Assembly: GCA_963693315.1 (NCBI GenBank)
Contig: OY856188.1
Coordinates: 202,814,050 to 202,878,049, forward strand
DNA length: 64,000 nucleotides
Direction of reading: 5' to 3'
DNA from: Diogma glabrata
Taxonomy: Eukaryota; Arthropoda; Insecta; Diptera; Cylindrotomidae
The position numbers were made by a program, and so were the translations under genes. Every line of letters starts with the position of its first letter. Position 1 is the stretch's first letter. Shown here piece after piece: positions 1-64,000 of the stretch. The notes beneath the pieces are model-generated. The model saw only the letters and a list, made by a program, of their open reading frames with translations. It made no database searches and was not told the DNA's origin.

Positions 1-242
1 GTAATTCTAAGAAATTAATTTTAAATTTAAATCCCGTTTTTTTCTTAAATTTTTTTGTGTTAACTTAAAAAGAAAAATTATTTTGGAAGAAGGGGTCATG
101 TTTTAAAGAAGATTATCCAAAATATTTGTTGGATTCTAAAGCTTCATTATATTCTAGAAAGTTTGCCTAAGTCAAGAATTTTAGATTTTTTGACCGAAAG
201 CTGGGATACAACTCCCCATAATCGCAATAGTTAACAAACGGG

Positions 243-606
243 CGGGCCAACTATGGCAGAGCATATATGTGGTAAATTTAGTTGACCCAAGTTTGGACCA
301 ACTATGTTTTGCCAAACATGAACCAAAGTACTCTGAAACGCTTTTGGCCAAATAATGTTTCGCCAAACTTTGTTTTCTCATACTTGGATCATACTTGGGC
401 CAACATGTTTTAGCCAAGCAATGTCTTCTCGACAGTGTACCATAGCTGGGCCAATTATGTATTGCCAAACATTGTTTACTCTTAGTTATACTATAGTTGG
501 CCGAATGAACTTTAATCATACATTGGCTTTTTGAATTTAACCATACTTGGGCCAATAATCTTTTCCCATTCCTTATATTTACCGAGTTGAGCCACACTGG
601 GACCAA
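243..606. repeat. Degenerate minisatellite with GGGCCAA / TTGCCAAAC motifs
   Basis: The stretch repeats variants of TTGGGCCAA and TTTTGCCAAAC every 25-45 bases (for example near 304-320, 350-366, 398-415, 448-473 and 553-562). A 141-codon minus-strand frame stays open through it and reads W-L-A-K/S-like repeats, but its content follows from the DNA repeat and resembles no protein family I know. I treat it as repeat DNA rather than a gene. Confidence 0.55.
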
Positions 607-610
607 TTAC

Positions 611-1064
611 AGTGTTTCCGCTGAAGATTCAGATTTAAAAAAAATGGAAAATGGAAAATCATCAATTTAAAAGAAGTGAGATTCATTGGCAAAAATATTT
701 TTGGCATAGTCAGAAGCCGAACTACAAATTTTTAATATTTTTCACAAAATGTTGTTGGAAGGCAATCAAAAGATCATTTAGCTAGAATTCATATCAGTAA
801 AAGTCAAATTCTTGCAAATTCTTGTCGTTTTTTTATAAACACTATCAGCAGCAGTGAATTAAGATGAAATCGAATCCACCATCCATCGAACAAATTTTTA
901 CACTTCTTTTCGTTTAACTTGTCAGTCAGGTAGTACAAACAATCAAACTTCGAGATAGATAGCAAAGCAATGCATAGAAAATTCTTTATCTCAACTGCAT
1001 ATAAATGACATTCCTGGAATACATTTCGTCTCGCATGGTTTCAATTGCCAAAACTTTAAAAGCA
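611..1064. other. No recognisable feature
   Basis: AT-rich sequence on the left margin of a dispersed repeat. I see no convincing coding frame, TIR or tandem structure. The 112-codon plus frame starting at 1005 runs into the dispersed repeat that follows and has no recognisable domain. Confidence 0.4.
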
Positions 1065-1185
1065 AACCATCAACATCTCAGGTACATGTTGTTGCGGTAC
1101 CAAGGGGTTAAAATGTATATGTGTGTTGTTGTGACACATACTATAATTCATATTACACAAAACCTTTTACTTAAAAAACTTTATT
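1065..1185 (+). repeat. Dispersed repeat, related copy near 54070-54190
   Basis: The segment around CATGTTGTTGCGGT and the following GACACATA-CTATAATTC is recognisably the same as 54070-54190, in the same orientation and with moderate divergence. The second copy lies inside the pogo/Tigger element at 53490-55259, so this may be a decayed piece of that family. No TIR was found here. Confidence 0.5.
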
Positions 1186-1739
1186 ATAACTATGCAATTT
1201 ATAAGAAAAATTTATATGTTTTCTGTCATAATTATTTGCCTGTACAAATTAACCAAAAAATTGCACAGTCCGTTGATGAGGCTTCTGATCGAAATGAGAA
1301 ACATATAATCATGCAGAAGATGCAGATAGACACAGCTGAGTAAAATTATCAATAATGAGAAGTCCACCAAGCCAGACACTTACTTATGGGTGCGCAAATT
1401 TATGTAAAAAATAGTATTATTCACTATTATACATGATCGAATGTCGTTGACACCGATCTTAATAGATATTAGGATTATGTCTAATGATAAGTGACTTGTT
1501 GATGCAATATTTTAATAACGGTTACATGAAACAAAAACATATTTCGGTACTCAAGTCTGGGGAAAAAACAGTAAATTCGTTTCAGTTTATTTAGGGGTGA
1601 TTCGCAACTGTTTACTAACAAAATAGTAACACTACAAATTTGAATGTTACAATCTTGAATGCATTAACTATATGCACGGCTACACCCCCACTATATCTAA
1701 ACTTCTCTTGTTTGATAATCAGGGGGGGTACAGGAAAAT

Positions 1740-2085
1740 AAACACTCGTTTTTGGCAATATCTTAAAAAAACTTAGCAGCCGAAAATTTTTGATCTTTTT
1801 CGATTTTTCTAAACCAAACTCGATCCCTTAAAAAAACTTTTGTTTTACTATCTCCTTATCTATATCCATTCATTGTCCATAAAATATAGATAAAAACATA
1901 TATTTGGATTTTTTTGTTATTAGCAGGCATGGTAAAACACATTTAAAAACTGAAGAAAATTTCAAGTTGATAGCACTTTTAGTTTGTGTGTAAATCGATT
2001 ATGTAGAAATTCGGACGGACACCGAAGTCTCACCAATAGGGTACCGTTTTTACTTTTTCAAAGTACGGAACCCTAAAAATACACC
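1740..2085. repeat. Dispersed repeat, inverted relative at 41030-41180; ends in CGGAACCCTAAA
   Basis: CACTCGTTTTTGGCAATA and the following stretch to about 1855 are the reverse complement of 41030-41180, with moderate divergence. The right part, with CACCAATAGGG...GTACGGAACCCTAAA, matches in reverse the TTTTTAGGGTTCCGTTTTTTATAACCCTATTGG stretch near 10735-10770. I take it to be a member of one widespread non-coding repeat family in this genome. Confidence 0.55.
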
Positions 2086-2179
2086 TTATTTTACAATTTT
2101 TTTAAAGTGCAACGTTAAGTTTAAGTTTAACATGCATGAAAAATGAAAATTCTGCCAATCCGATGTAACTTTGATATTA

Positions 2180-2800
2180 AATTGCTCAAGAACGGCTCAG
2201 TGTTGCCAGATCGCGGGATTTTTTCCCGTTTGCGGAATATTTCATATAAAACGGGTAAACACTTGGAAAGTGCGGGATTTTTCACATTTAATAGTAGAAG
2301 CGTTTTAAATTAAAACTTATTTGGAAATGGTTGCACCAACCAATTTTTTTACCAGGCTTCAGAAAGATGTCGATCACCTGATCGAATTTTACTTAAATGC
2401 ATCTGCCATCTATCGGCTTTAGTATTGTCAAATCCGCGATGGAATTTCAGCCTTCTGATGTTGAAATATTTCTTAGGGAGAAAAGGACGTTTCGAAAACC
2501 CCAAAGCACCACCATGGGCCATTAACATAATTGTACTGGATGACATAATTTTACTTCGGACAATAAATGACTGCCATTCATAAAAATGAGCCATAAAAAA
2601 ACAGCAATGACCTATACAATGTTGTACGCATTTGGCCCAGTAACAGACCAATAATGATGATCAGTATATGCAGCAATGACCGAGTCCCGGCGACTGGGAC
2701 ATTAAAAAAATATAAAATAGGCAAATTTAAATAAATTTAATACAAAACAATTAATAATTTAAAAAAATTTAAAACTTTACGAACCTCAAACCTAATCAAT
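2180..2800. other. Possible hAT end and an unassigned antisense frame
   Basis: CAGTGTTGCCAGAT at about 2198 followed by GCGGGATTTTTTCCCG resembles the start of hAT-like elements, but I find no partner end in the window. From 2651 to 2349 a 100-codon minus frame is open and less AT-rich than its surroundings. I recognise no family in it and do not call it a gene. Confidence 0.3.
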
Positions 2801-2807
2801 ATTTTCA

Positions 2808-3149
2808 TTGTCTTTCAGCGGAGTAGCGATAACTAAACTAGGTGAAATTTTTCAAATATGTAATAGTTCTAAAATGAATTTTGCTCTAGTGAATTTTAAA
2901 AACCAAATAATAGGCTGGCTCTTGGCTCAGTGCTTGGTTGTATTTAAATTGGACCCTGCTTGGGATGTTATAAATTTTAATCAAAATAATTTCATGCATG
3001 AAGATGTTATGTGCAAACTGCAAACATCATACATTTTCATGTGGCATAAAAAAATTCAAAAGCTATTATTAGCCGCAGGCATATCAAATCAGAGCAAGCT
3101 TGAAGCCTACAACAAAATAAACAGCATTAAAAAAATTTACCGGAAGTAA
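2808..3149 (+). CDS. Unidentified exon-like ORF, 110 codons
   Basis: An open frame of about 110 codons ends at a TAA at 3147-3149. There is no upstream ATG in frame; instead the frame begins just after a good splice-acceptor sequence (ATTTTCATTGTCTTTCAG, ending at 2818), so an exon reading from about 2819 is a better guess than a whole gene. The product would begin SGVAITKLGEIFQIC and contain WLLAQCLVVFKLDPAWDVI. It has a lysine-rich tail and no signal peptide. I recognise no family. It could be the last exon of a host gene or a transposon protein; composition and frame length favour real coding sequence, past or present. Confidence 0.35.
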   Translation: MSFSGVAITKLGEIFQICNSSKMNFALVNFKNQIIGWLLAQCLVVFKLDPAWDVINFNQNNFMHEDVMCKLQTSYIFMWHKKIQKLLLAAGISNQSKLEAYNKINSIKKIYRK

Positions 3150-3208
3150 TAAACCTAAAATTGTAGTTTACAATTACTATAGAAATCTTATTTGAACTTT
3201 TTATATCA

Positions 3209-4267
3209 GGGTAGTTCTACAAACATAGGAATTTTGGACGGCTCTGCTTATTTCGTATATTAATATGAAAAAAAAATTTTGTTTTCGCATGAAATTTGTA
3301 AACCTTAACTATGTCTAGCTGGTCACCCAAAATAAACCTGTTTCGAAATATACGTCTTAGAAAAAAAATTATTCAAAACGTCAAATTATCAGTCCGCTGG
3401 CGTGTCCCACCTTGAAATTCAAAGCTGGTAAACTAAATAATCAATTTCTTTGGTATTTTTTGTAAAATAATGATAATCAATGATTCTAAGTGTGTAGAGA
3501 CAAATTTACTCTGTATTAATAATTTTGAATAATGATGCTTTAATAATGTGTAAATAATCATAACATAACTCTATATTTCATATTAGATATATCCTATTAA
3601 AGTTTGTCCCACCAATTTGTTATTATTCTCCTGTCCAATCAAAACACATTGAAAATATTGGAAATTCATATTTCTATCAAGTTATCGCTCGTCACAGGAA
3701 TTAATTAAAGTTCAATAAATATAATATTGCAAGTGTTTTACTTAGTCCGAGGTTTTATCATTCAAAACAGTCATCATTACTAGCAAGATTGTGTGTTGTC
3801 CAGTCAAATTATCAGTCCCCTGGCAAGCATTTTCGTAAAAAGTATTTTAATTACAGGAAATTTTGTAATTTTATACGTCGTGAATATGTATTGCCTTGGT
3901 ATAAAATCCGTTTATTTTTTTTTTTTAGACGTAATTTTGTCATTTTTAAGCGAAATACTGATAAATTATCAGTCCCCTGTTCTCAGTCCCCTGGAAGATT
4001 TAAAAGCGGGCAGACTTAGATAAATGTTTATTTCGTATTTTGAGATAATATTGAGACAATTTTGAGTTAATTTAGGATTAAGAAGAATATTTTTTAATTT
4101 TGACTCTTATATTTTTGTGTTTTTTTTTTTTGTTTTGACTGGCCACATTCAGAAACGTTGAAAGAACGTCATCAACTTTAACTAAAACTAGTTGCCAGAA
4201 CTTATACGCAAAAAACATGTCGTGCCGTAATTAGCTCCATTTTCTTCCTTCGTGTGTAGAACTACCC
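3209..4267. mobile_element. TIR DNA element with 4-bp TSD, superfamily unknown
   Basis: The left end GGGTAGTTCTACAAAC and the right end (reverse complement) GGGTAGTTCTACACAC form a 16-bp TIR with one mismatch. The 4-bp sequence ATCA flanks both ends (3205-3208 and 4268-4271). The interior is AT-rich and repeats the motif AAATTATCAGTCCCCTGG at about 3385 (variant), 3806 and 3963, the last partly duplicated. Two overlapping 76-codon frames at 3789-4023 fall in this repeat and look non-coding. The element is probably non-autonomous. Confidence 0.65.
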
Positions 4268-4271
4268 ATCA

Positions 4272-4996
4272 ATTTTTATCAAAATCTCATCAGTCGAAGT
4301 TTTTTAAGTTAAAATTTTAAACTTGTCTCAACCTCACCTTTGTTGGTAAAAACTTTATGTGAGTCTTTTACTTCTTAAATACTAGAATATAAACATTATT
4401 TTTGCTCACAAAGAATTTTAATATATAGCCTAACTATTACACCGAAACCTGTTTTGTGCGGTGAATAGGTACCGCATAAAATAAATCGCATAACAGACAT
4501 ACTACAAACATTAGTTGACAGAAAATTCAAAGTAAGGCATTCAAAAGTAGCGACATTCAAAATTCTTCTTCGATCTACTGGGGTAGCTACTTGGATAGGA
4601 TCACCAAATTAATTGATGCAATGTATGAGATGCTTAAGAAATATTGTGGAAAATTAGCTACACATCGCGCAAATCACTGGCGTCTACAATCGTCGGCTCG
4701 AGGGCATCAAGGAGGTTCAAATGATTTGGTGAGCTTTGAAGCAACACCGACATTTCATACAGTGTCGAGGGATTAATTGACAAAAGTCACAAATTATTTA
4801 AAGTCACGAGCCAAGCGGGCTGTCAGGGATAGGTCTCCTCGAAAGGGATGGAAAAGTGACGTGAATCGTTCTCAAAATCAAAATCTGAAACGACTTTAAT
4901 TTCTACTTTTGAGGCAGCTAAAAGTTTTGGGATCGTATGGAAACATTCAATTTAGTAATCTTTTGAAAAGCAGGAGATTAAATTCACTGTATCGAC
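4272..4996. other. No recognisable feature
   Basis: Sequence between two TIR elements. A 61-codon frame at 4591-4776 has a plausible amino-acid mix but no family resemblance. No repeats or TIRs were noted. Confidence 0.4.
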
Positions 4997-5064
4997 TACC
5001 CGACTGGAAATTAGTTCAGGGAACCCGGATTATGATCAGATCCGGATCAGATTTTCCGTAATAC

Positions 5065-5462
5065 GGCTATCTGATCAGTTCCTGATCAGCGTACAGTACC
5101 GTTTCCCTTGATCCGGCCATCTGATCAGTTCCTGATCAGCGTACAGTACCGTTTCCCTTGATCCGGCCATCTGATCAGTTTTGGATCAGCGTACAGTACC
5201 GTTTCCCTTGATCCGGCTATCTGATCAGTTCCGGATCAGCATACAGTACCGTTTCCCTTGATCTGGCTATCTGATCAGTTACTGATCAGCTTGCAGTACC
5301 GTTTCCCTTGATCCGGCCATCTGATCAGTTCCGGATCAGCGTACAGTACCGTTTCCCTTGATCCGGCTATCTGATCAGTTCCGGATCAGCGTACAGTACC
5401 GTTTCCCTTGATCCGGCTATCTGATCAGTTACTGATCAGCGTGCAGTACTTTATCCGGTGAT
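5065..5462. repeat. Tandem array, 50-bp unit, about 8 copies
   Basis: The unit contains CTGATCAGTTCCTGATCAG, then CGTACAGTACC, then GTTTCCCTTGATCCGG, repeated at exact 50-base spacing with a few substitutions per unit. Each unit contains a short palindromic CTGATCAG and an imperfect GATCAGTTCCTGATC dyad. The array lies directly inside the left TIR of the element, a place where subterminal transposase-binding repeats are commonly found. Confidence 0.9.
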
Positions 5463-6013
5463 CCAGTCATACGATCAGTTTCTGATCGAAAAAACTCATC
5501 TTATTCGATGTCCTAAGTTGGATAATAATACAAATTTAGTTTTTTACCTGATCCATTATGTATATAATATTGCTCATTAAACAATAAATTCGTTATTTGG
5601 TATAACTGAATTATCTTTTTAGGGTGAAATCTCACTTTTTAACACGTAATGTCAAATAATAAATTGATCTGAGAGCAAAAAATGTCAGAACAATGTTTTG
5701 GCAAAAAGAATTTGACATATATATAATTGTTATTTCTGTGTTACCTTAGTTACATTATTATTATTGTCGGAATAAATTTGAAATGTTTAGGTCTATATAG
5801 TTTTAAAATAACTACAGTATTGATAAATTGAAATGCTGTGAAATTGAATTTTTATGAATAAAAAGGAATCATTTTTATGTTATTTTAAAAAAATAATAAA
5901 AATGTAATAAAAATAAATAGTGGTCAGTCTGTGAATCGAACCCTCGAACGTCCTAAACTTAAGCATCAACATAATATTCATAAATAAATTGATGTAAATA
6001 ATTATTTAGATAG

Positions 6014-6072
6014 ACGAATGGTTAATGCTGCTGCCTTGTACACAGATGTCTGGGGATCGAATGCGGGTTAAG
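6014..6072 (+). tRNA. tRNA-like relic (probably SINE or tRNA pseudogene)
   Basis: The stretch reads like the middle of a tRNA: AATGGTTAATGCTG resembles a D arm and A box, GCCTTGTACACAG an anticodon arm, and GGGGATCGAATGCGGG a T arm with a B-box-like GATCGAAT. I cannot pair a full acceptor stem. About 80 bases upstream, GAATCGAACCC is a B-box word on the other strand. A degraded tRNA-derived SINE is more likely than a working tRNA gene. Confidence 0.35.
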
Positions 6073-6499
6073 TCCAAAATAAATATTAATAATAAATATC
6101 ATTTTATCTTTACAGGGCCCTTCTTAACCGCTGTTAATCCATTGCCGTGTATAAAATTCTCTCACCCTGAATTGATAAAAAAACGATTAATAATTGCAAA
6201 AAACTAAATTTTTTTCATTTTTTTGGTGAGACAAGATGGTAGCATAATAGTAGCATAACAGCGCAAAATGTTTTACATGCTTTTAAGTAGATTTTACTTA
6301 GTCAATTTTGTTTAGTTCAATTCGTACGCCATTTTCAGTTAAATTTACATATACTTTACGTTAAATAAGCTATCTTTTTTTCTGAGTGTTTAAATTTATA
6401 AGCATTTGAAGTGTACTTGAAATTATGAACAAAATTAAGGAAAAATTGTAATATTTTTTTCATTTATTTAATGTCAAATTACTATTTAAGAACAAAATT

Positions 6500-6720
6500 A
6501 ATTCTAAACCTTTGAACGGATCTGGTATGGATCTCTTGAGCAGACCGGACATGAAACTGTTGAATGGATCCGGCATGGATCTTTAAGATAGATCCGGAAT
6601 AGATCTTTGAAATGGATCCGGAATGGATCTTTGAAATGGATCCGGAATGGATCTTTGAAATGTATCCGGCATGGATCATTTAAACGGATCCTGTACGGAT
6701 CCTGTACGGCGTGACGATTT
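6500..6720. repeat. Tandem array, 24-bp unit (GGATCTTTGAAATGGATCCGGAAT)
   Basis: Roughly nine diverging 24-bp units with the words GGATC, CCGG and TTTGAAAT. In the minus strand this gives an eight-residue protein repeat (S-I-S-K-I-H-S-G), but no start, family or flanking coding sequence supports a protein. The array lies inside the right end of the TIR element, mirroring the 50-bp array at the left end. Confidence 0.8.
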
Positions 6721-6819
6721 TTCATCATGTCCGGATCAGGAGGCCTGATTCATCCCTGATCAGTCTTCAGGCAATCCTGATCCGGATCGGACCCTATACT
6801 GATCTAATTTCTAGTCGGG

Positions 6820-7155
6820 TAGAAGAAAAAGAAAGACAAAGAATACTTGTAGATTGGTGAAGGGTAAAAAAGACTAGCAATAGCTTACCTCTAGGATGCC
6901 TCGCTTCACATAAACATTTAACAGCAGGCTACCAGGCAACTGCTTATATACTACTCCGTTTAGTTCTAGACAATTCGAGGTCACTTTCTAGAAACCTTGA
7001 GAAAATAATAGAATATTCGATTAATTTACGTTATGCTGATTTGATTCATAAAATCATTCAATTTTATTCATTGTCGACCCAAGTTCTACGAAATACAACA
7101 ACAACACTTCATTTCATTAATTTGTTGTAGTATTTTGATTTGATTTTCCTGGAAG
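6820..7155 (-). promoter_or_regulatory. LTR-like promoter module, copy C
   Basis: Reading leftward, this segment matches the first third of the LTR-like sequence at 17494-18095: ACAACAAATTAATGAAATGAA, then GAATATTC, then TTTCTAGAAAGTGACCTCGAAT, then a TATA box (TATATAAG, about 6943-6951). After the TATA box it departs from the other copies and reaches a good splice-donor word, AG|GTAAGC, at about 6889-6882. It could be a solo promoter fragment with a short first exon read toward the left. GAATATTC and TTCTAGAA are heat-shock-element half-site pairs. Confidence 0.45.
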
Positions 7156-9553
7156 TTACCGTAATCGTCTAGATTTTTCTTAAATGGTCTAGATTTTTCT
7201 GTGATCGAAACAATATAAACGAAACCACACACAACGTCATGCAACTATTAAGGCGAAATTAAATTAAATTGTTTATTATTTATATGAAATTCTATGTCGA
7301 AGAGGCTTAAGTAAGGGGGAGTTCTATCATCATTATTTTATTAGTATATATTAATCTAAACCACCAGTAAAATAGAGGTGGATTTTTTTTGAAGGAGGGT
7401 GATGTAGTGCACAAACAAATACATATTATAGCTTGCTTAAATAACCGAATTGACAAAAATAAACAATATAATCATTTGGCTCACTTTGAATGCTGAAACT
7501 GTATATCTTTCTTTAATATTTTTATCTAACCTTCATTTTCTTTTATTCACTAATCTATGAAATCTATCTTTTTAAATTTAACTCCACTTTCAATCCAGAC
7601 AATTTTCATAACATTCAAATCGTTAAATAAATATTTTGTTTGTCTTAACGACCATTTTACTGTTAAAATACAAATAAACAATTTCAGAATAAAAAAAAAA
7701 TCTTATTCTTACATTATTCTTAATAAGACTAAATATAAGTTTTATTATTTTTTTTATTCGTACGACAAGCATTAAAGAATGAATAGCTTTTGAAAATAAA
7801 AGTTTCAAGTGGTTTTGAATTTATTTTCACTGGTTTCAAGTTTTTCAACTTACAAATGTTGATTGATAAGTACATCGTTTGGTTAAAGGTAGGAATAAGA
7901 AAAATAAATTTACTTATCAACTCATAACTACATAGATAACTTTCATTCTTTTAGTTCGGACTTCTGAGATCAAATGTTATTCTAATAAAAATTTTATTAT
8001 TCAAACAAATAATGGTCTTGTGTTAAATAGCCATATATTTTTTTATCACAAAATTAGATTAAACCTTTCACCCTTTCTTACAACAATAAAAACCAAAAAT
8101 AAAAAATAGAAATCTTAAGTAGTTTTTTATGGTTAATTATAATGTAAAAAAAAATTTGTATATAGTAAATTGAACGCTAGAAATTTTCTCACATATTGAT
8201 AGATTTTATTTTTATTTAAAATATTTTTAAATCAAAATGAAAGGGAAAAACTATTGTATTGGAAAAATTTTGATTATTAATGAAAACGTTGATCTTCGAT
8301 CTTCATTGTATAAATTTTATAATATTTATTTATTATCTTTTAATTATCTTTTAGTTGAACAACCGTTTCCTTTGTTGATAAGTTTTGAAATGATTTATGG
8401 TGTATTTTGATACGATGCATGCATGGCAATCAGAAAGTGATATTTGAAACAAAATTATGAAATAATAAAATTTATAGGGAAATTATTGAAAGTTTAGGCA
8501 CAAAGTTTGACTCAGATTTCAACTAGATGTGCTTTATTTTCAGTACAAACATAGGAATGATATGAAAGTTTCATGTTTCGTGTTTCCTGTTTATTGTTGG
8601 AAGTTTAAGATTCTATACTTAAGGTTCTATACGTACATTGCTCTAAGTATAAGTTGTCTATTGTCGGTTAAGCAATGTGAGGGAAGACGTTATGTAGCGG
8701 ACAGTATAATCAATTTACAATCATTTTAGCCTATATACATATAACCTATATCAACGAAATTAAGGCAATATCGTGGTACGCTAAATGAATACCAAACTAC
8801 TGGAGATCTAGCGATTGGCAAGTGTACACGTTACTTACGATAAGTGGATATACGCGCAGACAGAACTTTATTTTCTCCACTAATCTACTGTTTTAAACAA
8901 GCAAAGTGTAAACAAATTAATTCATCGATTGAGTTCGAAATTTTGGATGAGAATCGTGTCATGAGGTTTATTCTCCCAAACTCTGAAGATGATGACTTAA
9001 CTTTTAAAAATGCTAACCGACGGGACAAATTCACAACTAAAACAAATACCACAAAGCCTTTTAAGTTTTAAGTCAAATTGCAGTACAATTCGGCAAATTA
9101 GATAATCCCGGACGCAGAAAAAGCGGCAAAAAAGACGGAGATCTCTGGAAGAATCTATAGCGGCTAATAAAGCGAGAGTGTAGAAACCAATAACCAAGGT
9201 TTAAAACTAGGTTTAAGTGATCAGTTTGTCGTAACTTCGATTAATAAATCAAAGGAGGATAAAATCACACCTCCAAAACAGTATAAATGTGGGCAGTGGG
9301 AGAGGTACTAAACCATTTATTTCTTAAAATTGTTATAGTAGGAAAATTAGAAATGTTCTAATTTGTAGAGATAAGGGTTGTTATTTTGATATTTTATTAT
9401 TTTAATCATTGAATATTTTAACTTCAATTTATTATTCGATCTCTTTTTAATATTTTATGTTTTTATTTTTCATTAAACCAGTTAAACTTTTTTTTTTGTT
9501 ATTTTAACATATAAAAATAACAAAACAAATAAATTACATCTCAAATATACTAT
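7156..9553. other. AT-rich DNA, no gene recognised
   Basis: About 2.4 kb of very AT-rich sequence with several short open frames in all registers (7557-7920, 8529-8729), none with a recognisable domain. A frame at 8844-9071 has a more balanced composition, and the plus sequence after it (to about 9185) is also somewhat coding-like, but I cannot assign it. No TIRs or tandem repeats were seen. Confidence 0.4.
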
Positions 9554-10182
9554 TGTTACGTTTTTCAACCTTACTTCGAAGTGGCCTTACTCTCAATTCG
9601 ATAAACGTAATTCCGAAATCTCTTTCTGTATTCGATTACTGATTAGTAAGGAAAGACACCCAGGTTTTATTCAATATTCCACAATTTTTTTGTTACACAG
9701 GCACAGCAACAGGAAAACAATATTGCTATCTAGAATATTCTTCCAACAGCTTCCCAACGGTTTATTGTAGAAATTTCCAGTACACAGCGTCAAAAATAAT
9801 ACACAAAATAATTCTACTTAATAACACTTGAAACTTTCTTTGCAAAAACTAATTTAAAAATAACTTCTATTTACACGATTTTATATGCACGGTACAACGT
9901 TTCGTTTACAAAAAATTGATTTCACTTAAAGTATCGCAATCTAATTTAAATTAACTTTACTCATCGCAAGTCTAAAATAAAACTTATCTAATTCTACAAG
10001 AGGAAATTCCTTTTATACAATTCTAAATAATTTCTCGATTATTCGAGGTCACTTTCTTTACGAAGAAATCTCGAGAAAACCCTAAGAATATTCCATAACA
10101 TTATTTTACCTAATATGTTGATTTGATTCATAAAATCATTAAATTTTATTTCATGTTGATCCTTGTTCCAAGAATCGAATGT
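9554..10182 (-). mobile_element. LTR-like sequence, copy A (inverted relative to copy B)
   Basis: Read on the minus strand, this is the diverged counterpart of 17494-18095. It has GGAATATTC and a TTTTCTCGAG run, then GTGACCTCGAAT, a TATA box (TATAAAAG, about 10010-10017), AATTTCTACAATAAACCGTTGG, and an end in TTCGAAGTAAGGTTGAAAAACGTAACA. Ending in ...TAACA fits an LTR end. No internal retrotransposon region is attached, so it is a solo LTR or fragment. Copies A and B form an inverted pair about 8 kb apart. Confidence 0.6.
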
Positions 10183-10299
10183 GACCTTTTTTGAAATTTT
10201 TGAAACATTTTATATCGAAAATTGAAGTTAATGTTTCAAAAATTTTAAATATTGAAAAAACAACAAACAATTTTTTTCGGCAAACGGCTGTAAAATTTA

Positions 10300-10465
10300 A
10301 TTTTACTGCCGCTACAGAAGGTTAAAGTCTTACTTTTTTTACGTATAATTAAAGCGACTCTAAAGTAACGCCACGTTTTACAATATTTAACAGTGGCATT
10401 AAAGTGACGCCATTTCGTTTTCATTTTTTACGGCGGCTGTAAAGTAACATATTTGAATGGAGATG
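10300..10465. repeat. Dispersed repeat with ACGGCGGC-TGTAAAGTAAC words
   Basis: The segment alternates short words such as TTTACGGCGGCTGTAAAGTAAC and AAGTGACGCCATTTCGTTTTC. The same vocabulary (TTTTACGGCGGCAGCAAA, GGCGGCAGTAAAG) recurs at 34500-34605. I read these as two members of an unnamed repeat. Confidence 0.4.
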
Positions 10466-10734
10466 ATGAGTTTGTTCAAAAGAGCGACCGCTAAACTATA
10501 GACTCAACACAAAAAATATTACTTTAGCTCCTAAATAAATAATGTTTTATCGTAATAAAATATCGTAATTATATTTTATCGTAATCGATAGCGTGTCTGC
10601 CCTGCCTAAGGATTGTTTGATTGAGAAAATTTTCAATTGCTTCTTTACTTACTTGAGTTTAATTGATCTCAAAAATCCCCATTAAATTTTAAATATTATT
10701 TTGTTAGATTAAGCAGTTTTTTTAAAAAAAAATT

Positions 10735-11100
10735 TTTAGGGTTCCGTTTTTTATAACCCTATTGGTGAGAGTAAAACGAGTGTTTCACATTATATCGATT
10801 ATCTCGTAAACTATAAATGCTATAGAAATGAAATTTGAGGTGCGTATAAAACTAACCTATCCACATAACAGATACAAATAAAACTAAAGTTGTTTTCGTT
10901 TGGTTTACAGGGTTACGATGTGAGACCTTTGAGAAAATGAGAAAATACATTTTTTTATAGATTCAAGTAGGGTATCATATGAAAGGGCGTCATTTCAGTA
11001 TTCCTTAAAAATTTATTTTGGAATTTTACACCTCACTATTTTTTGTATAATTTTGAATACTTCGTTTTCTTCGTGTTTTCCTACCTCGATTAGTTCCGAA
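10735..11100 (+). repeat. Dispersed repeat, related copy at 46860-47110
   Basis: GCGTATAAAACTAACC, TTGTTTTCGTTTG, GGGTTACGATGTG, GGGTATCATATGAAAGGGC and TTCAGTATTCCTTAAAAAT occur here in the same order and spacing as at 46880-47100, same strand. The left part carries the AGGGTTCCGTT word also found (inverted) near 2050-2082. It is non-coding and linked by its TCATNTGAAAG motif to the tandem satellite next to it. Confidence 0.65.
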
Positions 11101-11221
11101 CCTAGCTGATCAAAAATCTTCAAATGTATTTGGAATAGGAAACATAGTAAGCTTTTAATAAAAAATGTATAAAAGTGTCACATACTCATAATTATATTTA
11201 TTAAGGGGGTTGAGTAGGGCA

Positions 11222-11410
11222 AGAACACTATTTAAAACGTGGTCAAGTGGGGTGTCATTTGAAAGAGCACCTAATTTAGAAATCAGTGCAATTTTGTGCA
11301 ATCAGCAAAATTTTGCGGTGCACAGTTTTAGAGTTATTGTCAAAAAAGCTCAACTTCCAGACCGCCCCCCTACGTTACGACGCTGATTGACAGAAAAATT
11401 TGTAAAAATT
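11222..11410 (+). repeat. Satellite unit interrupted by the LTR element (left part)
   Basis: This segment, from GTGGGGTGTCATTTGAAAGAGC to GATTGACAGAAAAATTTGTAAAAATT, matches the uninterrupted unit at 17190-17354. The unit's continuation, TTTACAGAGTTAGGAAG, is found only on the far side of the LTR element at 17060. The intact neighbouring unit therefore shows the pre-insertion site directly. Confidence 0.85.
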
Positions 11411-12734
11411 TGTAACGATCGCAATAATCGCAAAACAATAATAAAACCAAATTCCTCTTTGTTTTCAATTCAATAGAAATGTATTTCATTAGTTTCCGTT
11501 CATTTTTACATTAACAATAATTTTAAAATTTTCTAATACTTTACTGCTAGTTAAATTTCGAATATACTATAAAAAGCAAACGAACGTACTCAATTTTATT
11601 TCCAATTCTAACAAACAGATGTTGTTGCTAATCTTTGTTGAATTTTGGAGTATTGCACGATTTGTTTTTTTCTGATATGAAGATGTAAAAACAAGAAAAG
11701 ATCACTTTTCTCATGAATGTCAAAAATAAAGGATTGAAATTTTTGCATTCATGCACTTTTCATCTTAAATCTAAGTTATAATATAAGTAGTGCAATTTTT
11801 AATTAAATCGGTTTTTTTAAATTAGTTCCAATTAGTTCAATTTTTTTAATTGTATCCGTCCTGCTAGTGAAATTTAGTAAAAAAATTTATATGTCTTGTG
11901 TTGTGCCGTATCAATTTAAAATAAAAGGAAAAAATCACATTTTTGGATGGAATGAGTTTTCGATGTTAAAAGTTTGATTTAAATAAAAATTCATTCCGGT
12001 TTTAGTTTTTCAAAAGATGACATCTAGTCAAAGTTTGTTCATGTTTAGAAAAAAATAAGTTCATTGATAATTATATCAAAAACAAATTTTTGTAATGTTA
12101 TATTTAAACACAAAAATGTTTTATGAAAGTTTGAATAGTGTGTTTTTAATTATAAGTGTCTGGAATTAAAAATAAAAAAATAAATTGATTTATATCAAAG
12201 ATTACGTTTGATTTATTCTAAATGTGAGGATCAAATGTACATATTACACACAAATGAACATTTTAATATATTTACAAATAATTTAATGAGAAAAGGTAAA
12301 CAAGCTATAAAACTATTTAAGGAAGGTAAAGAAAAGATGTTTGATGAAAATTCTCAATATCGAAGGAATTTAACAAAATTAAGTCTGGTTTTTTTGCACA
12401 TATGTTAAGTGAATTAAAAGCTATATTTCCAAATGGATTTTTTGCTGGTGAATGGAAAGAAAACAACGAAGGCAATCTGGAAAGGATAGAAGGCATCACA
12501 TCGATTACATAGAAGATAAGTTTATTTGTTTTTATATATATATATTATTAATTAATTCCGAAGTTTAACTATTGAAATGTCAGATTAGGAATAAGTATTT
12601 TAAGAGATTCCTAAATTCAGATTTGTGTGAGGGTGATCGTTACAATCCGTAGGTTAGTTATATTTTTATTTTTTCTTGAAGTAGTAAAATTGTTGTGTAT
12701 AAAAGTTCAAGCCACCTACAGTGGCACTCGCAAT
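11411..12734 (+). repeat. 5' LTR of the Cbl-carrying element
   Basis: Begins TGTAACGATCGCAATAATCG and ends GTGGCACTCGCAAT. It contains the Cbl-like exon at 12201-12447 with AT-rich, intron-like DNA on both sides. A GATCGTTACA near 12636-12645 is the inverse of the LTR's first ten bases, so an internal terminus is possible, but the repeat continues 90 bases past it. A TATAAAAG word at about 12697 lies only 38 bases from the LTR end, leaving almost no R-U5 if it is the promoter. Confidence 0.75.
12201..12447 (+). pseudogene. Cbl: Captured exon of Cbl (E3 ubiquitin ligase, N-terminal four-helix domain), copy 1
   Basis: The frame from about 12202 reads [12 protein letters not shown], then [35 protein letters not shown] and [11 protein letters not shown], and after a frame change [17 protein letters not shown]. 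This lines up with the four-helix bundle of the Cbl tyrosine-kinase-binding domain (human residues about 85-180, recalled from the family, including LFKEGKERMYEENSQ and [19 protein letters not shown]). The match starts one base after an AG (TATATCAAAG) and stops at a donor-like G|GTGAAT, so it looks like one exon taken with intron margins at DNA level, not a spliced cDNA copy. A run of seven T at 12389-12395, where five would keep the frame, breaks it. It cannot encode the whole domain. Confidence 0.85.
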
Positions 12735-15725
12735 AACTGGCAGCCGAAACAAAGACCTGGGGCTTTGTAAGGGTTTTTTTTATATTTGAATTATATGAGT
12801 AAATAATTAATGATTTTGTATATTTTTGGCGCAGTTTTAGGCGTTGGTTGTCAAACCGGTTTGGTTTGGCAAAGATATTCATATAATATTATTATAAATT
12901 TTTGTAATTTTTGGGTAAAACCAGTATTGGTTTTTTTTGTTGACATATTTTTGGATGATGCAATTAATTTATATATGAAATTAATTGTATGTTTTTTTTG
13001 ATTATGGTTAGATTTAGTAAATGTTTAGCTAGCTTTTTTCAATGCACTCATACGCGATCCCCATATTCGTCATTGGTTTAATGTGAGTTACAATTTCGAG
13101 GTATTGATTTATGTATTATTCACACTATAGAGTGGATGTCAATAGAACATGTCTCATTACAGTTCTATAAACTTTTGAACTTATACGGAAATGATGAAAT
13201 ATTTTTATTTGGCTAATATAATGTTCATTTTTGGCCAAAACGACTTCTATTGCAGTACGCCTTATTAGATTTTATGATTTGTACATGGATTGTTTTGTGT
13301 ATCTCATATATATATATACAAAATAATTTATGTCAAACCTGAAAGTCTGGGTAGGTTTTCTATTGCAACACAATTCGTTTGGTGAAAGAATTTTTTGTGG
13401 TTAAGTCATGTTTTTATGAGTTTTAGGATGTTATTAACGTAATAAAAGTTAACATTGACCAAACAGTTTTTCAACAATTTTGTATAAGTTTAAATCTTTC
13501 GTCACTACTTTCAAAGTATTATTGGTCTGTGTTTATAGAAGTATAATTGAAAATAATTAATTCCCATTAGCTTTATAGAGTGAGCCGGATTCAAATCAAT
13601 ATCTCCACATTTGTCATCATATTGATCCGCTGACGTACGTATACATATCTCGTATGAGTCCATTTTAGTTACCACCATTTTTTAAATTATTTTTTATTGT
13701 GATTAATTTAAAAAATAAGATAAATATAGAAATAATTATTTTTAGCTAACATTTATTTTTGTTTTGAATACAATAAATAAAGCGATGAAAATTTGACCTG
13801 AACAAATATATTAGAATTAATAACTTAAAAATTAGTAAGCTTAGTTTTAAATTTAAAATAATCGTAATTTTTTTTTAATATAAATTACCAATTTATTATC
13901 TAGTCTGAAGATTAAATTTAATTAATTTCATGTAAAACTTTATTAACACATATTATATATTTCATGTTTCGATTTAGCATTTTTAAATAAGAAATTATTT
14001 AGATTATGGATAAGTTATGTATTATTTACTTTATGTTAATGTATAAATTCTACTTTCCCAGCGGTAGGCCTAACAAGCCATCCATGGGGCTTCTCCCCTT
14101 AACGATGATGTCGTTCTTAGATCGCCTATGGCCATCGGGGTTATGCGATCGAAGAACAGTGGTTTCTTCTCTTCATTCGGCGAGGAAGTCCTCAGGGACG
14201 AGGAGTGGTGTTGTTGTGTTTGTACTTAGGTGCAAACCAGTAGTACCATTCTTTGCTCAGAGGCTTCTTCGGTGTAATGAAGAGAGGAACCAATTGTACT
14301 TTGCTTTCAGGATCAGAGGCTTCACCTCATACAAATTCAAAAACTTACCATTTTTTTCCACTTAGCTTTTACAATAGAACAATTTTTCATAGAGTTTAAG
14401 ATTTGAAGTCTGGTGCTCGGGAGCGTTCTACAACTTTCGCATTAGGTTTAGTTGTAATTTATTTGTAGGTTAAACAAGCACAACTGGGTCAGTAGAAATG
14501 GACCTAGTGTCTAATCGTGACAGTTGTGATTGTTTTATTAGGTTGGGGAGAATCTGTTCTGTAGAATCTGGTCGTTAGGGGCTTTTCTAGTCAGTTCTCA
14601 CATGCATGGTTGGAGTGGGCTCGCGAACGCGATATTTTAAATTTAAACAATATGGATATTGTAGCCATACTTACTTTTTAAATTGTCTCCAGACGAATCT
14701 TGATTTTGGGAATCTCTTATGATATTAAATAAAAAAATAAAATAAATCAAACAAATTTTTCAAAAATTAAATAAATAAAATTTTTATTAAATAAATTAAA
14801 TTTTCGTTATTTAAAATAATTTTAGGTAAATAAATAATTTTTTCGTAATTTAAATAGTTTTAGGTAACTAAATAAATAATTTTTTTTAATTACACAATAC
14901 ATCAAGATATAAATAAATATTTTTTATTTTTTTAAAAAAAATAAATCAATATTTTGAGCTAGGACGGTGCATCCAATAAATAAACATCCTTTCTGAATAT
15001 TTTTTATTTTTCAATTTTTTTTAAAAATAAATAAATATATTTTAGGGGTGCTATCGTCAATAACTAATTTTAGGTATATATAATTATTTCAGTATATCTG
15101 AAATTAAATAAATAGATTATACTTTTACATATATAATGTTTTAGGAATTTTTTGTGAGAGATTCAGCAAAGATTGGCTACGACGGTGGTCCTTTTTGTTC
15201 CTTTACAACGTTTGTTTTTACAAAAAATCTTGTATGTTTTCGAATTGGGCGTTCGTTGTTTTTTTTTTCGTTTTTGTGCTTTCATCCTTTTTACATTTCC
15301 GTCGTACTAACTCCATTTTTTTTTGTTGAGAATTGGTTTTACTATTGTTGGTGATTGCGAGTCATGATTTTGCGGGTTTTACCATCGAAATCTCTAGCGT
15401 CTGTTTCCTATATACCAAGCCTAAGTTTTTCAATATATTTTTTTTATAAAATTAAATTTAGTGTTAGAATTATTAGTTGTCATAAATTAAACATCTATTC
15501 TTAATCATTAGTTATTATAGTTATAAATTTAATTCTCGGTTTTTAGAATTTAAATAGGTGTTATATTTAATATTACTTAGTTATTATAATTTTTTTTATT
15601 AGTTATTAGAATTTCTATTATTAGTTTAAGTTTAATAGTGCTTTGGTGGTTTCTGTCATGGAGGGGATGGCGACGTTTTTGTGATTTCAAGAGTAGAAAT
15701 CTTGATTTTTACCTTGAATTCATGG
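12735..15725 (+). other. Internal region of the LTR element, non-coding
   Basis: About 3 kb with no retroviral-type domain in any frame I examined. It is AT-rich except for a GC-richer island at 14055-14345. On the plus strand a 119-codon frame covers that island (14006-14365); on the minus strand one frame reads SHNPDGHRRSKNDIIVKGRS and then PMDGLLGLPLGK before a stop. Either could be another captured host segment, but I recognise neither. Short purine runs occur near 15659 (GGAGGGGATGG), about 65 bases before the 3' LTR, rather far for a polypurine tract. Confidence 0.5.
12738..12755 (+). other. Putative primer-binding site
   Basis: TGGCAGCCGAAACAAAGA starts three bases after the 5' LTR. 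A TGG beginning is expected because it pairs with the CCA tail of a tRNA. I cannot name the tRNA with confidence. Its position supports reading the element on the plus strand. Confidence 0.5.
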
Positions 15726-17057
15726 TGTAACGATCGCAATAATCGCAAAACAATAATAAAACCAAATTCCTCTTTGTTTTCAATTCAATAGAAATGTATT
15801 TCATTAGTTTCCGTTCATTTTTACATTAACAATAATTTTAAAATTTTCTAATACTTTACTGCTAGTTAAATTTCGAATATACTATAAAAAGCAAACGAAC
15901 GTACTCAATTTTATTTCCAATTCTAACAAACAGATGTTGTTGCTAATCTTTGTTGAATTTTGGAGTATTGCACGATTTGTTTTTTTCTGATATGAAGATG
16001 TAAAAACAAGAAAAGATCACTTTTCTCATGAATGTCAAAAATAAAGGATTGAAATTTTTGCATTCATGCACTTTTCATCTTAAATCTAAGTTATAATATA
16101 AGTAGTGCAATTTTTAATTAAATCGGTTTTTTTAAATTAGTTCCAATTAGTTCAATTTTTTTAATTGTATCCGTCCTGCTAGTGAAATTTAGTAAAAAAA
16201 TTTATATGTCTTGTGTTGTGCCGTATCAATTTAAAATAAAAGGAAAAAATCACATTTTTGGATGGAATGAGTTTTCGATGTTAAAAGTTTGATTTAAATA
16301 AAAATTCATTCCGGTTTTAGTTTTTCAAAAGATGACATCTAGTCAAAGTTTGTTCATGCAATCATGTTTAGAAAAAAATAAGTTCATTGATAATTATATC
16401 AAAAACAAATTTTTGTAATGTTATATTTAAACACAAAAATGTTTTATGAAAGTTTGAATAGTGTGTTTTTAATTATAAGTGTCTGGAATTAAAAATAAAA
16501 TAATAAATTGATTTATATCAAAGATTACGTTTGATTTATTCTAAATGTGAGGATCAAATGTACATATTACACACAAATGAACATTTTAATATATTTACAA
16601 ATAATTTAATGAGAAAAGGTAAACAAGCTATAAAACTATTTAAGGAAGGTAAAGAAAAGATGTTTGATGAAAATTCTCAATATCGAAGGAATTTAACAAA
16701 ATTAAGTCTGGTTTTTTTGCACATATGTTAAGTGAATTAAAAGCTATATTTCCAAATGGATTTTTTGCTGGTGAATGGAAAGAAAACAACGAAGGCAATC
16801 TGGAAAGGATAGAAGGCATCACATCGATTACATAGAAGATAAGTTTATTTGTTTTTATATATATATATTATTAATTAATTCCGAAGTTTAACTATTGAAA
16901 TGTCAGATTAGGAATAAGTATTTTAAGAGATTCCTAAATTCAGATTTGTGTGAGGGTGATCGTTACAATCCGTAGGTTAGTTATATTTTTATTTTTTCTT
17001 GAAGTAGTAAAATTGTTGTGTATAAAAGTTCAAGCCACCTACAGTGGCACTCGCAAT
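15726..17057 (+). repeat. 3' LTR of the Cbl-carrying element
   Basis: Nearly identical to the 5' LTR. The visible differences are an 8-base insertion (CATGCAAT, a local duplication around 16358) and one A/T change in an A-rich run near 16502. It is followed by the AAATT target duplication and the rest of the interrupted satellite unit. Confidence 0.8.
16524..16770 (+). pseudogene. Cbl: Captured Cbl exon, copy 2
   Basis: Base-for-base the same as the exon-like segment at 12201-12447 as far as I can read, including the seven-T run that breaks the frame and the AG / GTGAAT margins. The shared frame break shows that it predates this insertion, because both LTRs of a new copy derive from one template. 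Confidence 0.85.
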
Positions 17058-17493
17058 AAATTTACAGAGTTAGGAAGTTTGGTAAATTTTAAATGAAAAT
17101 TATAGCGAAGTCTCAAATAGATATATATTTCTGTGTTTAGGGGACGGGTGTAGAAAGGGTAAAATAAAAACTTTTTTTTGACCCAAGCAAGTGGGGTATC
17201 ATTTGAAAGAGCACCTAATTTAGAAATCATTGCAATTTTTTTAGAATTTTGCGGTGCACAGTTTTTGAGTTATTGCCAAAAAAAAGCTCAACATCCAGAC
17301 CGACCCTCCCCTACGTTACGACACTGATTGACAGAAAAATTTGTAAAAATTTACAGAGTTAGGAAGTTTGGTAAATTTTGAATGAAAATCATAGCGAAGT
17401 CTCAAATAATTATATTTCTGGGTGTTTAGGGGACGGGGGTGGGTAAATAAAATCTTTTTTGACCCTAGCGAGTGGGGTGTCATTTGAAAAAGC
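17058..17493 (+). repeat. Tandem satellite, unit about 280 bp
   Basis: Units are marked by AAGTGGGGTATCATTTGAAAGAGC at 17190 and GAGTGGGGTGTCATTTGAAA at 17470, and by TTTACAGAGTTAGGAAGTTTGGTAAATTTT at 17060 and 17350. Together with 11222-11410 this makes a little over two units before the LTR-like copy B interrupts the array. Related copies lie at 41150-41780 and 49980-50200. It is non-coding; the 63- and 71-codon minus frames here are the same repeat read twice. Confidence 0.8.
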
Positions 17494-18095
17494 ACTTCCA
17501 GAAAACCCAAATCAACAAAACACAACAACAAATTAATGAAATGAATAGTGTTGTTGTTATATTCTTAGAACTTGTGTCAACATTAACTTACTTTACGAAT
17601 CAAATTATCATAACTTAAAATAATCGAATATTCGAGTGTTTTCTCAAGGTTTCTAAAAAGTGACCTCGAATGATCGAGATTATGCAAAATCGTATATAAG
17701 GAGATGTCTTGCAAGACTAGATTAGTTTTACTTTAAACCTGCGACGGTAAAAATTAGTTTTATTTTAAACCTGCGACAGTAAAGTTAAAATTATAAAAGT
17801 TTAATTTAATTTTTGTGAATAAAGTTATAAGTGTTATTGAGTAGAAATATTTTGAACGTTGTGTTACTGCAAATTTCTACAATCAACCGTTGGAGTTTCT
17901 GAAGCTGTTGAAGGAATATTATAGTTAGGAATATTGTTTGCTGTATTGTTTCCTGTTGTTGTGGGACAATTAAAGAATACTTAAACCTGATGTTTGTGCT
18001 TACTAATCAGTGATCGAACTCAGAAGAAATTTGAGAATTGCTTTTATCGAATTGAGAGTAAGGCCAATTCGAAGTAAGGTTGGAAAAACGTAACA
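17494..18095 (+). mobile_element. LTR-like sequence, copy B
   Basis: Starts near ACTTCCAGAAAACCCAAATCAAC inside the satellite and ends GGTTGGAAAAACGTAACA. In order it contains GAATATTC (17631), a TTTCTAAAAAGTGACCTCGAAT run, a TATA box TATATAAG (17693-17700), an AATAAAG polyadenylation word (17820) and the ...TAACA end. It is homologous to copies A (9554-10182) and C (6820-7155). No attached coding region is visible, so it is probably a solo LTR. The exact start is uncertain because homology between B and C reaches past any TG-type start. Confidence 0.6.
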
Positions 18096-18119
18096 ATATT
18101 TTTTAGAACATTGCTAGGA

Positions 18120-18375
18120 ATATTTATAGTGTTGACGGGTTTAAGATCATTATGCAATTAAATTTTAGCACACTGTATATTTTATTTCTTACATAAAAAA
18201 ACTTCCTAATCCCTAATAGGCTAAAAATAGTATATTTTCCTACAAGAGATGAAAACGCTGCTTTTTCGTGAGTGAAAATTTGTTCACGAGGCGCGTTAGC
18301 GTCGAGTGGGGCAATTTCACGAACGTAAAATGTTTTTATCTCGCGAAGGAAATGCAATTTTTTCTATGATAGTTA
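18120..18375. mobile_element. Short palindromic element, CGAG/GCG-rich centre
   Basis: TTTTCCTACAAGAGATGAAAAC at the left and, reversed, TTTCCTTCGCGAGATAAAAAC at the right enclose about 100 bases containing TCACGAGGCGCGTTAGCGTCGAGTG. Related copies occur inverted at 25198-25350 and direct at 34165-34315, with a fragment at 24400-24450. Size and structure fit a MITE. The 77-codon minus frame across it has no family match. Confidence 0.6.
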
Positions 18376-18667
18376 ATATATAAACGATATTTATTAGAAG
18401 TAATTAAATGAGAAATCGACAAAATATTTTTTCTATGATAACAAATGAAAAGTCTATTTCACTAGTGTAAAAAGAATAACAAATTGAAGTTGCTATGGTT
18501 TTTCATATACTTTTACAAAGTATTTTAAACAACGTAACCATGAAAAAATAGAATATGAATTTTGAATGTTTTGTTGTTGATTTTGTAACGCGAAGAAAAT
18601 CTTTTTAAATTCAATTAATTACAAATTGAACATAATTTCCACTCATTTGTGTTGTTTTGTTTAATAA

Positions 18668-20281
18668 CTAGCAGGACCCGGCGTACGTTGCTACGCCTAT
18701 AAAAAAGTTTGTGTGCGTAGATTTTGTTGAATTAGTAAGAATAATTTCAAAGAGTCGTAATGAGAATAGAAGAAGCCTATTTTAATTTTTTCATTTGGGA
18801 AATATGAATAACAGAGATCATTAGCACTCTAGCTGATCAATCCAGATAGTTTGAAAATTGAAAGGAAGGTCAACATTTGAAAGTGATTGGTAAAGAGTTT
18901 CGGAGAGTTTAAATTAAACACTTGCAATTTTTCGCGTTAATCGGCTTAATATGTGTCGCGAAAAATTAGTTGAACGTCAAAACATTCGTTTATTGGGTGT
19001 TACAGTTGTCAATGACTTACTCTGGAACCGTCATACTTGCGATACAAAATAGGCACACCGCACTAAAATTTACTGTTTTATCGTACCATTTCATGTTGAC
19101 TAATTTCATTTATCAATCTATCCAGATTATTTGCTGATCTTAAATAAAGTCAATTTAGATTTTCAAATATATTTTACCAATTATTTCCAATGCGCTCTGC
19201 TCTGTGTGCTTTTATTAGTAATGGAGCATGTCACTGAAAAAAAAGAGCAGACTAAATATGCATAGCGCAGATGTTTGATACGAAACACGATTTTGATCGA
19301 AAAACCGGTCTAAGAATGACAGCATTTTTAGTGAAGGTTTTCGTTTTTTGGGTTTTGTCGATTTATGGCCATCGTCTTATTTCGACATTTCTGCCAGAGT
19401 TTAAAAAAAAAAATTTGGACAAACATAATAATAAGACTAATTTGTAGTATAATATAAAAATAATAATAAGAATAATATCATTTATAAATCCAGACTTATA
19501 TACTAATCTAAAACCAGTCAAATCACTTCATTTGTTGACATATTTGCATATATTTTACCGATTTCTTCAAATAGCCTACATTGTTTGTTTGTTTTTGAAA
19601 TTAATGGGGACGCATATTTTTCTTAATAAGTAAAACACTTTCAACCTGTAGCTTTGATATTATTGTTCATAATCCTTTTCTTCAATACAAAGGTTCCATT
19701 GCAAAAACTTGCTGCATCAATGTTTCTAAAAAGAGGAAAAGAATTTTTCAATTTTCTAATTTTCTATATTTTGAACATGTATCACATATATTTAAACCAA
19801 ATAAAATATGTATTACAAATGAATATACACCAAACCAAGAACATGTTTGTTGTAAATTAGAAATATTTGTTGCAACGTAATGTGTTGGATACATACAGTT
19901 GTATCATGTATGTATATAATAAATATATAAATGTATATAATTTTCATCTAAATGAATTTGTGACAACATTATACTTTAATTTTCCATTTGAATGGTAATT
20001 CTGTTTTGCGGAAAAAAAATCGATCAAAGATACCTGAGTAAAAGTTGAATAAAATTCAAGTATAAAATATAATATACATTTAGGCATACATTTAACCATT
20101 AGGAAAATTAAAATTATTAATTATAAAAAATCTAAATTAAATTTTAAAATTTCGGCTCCGAGGTGCATTAGTACCTGTTAATGGCCTTCTCCTGACAAAA
20201 TTTCAGACTCCTGTGTGCTACAGATTTCGCTGGAGAGCGCACGCAGACAGACAAACACTTTATTTTATTATTATAGATTAT
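18668..20281 (+). mobile_element. Old interspersed repeat (GGACCCGGCGTACGTTGCTACGCC ... AGACAGACAAACACTTTATTTTA)
   Basis: The left end AACTAGCAGGACCCGGCGTACG and the right end CGCTGGAGAGCGCACGCAGACAG plus a TTTATTATTATAGATTATAGATTA tail match the general look of a repeat family I know from many insects, with a CCCGGCG start and a GACAGACAAAC close. The interior is AT-rich and uncoded. The microsatellite-like ATAGATTATAGATTA tail would suit a LINE-type end. Classification is uncertain. A similar closing stretch (CAGCCGTTTTCTAGATTTCG...CAGACAGATAT) lies at 39200-39252. Confidence 0.45.
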
Positions 20282-21552
20282 AGATTATTGGTTTCTTTGA
20301 GTTTCATTGATATTTTTTTTTCTTTTGTTTCTTTTTTTATGTAAAATCGTAAAATTAAATTATTTTCTATAAACAGCTGATCTTTTTTGTTAAACTTAAT
20401 GACTGAATTTTTATTCTTATTAACGATATAGAATTTAGTTAGATTTAGATTAAAACCTAAATTTAGTATTTATTTAGTTGAACTATACTGCTAAAGTCGT
20501 TCAAAAGAAAGAAAAACTCTTCATCAAGATTATTTACAAAAAAAAATCGAATATTATAAAGAAGCACAATTCAAATATCGTTTCTTTAAAAAAATAAATG
20601 AAATATTGCCTGAAGTTATGTACTGGTGAGTGATGAACTACATGTAATGTAACCAAATTTATCGGTAGATGGTGCAGAAATAGGCTTATTAAATGTTACT
20701 GTCTAGTTCAATGTTAAACTTAAAATAAAACTCCAGTTGATCGTAATATATTATTTGAACATCAATTAGCTATATTATATCGTCGAATGTCGAATCATTT
20801 TTCGTTCACTATAACGCAACCGAAAAAAAACGTCTGCCTAAAAATATGGAGACATAAAGTCGTCAAAAAATAGTTTAAAAAAGAAGGTAACCAACATAAT
20901 TGCAGAAATCATTTGGAGAAATTAGTAGGAGAATTAGTAGGAGAAATTAATAAAGCTGGGTCGAAGAAATTAATGAATCGGTCTATTCAAGTTTGGCTTT
21001 CAACAGCAACACAAGTTCCTTAGTTTTGGCTCCAGTTGTTAATTGATGGCAAATTAATTGATTATTAAACGAAGAATTCGATGGAAATGTTTTGCCAGTA
21101 AACACCAACAATTTTATTGATGCTCAAGAAATGGATAAGGATTTGGATAATTTCTTTTGAAGGACAACACCGATGCCGAATCAACATTGAATAACTTAAG
21201 TATTTTTTATGTTATATATTAGTTCATTTGATAATTTAAATTTGTTTTTTCTGATTTGTTAAGTTAGTTTGGTCAGTAAATTAAATAAATGTATATTTTG
21301 AGTTTTGCAAAAGAAATGATGATTAATGTTGATTAAATATAAAAATTAATTGTGCATTTTAGTTTTGTTTTCTAATTTATTAATAAAGTGCTTTTGTATT
21401 TTGTGCTGTTGTTTGTGATTTTTCAAAGGAATGAAAAGAAACTGCTTTGTGAACATTATCTGATGAAGACCCGTCCCACACTCACAAATTTAGCGCTGCG
21501 CTTAGGGGTACGTTATAATTTCTAACTTTATAATTTATCGTAAATATCGATT
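20282..21552. other. AT-rich DNA with a decayed, unidentified coding-like stretch
   Basis: Between about 20520 and 21170 several plus-strand frames give ordered, protein-like runs, for example QKKIEYYKEAQFKYRFFKKI and NTNNFIDAQEMDKDLDNFF, separated by stops and frame changes. I recognise no family. It may be an old pseudogene of a host or transposon gene. The rest to the hAT boundary is unremarkable. Confidence 0.3.
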
Positions 21553-21633
21553 ATATATACCAGAGGTGGCCAAGCTTCACTACACGTTGAGCCGCAGTAC
21601 AATAATCTCTCGTTTCGAGAGCCACAAAAAAAA

Positions 21634-21953
21634 TTTTTTCTCCGATAGACAGCAAATATAAATTTTGCAGACTTATTTAAGTCAGCAAAGTGGCACTTTT
21701 CCTGCCTAGGCAGCAAAGCAAGTACTTTGCTGCCTAGGCAGCAAAATAATTAGACTTCATAGAAATAAACAGATATTGCGATTAAAAAAAAAAATTTTTC
21801 TCCGATAGACAGCAAATATAAATTTTGCAGACTTATTTCAGTCAGCAAAGTGGCACTTTTCCTGCCTAGGCAGCAAAGCAAGTACTTTGCTGCCTAGGCA
21901 GCAAAATAATTAGACTTCATAGAAATAAACAGATATTGCGATTAAAAAAAAAA
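21634..21953. repeat. 160-bp tandem duplication with 17-bp perfect hairpin
   Basis: TCCGATAGACAGCAAATATAAATTTTGC and the following sequence occur at 21641 and again at 21801, nearly unchanged over 160 bases. Each copy holds CTGCCTAGGCAGCAAAG, six bases, then its exact inverse (21702-21741 and 21862-21901). Confidence 0.9.
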
Positions 21954-22414
21954 TTTTTTTAATCGATTTTTTTTTTCATTTTTAAAATTTTGCTTTATTT
22001 TTAAAGTAATAATTATTAAATTACATATCATTGTAATTAATCGGAGAAAAAATTATATGTTCAACTCGGCAGCAAGGTAGATTGACTGCCTTGGCTGAAT
22101 TCCTAGCCTCGCTCGCTCGGGTATGAACTATCAGCCGCGGCAGTCAATTTACTACTTTGCTGCCTAGTTAAACAAATAACTATTTTTAATCGATTTTTTT
22201 TTTCATTTTTAAAATTTTGCTGTATTTTTAAAGTAATAATTATTAAATTACATATCATTGTAATTAATCGGAGAAAAAATTATATGTTCAACTCGGCAGC
22301 AAGGTAGATTGACTGCCTTGGCTGAATTCCTAGCCTCGCTCGCTCGGCTATGAACTGTCAGCCGCGGCAGTCAATCTACTACTTTGCTGCCTAGTTAAAC
22401 AAATAACTATTTCA
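21954..22414. repeat. 227-bp tandem duplication with GC-rich hairpin
   Basis: The block from AATCGATTTTTTTTTTCATTT (21961) to CTAGTTAAACAAATAACTATTT recurs at 22188. In each copy GGTAGATTGACTGCC pairs with GGCAGTCAAT(T/C)TACTAC about 80 bases on, enclosing CTAGCCTCGCTCGCTCGG. It directly follows the 160-bp duplication, so the hAT interior carries two adjacent doublings. Confidence 0.9.
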
Positions 22415-22500
22415 AAAGTATCAGTTGTTTGGAAATATTTATTTTATTGAAAAAACAATTATGTACTTATGGTTATAAATACATACAAATTTAAAGTTTG

Positions 22501-24362
22501 TTACATGACATGCCTGCTGGTAGATGGCATGTTTGTTTGTAACTTGGCCGTGAATTTTCTGAAATCTGGTTCATAGTTTGTTAGCGCAGTACAAATTAAT
22601 TCCGTTAAATGCTCATTTGTAAGTTGTGAACGGTGGTTTGATTTTATAAACTTCATTGTTGAAAAAAGTGATTCACAACAATATGTTGTACCGAATATGG
22701 ACAGTAATCTGGCAGCAGCTTTTTTCAAATTGGGGTACTTTAATTGAGACACTAGTTTCCAAAACTCATTTGGAGATTGTGTGGCTTTGTGATGCATTTT
22801 AAGAATGTGATCTTCCTGTAGCTCTAGTAATTCCATTTCTCCTGAGGCGCTGTCATGCAAAATATAACAAGGAATCGATAAGCCCTCGTTAATAATGTTA
22901 ATTTCGAATGGATTTACAAGTAAATTAAGAGAAGTATTTAAATTATTCAGATCATTAAATCGCAAGTGAAAGTCTTTTAATAATTCTGCTAATTTACTGT
23001 CGTATTCACTCAGTTTGTTATCATTAATTTTAGAGAGTCTGTTCTTCAGACGAGGAAAGTGGTTGAGTACTTTTGTTGTTAAATCTCGTTGAAAAAGTTG
23101 AATTTTTTTAATAAAACTCAGAATCGTTTGAATAAGATCAGTAATAACTTTATCTTTTCCTTGTAAATCTTTTCCTTTCCATTATATCAGTCAAAAACAT
23201 ACAATCATTAATCAATTCATCATCCTTTAATTCCAGATAGTGTTTTTCTTTTTCTTTGAGGAAATTTCTGATAGGTTCCATTAAATCAACAAATCGGCTT
23301 AGAACATTATAGGTGGATAACCATCGCACAAGGCAGTAAAATGTTATATCTTGAGGATGTTCTTCAAAGTCCAGTGCTTCGATAAAGTTCTTGAATTGGC
23401 GATGGGCTTTTGAATTCGTCCGAATATAGTTCAAAATTTGTAGCACAGTTTTCATTACGTTTTCGTATTTAAAATATTTTGCAACTAAATGTTCACGATG
23501 AACAATGCAATGAAGTGCCGAAATTCGGGTATTCTTGGATCATTTTTTAATAGACCAATAAGGCCTACATTTTTTCCTAACATTGCAGGTGCTCCGTCAG
23601 TTCACAGTTGCTACACTTACCAAATTATTCAGTGGAATATCTGTATCTGACAATATATTATCAAGGGCACTCTTAGTATCAATACCACGAGTAGTATTTT
23701 TAAGTGCTACCAAATCCAATAGTTCTTCCTTTACGATTAAAGATTCGGAAACGAATCGGATAAATACAGCTAACTGGGGGGCTGTCTTGTATATCGATTG
23801 ATTCGTCAAGGGCTAAGCTGAAAGCTACACTATTTTTTACATCTACTTGTAGTCGCTGTTTAATATCTTTACTTATTTCCGTAATGCGGCGCTCAGTGGT
23901 ATGATGTGATACTGGAACATTGCTAAATAATCTGTGCAATTTGATATTTAAAGGATCCAGCATTTTAACCACCTGTTCCATAATCTTTTTGATAAATTTT
24001 CCCTCAGTGTAAGGTCGTTTAGCACGGGCGATGTTCCAATCGATCATAAAACTAGTCTCGGTAGTATTATCAGCTTCTGAACTAAAAGATGATAATAATG
24101 TTTGCTGATTACTTAATGCAGATTTTAAAGAGTTTATTTTATTTGTTCGGATGTTGGTATTCAACGGATAATTATCCAAAAATTTACTATGGTTTTTTTC
24201 GTGATGCCGTTTTAAATTACTGGTTTTATAATGAACAAGTGATTCATTGCAAATAAGACACCAAGGTTTTCCCCCTTTATCGATGAATGCGTATGCTTCA
24301 ACCCATTCTTGCCTGAAGCTACGATTTTATCCGTCATATCTCCTTTTTTTGTGGTCTGACAT
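22501..24362 (-). pseudogene. hAT transposase, BED-finger type, with one stop and several frameshifts
   Basis: From an ATG at 24362 the minus strand reads MSDHKKRRYDG, a stop codon, then on in the same frame with a BED-type zinc finger (WCLIC...NLKRHHEKNH), then FSLALDESIDIQD. A frameshift near 23785 moves the reading to TAPQLAVFIRF...EELLDLVALKNTTRGID, another near 23600 loses the CTDGAPAMLG-like region, and a further one near 23150 leads to the C-terminal dimerisation region LKKAAARLLSIFGTTYCCES and LFSTMKFIKSNHRSQLTNEH. The order matches transposases related to the GTF2IRD2/ZBED group. Full length is retained, so it is an inactivated autonomous copy. The stop is at 22501-22503. Confidence 0.9.
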
Positions 24363-25197
24363 ATTTAGCAGTTAAATTAAAAAACGGAGTACTCATAAAA
24401 AACACGCAAAATATTATATTTCGCTACAAGAGATGAAATCACCGTTTTTTTCTTGCAATTTCCTTAAGTTTTTAATTTCGTTTTTGGTTTAGGGTAATAT
24501 CTTACTGTCGTAGATGTAGAAGCGGTTGAGGTAGCATATGTCGGATTTGCACGTGTTTTTAATTCTATTTAATTATGAACTTATTCATTTTTTAATTAGA
24601 ATATTAAAGGATACATTAAATTTAACGTCGGCAAATTGCCTAAAGATAAAATATCAAAAATATTGTTTATAAAAAAATTGCAGAAAAAGATAATCATAGA
24701 AAAACCAAAATCCAAAAGGAAAGACTTGATTTTGAGAAAGATTTTTGTGCATTAATTTGAAACGAATACAGGTGATTTTATTTTTAGTCCACTAGAATAT
24801 GTTAAACGTATAACCTTAAATAATAAAATTAGTTAAATTTATTTATAACAGCGGATTATACTTAAACTTGATTCGCGAAGTAAAGTAGTATCAAACTAAA
24901 ATAAAGCCGCAAAAAAATCCAAGAGTAGTAACTTCGACAGGACAGACCTAAATATAATAAAATGATTGCATTAAATCATTTTATATTATTATTTTAAATA
25001 TTTTATTTTACTTGTTATATTTTCATATTATATTAAACAGCATTATAAATTATATGTATTATTTCTAATTTTGTTACAATTTTTATGAATTATTAAATAT
25101 TATTTAATTTTTTCATTTCTTTTCGAGAGCCGCATTTATTCTTTTAAAGAGCCGCATGCGGCTCGCGAGCCGCGGTTTGGCCATGTGTGATATATAC

Positions 25198-25355
25198 TAT
25201 CATAGAAAAAATTGCATTTCCTACGCGAGATAAAAACGCTTTTCGTTCGTAAACATGTCTCACTCGACGCTAGCGCGTCTCGTGAACAAATGTTTACTCA
25301 CGAAAAAAACAATGTTTTCATCTCTTGTAGGAAAATATACTATTTTCAATTTTTT
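25198..25355. mobile_element. Short palindromic element, inverted copy
   Basis: TATCATAGAAAAAATTGCATTTCCTACGCGAGATAAAAACGC ... CATCTCTTGTAGGAAAATATAC is the reverse of 18232-18370. The hAT at 21561-25189 is inserted at its left edge: the flank at 21530-21560 (AAATATCGATTATATATAC) continues the homology seen at 18366-18400. Confidence 0.65.
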
Positions 25356-26590
25356 CAGGGTTGCTTTGTTTTAAAAACTTTATAAAATTATATGAAGATT
25401 ATTATAGTTGCTATGGTAACTACAATTTGTTATTGTTTTTACAAAAGTGAAAAAGAACCCATTTTCACAGGAGATTAAGCGTGATGAAAATAGACTTTTT
25501 GTATGCTATCATAGAAAAAACAATATTTTGTACATATAGGTCTCTTGGGATAGTAAGAGAAAAAAGATTTAAAGCATACTTTGGAAAAGGTTAACAACCC
25601 TGGCAATATTTTTAACAAGAAAGAACTAATTTGATATATTACAATCGATCTTCAACCCAGATAAATATTCATTAGATCGTATGTAAACATATAACCTTCA
25701 ATAAAAGCAAGGCAAAAACTAGATTAGATTGGCTTTACAAAAAAAAAACAAAAACGCGAAAACTATATATTATTCTATTATGTGGTAATTTAATATTTTC
25801 AAAGATTTTGCTATTTAAACAAACGATGAAAAACTCGTATTTAAGAAACGAGATTATAAGAAAAGGATAAACTTTTGATGCAATATAATATTTATTTAAA
25901 TTCGTAGTTCCGTCACACGATCAGTTATTGTTTTTCCAAAATATCAATTAACATTCAAGATTTTTAAATATTTAGACATTTAATTGGCAAAAACTTGAAA
26001 TTATATTACTTTGCTTGACTTTCTTTCTCAAATGTTTTTATTATATTAGAAACAAAACAAACAAAATATTACTATGCTTCTATAATTTGTTATAGATAAT
26101 TTATTTGATTTTGTAATTTTATTGGTGGATTTATTACTTTTACTTAATTGATTTCATAATTGAGTTTTTTTATTTAATCTTTTATCGAATTTTGTTTTAT
26201 ATCAATCACAACAAAATTGTATTATTGATTTGGAAGAGACTCAGCTGGATGTGACGAGAAAGTCAAATTTACATTGTAAATGTCAATAATCGTACGAAAT
26301 TTACAACTAATCCGAACTAAGACTTTTTGTATAGCAAATTTAAATCCTTAATAATCGTATTTAGTTCAAAATTATTAAGAAATGCGTGTTAGAATTTATG
26401 TAACGAAAAATTCGTCAAACTTACAATCCAATTACACGATTATGAATGACCTAAATAAAATTTTGGTAAATTTATTTTCGAAAATTTTTTGCCTTAGTTT
26501 TATTTTAATTTAAACCAATGAAATTCTCTAAAATGTAATGACATCATTCAATTTCACCAATAAAATTTGAATTATACTAATAACAAATAT
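25356..26590. other. AT-rich DNA, no gene recognised
   Basis: The first 150 bases share words with 18370-18560 (TTGCTATGG, CTATCATAGAAAAAA), so the palindromic-element family has longer relatives. After that I see only AT-rich sequence without a coding signal. Confidence 0.4.
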
Positions 26591-26599
26591 TTATGCGTC

Positions 26600-26880
26600 T
26601 GGTCTGCTGGGATATTAAAAATTATCAGTCTAATTTTGAAATAATTAACTGATATCCCAGTAGGCCAACGTATAATTCATAAAAATATATAAAGAAATGA
26701 AAAATGACAAAAAATTTTCTAAACGAATTCCCCTCATTCGTTGATAAATTCTCATAATTTGTTGGAAAATTCCTTAAACAAATGGTATTGATAAAAGCAC
26801 TCGGCCTCGTGCTTTTATCAATATACTTGCTTTCGAAATTTTTAGCAAAAAAATATTTCGAATTATCACCGCCCTTGGGA
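26600..26880. repeat. Pair of hairpins, one with perfect 15-bp arms
   Basis: TATTGATAAAAGCAC (26786-26800), an eight-base loop TCGGCCTC and GTGCTTTTATCAATA (26809-26823) form a perfect hairpin. Upstream, CTGGGATATT near 26608 and GATATCCCAG near 26652 form a second, imperfect one. Both resemble the centre of short palindromic MITEs. Confidence 0.6.
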
Positions 26881-27470
26881 AATTACAACTGATAATTTTA
26901 TTTAAAAAAAATGTAAAATGTCAGACTTACAACCTCTGAACAAAGTACATAGGATTTTCTTGGACTGTGCAACTATTAAACGGGTCGAAAAATCAACTGC
27001 TAAAGAGAAAAGACAAGGAATTAAACGGGAAAGACCATGTTAAGAAGGCGAAATTTGGCAAAAACCGTATCCAAACCAGAGTAAAGCTAATGCGTTACGT
27101 GTAAGCAACTTTTGATTATTATAGTATTCGCGAAACATGTTCAATATTAAATGACAACCAGTGAATCGTATGTTTATACAACATTCGAGGTATATATAAA
27201 CCATCGAAAGGAAATACATGGAAATACTGATGCATTGATGAGAGGACTATATCAAGTGGTACGCAGTCGCACGGAATTTAATAGAAAAATAGCATCGATG
27301 AAACAGCACAAGTTTTCCTTTATTTTTTCTTTTCTATTTTTTTAGGCATCCTCGATAAAAGCTCAACTCGAAAATACAGCTTTTGCTAATAACACTAGTT
27401 TACAAGAAATAACTCCCTAAATGAAACCTAATAGTCTGAGCTATTGTTTGTAAAAATACGTCTAGAATTC
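26881..27470. other. No recognisable gene
   Basis: The interval 26900-27140 is somewhat less AT-rich and reads as protein-like fragments in more than one frame, but stops interrupt all of them and I recognise no family. The 64-codon frame at 27151-27345 has no match I can name. Confidence 0.3.
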
Positions 27471-27474
27471 TGGA

Positions 27475-28745
27475 AGCTACATTCGGAAAAAAATGAAAAA
27501 AAACGAAAAATTTACGGTTTTTCCATATTCATTATTCAACGCCGTAAATTTTGAACAAATAGTAATTGCTTGAACATCAAGGAAATTTAATTTTCTTTCT
27601 TTTAAGTTACATAACACGAATATTGGTGCAGGTTGCACCAAGTTATTTAAGTTTTCCCAAAAAAAGTTAAAACTCAAAATTTGGAAAACAAATTTTTTTA
27701 CTAATAATAATTTAAAATTTGGAACAACAGAAAGCATTTGTTAGCTCAATTTTATTACATATTAGAAACCCAAATTAAATGTTAAAATAGATTAGAATTT
27801 ATATTGATGATATATTTGACAACAAAATTTAAAAATTTTTTTTTTAATCTCAATACGGCAAAAAATTGAAAACATATTTCAAAATACACAAATGTTTTTC
27901 TTGATAAAAACGCAAAAATGGAGTTTATCGTTTTCGTTTTTGTGTTTTTAGAAAAAAATGCTTGCGCTCTTACTATCAAAGCCTGGTTGTAACACAACGT
28001 TAAAAAGTTAAATGAACGTTTTCTCCGCTGTCCCATCTTGAAAGTATTAAGTTCACATAACTATTTTTCGGCATCCACAGTCCACATCCGTCATCTTCAC
28101 TCAATTCAATGTCGAAGTAATGAAGATGTGCATTCTTATCAATAGAGTGATTTGTTTAGAAGTATGGTTTATTTAACTTCCACTAAACTAAATAAAACAG
28201 AATGAGTTTGGACTATTTTTACACTTCAATCTCTTTGACGACGCCATTTAAATAGATTTAACTTTACACTTTACTATTTTAAAATAATTCTTATCTGATG
28301 TTTGAGAACGACTGAACTTGTAAAATATTATTTACGGTACAAAAAAGACTAAAAATACGGTTGAAATAAGGAAAACTCAAAATAGCTCGCAGTTGTAATT
28401 CGAAAATCAATATAACAACTCATATATAAATCAACTATGTTGCAGAATCTAAATTATTATTAGCAAAAAAATTTGTTTACCAAATTTTGAGTTATCACTT
28501 TTTTTGGGAAAACATAAAAAACTTGGTGCAACTTGCACCAATAATCGTGTTATATAACTTAAAAGAAAGGAAATTAAATTTAATATAGGCTCCAAAGAAA
28601 TTAAAAAAATTTACAATCATTGTTTGTTCAAAATTAATGGCGTTCAATATGAAAAAATTGAAAATAAACATAAATTTTTCGTTTTTTTTCAACTTTTTTG
28701 AGTGCAACTTCAAGAATTCATGATGGATTTTTACAAAAAATAGCT
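27475..28745. repeat. Inverted repeat, arms about 240-270 bp, spacer about 740 bp
   Basis: The left arm (about 27475-27712) contains TTCTTTTAAGTTACATAACACG, GGTGCAGGTTGCACCAAG and TTTTCCCAAAAAAAGT. The right arm (about 28453-28745) carries the same words in reverse: TTTTTTTGGGAAAACA, CTTGGTGCAACTTGCACCAA, CGTGTTATATAACTTAAAAGAA. The arms are clearly diverged, so this is older than the foldback element next to it. No TSD was found. Confidence 0.75.
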
Positions 28746-28996
28746 CAAAGTTTTTGTTAGCGTATTTACTATGCACTTGTTTTATTAATATATTGAATTT
28801 GGTTGTTTTTAAAATATGAGATACAAAAACTGGAACAAATTTTCTAAACCGAAAAAATTGGGTTTTTGCGAATATCTCAAAAACAAGAGCTAACAAAAAA
28901 AATAAATATGATATTAGTGTTCAGCAGGTCATAATCCATAAGAAAAGTTGGCTTTTATTCAAGCAGACAAAAAAGTTCAAAATTTGTAAACTAGTG

Positions 28997-30256
28997 CACA
29001 GTGGTACAGATCGATTTCAGTTCGGCAAAAATTCATTTTATGAGTGATTCTTATGTATTTTTTAACGCTGAATCCGAATCTGCCATCAGTTTTTTCCCCA
29101 GGTCAGCCATTTCCCCGAAAAACCGAAAAAACCGAATTTTCGGAGTTAAGGTGCAGTGTTTTTTTTATGATTCCTTTGGTTTTATATAGTCATTTTATGC
29201 AGAAAAATGAGTTTTTAAATTTACCCGGGTTTTTTTTCGATCCGAGTTTTCGGTTTTTCGGGTTTCCATGATAGATAGGTTAAAATTAACTTCAGATTCG
29301 GATTCAGCGACCAAAAGTATGGTAGAAACGATATAAAACTTTACTAGTTTGTTAACTTTAAATTTGACCTCACGTGACCTTTGAGAGGTCACATCTTAAT
29401 TTCCGCAAAAGTCCTCACTAATTTATGAATGTCCAATTGAAGCCTGGTACTTTCTCTACAAGCTCCAAAAGAAAAAATGAGTGGGCACCTTTGGGAGAAA
29501 AAGTTATAGCCAGTTGAATCTCGAATAAAAAACCCGGGCATTATGAGGGGATAATAATGTCAAAATCTTAAAATATTTAATATATATTATCAAAATCGAA
29601 TTGGGATTTTGATGTCTAGTATAGCTTAATATTTGATTTTGATAATATATTTTTTAATTATATATTTTAAGATTTTGACATTATTATCCCCCCATAATGC
29701 CCGGGTTTTTTACCATTTTAAGATTTTGACATTATTATCCCCCCATAATGCCCGGGTTTTTTATTCGAGATTCAACTGGCTATAACGTTTGCTCCATAAA
29801 GTACCAGGCTTCAATTGGACACTCATAAATTAGTGAGGACTTTTGCGGAAATTAAGATGTGACCTCTCAAAGGTCACGTGAGGTCAAATTTAAAGTTAAC
29901 AAACTAGTAAAGTTTTATACCGTTTCTACCATACTTTTGGTCGCTGAATCCGAATCTGAAGTTATTTTTTACCTATCTATCATGGAAACCCGAAAAACCG
30001 AAAATTCGGATCGAAAAAAACCCGGGTAAATTTAAAAACTCATTTTTCTGCATAAAACGACTATATAAAACCAAAGGAATCATAAAAAAAAACACTTTGC
30101 ACCTTAACTCCGAAAATTCTGTTTTTTCGGTTTTTCGGAGAAATTGCTGACCTGGGGAAAAAACCGATGGCAGATTCGGATTCAGCGTTAAAAAATACAT
30201 AAGAATCACTCATAAAATGAATTTTTGCCGAACTGAAATTGATCTGTACCACTGTG
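28997..30256. mobile_element. 1.26-kb foldback element, almost a complete palindrome
   Basis: Starting with CACAGTGGTACAGATC and ending with its inverse GATCTGTACCACTGTG, the two halves are inverse copies nearly to the centre (about 29610-29635), where ATATATTATCAAAATC and GATTTTGATAATATAT close the stem. The 5-bp word TAGTG flanks the element (28992-28996, 30257-30261). The right half has an extra tandem copy of a roughly 53-bp block (AAGATTTTGACATTATTATC...CCCGGGTTTTTTA, about 29670-29765). Frames in the arms are mirror images and not coding. A transcript through it would form a hairpin of roughly 600 bp. Confidence 0.85.
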
Positions 30257-30261
30257 TAGTG

Positions 30262-33200
30262 TAATCAAATCAATAGTACGAGTACGACATCGGCTAAATT
30301 GGTCAGTTACTCGACAGTCAAGTCCGGTCAGTGACTCGCAGCAGTAGAGGAACCAGCACCTTAGAAAAATGATACGATAACAATGCGGGTATTTCATTTA
30401 AAAAACTCACATGGTGGCATGAACAAGTGGGACAATATCTGAAAAATTACAACCAAAACAAATATGTCCCAGGATTATATACGGGATGAAGAGATTTAAG
30501 TGGAAGATAATGCATTGGATTTTATATTCTCAACGAAACAAAAACTTGTCAGAACACAAAATTACCTCAAGGCGATTAAACTTGCAATCCGATTTAGACG
30601 ACTCGCTTATGGTTTTTGTTTTACAAATTTAGATTCTCAGTCTCCGAAATTTCTAACACTATTAAAATTTAAAATCGTCTAACAACAATACACACCATCC
30701 AATTTGTTTGGTTAATTGGTCGGACGAAATTTCCATCCGACACATCTATTTTTTATCCGAAATAAATTTATTGGAATTTACATCCAATCCAATCAAATCC
30801 ATCCAACCGTCGGATCGTCTGCAGGACTGTTTACAAAACAAAATCATCATCCTTAATTATTGATGATTCTGTTTGTATAACGCAAAAGAAAACAATAAAA
30901 ACTTTTCAATTTCAATCGCAGAACGAAATTATTGTAAGGAAAATTAAAGTAACAAGAATTTGTTGTTTATGGAATATTCTGAATTGGATGACGTAACATA
31001 ATAGTAGATTCTTGTATGAACTTAGAATGAAGGCAATTCTTCACGAGGATGAAGTTTCCCGAAAAGAGCGTAGCGAGTGGAGGGAATCATCCGAGTGAAG
31101 AATTGCCATTATCCTAAGCGGATACAAGATGCTATTTTATCCACGACTATAAAATATTTCGTTTAATTTCCAGTTTTCATGCAAAAATTTGTATCGCTAT
31201 ATTGAAATAAAAACATCAAAGATAACGAAAAACAAAACAAGTTTGTTGTTTAATTTGTTAGGGGAATATTTAATAAACTATAGAGCTGTTAAAGAATTTT
31301 AATCAAATTCACTAGTTGTGGAATGAATACAATTACAATGGAAGACATACGCATGGAAAGCATATATTCTTTAGTAGTCGTGGATAAAATTGTTTCTTAC
31401 AGATCAAATGATATTATAATTTACAATAGATACGGTCATTTTGCACATAGAGGAATAAGTTTGGTATTGATTTTCAACTGTTCGTAAAATTTTTGAAAAT
31501 ATTAAAGTAAAATGAGCAAGTTGTATAATTATACCCCATGCTTTAAATAAAAGTTTGTTATTTTAACTAGAAATATTGTAAAAAATATCGTCTGCAACAT
31601 AGTGATGGAATAAAAACGAATTAATAATTTCCTCATATAATACTATAAAGAACAAATAGCAACAACAAATATAAATGTATCTATCAATTCAATCGTTACC
31701 ATTATTTATGTGATATATGAAAGGATAATGCAATATACGATCTCATTTAAATAAAGTTAAAAAAAATAAAATAATTCCAAAAAAACAACAGTGACCCAAA
31801 AATCAAGAATTCATTAATTATATCAAGCAAAAAAAAATTTGTTCATACGAGAATAAAACTAAACGAACTTGAAACAAAACTACTTATACCAACCAGTCAA
31901 AAATATTTACTATATAAATATAATTTCCAAATTCAAAAGAAAAAAACAAATTTTCCATTTCCTTTACAAAAACAAAAAATTGGGTTGTAAGATATATTCG
32001 TAAAACTTCAAATTGCTTTACAATTTAATTCAAATCATATGATCTGATCTGATAATAAAAACAAAAAAAAACGTCACAACTCTCTGCCGTTTAAACGCGT
32101 TGATTGATACAATTTATATCAAATCTTAATTAAACAAAAAGCAATCAAATCAACCGCAGAATATAATTTAAAAACTGTAAAAATTATATCGACACAAATG
32201 AATTATATTTTTAATTATATCAAAGAGAAAATGATTTTCACTTTAATTATTTTGTTTTTACCTATTTTTATGACTAGATAATTATATACAAATATATTTT
32301 GACATTTCAATTCAATTTACCGTGATATGAATTTAAAAGAAAAAAAATTTCTTAAAGAAATAAGAAAATTTCATCTACATCCATATGATTTTGTATTTTT
32401 ATCCAAATTTATCATTTTTCACTTAATCATCACTTCATTTTTTAACTTTGATTATTTTTTTATCACTTTTTCACAATTTTATAGAATTTTTTTTAAAGCA
32501 AAATATAACAAAATAAACTATTTACAAACAATTTAAATCACTAAACTATTACAAATATTATTATAATTTTTTTTTTATTTATTAATTAATTTATTATTAT
32601 TTTATTTATTTACAAAATAAAACAGAAAAAACCATTTTTCTTCTTTTTTTCAAACAAACATGAAAGCGTGTTGCCTGTTTGGCAATTACCGTCTGACTCT
32701 TTGTTTTTTTGTTTTATTTATAAAAAGCTTTCGTATTATTTCGTTAAGAAAACGTTTTATGTGAATGTATGCTGAGTTGATTGGTAGAAATAAAAAATGA
32801 AAAAGCTTTTCTATCTATGCAAACAAAGTCTTGCTTTCAATCCATCGAGTGATGTTTAGATCTACAACGAAAATCATTAACCAGAACATCTAGATTTGTT
32901 AGTTCCCCCACGATATATTTTCGTGATATGTATTAAAAAAAATATATAATATATGCTGACAAACTATCATATTGACTGAAATATTTGTAACGAATTTGTT
33001 TTATTTTTGTGGAATACGCAGCTGGTAGTAGTTTTCGAGATATTCATAATTAAAAATAGAATAGTATTTAGAATATTAAAGTTGTAATTAATTAAATTTT
33101 TGTTTTATATACAAAATTTGTTGGCGAATTTTTTTTATTTACTACTTATTGTTTTTTGTTTGAACTTCTTAGAATTATAAAGAAAATGATTAGTTACGGA

Positions 33201-33893
33201 ATTACAGATGAGAAGTTATGTCTTAAGCATATGTCATCTGATAAATTAATCTTCACGCGACAGTAATTTAAGCTACAAATTGTGCAGGTGAAATAGGATG
33301 CTCATATTTGCAAGTCATTCTCAATTTATACTCAATTATCGAAAAAAAATTTGAGTCACTGTTTGATGTTTTACAGATAAAATAGTACAAAATTTTTTGT
33401 TTTAACTGTAGCAGATATTCAATATATAAATCTAATTCAAAAACCGCTTCACATGAAAAAGTGATGAAGTAACGTTCACTTTGTCTGGTATGTAGCTGAT
33501 TTAGTTTTTTCTTATACAGTCACATATCAGTGCTCACTATCACTTTTATCACATACTAGTGATATGACACAACTCAACACAACACAACACAATCAAATAA
33601 AACTTTTTTCAAAATCTGCCCACCAGTTTTTATGTTATTGTTGTCCGTACTTATAAAGGGAAGTATAGGAGCGGTTGGCTGTGTTTCTGACATAAGGTTG
33701 AAGAAAAACGTGATCTTTCAATTCAATTCTGTTCCAATTAATGGTGTTAATTATTTTTCGTGTGAAGACGAAGTGGTGCGGAAGATGGCTTGGTGGTAGC
33801 TTCTCCTTATCGTTTATGTGAAGATAACTCATTATTATTCAAACTCAACAATTTAGAAGTGAAATTTTATAAAGATTCGTTTTTTACATTACT
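30262..33893. other. Mostly AT-rich DNA, no gene recognised
   Basis: About 3.6 kb. The first 110 bases are less AT-rich (GTCAGTTACTCGACAGTCAAG and relatives) and could be an old element end. Apart from the palindromic unit at 30997-31140, the rest to 32650 is very AT-rich. Simple ACAAC repeats occur at 33566-33592. A 65-codon minus frame at 33635-33832 has balanced composition but no recognisable family. Confidence 0.4.
30997..31140. mobile_element. Palindromic MITE-like unit
   Basis: GGCAATTCTTCAC (31032-31044) and GTGAAGAATTGCC (31095-31107) are exact inverses. The pairing continues outward imperfectly through TTCTTGTATGAACTTAG / CTAAGCGGATACAAGA for about 50 bases per arm. The loop is GC-richer (GAAAAGAGCGTAGCGAGTGG), as in the other short palindromic elements here. 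No TSD was identified. Confidence 0.65.
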
Positions 33894-34164
33894 GCTTAGA
33901 GCAGAAGTGGGGAACCTGCGGCCTTTTAAGATTTTCTTTGCGGCCTTATCACATTTTTAAAATTTTATACAAAATTCAAACCAATTTTTTTTTGTTACAA
34001 TGTTTTTTGTAAAATTGTATTTATTTTTAAATATTAAATCCTTTTTTTTCGAAAATGCTTTGTCTAGTTGAGTAGTCGACGTTTTTCGTGATTTCGGTGT
34101 AAGAATAGCGAAGTAACAATAACCCATCAATACTACGTTTATATCGCCATAGTTTAATAGAATA

Positions 34165-34315
34165 TAGTACATTTTGCTGAAAGATATAAAAACACTCCTT
34201 TTTTGTGAGTGAGAAATTGTTAGCGAGACGTATTGAGACGTGTCGAGTGAGAGAATTTTACGAACGTAAAATGTTTTCATCTCGCGTAGGAAATTGCATA
34301 TATTTCTTCGATGGT
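34165..34315. mobile_element. Short palindromic element, third copy
   Basis: AACACTCCTTTTTTGTGAGTGAG ... GTGTCGAGTGAGAGAATTTTACG ... ATCTCGCGTAGGAAATTGC runs in the same direction as 18232-18370, with more decay at the left end. It sits inside the hAT at 33902-36348. Confidence 0.55.
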
Positions 34316-35059
34316 GTATAATCAATAAACAATATTTATTATAAATTATTAAGTTAGAAATCAACAAAATAACATTCAAAATTTATAATCTTTTTTTAAT
34401 GGTTACTTTGATTTAAAATTTTTGTAAAGTTACATGAAAATACCATAGAAACTACAATTTGTTATTTAAACGAATAATTTTGAATTATGATTTTACACTT
34501 TTTGTTATGGCGGCAGTAAAGTTTAGCTTTTACGGTGGCAGAAAATTTGTCGCCATTTCTTTCCATATTTTTACGGCGGCAGCAAAATTAACATAACATG
34601 AGATTATGAATTTGGCTAAAACAAGTAACCTTTGACCAAAATATTTGTTATTTTTTCAAACAAATTATATAACTATGAAACCATAAAATAACAAATATTT
34701 TGATTGGATTATGAAATTTTGAATTGAAAATTTGCTATGATAGAAAATTTTTTTTATACAAATTTAAATGTTTTTTACTTTTTGGGCGTAATTTTGACGA
34801 TAATAAATCATATTTATATTTTGATGTATTAATTTCATATTTATAGAAAATTAAACGTTTGCCGAAAAAATAGTGTATTTAATTCGTTGCTAAACTCAGC
34901 TAAAGTGACTTTTTGAGTTTTCTCCTAATTAAAAAATGTAATACCATTTTTACTATAAAACTATACTATAAAACTAACCAAACTATACATTTGGTATTAT
35001 ACCAAAATAAAGTATTATGCTATTTGTGGAATAGACGCTCAGAATAATGCATTGTTGAA

Positions 35060-35345
35060 GCAGTTGGAAGCTTAGAGACTGAGAATGTTGAAAAATATAA
35101 ACAACTACTTTTTTCAAGAAGGGATTTTACTGATAGACAACACGAATTAGCTTACAATGTTACAGAACCGCTTCGAATATTTTTTCAAAAAAGGATGCAT
35201 ATTTTTCGTCAGGTGAATTTACTGATAAAACTGACTCGGCTCAGGTATATTATTTTATTCGTGCTATATCTGAAGATTTCCAATGTTATGAGGAACTACT
35301 CGGTATATATACGATTACTGAAAGAACACGTGGAATAGATAATAG
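35060..35345 (+). pseudogene. hAT transposase fragment
   Basis: One plus frame reads SSGEFTDKTDSAQVYYFIRA, then ISEDFQCYEELLGIYTITER and TRGID. It matches in order the TAPQLAVFIRF...EELLDLVALKNTTRGID region of the transposase at 22501-24362. The upstream 130 bases give related short runs in another frame. Only a small central piece survives, so the element cannot be autonomous. Confidence 0.7.
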
Positions 35346-35879
35346 ATATCCATGATAACTTGACTAAATCTTGACTAAATTCATGATATGTGTTAAAAAC
35401 TCCAGACATTTTGAAAAAATTATTAAATTAAATGCTCTTTTTTACGCGAACATACTCGTCAATTTTTTTCTTGGTTTGGAGCTACTTACTGTTGCAAATA
35501 AACTGTTGTTTCATATTTAACCCAAATTAATATCAACTTAATGACTCAGATAGCTTGACTTCATTTAGAAGACCAACTCAAGGTACGTGTACTTTCTAAG
35601 CTACGTGTAGTTCCAAGGTACTTTCTAAGCTGGGACCTAATATAAAGTTTTTTTTATCAAGTTTCTAACACAAAAGTCCTTAAATGTTTTTTATGAAATG
35701 TGTGTTTTTTAATTAAATATCGAATTAATAAAATAAATTAGATTTGTGAAATTATCATTAAATTGTCTTAATTTTATTTTTTGTGCTTTCAAAAAATAGT
35801 AGTATATTTAAATAAATTTTTTTTTGTCAAAACAACACATTAAAACCTTTTAAGACCTAGGTCTCACAATAACACGCGT

Positions 35880-36300
35880 TCTCAGTTGTTGATGAACGCT
35901 TTTTTAAACTTTTGTGGAGTGTCCCGAGATAATAATATTGATTCGGGCAAAACATTCTATTTGTACGATATACGGACAAAGAAATCCCTCTGCATCCTGT
36001 GTGAACTCAACAGTTTGACTGCTTGCACAAAGCGATTGGCGAGTAAAACGGGGAAAAAAATATATTTGAGGCATAATGGATTTGAATTCATCCGAACACT
36101 GCTGGTGAGGATATGTATAAAAAATAACGAGACCAGAAATAGTGCGACGATGTCTTAGGGATTTAAGATCACGATTTAATGTTTGATTAACAATTCGTTT
36201 TGTACGCTTTTGAACAGAGTCGGAAAGAATCATTATAGTAACAGATGCAGCACTCCAAACTTGATAACAATATTCGGCATAATGCGGCCTGTTTACGATT
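35880..36300 (-). pseudogene. LINE reverse-transcriptase C-terminal fragment
   Basis: The minus strand reads VWSAASVTI, then SVQKRTKRIVNQTLNRDLKS, LRHRRTISGLVIFYTYPHQQ and CSDEFKSIMP. This follows the conserved tail of many insect LINE polymerases (QKRA-R-I...L-SL-HRR-V--L-LFY...CS-EL), recalled from the family. It is a 3' piece only and lies inside the hAT at 33902-36348. Confidence 0.75.
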
Positions 36301-36356
36301 TGCCAAATTACTTTTGGCCTTTAATGGTAAAAAGGTTCCACATCCCTGGCTTAGAC

Positions 36357-37365
36357 GACCAATAAAAATCTGTTCAGTAGACGTTTTCTTTTAAACATAC
36401 CACCTTCAACATACCACATTATAATATCACATGAAACATACCTTCAATCCGTATTATCAAACAACTTAAGATCATTTCATAAATAATATCTGTCCGTATA
36501 CAACGTTTCACTGTATAAATACACTCATCGTTTAGTTTATTACTTCATAATGTATATCTTTCATTAGAACTCAATTAACGGATCTTATATTTCGGTGTAT
36601 ATTCAATTGTTGTTTTATTTTATTTTTTTAATGAGAAACAAATATATTTTTTAATCATTAAATATATTTGTTAAACAAATAACGAAATGGAGTACATATA
36701 TTGATTGGTGTGCTGATCTCGCCATCATTAACAGGGTATTTAATTTAGTGATGTTTTGACTGAGATATGATCGCAGTATTAATAATTGATTAAATTTTGA
36801 AGAACTTTATTGTTATGATTTTATGGGGTGAGACGGTTTGTTTGAATATTTTTTCTCTGTCTGTTTCAATTTTTTTTATACGGCGGATTTTCAATGCATG
36901 AGTACTGTTTGTTTGTAAAATCAGACAACAAAACACAACAATGAGATAAATGGATTTTTTTTTTTTTTTTTTTAAAGTCGTTCTGTGAAACGATATTAAC
37001 TATAATTTTTAGTTAAGTTTTAACTTTTGAATACAAAATATCATTAATTATAGATGATAGTGATTGTTGATTTAAATTCATTTTCGTTATCACATTATTA
37101 ATAATATTATATTTACTTTGACACAAATTTTTATACAAAGCATCATTAGATATAAATATTAGTGTTACTTGATTTTAAAATTAAAAATAAGTTTGTGATT
37201 GATTGTATAGAAGTTTTTTTGTTCAGAAAATTAATTAATTTCAAACGATGAATTTTATGGAAGCCGAAGCATTTTATGATAAATTAAGGAATTGTTGTAA
37301 TAAAAAAATTGGACGATGTTAAAGAAGGTAAATAATTGAGTACATTTTACAATAGAAATGAATCT
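36357..37365. other. No recognisable gene
   Basis: AT-rich, with a long poly-T run at 36957-36973. An ATG frame at 37247 (MNFMEAEAFYDKLRNCC) just upstream of the Ty3/Gypsy relic might be the end of its gag, but nothing diagnostic is visible. Confidence 0.35.
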
Positions 37366-37369
37366 AAAA

Positions 37370-38395
37370 TAATAAGTTAGATAGTGGTGCTAGTATTAGT
37401 ATTTTAGGGGTTTTTGTCCAATTGTAATGATTTTCTTTCTTCCACCGGTATTAAAATTCATTATCTACCTTCTTTTGTATCTACAGCAGATGGTCAAAAA
37501 CAGCGTGTTGTTGGTTACGTTTGTGCTAGCGTTGAATTTAGAGGATACACAAAACTGTTGCGATTCTATATTGTTTCAAATTTATCCCAAAATTTATATT
37601 TAGGTATTGATTTTTGGAACGCTTTTAAACTACTGCCGAAAATTGAAGAAATAGTACCTCACATTACTTCAATTGTCGATAAAGATCCATTATGTTATGA
37701 TCAACACGAGTTGTCCACTCAGCAAAATATTCAGTTAACCGAAGTGGTTAAAATGTTTCCGTCTTCTGTTATCGAAGGTTTAGGTAAAACTCCAATGCTC
37801 TAACACAAAATCAATATTATTGATGCTGAGCCAATCAAATAAAGATTTTATTCTATTTCTTCTGTGATTCAATCTTTAATGTACCAGGAAGTTGATAGAA
37901 TGCTGTCTCTAGGTGTTATTGAAGAAAGTGATAGCACGTGGAGTTCTCCTATTACATTGGTGAAAAAGAAAAATGGCAAAGTACGTTTATGTCTTGATGC
38001 ACGAAAAGTAAACGAGGTTACTGTGAAAAATGCTTACCCGTTACGTTACCTTTAATCGAGGGCCTGTTAAGTCGATTGGATCAAACTAGATGCATGTCTA
38101 GTATTGATTTGAAAGATGCATTTTCGCAGATTCCTCTTGAAAAGGCTTCTATAGAGATAAAACAGCTTTTGTAGTTCCTGGTCGAACGCTGTATCAATTT
38201 ACTGTCATGCCTTTTGAACTTTGTAATTCTCCTCAAACTATGTGTAAACTCATGCACAAAGTCATTCCGCATCATATGCATGATCGAGTGTTCGTTTACT
38301 TAGATGATCTTTTAGTTGTTTCATCAACCATTGAAGAACATATGTCCCTGCTTACTGAGGTTGCCAGACTTTTACGTAACGTTTAACAATTAATG
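37370..38395 (+). pseudogene. Ty3/Gypsy-type protease and reverse-transcriptase relic
   Basis: The plus strand starts with an aspartic-protease motif LDSGASISILG (37373-37405). After a frame change it runs to LGIDFWNAFKL and then enters RT with WSSPITLVKKKNGKVRLCLD and ARKVNEVTVKNAYPL. Further motifs in shifted frames are SSIDLKDAFSQIPL and FVYLDDLLVVSS, the catalytic box. At least four stops or frame changes separate these pieces. RNase H, integrase and LTRs are absent; the relic ends in AT-rich tandem repeats at about 38400. It is a dead fragment. Confidence 0.85.
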
Positions 38396-38399
38396 TAGA

Positions 38400-39060
38400 A
38401 AAGAGCAAATTCAAACTTCTTCCAAAATTCTAAAAATATTGCAAAAATTATAGGAATATCAAAAATTGAAACTTTTTCCAAAATTATAAAAATTATAATA
38501 AAAGTTAAAATTTTTCAAAATTCTAAAAATATTCCAAAAATTCTTACAAAATCAAAAATTGAAACTTTTTTCAAAATTCTAAAAATATATGTATATAAAA
38601 TTCACAAATTCTATTTTTTTTTTTCAAAATACTAAAAATATTGCAAAAATTATAACAAAATCAAAAATACAAACTTTTTTCAAAATTCCGAAAATATTTC
38701 AAAAACTATAACAAATTCAAAAATTTCCATGTCCAATTTCATGTAAAATTACATTTACGACATGACATGACATATGACATTTACGTCATACAAACAGCTA
38801 ATTTTTTTTCCAAACAATTGTCTAAAAATATAAATGAAATCATTTTTTTGACACACTTGACAATATTTTTTTGACAAACTTATAATGCAATAAAATTCTC
38901 AATAATAATAATAAAATTTCATGTCATACAAATAATTAATTTTATTTTTTTCCAAAAAATTGGGTAAAATAATAAATAAAAATCTTTCTTTTGACACACT
39001 TGGCAACATTTTATTGACAAACTTCTAATGCAATAATCTAGTTTTTGATCTCACATACCA
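38400..39060. repeat. AT-rich tandem/dispersed repeat, second copy at 46250-46570
   Basis: Four to five diverging units of about 70-75 bp built from CAAAATTCTAAAAATATTCC and AAAAATTATAACAAAATC are followed by a longer block (ATTTCATGTCATACAAATAATTAATTTT, TTTTGACACACTTGACAATA, TTGACAAACTTATAATGCAATAA) that occurs twice here. The same series, shortened, lies at 46250-46570 in the same orientation. Confidence 0.75.
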
Positions 39061-41140
39061 AAAATATGCATATTTCCTTGTTTTGACACACTTGACGATT
39101 TTTTGACACACTTCCGGTACAGTTATCGAACACATCGTTCTTTCGGCTCTTACCATTGAGTGTACCTATTTTTAGAAACCAAAATTTTTAAAATCCCTTC
39201 AGCCGTTTTCTAGATTTCGTCGGTTGTGACGGCCGGTCGGCAGACAGATATATATTTTTTTTTTGTTTTATTAGAATCAGTAGGTCCTAAAACGTCGAGA
39301 AACGCCAAAAAAGTGGTGGTAAGAATTTCACTTATAGCTCATGAATATAATACTTAGGTCTTTCAGGTACAAAAATTTTTGCTTCTAACAATAGTCAATA
39401 TTTTTCAATCAAATTTGTGAGTTTTATATTAAAGTAATATTAACATGCCTGGTAGCGATGTGGGTTAGGTCATACACAATTTACACAAATATCGTAACTG
39501 ATGCAATTTTGATATTTCCTCATAAAATATACAACAAATATTTTGCAACATCGTTACATACAGTTTTAACTTTGAGACTATAAGTTAAAAGACTAGAATA
39601 AAATTCCATCACATTAACAATTTGCACATAAACACCATATCGACAGCTTCGACCATTACATTTTTTTTACAATTTTTCATTCACATTTCTTTAACTATAA
39701 CATAATAAAAAAATTATCACCACAGTGATGCACACAATAAAAAATAAAAAATAAATATTAGGTTGTATCATATATTTTATTTGTTTTATTTTCTAAATTA
39801 TCTGTGTTTGTATGAGAAAAATTTTATCAAAAAGCAGAGCACGGTTTGAAATTTGACTCGATCAAAAACCTTTTTGACCGTGCAACAATAGTGATTGAAA
39901 TATATATTATAACCTCATATTCCATAAACTACAATCGTTTACGTTACAATACAATACAGAAAACTACAACGAAACTTATGTTATGTTCAATGCACGTTAT
40001 TCTAATACAACAACCCGCGATATCTCAGATAATCAACATATTTTGCCGTTTTATTTTATTTATTATAATTTTTTTTTATATTTTTGATCAATATGGAAAT
40101 AAAATATAAAATAATAACAAACCATAAATAAAATAATTCATTAAAAAACTAGTGTACAGAAAACTATTAAATTATAGTTAGAATTAAAGTTTTCCAATAA
40201 TTACACACAACGAAAAAAAAATGGAAAACGGGGTTTCGTGAAGAAATTAAAATATAAATTTAAAAAAAATCAAGTCTGCTATGATTTTGGTAAGAATAAA
40301 TGAAACATGTTCTTAAGACAATAAGCAGAAGATAGAAATGCGTTGGTTTTGCTTCAATAAAATTGGAATTGCAACATCCTCAAACACATTACCAATTACG
40401 GATTTCTTTTAAAGTTATTTAATTTTTTTTTTCTCATGTAATAGTTATTTTTAAATTAAATCGATTTTTTTTTTAAATAGTAAGATTGAAAATTATAGTT
40501 GTGGTTGGGTGTGATGGAGGAAAGAGTTAATGGATCATGATGTATGGAATTTCATGATCATCATTGATCATTAAAATTATGAAATGAAAAGAAATTGCCT
40601 CAAATTATGCACGGGAAAAGATAAAACATTAATTTACAGAAATTTCCTTTTCATACATATAGCTAAGCATGTGTCAAGGTTTTATTAAAAACGATCCATA
40701 AACAGAGGATGCCGTATGATGCAATTCAAAGGAGAACGAATTTTATTTTTTTTAATTTATTAAAAATATCTGGTGTTTCCGGAATGTTTCCTGGTGTTCC
40801 CTGAATTTTCGAGTCTGTATCACATTGATAAGTCAAGTGATGATGTGCTGTTTAAATTTTTCTTTGTGACCATTTGAATGATAGCAGGAAAGTAATTTCT
40901 CTCATAATCGATTTACTCACAATTTATAAGTGCTATCAACTTGAAATTCTACAGTTATTAAATGTGTTTTCCCACGCCTGCTGATAACAAAAAATTATCA
41001 AATCTTTGTTTTTATCTATATTTGATGGACATAGATAAGTAGAAAGTAAAACAAAAGTTTTTTTTAAGGAATCGAATATTTGGTTTAGAAAAATCGAAAA
41101 AAATGGAAATTTTTCAAAAAAAAATTTCAATGAATTTTCG
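39061..41140. other. AT-rich DNA with an old repeat tail
   Basis: At 39195-39255, CCCTTCAGCCGTTTTCTAGATTTCG and GTCGGCAGACAGATATATAT resemble the closing part of the interspersed repeat at 18668-20281. An 87-codon plus frame at 39846-40109 ends in a hydrophobic stretch but has no known family. From 41030 the sequence is the inverted relative of 1745-1855. Nothing else was recognised. Confidence 0.4.
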
Positions 41141-41149
41141 ACTGCTTAG

Positions 41150-41785
41150 TATTTGAGTTATTGCCAAAAACGAGTGTGTTTTTTTTGTTTTGTAATTTTC
41201 AAAAAGCACAGTTTTCGACTTATTTTCGAAAATGAAAAATTTTTTTTGTCCTCTCCCCTTATCTGCGAACATTATAAAAGAAAAAATTTAAAAAATTTAC
41301 GGATGTAGGGATTTTGCTACAGCGAAACTAAATTTTTTTTAGTTGTTCTAATTTCAAATGTTCATTGGAGGGGGGTTTAAAGTAGAAATTTCGACAAAAA
41401 TTTATTTCTGATCATTTCAAGTGGGGTGTCATATGAAAGGTGATTTTTTTTTGTAGTACAAAACAGTTTTTTTTGTAATTTTTTAAAGCAGAGCGAGTTT
41501 TCGACTTGTTTTCGAAAATGAAAATTTTTTTTTGTCCCCCTCCCCTTATAATATCTGCGAACATTACAAAAGAAAAAATTTAAAAAATTCACGGATGTAG
41601 GGATTTTGCTAAATCGAAACTAAAAGTTTTTTTGGTTGTTATAATTTCAAATGTAAGTAGAAATTTTGAAAAAAAAATTATTTTTGATCATTTCAAGTTT
41701 GATCATGTCATATGAAAGGTGATTTTTTTTGTAGTGCAAAACAACTTTTTTGTAATTTTCGAAAGCACCGTTTTTGGCTTATTTC
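41150..41785 (+). repeat. Tandem satellite, unit about 280-290 bp, two units
   Basis: TTTTCGAAAATGAAAA occurs at 41223 and 41510, GAACATTATAAAAGAAAAAATT at 41267 with a near copy at 41560, and CATTTCAAGTGGGGTGTCATATGAAAGG at 41413 with a shortened copy at 41690. The period and the GGGGTGTCATATGAAAG hallmark tie it to the satellite at 17058-17493. Confidence 0.8.
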
Positions 41786-44000
41786 TAAAATTGTGTTTAG
41801 GAGAAGAACTATTCTCGTAGAATAATATATAAGACAGAACCCTCGACGAGTGAATTATATTCGCGCTTATCCTACTTTTTTGTTTAATGTGTTGTGTTTT
41901 TTAGAAAAATTTTTTAGCAAAATTTGCACGAAAAAATACTAAAATTGGGTTTTGAATAATTCAGCTTGTGACGTATTCCTTGATAGTGTGACTGTCTTGT
42001 TCAGTGGTTAAAACACACATAGAGTAATAAGAAGGGGATCGTGGAAGCTATAGCGTGGGTGTGAAAATAGCATAGATTTTATGCCATCTTCTCTTCATCG
42101 CATGTTGTCCTTACCCTTGATTCAATCGTCTCCATTTGCCAGCCATGTCTTTTTTTCATACTTTTGTTGTTTTGGTTCCTTTTTTTATCGTTTTGTATTT
42201 TTATCTCCTTTTTCTCAGCATCTGACATTTTGCTTCTATTTTCGCCCTGATCCCAATTTCTTATAATTATTTTGATGGTCTCTTTATCCATCTTTCCGTT
42301 TATACCTATTGTAAATTCTGATCTTTAATTTATCAAAATAATGTTAATAATAAAAAAGTGGTCAGAATGATATCGGGGTGGGAATAATGGAATTTACTTA
42401 GCACTAAACAATTTCATGACATATATAAAAAAAGGAAAATGGCAAGTAATAACCGCCATTACCAAGCATGGTAATTGGTATAATGATATAACAAACAGAA
42501 TGAAGATGATCATTACATTGACTAAACTACTAGAGGATCAGTAGTGCCCTTGATGAGGATATTAATCTATTTTCTATAACTTAGTCACGTATATGTCGTC
42601 TTTAGCATTGGGAAAGGTCACATCTGCCGAGATGATATCAAAGGATTGTATCCCAGTAAGAGCTTTTGTGCGCACCCAAAACCTGACGAGAAATGTTGGA
42701 GCTAGACGAGCCAACCTGAATTTGTAATGTAAAACTATCGACCGGTAAATGGTTAATCGAAGGAATGACACAAAGCTCACAGAAAGCTATTGGCTTGAAA
42801 GCTTGATTTGCCAGACTATTTCTCGTTCTCGACGGTATAAAATACAATTTAACGCAACTCTGGAATCTGAATGGCTGTATAACTAAATCAACTACTGCAA
42901 AATTCTTAACAGTGAACTCATGAACGAGTATTTTATTTTAACCTACACCTAAGTCCTAAACCCAACCTAGCTTGAAGACAAAGAAATTCGATCCTTTTTA
43001 CTTGTTTTACTGTTATTATTACCGAAACAAATTTAACACATACTTTAACACCCACGTTATTCTGTTCCCATTCCCCAAACAAATATAATTAACAAAAAAC
43101 AAAACAAAACACAAATAATTTGTGATATATTGACCTCTCGGAATCGACAATGTTAGGATAAAATTAAACCAATGTGACCGTGTATTCACGTTTATCTATT
43201 TATAACAGCAAATAATGAAAGCAGAAATCAATATTATTTTATTTGTTATAATATTACAAAAAAAATATGTATATATGAATATACTACCTACAACAAGTAA
43301 AATGCACGTTATTTTAGAATCGATTTGATAATTAAGTTAAATTAAATTATTGAGACACGCTTATTAAAGTGAAAGTGAATTAGGAAAACAATTACAATTA
43401 TATTACTTGTACAACAAAAAATATAATCATAACAATAACCGTTCTCGCATTAATTTCTAATTATTTTCATATATAAGTTTTTTAAACCTAAACTTAACGT
43501 ATAATTTAAAATGATAAATTACGCCTCCCCCTCATCATACATAAAATTCCACATCGTTTATTATACCCGCGTATTGTTGTTTATATTATAACAAAACTAA
43601 ACTAAACTATAATTCAATTATTTAAATTAAATTTCTTTTCTTTTTTCTTCGTCTTCGTCATCTCCTTCTTCATATTGTTATTGTTAATGTTTCTTAATTT
43701 TTTAATCATTTCTTAAGTGTAATGATGACTAACATACATATGGATTTTTATTTTTTATTATTTTGTGTTATGTCAACATATGTTTTGTTTGTTTATATAA
43801 ATATTGAAAATTCAAGCAAAATATTAGATTTTGATTTAAGATCAATATTTATAAGAAATATGATTGTTTAAGAAAATTGAATGAATTTTTCCGGTTCAAA
43901 TTGGAAAATGAGTGGGCGAATACAAATAGGACTAAATTTCAGATTAGCTATTACTGATAGACTGACTGACTGACAATTAATGCTAGTAATTGAACTATAC
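41786..44000. other. AT-rich DNA with a few unassigned frames
   Basis: A 70-codon lysine/asparagine-rich minus frame (42079-42291) and two overlapping minus frames (42574-42847) are less AT-rich than their surroundings. I recognise no domain in them. The remainder to 44000 is AT-rich with no visible repeat. Confidence 0.35.
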
Positions 44001-44935
44001 ATATATGGGTCATTCTTTTACAAACCGAACACCTTTCTGACCGACACATTTTTGATTTGGCTAAAAATTTTTTATGGGTTTTATATCGAAAAAAAAGATA
44101 TACGTGTTCGAGGCTTTCTTTTTTGAGAATATAGAGGTTTAAATTTCGAGAATTTCGTGATTTTCGACTTGACGAGTTATTTTCAAAAATTCATAACTTC
44201 GGCTCTATTCAAGAAAGAAACTTCTAGTTTGTTTTATTTTAAATTTAAAAGATGCTAATTTAAAAAAAAATTAAAATTAATAAAAGTTATAAAGAAATTC
44301 CTATTGTTATAATCAAATAAAATGTTCAAATTGATCTTTAGTCATTGTCCCACCCACGAAATGAGTTTTTAGTATGACCATCGTATTCTACGTTTCATTT
44401 CCTATAGAAAACGTATCTTTAATTAATGGAGAAATGATTTTTACTGTTAGAAAAAAATTAACTTATCGAGCGCGGGACGACAAAAAATTTCATATATGGG
44501 TTATTCTTTTACATACCGAACAAATTAGAACAAAATGTGACTAAAACATTTTTGATTTTTAGTCACATTTTGTTTGCTGAAAATTTTTTTACGGGTTCTA
44601 GATAAACAAAAAGATATATGTACTTGTTTGAGGATTTTTTTCTTGTTTTTTAGGGAAAATAGAGCGCATCTAAATTTCGAGAATTTTAGCTTGAAGACTT
44701 ATTTTCAAAGATACATAGCTTCGTTTCTATTTAAGATAGAAACTTTTTGTCTGTTTTATTTTAAAGTATAAAAATGGAACTTAAAAAAACTGCTATTTAA
44801 AAAAATTATTAACAAACTCCTATTGTTATAAACAAATAAAATATTAAAATCAATTTTAGTCATTATCTAACAGAAATAAAGAGTGTTTAGTATGACCATC
44901 GTATTCTATGTTCAATTTTCAATAAGAAACGGTTT
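44000..44935 (+). repeat. Diverged direct duplication, about 440-bp units
   Basis: CATATATGGGTCATTCTTTTACAAACCGAACA (44000) and CATATATGGGTTATTCTTTTACATACCGAACA (44490) begin two parallel blocks that both run through TTAAATTTCGAGAATTT, CCTATTGTTATAAACAAATAAAAT and AGTATGACCATCGTATTCTA. The second copy holds an extra dyad, ACAAAATGTGACTAAAA / TTTTTAGTCACATTTTGT (44532-44572). It is non-coding. Confidence 0.8.
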
Positions 44936-45144
44936 TGATATAGTTTTCGGCAAAAAGCTTTTATTAGGAAATTGTTTTCAGTTTTTCGCAGCGATGTATA
45001 TCAAACATAAAAGTTTAACAAAAGTAAAAGTATTTTTTATTTCTGTTAAGATATTTATTACAAAACTAACACAAAATATCATACGTTGCCGCAAAATTAT
45101 AACAGATCATAAATTAACATAATTTAGTGAAAAGATGATACAAT

Positions 45145-46192
45145 TAGTGTTTGCAATCTTGGTATCCGGGTACCCGGATACCCGGGTATTTAGGCAGATT
45201 TTTCGGGTATTTAATATCCGGATATTTTGGTCGGGTACCCGAACAACAAAAGGTCCAGTTTTTTCTCAATAAAATTTACAAAATAAAATTCAGCTCATTC
45301 TCTTTTTGCAAATTTGAATTATTCTTTAAGCTCGTTGTTGACAAATGATTCTATTCTAACCATACAAATTGCAATATGTCCATAAACATTAAACCAACCA
45401 CATCCGTAAACATTAAACTGCCCTCTAGTTAATTATTATGGTTTGGATTACGAAAACAACAAAAAAACGACGAAGAACACATAACAAAATTTATGGAATT
45501 TTAGTTATTATTAAATTTAAAATTAAGTCATAAAAAATTAAGGATCTCCATTAGTTATTTGTTTATATTTAGTTTAAAATAGGAACGGTAAATATATTAT
45601 GATAAGTTTTTATTTAAGATTTAAGCTAATAATTAAAATAAGTGTCATCGAAAGTTTGGGACCAGTTCAAGAAAATGCCATCAGATAAATCTCGATGCCA
45701 CCTAGTTGGATGCGCACGAATAATTTCAACTAAATGGGGAAATACGTCAGCAATGAAAAATCAAATCGGATAATGATGCGGCTAATTATAATATTGAAAA
45801 TTTACAACTACAACTGTACAAGTACTACAGTTGATAAAGAGCTGAAAATGTTGTATGTAAATAAAGGAAACCGAAAAAAATGATAGAAAATTTAAATCAA
45901 TCGTTATTGACCGTGAAGCCAACATCCACTTTATCGGGGCGGATTTTTTCTACTGCAGGAATTTAAAAAAGAAAATACGAAATCGGATGCTTAAATGCTT
46001 TAATATTTTTGAAATATTATTTTACAATTAAAAAATGATCAATTTTTAGTTTACTACAGTGAGTTTTTTTTTTATTGTTTTTCATCTTTTAATTTTTTTA
46101 TAACTACCCGGGTTATCCGGGTAATCCGGGTAATTTGGAAAATACTAATCGAGTAACCGGGTAATTTGAGATCGGGTAATTTGCAATCACTA
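45145..46192 (+). mobile_element. hAT element with CCGGGTA subterminal repeats and perfect 8-bp TSD
   Basis: The left end TAGTGTTTGCAATC and the reverse-complemented right end TAGTGATTGCAAAT form a short TIR. GATACAAT flanks it on both sides (45137-45144, 46193-46200). Just inside each end are repeated ATCCGGGTACCCGG / TAACCGGGTAATTTG words that pair with one another. It holds a BED-finger relic but no catalytic domain, so it is an internally deleted copy. Confidence 0.85.
45646..45775 (+). pseudogene. BED zinc-finger relic of a hAT transposase
   Basis: The plus frame at about 45652 reads KVWDQFKKMPSDKSRCHLVG, then CARIISTKWGNTSAMKNQ. It has the KVW-x-F-x(3) opening, the paired cysteines and the T-S-A-M-KN helix of BED fingers; the terminal histidines are lost. 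It is the N-terminal DNA-binding part only, with the rest of the gene missing. Confidence 0.75.
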
Positions 46193-46249
46193 GATACAAT
46201 CAGCAAACTACTCAAAAACCTCTTTAGCGTTTCGAGAAAATAATACAAA

Positions 46250-46575
46250 CTCAAAAATTCAAATTTCTTTCAATATTCCAAAACATTCTGAAAATTATAA
46301 TAAAATCAAAAAGTCAAACTTTTTTCAAAATTCTAAAAATATTCAAAAAATTATAATAAAATCAAAAATTTAACATTTTCAAAATCCTAAAAATATTCCA
46401 AAAATTATAACAAAATCAAAATTTTCCATGTCCAATTTTCATGTTCAATTACATTTCATGTCATACAAATAATTAATTTTATTTTTATCCAAAAAAAAAA
46501 TGAAAATCATTCTTTTGACACACTTAACAATAGTTTTTTGACAAACTTATAATGCATTGATTGCATATTTATACC
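46250..46575 (+). repeat. AT-rich repeat, partner of 38400-39060
   Basis: CAAAATTCTAAAAATATTC, AAAATTATAACAAAATC, CCATGTCCAATTTTCATG, CATTTCATGTCATACAAATAATTAATTTT and CTTTTGACACACTTAACAATA follow in the same order as at 38400-39060, with fewer units. Confidence 0.75.
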
Positions 46576-46859
46576 GACAGATTATTTTACACTATCGACA
46601 ATCAAATTAAATTGTAATGTGCGTAATTTGTGTAATTTATTATAACTATTCCAAGTATTTGTGACGTCATTCATATGAAAAATGTTTTTCCTTAATTAAA
46701 GCCCTAAAAGACTTTTCCCAAAGTCGTGACCTATCTAGATCGTTTTTTCACACCGGAAATACTACGGCCAATTTCCAGAAAAAATAGTGCCGTTTTCGAG
46801 AAAAAATTTACAAATATACTATTATTGCTCGTTTAATAAGTAAGATGTCGTAAAGTATA

Positions 46860-47150
46860 AATCCTACTGTCCAGAAATTAGATGCGTATAAAACTAACCC
46901 ATCCACAGAAGATGATGGTTAAAAAATAAATAAAGTTGTTTTCGTTTGTTTTACTGGGTACGATGTGGAGGAGTTTTAGAAAATACAGTTTTTTATCGTA
47001 TCAAGTAAAGTAGGGTATCACATGAAAGGGCTCCACTTCAGTATTCCTTAAAAATATATATTGGAATTTTACACCCCACCATTTTTGTATAGCATAGTGT
47101 TTTTTTACGTTTTCGTTCCTCGCTTAAGTAGCTCTGAAACTAATTGATCG
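46860..47150 (+). repeat. Dispersed repeat, partner of 10735-11100
   Basis: It matches GCGTATAAAACTAACCCATCCACA, TTGTTTTCGTTTG, GTAGGGTATCACATGAAAGGGC and TTCAGTATTCCTTAAAAAT in order. It also contains the TCANATGAAAG hallmark of the satellite family. Confidence 0.65.
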
Positions 47151-47156
47151 AAAATC

Positions 47157-47470
47157 TTTAAAAGTATTTTAGTCCCTGGGCCCACGCCGATTTCATGTGA
47201 TGATTACCACATATTTTATACTTCGTGAGGCGCCTGTTCTTGACGAGTCCGAAAACTTTTGTTCTGCCATTTTTCTCGATTCGGCCGCTTTTTCGTTCGG
47301 CAAGCTCCGAAAAATGCCGATTGCCCGCGATCTTGTAAATTTGCTACCATTTTTTTTTTTAACTGTGAGGGTTGGAAATTTGTTTGAGAACACGTGCGTA
47401 ACCTTGTCCAACAAAAATGTGCCTGCTATTGCCTAGTCCGACTACCCGAACATATCAAAATGTCAGTTGT
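47157..47470. other. GC-richer island with overlapping antisense frames
   Basis: A 300-base patch clearly less AT-rich than its surroundings carries a 79-codon plus frame (47197-47436) and a 73-codon minus frame (47193-47414) over the same bases. The minus product would be basic and serine-rich. I recognise neither. The composition suggests transposon or host exon origin. Confidence 0.3.
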
Positions 47471-47629
47471 CGAACTCGACAATAGCATACATATTTTGGT
47501 CGAACAAGCTTGGCATGGGCTCGGGACTATTTGTAATGATAGAAAAATTAATTTTTTATGAAAAAGTTTTTCATGAAAAATATAGGAAAGTGTGAAATAC
47601 TCATAATTATATTGATTAAGGTGGTGACG

Positions 47630-49975
47630 CTACGACGTCCCACGCTGCGTGGAAATGTCCCACCTTTCATTGTGTTGTCCCACGGAGAAATCTGTCCCAC
47701 GAAGCGTCCCACGAAAAAAATATTTACACCACATTTCCTTCATTATCATTATTTCGATAATTATTATTCTATATAAAAACCTTATATCAACGTAAAGTTT
47801 GAGCAATATCACAGTCAAAGCAATGGCTTCACAGTTTGTTCTTGCAGTTTGTATAACTATAATGTTATGAATATGTTGATTTAACTATTGAGAGAGTAAA
47901 TCAGTGCAATATTTTCTTAAAAAATATTGTTTTAACTATAATTTTCTTAGAAATACTAAACTCAGTCTTTTTCACTTCAATAATTTGCATTTTATTTTGC
48001 AAATACATATCTTTCGATCTCTAAGAGATCTTTCTCAGTGAAGAAGACTTTTTGTTTGTAGAAACATCTTCCTTGAGTATATACGAGATATCGAAAGTTT
48101 ATTAGGAAAAAAAAAATACAAAATATTTTACTTAAAAAAACTCAATTTTTCTTATAAATTCATAAACATTTAAATTTACAAACCAGAGCTCACAGTTTTA
48201 TTTTATTCTAGCAGTCATTTCAATCCTTTAAAATAATATTCATAAATTTAAAAGGTTTTTAATTTGAATATCGTTCTTACTCGTAAGAAAGAGCAAAATT
48301 TGTGTTTTTTCGATTTCACTCCTGTGGAGTTTATATTTTCTTTTCCTTTATTTGGTTTGCAAAAGAAGAAAATTAGTACCTTTTAGGCATCCTTTATATG
48401 CATTTTTCGTTGGAAAGCATCAAATTTGAAGCAAAAAGATCTAAGGCTTGAGTATTTGAAAAAGAATACTTATTTCAATTTCGGAGCAAGAATGATATTT
48501 TATTATTTTCACTCCTGTATTTTTTCGAGTGTTATATTTTTTTTAAGTTACGCGCTCTGAAAGAACAGAGGAAAGGAGTCATATAACGAGTGTTTCAAAC
48601 TCTAAAAACACACTTTAACTAGGTAGCTCCAAAGTAAAATTCTAATTTTCTAATTGTTATAATTTTTTTCTCAATAAATAACAAACAGCATAAAAACTTG
48701 ATAAATAGTATAGATTGGTAAAAGATAGAATGAGAGGTATACCTACAGAACACAGAAAGGATATTAATTATTTAGTAAAATTAAAATAAATTGTTTCAGT
48801 TGTTTTGCAGTCTCTACTTGTGTAAAAAAAAGTTTTGTGCTATTATAAAAGGTTAATTGATACTATCAGTAAGTGAGTTTGCAAATTAACAGTGGACGTT
48901 ATGATATCAAAAGACATATATTATTTGGAAACAGATAAGCATAAAAACGTTGATATAAGCCGCCAGCTCCAGTACCATAAAAAAGTTTTTTAAACCATTA
49001 GAAATGGGAAAAACTGAAAGAACTATTGCTCTTGCAGAACCCGTTTTCTCCTCCCATACGATTAACCACAACAAAAGCTTTCGATCGATGCATTGCGCAT
49101 CTAAACTAATTCAATCATTATTCGATAACAAATATACATGGGCCTTAACAAAATCAGAAGCCATAATTAAAAAAATTTTAATGGATCATGTACTGATCCA
49201 ATTAAAACTAGATTTGTCTGTTGCAAATTTTGCCACGGTTTATACAGATGCATCGAATCATAAGGAAATAAAAATATTTTCGATTCTCTTTCGATATTTT
49301 AGAGAGCATGACGGAGTAAAGGTTAGATTGTTGGAATTTTCGTCTTTACCTGAGCATCGGAACAAATATCAGAGTATATTCTTAAAAAATTTGAAAAATT
49401 TAGCCTTGACAAAAACTTAGCAGTTTGCGCTGATAACACGAATACCAATTTATTGGTGTGTCACGTGAAAAATGTTTTAAGCAAGCTAAACTCGAATTTG
49501 AACCAGAATGAATTGGGTATTGGATTTGCAGACCATATTCTAAATAAAACAATAAGAACTACTGCTGATTTAATTCCAGTTGATGTAAATGGCAGGGTTA
49601 AAAACATTTATGCTTATTTTGCTGCACGGGTGGAGACGTTGAAGGAGTTCGAATGTCGAATATAACAAACTTCTTGGATACTCGTTGGCTGGCATTAATG
49701 CAAGAACTAGAAAGAATTTTGAAAATAAATGTACGAACCCCTGATATCATATTTCCTAACGGTTGAGAAATGTCCAATTAAAATAAAAGAATTTTTTGAA
49801 AAATTAAATTGTAAACAAATAGTAAAGGAAAGTATTAAATAGTAAATAAATAGTAAATTTATGCACAATCTAACTGTAGCACGTTTTGCCCGTCCCACGT
49901 TCTCGCAATAGAAATTTTAATTAGGTAGTGTTTTGAAGAATTTTTGCATTTTGTCCCACATTTTAGCAATTTGGC
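47630..49975 (+). mobile_element. Probable hAT relic bounded by GTCCCAC clusters
   Basis: GTCCCAC occurs five times at 47637-47712 and again at 49893 and 49952, with a hAT-type transposase relic between them. The clusters look like subterminal repeats. I could not fix the termini or a target duplication, so the limits are approximate. Confidence 0.5.
48960..49740 (+). pseudogene. hAT-family transposase, frameshifted
   Basis: The frame through 49004-49420 reads SSSTIKKFFKPLEMGKTE, DNKYTWALTKSEAIIKKIL and FATVYTDASNHKEIKIFSIL, including the TDASN-KE block of a hAT catalytic core. A frameshift near 49385 moves on to DKNLAVCADNTNTN, ELGIGFADHILNKTIRTTA and VETLKEFECR, and another near 49655 to SNITNFLDTRWLALMQELER. 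The BED finger is not seen upstream and the dimerisation region is missing downstream. It belongs to a different hAT lineage from the one at 22501-24362. Confidence 0.75.
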
Positions 49976-50205
49976 TCTGGTCACTTTAGTGTAATTTGAA
50001 AGAGCACTCGATTTTAGAAACATTACATTTTTTTAGAATTTTGGAATGCACAGTTTGTGTATTATTGTCCAAAAAGCACAATTATTTGTATGTTCCCTCC
50101 TCCCCCCTTCCCTACGTTTCAGTGTTGATTGACAGTAAACTTGAAAAAATTCAAATAAAAAAGGAAGTTTGATAAATTTTGGTATTATAGGTATAGGACT
50201 GCGGT
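49976..50205 (+). repeat. Satellite-family unit, diverged
   Basis: GTGTAATTTGAAAGAGCACTCGATTTTAGAAA, TTTAGAATTTTGGAATGCACAGTTT, CCCTACGTTTCAGTGTTGATTGACAG and GGAAGTTTGATAAATTTTGG follow the order of the 17190-17380 unit. Confidence 0.75.
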
Positions 50206-50824
50206 ATAGTGCTTGAATAAAATAACTTAAAAGTATTAAGTGTTCAAATGTAACTCGAGCATTATTAAAATATCTGCAAAATGGACATCATGTACAGCAA
50301 TATTTTTTAATTATTTTAATTCAATCTCCTAAATGACTTTAAAGGTAGGGTTATGTAACAAAGGAGAGGCATAACTAAGGATGTTAATGCATTGTTTGTT
50401 ATTGAAGTCTTTTTGTGAGATTACACAAGGACAAACACACTGAGGGTCTTTATTATATTTTCATTCTTCGTGTGCCGTGTAGGGTTTCTCAAACGGAATC
50501 CCGTTTTCCCGGGGGTAAATTTTCATCCCGTTTTCCCGGGATTTCATTCCGGGATCCCGGGTATCCCGCTAATTGTTATTAACATTTTTTTGTACTTTTT
50601 TCAAAGATATTAAAAAATTTCTCACTCGAAAATCGAGTAGTTTTTAATTATTTTCCCTCTGTAGTAATTAATTTCGTTCAAAATTAGGAAAATGTTTTTT
50701 TTGACACATATGGTGTCATGGTTTTTTTGTGTGGTTTTTTGGACACATACGTATAAACACAACAAATTAAAACCAATAAAACTTAAAATAGGTAGATTTT
50801 TCTGAGAAATCTACCTAAAACTTG

Positions 50825-51064
50825 CGCTTCATTTCTCTTAATTTATGTTTAATGGTTCTCTTATGAAGGCGATTAATAGAGGAACGAGATATGTTTACAA
50901 TATGATTTGCAATATCGTCTGGATTTATTTCATTGTTGCACGAGTAACTGAGTTTGAGCCATCCAGCTTCCGAAGAAGACTCCAAGCTGCCCTACTAGAA
51001 TGGGAAAAATCAATGTTTTCAACAGCGTTAATCCACTTTTGTTTCCTCGCGGTGTCCAGCGAGT
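50825..51064 (-). pseudogene. LINE polyprotein relic, part 3 (linker before RT)
   Basis: The minus strand reads YSLDTARKQKWINAVENIDF, SHSSRAAWSLLRKLDGSNSV, then a stop, and after a frame change IANHIVNISRSS. The RKQKW...HSSR-AW block is the stretch between endonuclease and RT in many insect LINEs. The RT itself is absent, so the LINE copy is cut at its 3' side near 50825. A 25-base hairpin (GGTAGATTT...AAATCTACC, 50793-50817) follows. Confidence 0.75.
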
Positions 51065-51072
51065 ATATTAAG

Positions 51073-52194
51073 TAGTGATGTAAAAGTGTTTAATACAATT
51101 GTATAATACGCGGTATTATACGTAAAATACCGTATTGTCCAAAACGTTGTAAAATACAAGGTATTTTACTATACAAAATATTTTTTATTCTGATGGCACG
51201 CGGCGTAGCAAACAGCCCTTTTACTAAAATTGCGCGTGGATTATTAAAAAAATTTATAGCTGTGAAAATATGTCTACTATTACATCTATAAGATATAAAC
51301 GATGCCGAGGAAATAAATTGTTTGAAGATTTTCGATTTCGAAGATTTTCCTTGCTAGTGTGCGTTTCTAAATAATTTTTAAATTTCTGTTGTACCAAGAT
51401 AAGATTGTTCTAATATCAACAGAACAAATATCAACAATCGATTATAGCTGCTGAGAAGCAACCGTTACAGTGAATTTTTTAATGGAGCAAATCAAAATTT
51501 TGAAACATAGATTTGTCACTCAATTTAATAGCGTTGAGTAACCCCAGATAATATGTAGAACGTTTCTTTTATACGTTCAGATTTATATACCATGCACAAA
51601 AATCTCAAAATACGCATTATGAAACCGATAGCAGTTGTATTTATTGTATAACTTGATGGAATAGAGTTTGTGGCTCTTCAGAATGCAGCATCTTCTAATT
51701 TGCATTGTTCTGCATATTTCACTGTAACAGACACATCATTTTCGATATGCAGCCTGGATCATTCCAAAAGTAATTAACTCGTTTATGTCAAACATGATTA
51801 AGACCGTTAACAGTTTATTGGAAGTGGTAAGGATCCAATCTGAATAAAAAATTTAAATACAGTAGCCGGTAGCGAATGAATCTGAAATAAATTGAAACTA
51901 AGCATCAGGATAGTTTTCCACATGAATTAGAGCCAGATGATTAAATAGGTCTTATTAGCATTCATTTAAGTAATATATTGATAAAAATAAGGATAAGATA
52001 TCCAAATTCAGATATTTAGAAAAAAATAATTAGATGTAATTCAAAATGATGATGGAAGTCATTTTTTTTTTGTTATTCCATTCACATGTTATCTCGGCTA
52101 TTACACTTTTGTGCGGTATTTTATTTTGTATAAAACAATGTATAATACGCTGTATTATACAAAAAAAATAAAATACGGTATTTTAACATCTCTA
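51073..52194. mobile_element. Non-autonomous hAT with perfect 8-bp TSD, inside the LINE
   Basis: The left end TAGTGATGTAAAAGTG and the reverse-complemented right end TAGAGATGTTAAAATAC are similar, and ATATTAAG flanks both (51065-51072, 52195-52202). Just inside, TATAATACGCGGTATTATAC and TGTATAATACGCTGTATTATAC are palindromic subterminal repeats. There is no transposase sequence. Removing it rejoins the LINE frame. Confidence 0.9.
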
Positions 52195-52202
52195 ATATTA
52201 AG

Positions 52203-52907
52203 TCATCAAACACGTCTGCCTCACCACTACTAAGGTGCTCCTCAAATAATAAATATATCGCTCTCTCTACTCCAACCAGGAATGTATTCTTCACCGGAAG
52301 TCTCTTGGGATGCATGTCTCTGCAGTTGAAATGATGGCTCCTACGAACCTATCGTAATTTTTAGGAATGGGTTGGATCTAGTGAATCACTGCATCCAACT
52401 CCGACCCATATTTAGCCCAGTCAGTTTTGTTAAAATTGCATCTAGGTTGAGGAGTAGAGTTTACGTGTGGGATTCGGATACCTACCTCAAAAATTACTGG
52501 ACGATGTTGAGAGCGTGGCAAACCTTGTACGACAGCCCTAGATATTGGAATAGGGTTACGATGTTCATTTTTTGTGGAAAAACAGAGGTCGGGATTGTAA
52601 TAACTTGGCCGTCTAGCGGATCTAATTAGGTTTTCATGTCTTTCGTACCATATACCAGGAATATGTTGTCGATTGGTCCCGTCAGTTAGTTGTATGCTAT
52701 TGGGATTGTTATTTGAGGTGGACCAATGATTGTGATGGCTATTAAAGTCACCAACCTATATTGCTGGGTGGTGAAATAATGGTAGAGTATCAGCTAGCCA
52801 CGCTGTATTTAGGGACTTGTTTACGTTAACAATCTTCGTGATCGATGTATCAACAACAATAAGATGTATATCGTTGTCCGTCTGGTGTAAGTAAATGGGT
52901 GCAGTTC
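52203..52907 (-). pseudogene. LINE polyprotein relic, part 2 (AP-endonuclease C-terminal half)
   Basis: Reading leftward: HLIVVDTSITKIVNV, a stop, then VGDFNSHHNHWSTSNNN, PDLCFSTKNEHRNP and VVQGLPRSQHRPVIFEV, then KTDWAKYGSELDAVIH. GDFNSHH-x-W and HRPV are the signature residues of the APE-type LINE endonuclease (usual forms GDFNAHH-W and SDHxP). The frame changes at least twice. It continues across the hAT at 51073-52194. Confidence 0.85.
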
Positions 52908-53099
52908 ATGATTTCCAGGGTTGGAAACCCAAAAAACCCAAACCCAATTTTTTGTGGGTTTTTCTTGGGTAGGTAAAAGCAATTCCCCAAAACCCAAAAA
53001 CCCAACCTATAAATTGAAATACATTTTGTACTCGTATATTAAGTTGTTTTATATATTTCTATAAAGTTTACGGTTTATATTGAAGAAATTTAAAAATCT

Positions 53100-53190
53100 T
53101 TACTAATTTGTAAACTTTTTCATGCTCCACGCATGGCCAAACGTGCTAAATATTCTTTCTATTCCAGCCGAACTTGTTGGACACCCATGC
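53100..53190 (-). pseudogene. hAT transposase dimerisation motif
   Basis: The minus strand reads CPTSSAGIERIFSTFGHAWS, then MKKFTN. The S-S-A-G-I-E-R-I-F-S-T-F-G block is the core of the C-terminal dimerisation domain of one hAT group. Nothing upstream of it is recognisable. Confidence 0.8.
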
Positions 53191-54364
53191 AATTTTGCCA
53201 TAAATTAAGCAATAAATTAAGCAATTTTGCCATAACCACACTTAAGCTTATATGATATCACACACCAACTACTAGAGTAGCAGTTAATTTTTGATCACTG
53301 TGCTGTGTTCACAACTGTTCGAACTAATCACTTTACTTTACTAATAAAACAAAATGTCGATATTATTTTTATGGTATTTATAGCAGAACAACGTATTTAC
53401 ATAGATTTTTCATTTTATAAAAAACACGAAAAAATCTTCTGATAATTCCAATGTCATCCTCATCATTGAGTTGGCGAAATTGTAAAGTACACCTATCCCC
53501 CGCTTTACACGGCACTCGCTTCACACGTTTTCGACTTTACACGGTTTTTGAAATCAAAATTTCCAAAAAAAAAAAATTAAAAAAAAAGACAAATTTTGGT
53601 ATTACACGCACTTATATCTCCTTTATTTTAATTAAACCTTCTGGTATACCAGTATACCACTTATGATCATATACATACAGGTTTTAATTAAAACAAGAAA
53701 GCAAGAAACTTGTAACAAAAACCGCCTGCGAGTGTTCAAAGCAAAATTTTGAAATAACATATGATGTATATCAGCAAAGGGATGTAAGAGATTCTCTATG
53801 CAAATCAGTTGATTTTAAGCAATAGATCGTTATTAGCTAGATACAAAATGCATAGGTGTATCAATGATCATAGTTAATTTGTAAGTAAATAATTCTATCT
53901 GTTGACATACGAGTTAACGTGAGATATTATACAACACTGGCAATAGCAGTGAGATCTTATTCTATCCTATAATGAAATAATGGGTCTGTCATATTTTATT
54001 AAATGATTGGATTTATTGTTTAGTTATCAACTCAAAAAAATTTAAAGAACACAAACAATAAAAATTAGCGTCCATCAACATCGTTGAACGCATGTTGTTG
54101 CGGTGACCGTGATGTTAAAAGTTTTTATTTGTTGTTTTGACACATATTGTAATTCCTACTACACAACACATTTTATTTAAAAAAAATAAAAACAATGGAA
54201 AATAAATTAATGATATGGCTTTGTAGTTTTATTGCAAGTCATGGTTGGTTCGAAATATTTAAACACGGGCATTTTTTGCAAAAATTTAAAATTGAAAAGC
54301 GCACAACAGTATGTACCCACTAAAATTGACTGAAATTAATTGCGGTACATCTTACTGTCCTGTA

Positions 54365-54466
54365 GCCAAATTCTGTAACTGTGAAGCGGTGAAGCGTTAA
54401 AAATTCCATCGTTTCTGTTCATTCAAAAACTTATCACTTAACCGCTTCACAATTACAGAATTTGGC
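54365..54466. repeat. Hairpin, 26-bp arms, 50-base loop
   Basis: GCCAAATTCTGTAACTGTGAAGCGGT (54365-54390) and ACCGCTTCACAATTACAGAATTTGGC (54441-54466) are inverse with one mismatch. It overlaps the point where the transposase relic begins and may be a small later insertion or an inverted duplication. Confidence 0.8.
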
Positions 54467-54895
54467 TGCTGATCAGGTTTTCAATACTAAAGAGCGATTA
54501 GGCTTAGGTGACAAAGCGTTCAAGTAAAAAGGAATAAACAACTCTTTCCATTTATTGGAATGCCAATACAAAAGCTTGGGTTAAAGCCACATTGTTCATT
54601 GATTTGTCTCATAACTCTTGCGTACCACAAGTAATATAGTATTTAATCAAAATAATACTTAAGGTTCTTCTTTTACTGGACAATGCTCCATGTCACCCTC
54701 AAAATTTGCAGCTTACAAATGGATAAATTGTATTTCTACCCAAAATTCAAACTTCTTTATTGCAATCATTATACCAGAAGATAATAAATAATGCAACTAC
54801 TTTCAACAACATGATCCGAATATTGAACTAGCTCGCCGATTTCTGCGAACTGTCAACGAATTTTCAAGTCAATATGAAGATGTTTGCAAGATTTA
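54445..54895 (+). pseudogene. pogo/Tigger DDE transposase fragment
   Basis: Pieces in changing frames read LQNLAADQVFNTKERLGLG, NTKAWVKATLFIDLSHNSC, then LLLDNAPCHPQNLQLTNG, a stop, and IVFLPKIQTSLLQSLYQKI. LLLDNAPCHP holds the second catalytic aspartate, and VFLP-x-TSLLQ is the block that follows it in Tigger/jerky-like transposases. The CENP-B-type DNA-binding half is not seen. Stops and frameshifts make it non-functional. Confidence 0.8.
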
Positions 54896-55551
54896 GCTAA
54901 AAAGCAAGCACAATTATTAATGACAAATTTAACTTCCAAGTCGCACCGAACTGAATCAAGTTAAGTTAGGTTTGATTTAGGTCAAAATGCTAGTATGTGC
55001 ATGCATAATTACTTTTTATTTTTCTGTAAGTTTCTTATTGGTTATGTTACATGTTTCGTTTTGAAAATGAATTTAACTATTATGTCGATATCTTATGTGA
55101 TTAAACTGGTACTTTTATGTTTTACCGAATCTGTTTGTTGCAAGAAATGACCAAAAACCCACGTTTTTCGTTTAACACGGTTTTCCATACAAAATTTATA
55201 TTTTCGATTAACACGTTTTTATCAGGAACGTATCTACCGTGTAAAACGGGGGATAGGTGTAATGATGTTAAAATGTGTTGCATATTTCAATACCTTCTAG
55301 ATTTAGAATGCATTGAGTTTTAAAACGTATAAGAAATACAACAATAACATTGGATCAGACGTTTATTATTTTCGTTTTTATTCAAATGAAAAATCTATGG
55401 TGTTAGTATGCAATTAATTGAGTTTATTACAGAAATATCGGAAAAACACAAAAACGAAAAACCCAGGTAAAACCCTGCAAAAACCCAGCAAAAACCCAAT
55501 GTCCAGGGTTGTTGCTCTGACCCATGGGTTTTTGACAACCCTGATGATTTC

Positions 55552-55785
55552 TGACTTAATATACGTGCCAGATCCATATGTTTGATGGTAAATAGCACTA
55601 ATTAGTTTGTAACCAACAATTTTTCCTCTAGAGGTAAGTTGCGCTTCATCTGTTGCATGCGTTTCCTACTAGAATTACAACGTTGATATCGAAATAATAA
55701 CTTTAATACTCTTTCTAAGTGTTCAGTTTTTGAATTGCTAATGCTTTTAATGTTCAATTGCAAAATACGGAGGGGGTCCAATATT
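55552..55785 (-). pseudogene. LINE polyprotein relic, part 1 (endonuclease N-terminal half)
   Basis: Reading leftward from about 55778: LQLNIKSISNSKTEHLERVL, then, across frame changes, ETHATDEAQLTSRGKIVGYK and HQTYGSGTYIKSEIMN. The LQ-N-x-I...L opening and ETH are endonuclease landmarks. GSGTYIKSEIMN crosses the target duplication of the hAT at 52916-55543, whose removal rejoins the frame at 52907. Confidence 0.8.
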
Positions 55786-55895
55786 TTTTGTCTTATGGTG
55801 CTGAGAAGTACCGTTGTTATTGTGATTTTGGTTTGTTTGTATCACAGAACATGTATCATATGACGTTAAAAACATCACAAAAGAATTGGTAATTT

Positions 55896-56071
55896 TTGAA
55901 GCAACTAAGCAGAGTACAAAAATTTAGATTATACAATGCACTAATGACTATTGCACCGACATCAATTAAATCGGAAAGAGCTTTTTCTGTGGCAGGACGT
56001 ATCGTCACAAAAATTCGGACAAAATTGAGTGATGGCGCCATTGCCAACCTAGGTAGTTTTTTGAAAAATTG
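55896..56071 (+). pseudogene. hAT C-terminal dimerisation domain of the outer element
   Basis: The frame reads LSRVQKFRLYNALMTIAPTS, IKSERAFSVAGRIVTKIRTK and LSDGAIANLGSFLKN. The A-x-T-S-x(3)-S-E-R-A-F-S-x-A-G block and the LS...L-FLK-N end are the standard signature of this domain. It lies about 270 bases from the right end of the outer hAT, the usual place. The rest of its gene is missing. Confidence 0.85.
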
Positions 56072-56345
56072 TTTAAAAATTAGTATTATGAATTTATTTT
56101 TGTTTTGTTTTTATGTGTTATTTTTTATTTAATTTTTGAAGTTTTTTTAATTAAAAATAATGGAAATTTAAAAATCAATATCGCATTTTTTATGCTGTTT
56201 TAATTTTACACATTTTTCTACCACCCAATTAGAAAAATCTAGCTTTTTAGCGTTTCCCAGGAATTCCCGGGATCCCGGGAATTTAATATTTGTTGTCCCG
56301 GCTTCCAGGGATTTGAATTTTCGACGGGAAATGAGAAACCCTACA

Positions 56346-56659
56346 CCCAAAAAAATAATCGTGGTAGATCCGACAAAATTGCAGGCAAATTCGAATAAAA
56401 GACATTGTTTTGGCTTCGAAGTTTTATTTAGCTAAATCGATTGTATCGCTACTTTTAATACAAAAGTACAAAAGCACAAAACTTTATTTAACTGTCAAAT
56501 GAATAAACTTAATGTTATTTCGACAGTCAATGCTATTGTTATAAACATCTAGAATATCAAGCATAAGTTACTATTCTTTTGTAGAATTAACTGCAGTACT
56601 TTTGATATGATTATTAAAGTCAACAAAAATGAATTCAATTCAAGTACTTTATATATTGA
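56346..56659. other. No recognisable feature
   Basis: About 310 bases of AT-rich DNA between the outer hAT and the Penelope-like pair, without repeats or coding signal. Confidence 0.5.
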
Positions 56660-56734
56660 TTTAAAATACAAATTTTCAAATTAAAACAAATTCGTTGGTT
56701 GAAGCCTAATTATTTTATTTATAAAATTTATTTT

Positions 56735-56765
56735 GACGTTTCGATATAATTTATATCATCTTCAG
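56735..56765 (-). ncRNA. Hammerhead-ribozyme-like core, copy 1
   Basis: On the minus strand CTGAAGA is followed by a short AT hairpin (GATATA-AAT-TATATC) and CGAAACGTC. CUGANGA, a stem and GAAA are the conserved hammerhead core, and Penelope-like elements are known to carry minimal hammerheads. I could not find a convincing stem III or cleavage triplet, so activity is doubtful. Confidence 0.35.
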
Positions 56766-57030
56766 AAAATGGTAAAAAACTATAACAAAATGAATACAAA
56801 TGAAAAAATCTTAAAAACATATCAAAAAATATTAAAAAAGCAAAAAACAATATTTTACAAAAAATTATCAAAACTTACATGAAACAATCAAAAATAATAA
56901 TACAAAAGAAAAGAAAAAACTAAACGGATATATGTTCAAAAATTTTTACGATTTCAAAAAACATTTTCTGTTACTAAGTTAAGAAAAAACGAAATTTGAA
57001 TAAAGTTAATTAAAATTTAAATCTAAAAAA

Positions 57031-58556
57031 TTAATTTATTATATAATTATAGCTATTTCCTAAATAAGCTGAATCGTTTTGAATATTCAGAAGATTTGAA
57101 GATTTCTTTATAAACAACATTTCCAAAATACTACGTTTTCTGAAATGGTTTTCTTTTTTTAAAATAACTACATCTTCCAAAGAAAAATTATGATTATTTT
57201 CATGTAAATGTTCCGATAAAGCACTTTTTCCAATTTTGTTAATGTTGTTATCTTTACTATCATTTATATGTTGATAAATCCGTGATTTTAAATATTGTTT
57301 TGTCATACCAATATATGATGCGTGACATTCACAAAGAACTTTATAAATCAAATTACTTTGTAAGCATTTTGGAATAGGATCCTTAAGATTTGAAAAAACT
57401 GTTTTAGAAAAAGACGAAAAAGCATTTCCAACAACTTTAATTTTGTATTTTGATAATAGATGTCTAATTTTTCGAAAAGTCCACAAACGTAGGGAATAGC
57501 AACAAAATTGTTTACTGTTGAAAGATTCCTGATGTATCTGCTATCTTTATTCATAGCATTTCTTATTTCACGTTCAATAAAATTTTTTGGATAGCTATTA
57601 AGTTTCAAAATATGACGAAGTTGGTTAAGATTTTTTGTATCAATGTAGAATGTGAAATATTTTTTATTTTTTGAACCAAAATATGAACAGTGTTACGTTT
57701 ATAAGTAGTTGGTAAATGTGAGTTAAAATTTAGATATCTTCCGGACCATGTTGGTTTTTTATAAATATCTGTTATTAAATCTCCGTTTGTTTGATGTATT
57801 ACATTAACATCTAGGAAAGGTTATGTTTGATTCTTTTCTAGCTCAAAAGTAAATTTAATATGATGATTGCAGCTGTTGAAAACGTACAAAAGTTTAGTCA
57901 CATTATCTTTATGTACAGCAGTAAAAATATCATCATCATAACGATAGTAAAATTTTAGTTCAAAATCAAGATTTTTTAAAACTTCATCTTCGATAAATTC
58001 CATGAGATAGTTAGCTAAAACTGGACTGATAGGTGAACCCATTGGGCAACCAAAAGTTTGAATGTAAGTTTCATTATTGAAACTGAATTCATTATTATTT
58101 AGCACTAAATCCAAAGCTTCTAGGAATTGATCTTTTAAAATTTTCGTTTTACAATTTCTTTTGATAATTTTCCAATTTTTTTCAATCAGCTTTTTTGTTA
58201 AACCAACATCAACATTTGTAAATAGAGACACTACATCCAAAGATATTAAAACAAAATCAGGAGGTAATTTTACGTCACTAATTTTCATAATAAAATCTTC
58301 TGAATTTTTTATATTACTATCTTTTTTACCAACCGAAAACTTAATCAAATTACTAAGAAATTTAGAAAGATTATATAAAGGAGACCCAATACAGCTTAAA
58401 ATTGGTCTAATGTTATTATTTTTATGAATCTTTATTAAACCGTACATTTTGGAAATTACGCTATTATTTATTTTAATGCTCTTACCGATTTCAGTGGTAA
58501 TACGTCCTTCAGATATCCATATTTCTATTAAGTCATTCGCTCTTTTTTGCAAAATA
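57031..58556 (-). pseudogene. Penelope-like RT/GIY-YIG frame, broken copy
   Basis: The frame is nearly identical to the plus-strand copy but carries a nonsense change giving KNQT-stop (about 57821), a one-base loss near 57640, and another near 57473 that moves the frame at the GLFEK/RKI junction. The catalytic box reads YYRYDDDIF where the partner has YYRYVDDIF. The RT core (GCPMGSPISPVLANYLMEF) and the C-terminal GIY-YIG part (ASYIGMTKQYLKSRIYQH) remain readable. Confidence 0.9.
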
Positions 58557-58557
58557 G

Positions 58558-60489
58558 AAAAACATTGTAGTTCCTGATGATGTTAAAAACATTTTAGAAT
58601 TAGGTAGTAGATTCAGTCCTCCTCCGTCCAAAATTTATTATGAAGACATCATTGCTGGAGTTGAAAGTGTTATTTACAATTTCGAAGAAAATGAAAAGTT
58701 GATAATAAGAAACAGATTTACTAATTTACTGATGAATCATAAAAATTCAAATATTCCGATACTTAACAAACATGATAAGATCCTTAAAAGAGGAATCAAA
58801 AATACGAAAGAATTTATTAATAATAATCCAGATATTTTAATTACCAACGCAGATAAAGGCAATGTAACAGTTTTAATTAATAGAAATGAATATATCGATA
58901 AAATGACGTTATTATTAAGTGATACAAATACTTATAAAAAAATTCAAAAATCGAGGAACTCTATTTTGCAAAAAAGAGCGAATGACTTAATAGAAATATG
59001 GATATCTGAAGGACGTATTACCACTGAAATCGGTAAGAGCATTAAAATAAATAATAGCGTAATTTCCAAAATGTACGGTTTAATAAAGATTCATAAAAAT
59101 AATAACATTAGACCAATTTTAAGCTGTATTGGGTCTCCTTTATATAATCTTTCTAAATTTCTTAGTAATTTGATTAAGTTTTCGGTTGGTAAAAAAGATA
59201 GTAATATAAAAAATTCAGAAGATTTTATTATGAAAATTAGTGACGTAAAATTACCTCCTGATTTTGTTTTAATATCTTTGGATGTAGTGTCTCTATTTAC
59301 AAATGTTGATGTTGGTTTAACAAAAAAGCTGATTGAAAAAAATTGGAAAATTATCAAAAGAAATTGTAAAACGAAAATTTTAAAAGATCAATTCCTAGAA
59401 GCTTTGGATTTAGTGCTAAATAATAATGAATTCAGTTTCAATAATGAAACTTACATTCAAACTTTTGGTTGCCCAATGGGTTCACCTATCAGTCCAGTTT
59501 TAGCTAACTATCTCATGGAATTTATCGAAGATGAAGTTTTAAAAAATCTTGATTTTGAACTAAAATTTTACTATCGTTATGTTGATGATATTTTTACTGC
59601 TGTACATAAAGATAATGTGACTAAACTTTTGGACGTTTTCAACAGCTGCAATCATCATATTAAATTTACTTTTGAGCTAGAAAAGAATCAAACATTACCT
59701 TTCCTAGATGTTAATGTAATACATCAAACAAACGGAGATTTAATAACAGATATTTATAAAAAACCAACATGGTCCGGAAGATATCTAAATTTTAACTCAC
59801 ATTTACCAACTACTTATAAACGTAACACTGTTCATATTTTGGTTCAAAAAATAAAAAATATTTCACATTCTACATTGATACAAAAAAATCTTAACCAACT
59901 TCGTCATATTTTGAAACTTAATAGCTATCCAAAAAATTTTATTGAACGTGAAATAAGAAATGCTATGAATAAAGATAGCAGATACATCAGGAATCTTTCA
60001 ACAGTAAACAATTTTGTTGCTATTCCCTACGTTTGTGGACTTTTCGAAAAAATTAGACATCTATTATCAAAATACAAAATTAAAGTTGTTGGAAATGCTT
60101 TTTCGTCTTTTTCTAAAACAGTTTTTTCAAATCTTAAGGATCCTATTCCAAAATGCTTACAAAGTAATTTGATTTATAAAGTTCTTTGTGAATGTCACGC
60201 ATCATATATTGGTATGACAAAACAATATTTAAAATCACGGATTTATCAACATATAAATGATAGTAAAGATAACAACATTAACAAAATTGGAAAAAGTGCT
60301 TTATCGGAACATTTACATGAAAATAATCATAATTTTTCTTTGGAAGATGTAGTTATTTTAAAAAAAGAAAACCATTTCAGAAAACGTAGTATTTTGGAAA
60401 TGTTGTTTATAAAGAAATCTTCAAATCTTCTGAATATTCAAAACGATTCAACTTATTTAGGAAATAGCTATAATTATATAATAAATTAA
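58558..60489 (+). CDS. Penelope-like reverse transcriptase with GIY-YIG endonuclease, 5'-truncated
   Basis: The frame is open from the junction, starting NIVVPDDVKNILELGSRFS, for 643 codons to a TAA at 60487-60489; there is no natural start, and the first in-frame candidate downstream is a TTG at 58699. Landmarks (numbered from 58699): ITNADKGNVTVLINRNEYID near 48-68, MYGLIKIHKNNNIRPILS near 120, DVVSLFTNVDV near 195, GCPMGSPISPVLANYLMEF near 258, catalytic YYRYVDDIF near 290, LPFLDVNV near 333, and a GIY-YIG region from YKVLCECHASYIGMTKQYLK near 492 to about 575, ending in EMLFIKKSS. This is the class's RT joined to its endonuclease, which together copy the element at a nicked target. All catalytic motifs look intact; only the N-terminal part is missing. 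Confidence 0.92.
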   Translation, partial: KNIVVPDDVKNILELGSRFSPPPSKIYYEDIIAGVESVIYNFEENEKLIIRNRFTNLLMNHKNSNIPILNKHDKILKRGIKNTKEFINNNPDILITNADKGNVTVLINRNEYIDKMTLLLSDTNTYKKIQKSRNSILQKRANDLIEIWISEGRITTEIGKSIKINNSVISKMYGLIKIHKNNNIRPILSCIGSPLYNLSKFLSNLIKFSVGKKDSNIKNSEDFIMKISDVKLPPDFVLISLDVVSLFTNVDVGLTKKLIEKNWKIIKRNCKTKILKDQFLEALDLVLNNNEFSFNNETYIQTFGCPMGSPISPVLANYLMEFIEDEVLKNLDFELKFYYRYVDDIFTAVHKDNVTKLLDVFNSCNHHIKFTFELEKNQTLPFLDVNVIHQTNGDLITDIYKKPTWSGRYLNFNSHLPTTYKRNTVHILVQKIKNISHSTLIQKNLNQLRHILKLNSYPKNFIEREIRNAMNKDSRYIRNLSTVNNFVAIPYVCGLFEKIRHLLSKYKIKVVGNAFSSFSKTVFSNLKDPIPKCLQSNLIYKVLCECHASYIGMTKQYLKSRIYQHINDSKDNNINKIGKSALSEHLHENNHNFSLEDVVILKKENHFRKRSILEMLFIKKSSNLLNIQNDSTYLGNSYNYIIN

Positions 60490-60754
60490 TTTTTTAGATT
60501 TAAATTTTAATTAACTTTATTCAAATTTCGTTTTTTCTTAACTTAGTAACAGAAAATGTTTTTTGAAATCGTAAAAATTTTTGAACATATATCCGTTTAG
60601 TTTTTTCTTTTCTTTTGTATTATTATTTTTGATTGTTTCATGTAAGTTTTGATAATTTTTTGTAAAATATTGTTTTTTGCTTTTTTAATATTTTTTGATA
60701 TGTTTTTAAGATTTTTTCATTTGTATTCATTTTGTTATAGTTTTTTACCATTTT

Positions 60755-60785
60755 CTGAAGATGATATAAATTATATCGAAACGTC
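60755..60785 (+). ncRNA. Hammerhead-ribozyme-like core, copy 2
   Basis: CTGAAGATGATATAAATTATATCGAAACGTC: CUGANGA-type word, a hairpin of GATATA/TATATC, then CGAAAC. It is identical to the copy at 56735-56765. The short AT-only stem and the missing stem III make it a candidate only. Confidence 0.35.
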
Positions 60786-60885
60786 AAAATAAATTTTATA
60801 AATAAAATAATTAGGCTTCAACCAACGAATTTGTTTTAATTTGAAAATTAAAATTACAGCCTACAAATATTTTTTAAAATACAAA

Positions 60886-61550
60886 ATCAAAAGTAGCTTT
60901 CGAATGCAGCATTTTCTTATTTTTGTTAATTTAAGGGCAATTTCCTCAATTTTATATGCAATTTTTTACTTTGTTAAATCGATGTACCTCTGTTGATTTG
61001 AAATATTGATTTTTTTTTTGGGTGTAGTGCCGAGAGAGCAAAAGCGTAGAAAATTGGCGATAAATCCTTGAAGATGAAGAAGTACGAGAAGTGTTAAAAG
61101 GCAGCCGAGAGGATCAAAAACAAACGCAAAGCTAGCAACACCTTGCTTGAACTCGTAGGCACCAGTTATATTTTTATTCACATCCAAGTGTTTTTAATAC
61201 TTTAATCAACAAACGGTTTTTCTAAATACTTCAGCCACTGTGGTTGATAAATATAGGAAAAGCAATCTATGACTTCACTGTGACTTAATCTATGATCACT
61301 TATATAAAAAATAAGCGATCAAATGGAAGTTTTCAGGCGAGTGACACTACTTTTTCTGTGGAACATAAACTAAACAAAAAAAAGTATTTTATGCCTTTTG
61401 CTCGTGAGCTTACGTTTACCAAATGGTCCGGATCGCAGAAAAAGCGAATCGTGCAATTGGTTTTGGGCCCATACAACTATCGAAGTCAAAAACAGGATCA
61501 CTAAAAATAAAAAATTAGAGTTCGACTTTTTATGGATTCAGAAATAGAGT
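60886..61550. other. No recognisable gene
   Basis: The 70-codon plus frame at 61292-61504 and the 73-codon minus frame at 60966-61187 have mixed composition but no recognised domain. The region leads into the LINE relic. Confidence 0.35.
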
Positions 61551-61979
61551 CTGTTCATTAGAACAGTCCCGGTAAGGCTGAGGTCTAAGCCTAAAAAATC
61601 TCTGTCTAGCAAAAGGAATTTTAGAATGTTCAGGTTACAGCCTACTGCCTGCAGACTAAGTACAGTTTGGAAATTGGATCCCTGCAAAGTGCAAGCCACA
61701 AAAACTCAAGAAAGTCATTGAAATGCTGAAGCAATCCAGAACGTCTTACTTTCAATTGGACGAAAACAAAGGTTGAGGAGGCTAAGAATGATAGTTAGTA
61801 GCTAACTTATCATCATTATTAACAAGAAATACAAATCTTCGGTTTTGCATCATTCACTCTGAAATTATACATGAAGGATGGTTGTCTGAGGTTTCATTAA
61901 CGCTAGGAACCAAGGCTGAATAAGGAAGCTTAGTTGATACAATATTGACTCAAACTGATCCTGAACAGAAATTAGTTAG

Positions 61980-62745
61980 GGAAAACTTGAATACAGACAG
62001 AGCAAACCCTATTATGGCAATCTGAGCTGTGCCTTTTCCGGGCTTGAATTAGAATACCTCTTTAGGGGTAACTTTATTTGAATATATCCAGCCCTGACCC
62101 GACTATTCCAATCAGACAAAAAGTGTGTCATACCTTAACCAGATGGGTGTCAGGGCATTTTAGTGTAACCTGGGTACCTGAAGGCCGATGAACTCGCTCG
62201 ACAAGGCTTCTTGCCTTGTGTCAACAAGCATGACAGGTCTAGAACTAGTGCTTGCTTTATGCAAACTGCTACTTCAGTGCAAACACCTACAAATGATAGA
62301 TAGGGAATCACATACCTGATAACCAGACAGATCGGTTCTGTCTGGATCACATGATGTCTGACGAACTTATATCAATAAATCACACAGACATAAGGTGCGT
62401 TCGATTTCACTGTAACAACTGAGAAAATAACAACATTGCATACAATTGCTCAGTTGTTTCAGTTGCTTCAGTGCACATAGAACACGGCTAAAGTCATAGT
62501 TGTGGGTGTTATTAATATGCTACTGTACTGTCTTATCGAGAAACATGCAATTGGTGGTTTTCCCGTATGGTTATTGTGGTACTTATAACGATAATGAAGA
62601 AACAATTTTCGACATGCTCTGTTCCTGCCCTGCTCTGGCTAGTCAAATTCAAATTTTTAGGTGTACTTTTTATGATCTGACGAATCTCAGTGGGTTATTG
62701 CAGACATTTTTTGTTTCTTGGTAAGTTCTAAATAGTTCCCAAAGA
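61980..62745 (+). pseudogene. LINE 3' part with RNase H and zinc-knuckle relics
   Basis: At 62150-62240 the plus strand gives GHFSVTWVPEG and, in the next frame, KADELARQGFLP. Together these follow the end of a LINE RNase H (GH-x-GV-x-GNE-x-AD-x-LA). At 62574-62720 one frame reads CGTYNDNEETIFDMLCSCPA, LASQIQIF and LTNLSGLLQTF, the C-terminal CxC...H-x-C-CPAL zinc-knuckle region with the histidine changed. Numerous stops and shifts make it inactive. Sequence from 61550 probably belongs to it but is too decayed to assign. The RNase H points to the I/R1/Loa side of LINEs. Confidence 0.7.
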
Positions 62746-62849
62746 GGTAGTGCTTGATAGCAAAGCTCCTTTTATGGTGTATGGCTACAAATCGTTTTGT
62801 GTGCTTCGTTTTCAGGATGGCCATTCTAATCTAATCTATATATGTAAGT

Positions 62850-63690
62850 ATAACACCCTCTCAAAAGTAAAATGAAAATTGGTGTAGTGGCAGTCTTTGT
62901 TGGGTTTTTTTTTTTCAAATTCAAGTGATTCATTTTATGTTAACTTATTTAGGTCTGCTTAGAGTATGGAAAACGATACAAATACGTGATATGTAGAGAA
63001 AAATTGAGACAGAAAAACTGCCTAGGTGCCGCAATTCAAGTTAATTCGACTTGTTATAAAATATTTACTACAAAGCAAGTTTGTATAAAATAAACATAAT
63101 CAATCAATTTATTGACGTATATAAATTAAATGAAAATTAAAGTAATTTAGATTATTTTATACAAAATAATATAATATAAATTATATGTATATAATTTTGT
63201 TTGTGTTTATTTATGTCATTTGATGGTCATTTTTTTTTTAAACCTAGAATAAAATTGCATCAATGAATCGAATTACATTCTACCTCCGCACATAACATAA
63301 AAATGAAAAAAGAATATTTTTCAATGTTTTGTGTATCTCCTTACAAGTCAGGAGATTTAAGTTAAGACAATTTTTTTTTCATAGAAGAATTGTTTAAGGT
63401 GGTTGTAGAAATGATGTCAACCTTAACTTAAGGGGGGTATGGTTTTAAAGACGAAAAAAAAGCATATATTTGTGATTTTTTTGCGGCGAAATGAGTAATA
63501 TAATTTTATTAAATTTAATTACATATTATTGTACAACTTTTGAAGTATGTCAGAAAAAATATTGATAAATAAGCCGGTGACGTTGAATCTCCAGAGGCGC
63601 CTTGAAAAAAAGTGGTTTTGCGGTGAAAATTGTAACTCGTTAACGGATCATTTGAAACAAAAAAATTGATATGCATTTTAAAGGTGATGT
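62850..63690. other. AT-rich DNA, no gene recognised
   Basis: After the LINE relic the sequence is very AT-rich, with a short GC-richer patch at 63565-63640 that contains no clear frame or repeat. Confidence 0.45.
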
Positions 63691-63699
63691 ATTTTTTCG

Positions 63700-63840
63700 A
63701 GGTAATCAGGAAAAGTTTTTTTTTCTATTTTTTGCAGCACTTGGAAGTGAAAAACGCGATTTTAGCTCAAAAATCGCGGTTAATTTGTTATTAAAAAATA
63801 GAAAAAAATCAAAAAAAAAAAACTCTTCCTGATTACCTGT
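63700..63840. repeat. Inverted repeat, AGGTAATCAGGAA / TTCCTGATTACCT arms
   Basis: GAGGTAATCAGGAAAAGTTTTTTTTTCTATTTTTTG (about 63699-63735) and CAATAGAAAAAAATC...CTCTTCCTGATTACCTG (about 63790-63839) are imperfect inverses. They enclose a shorter dyad, AACGCGATTTT and AAAATCGCGGTT. It resembles a short palindromic repeat; the sequence to the window end shows nothing else. Confidence 0.6.
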
Positions 63841-64000
63841 TGATTTATTTGAAGAAGCAATGTTCAAATTTTCAAAAGGATCGGTTTAGTACATTTTGAG
63901 TTCTAATGTTCACGAACTTACAAAACAACACTAAATGAGTGAAAATACAACTATAAACGAACGAACGAAAATTTGAGAATAATTTCCAGAAAATTTTAGA

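Follow-up and report, generated by a model that had tools for sequence, protein, structure and literature searches.

Host-gene captures by animal retroelements are usually met as finished products within the body of the element. TART-A, a non-LTR telomeric retrotransposon of Drosophila melanogaster, has captured a piece of nxf2 in its 3' UTR, and small-RNA targeting of the host gene has been proposed (PMC7785250); crocodilian endogenous retroviruses carry KIT-ligand or nectin3 as protein-coding ORFs under purifying selection (PMC4299795); and v-Cbl is a truncated Cbl expressed by a retrovirus as a 357-aa oncoprotein (PMC6563115). Host gene fragments are also carried by LTR retrotransposons of maize, rice and sorghum (PMC2774510, PMC3726574), and the hybrid LTR of BARE-2 in barley was rebuilt by abnormal template switching (PMC13317346).

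Here we analyse a stretch of 64,000 nt of the genome of the fly Diogma glabrata (contig OY856188.1; hereafter the window), containing an LTR retrotransposon with part of the host's own Cbl gene in each LTR. We propose, with a probability of about 0.68, that a Ty3/gypsy-type family took the start of host Cbl into its LTR once, from spliced RNA and by 5' transduction and template switching, and that the hybrid LTR then spread. As with TART-A and nxf2, an insect retrotransposon recently captured a host-gene piece that was then amplified, with the donor insertion apparently lost; however, the capture lies here inside the LTR of an LTR element and shows splice-like joins, and it concerns a signalling gene in hundreds of copies, whereas the TART-A target is a silencing factor and nine copies are named in the reference genome (PMC7785250). 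As to the other cases, the foreign part of the BARE-2 LTR comes from the retrotransposon Wis-2 instead of a host gene (PMC13317346); the maize, rice and sorghum cases are from plants, and capture inside the LTR itself is not described in the available portions of those reports (PMC2774510, PMC3726574); the crocodilian elements likewise captured host mRNA, but here we have an LTR fragment with no protein-level constraint detected (PMC4299795); and v-Cbl derives from the same host gene, of which only part of the four-helix domain is found in our LTRs (PMC6563115). Gene capture by retroelements is, in short, already known; an animal element with host sequence taken into its LTR through splice-like joins seems to be a variant not described before. 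Among the titles and beginnings of abstracts listed by our searches of open-access papers, we found no report of a host exon inside an animal LTR.

The element occupies positions 11411-17058 and, as deduced from repeat alignment and from its flanks, is an LTR retrotransposon inserted in a satellite unit; the insertion is very young. Its 5' LTR (11411..12735) and 3' LTR (15726..17058), both on the plus strand, were delimited by aligning 11411-12736 with 15726-17059, direct repeats showing 99.3% identity over 1334 columns, with one mismatch and one 8-nt gap; these 8 nt are present in the host Cbl gene and in the 3' LTR, and were therefore lost by the 5' LTR. The original prediction had called a recent LTR element from nearly identical direct repeats of ca. 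1.33 kb, a target-site duplication, an empty target in the next satellite unit and a TGG primer-like site, and all of these are real, with two qualifications. The 5-bp duplication that it had reported, AAATT, is present if the LTR is one base shorter (left copy from 11406), but AATT is also possible with an LTR end ..GCAATA (left copy 11407..11410; right copy 17059..17062), and, by eye, 4-nt duplications fit two other copies, CATT in locus L045 and AAAC in L046. Likewise, the unoccupied equivalent of the target, at 17341..17358 in the self-alignment of the window, is a paralogous empty site and not an empty allele; the satellite flanks show 90% identity between 17058-17151 and 17347-17440, and 98% between 11367-11411 and 17308-17352. 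Elsewhere in the window there are tandem arrays (5064-5449 and 21626-22412), with units of 50, 160 and 227 nt.

A primer-binding-site-like (PBS-like) stretch, TGGCAGCCGAAAC, begins at 12738 and reads TGGCAGCCGAAACAAAG over 12738..12754 (plus strand, by sequence); at this site L045, a relative of 8 kb, carries TGGCGCCGAAACAGGGAC, which we take to be tRNA-Lys-like. The internal region (12736..15725, plus strand) has no recognisable gag-pol: of four window ORFs scanned against Pfam, only that in the LTR gave a match (Cbl_N). An Rfam search gave no match. The internal region corresponds mostly to the long 5' leader of L045, and aligns with that leader and with the 3' edge of L045, not with its gag-pol, which indicates that the window copy is a non-autonomous derivative; L047 is a short form of the same kind. 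Short and long forms alike have an open frame in the leader, 106-128 codons in length (14006-14365 in the window, 6784-7104 in L045 and 2468-2854 in L046), and its window and L046 versions have no Pfam match.

L045 encodes a Ty3/gypsy gag-pol in the order PR-RT-RH-INT, with Pfam matches to RVT_1 (4e-35), RT_RNaseH (4e-39), rve (2e-13) and Integrase_H2C2 (8e-21); the protease match is weak (RVP just at the cut-off), as is that to Retrotrans_gag (0.0017, under the cut-off). Through this relative and its gypsy-type gag, the family can be assigned, as judged from sequence, to the Ty3/gypsy group. We rejected an env-bearing virus (retrovirus or errantivirus) for L045, the only copy examined in this respect, which has no env and only ca. 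324 nt, not enough room for one, between the integrase stop and the 3' LTR. Sixteen neighbouring LTR pairs showed 0-0.71% mismatches (indels uncounted; L072 and L073 also differ by 37 nt), indicating that the family was active very recently. Among the first 100 capture-junction places listed (see below), there were 35 same-strand neighbour pairs within 15 kb, of which 13 were spaced by 3-5 kb, 14 by 7-9.5 kb and eight otherwise, leaving 30 places unpaired. Two Cbl-LTR loci 570 kb apart, L014 and L015 (C1:49.47 and 50.04 Mb), are 99.4% identical over 3.2 kb including their flanks; they are a segmental duplication or an assembly duplicate, not an LTR pair, and were left out of the pair counts. 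Additionally, L052 holds an open frame of 178 codons without a Pfam match, immediately 5' of a fragment of a family LTR.

The presence of Cbl sequence in both LTRs, as originally predicted, was borne out by ORF 12208-12408, which matches Pfam Cbl_N (E 1.3e-20) and solved CBL structures (E 1.5e-19). The genome's own Cbl is at C1:342.44-342.47 Mb, with exon 1 in L009, exon 2 in L043 and further exons in L041, which together encode the 4-helix, N2, N3 and RING domains. Exon 1 runs from the ATG at C1:342443100 to a donor, AATAG|GTAAAA, at C1:342443644, and exon 2 begins at TTTTAG|TACATTGG. The exon-1 protein is 86% identical to Homalodisca CBL and 89% to Gryllus CBL, and in view of this conservation of Cbl exon 1 among insects we rejected a transfer from element to host. 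The segment is closest to a host gene present elsewhere in the genome. Partial duplications surround host Cbl (C1:342.30-342.47 Mb), namely L010 and the inverted L042/L044; exon 1 in L010 is frameshifted and has some letters in common with LTR copies rather than with L009.

Comparison with this gene showed that the cassette consists of two fused host pieces, amounting to ca. 430 nt per LTR. Piece 1 (L009 1118-1286) is a stretch of 169 nt that lies upstream of the Cbl ATG and ends 106 nt before it, and piece 2 (L009 1615-1937) is the 3' part of exon 1, from codon 75 up to the end of the exon. In the window, piece 1 is at 12027..12187 in the 5' LTR, where the 8 nt are missing, and at 16342..16510 in the 3' LTR, which retains them; piece 2 is at 12187..12450, with its frame broken after ..NLTKLSLVF, and at 16510..16773, all on the plus strand. 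The segment first delimited, 12201-12447, is therefore Cbl-derived as claimed, but its true extent is longer (12027-12450) and includes sequence from upstream of the ATG. Similarly, the claim of a captured host exon stands as to part of exon 1 and as to the host-to-element direction, but not for a whole exon, and the intron margins that had been envisaged were a misreading, with no intron match in comparisons of the cassette with L009, L010 and the intron-1 loci L048, L079 and L043. TATA-like sequences lie, by eye, on both sides of the cassette in the window LTR.

In an older LTR type, represented by L013 and L073, pieces 1 and 2 are 97.6 and 98.8% identical to the host, versus ca. 95% in the window type. 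The older cassette reaches the end of exon 1, as AATAG|GAAATCATAC, and continues as GAAATCATACTGG; its last part is lost in the window type. Both fused pieces were seen in 63 of the 64 Cbl-bearing LTR loci read (some of which overlap, and with piece 1 cut short in L039), the exception, L076, being a remnant. As expected from the original prediction of a multi-copy element, we found the capture junction at 528 places of the genome (up to 3 mismatches; reversed-pattern control, 0). Since each insertion receives the LTR at both of its ends, the LTR provides efficient dispersal of host exon sequence.

Relatives without the Cbl segment also exist, sharing LTR sequence on the 3' side. A 23-nt pattern taken immediately 3' of the cassette has 182 occurrences (up to 2 mismatches); 30 of these loci were cut out, 22 with the cassette, one with a remnant (L076) and seven with none, and ten further short stretches comprised five with Cbl, one remnant (L085) and four without. 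Cbl-less LTRs thus make up 11 of the 40 LTR places read. The motif GTCAAAG is at the 5' border in three of the five Cbl-less LTRs readable there (L055, L068 and L071, reading CTAGTCAAAG), and is absent from the type of L056 and L077; L068, L071 and L086 have ..TTAAAG before GAAATC. In the Cbl-less L049, L055, L056, L068, L071, L077, L091, L092 and L093, other cassettes, different from that of Cbl, adjoin this LTR at the same base (AAATCATACTGG), and some of them may be further captures.

For phylogenetic analysis we chose 21 loci, leaving out L052 (disrupted by other sequence) and L076 (remnant). In the tree of the 3' flank (20 rows, L017 lacking the key string), a single branch separates Cbl-bearing from Cbl-less LTRs with a support of 99/100, whereas in that of the 5' flank (14 rows, after exclusion of six without a readable LTR start) both kinds are intermixed, with near-identical rows of each. 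This disagreement indicates that hybrid and Cbl-less LTRs exchanged parts, a pattern such as template switching would give.

A second host gene is represented in related LTRs. The peptide VVLTAAHC adjoins the Cbl remnant in L076 and L085, and its DNA occurs at 66 places (L076, L085 and L095 were read), among which a count by eye gave at least 14 same-strand neighbours at distances of 7-10 kb. The L076 peptide alone was under the cut-off against Pfam Trypsin (E 0.08), but L095, reading VTKVFVCDGILIHPHVVLTAAHCVYEKNAKYF, was over it (E 3.8e-6) and shows 79% identity over 95 nt with L097, which belongs to an open frame of 340 codons on C3 for a trypsin-type protease (Pfam E 9.5e-27). Positions 254-355 of L095 are 99% identical to 12443-12544 of the window, indicating that the window LTR is a recombinant in which a Cbl LTR passes, within the TGCTGGTGA common to both, into an LTR of the protease-bearing kind; this join is found at 206 places (up to 3 mismatches; control, 0). 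The protease-LTR-type stretch lies at 12443..12544 in the 5' LTR and, by offset, at 16766..16867 in the 3' LTR, both on the plus strand. In the window itself a protease origin can be argued for only the first ca. 25 nt, alignable by eye to an intact host protease gene, and the peptide of 12443-12544 has no Pfam match. L096 carries the protease piece of L095 (95.6% over 275 nt), followed downstream by sequence that resembles the family LTR by eye only and gave no blastn match to the LTRs of L073, L068 and L046. An Oxidored-like match (E 0.002, under the cut-off) was set aside as a chance match in the wrong frame.

How might the cassette have entered the LTR? The pieces, their joins and the Cbl-less relatives can be read directly in the assembly; splicing and strand transfer are what we infer. 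A Cbl transcript starting near C1:342442825 would have lost a cryptic intron of 329 nt, the missing host middle, which is readable as GT..AG, and the exon-1 donor would have been spliced to an acceptor in the LTR (..TTAAAG|GAAATCATAC, compare L068, L071 and L086), in the manner of 5' transduction. From the PBS, minus-strand synthesis would then have copied the chimeric 5' end, and the product would have been transferred through GTCAAAG to an element RNA, at its 3' LTR; one cycle would thus suffice to place the hybrid LTR at both ends. Later template switching with an LTR holding the protease fragment would have yielded the window type. Against this account, Cbl intron 1 in the assembly revealed no member of the family, so the donor insertion would have been lost or was elsewhere. 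Also against it, the donor of the cryptic intron (AAAGTG|GTCAAA) seems weak, GTCAAAG is missing in L056 and L077, and the letters shared at two of the joins (see below) fit other routes as well.

Alternatively, microhomology alone might account for the capture, with DNA or unspliced RNA as the source: copying would have entered Cbl at GTCAAAG and left it at AGG, and the 329 nt would have been lost by an unrelated deletion. By eye, each of the three joins has letters in common (7, 1 and 3 nt): besides GTCAAAG, a single G is repeated at the join of pieces 1 and 2, where a plain deletion also fits, and AGG is common to both sides of the 3' join, as a 3-nt microhomology switch would also leave; the present lack of an element in Cbl intron 1 is also in its favour. 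This route needs, however, two coincidences, a deletion with GT..AG ends, a register possible in only 540 of the 178622 distinct deletions of at least 60 nt of the host stretch (0.30%), and a break that falls no more than one base from the end of the exon, and we consider it less likely than capture from spliced RNA.

Once captured, the Cbl cassette is most likely a passenger in the cell: we detected no selection at the protein level, and the window type has a broken frame. Among 43 LTR rows (after removal of six overlapping duplicates and of the L045 and L047 rows), the 34 distinct coding changes comprised 24 nonsynonymous, 10 synonymous and no stop, against 73, 22 and 5% expected without selection (p 0.24).

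Instead of a passenger, the cassette might be a silencing weapon or shield, whose small RNAs would lower Cbl or would make silencing of the element costly, and which would thereby have aided its spread. The 528 junction copies are in line with this, as is the sequence in common with Cbl: the window LTR shares 122/803 perfect 21-mers with the host exon-1 region, with a longest perfect run of 55 nt, and L013 shares 313/803, with a run of 174 nt. Moreover, L080 (C1:110827000-110831000) contains inverted LTRs (465-1463 and 2565-3563) with 999-nt arms, 99% complementary and both with the cassette, which could be a source of Cbl-matching double-stranded RNA. Another opposite-strand pair, of the window-type join, lies at C1:207828055 and 207828655, 600 nt apart. 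To our knowledge, however, Cbl is not a silencing factor; the window type has also drifted from Cbl (95%), and the Cbl-less relatives are multi-copy as well, so that we find a weapon or shield improbable. From the perfect 21-mers and the inverted repeat, silencing RNAs against the Cbl-bearing LTRs could nevertheless hit Cbl itself, as argued for TART-A and nxf2, the precedent for this idea (PMC7785250); the spread of RNA to a signalling gene envisaged in the original prediction is to this extent possible.

We regard as very improbable that the cassette encodes a short Cbl-like protein interfering with host Cbl, for which v-Cbl is a precedent (PMC6563115). In some LTRs 108-117 codons remain open from stop to stop, and there are fewer distinct changes per base in the coding piece (34/327) than in piece 1 (35/168; p 0.002), which could hint at constraint; we did not accept this as selection, because 64 nt of the coding piece are absent from most of the 43 rows and because piece 1 is of low complexity. 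Against such a protein, the coding changes are as expected without selection, the Cbl frame has no ATG at its start, and only part of the four-helix domain is present, in a frame that is broken in the window type. Finally, a local duplication at the true Cbl locus, the alternative named with the original prediction, or an assembly artefact, can be dismissed despite the partial duplication of the Cbl region itself (L010, inverted L042/L044), as the window is on C4 and host Cbl on C1, and the same junction is dispersed in hundreds of copies, often with a spacing of 4 or 8 kb between neighbours.

A single genome thus holds the donor gene, the Cbl-less LTRs, the hybrid LTR and the later recombinant with the protease LTR, with Cbl pieces only 1-5% diverged, which makes the steps of the capture readable and testable. 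It also offers a natural test of whether silencing a transposon hits the host gene that it carries. Going further, and quite speculatively, the LTR might be a recurrent exon trap, combining an acceptor with strong-stop transfer, that would have taken up 5' exons of host genes, namely Cbl, separately the trypsin-like protease and perhaps others among the cassettes of L055, L056 and L092, and whose small RNAs would feed back on the donor genes. If this were true, the spread of the element and the level of a regulator of growth-factor signalling would be tied together.
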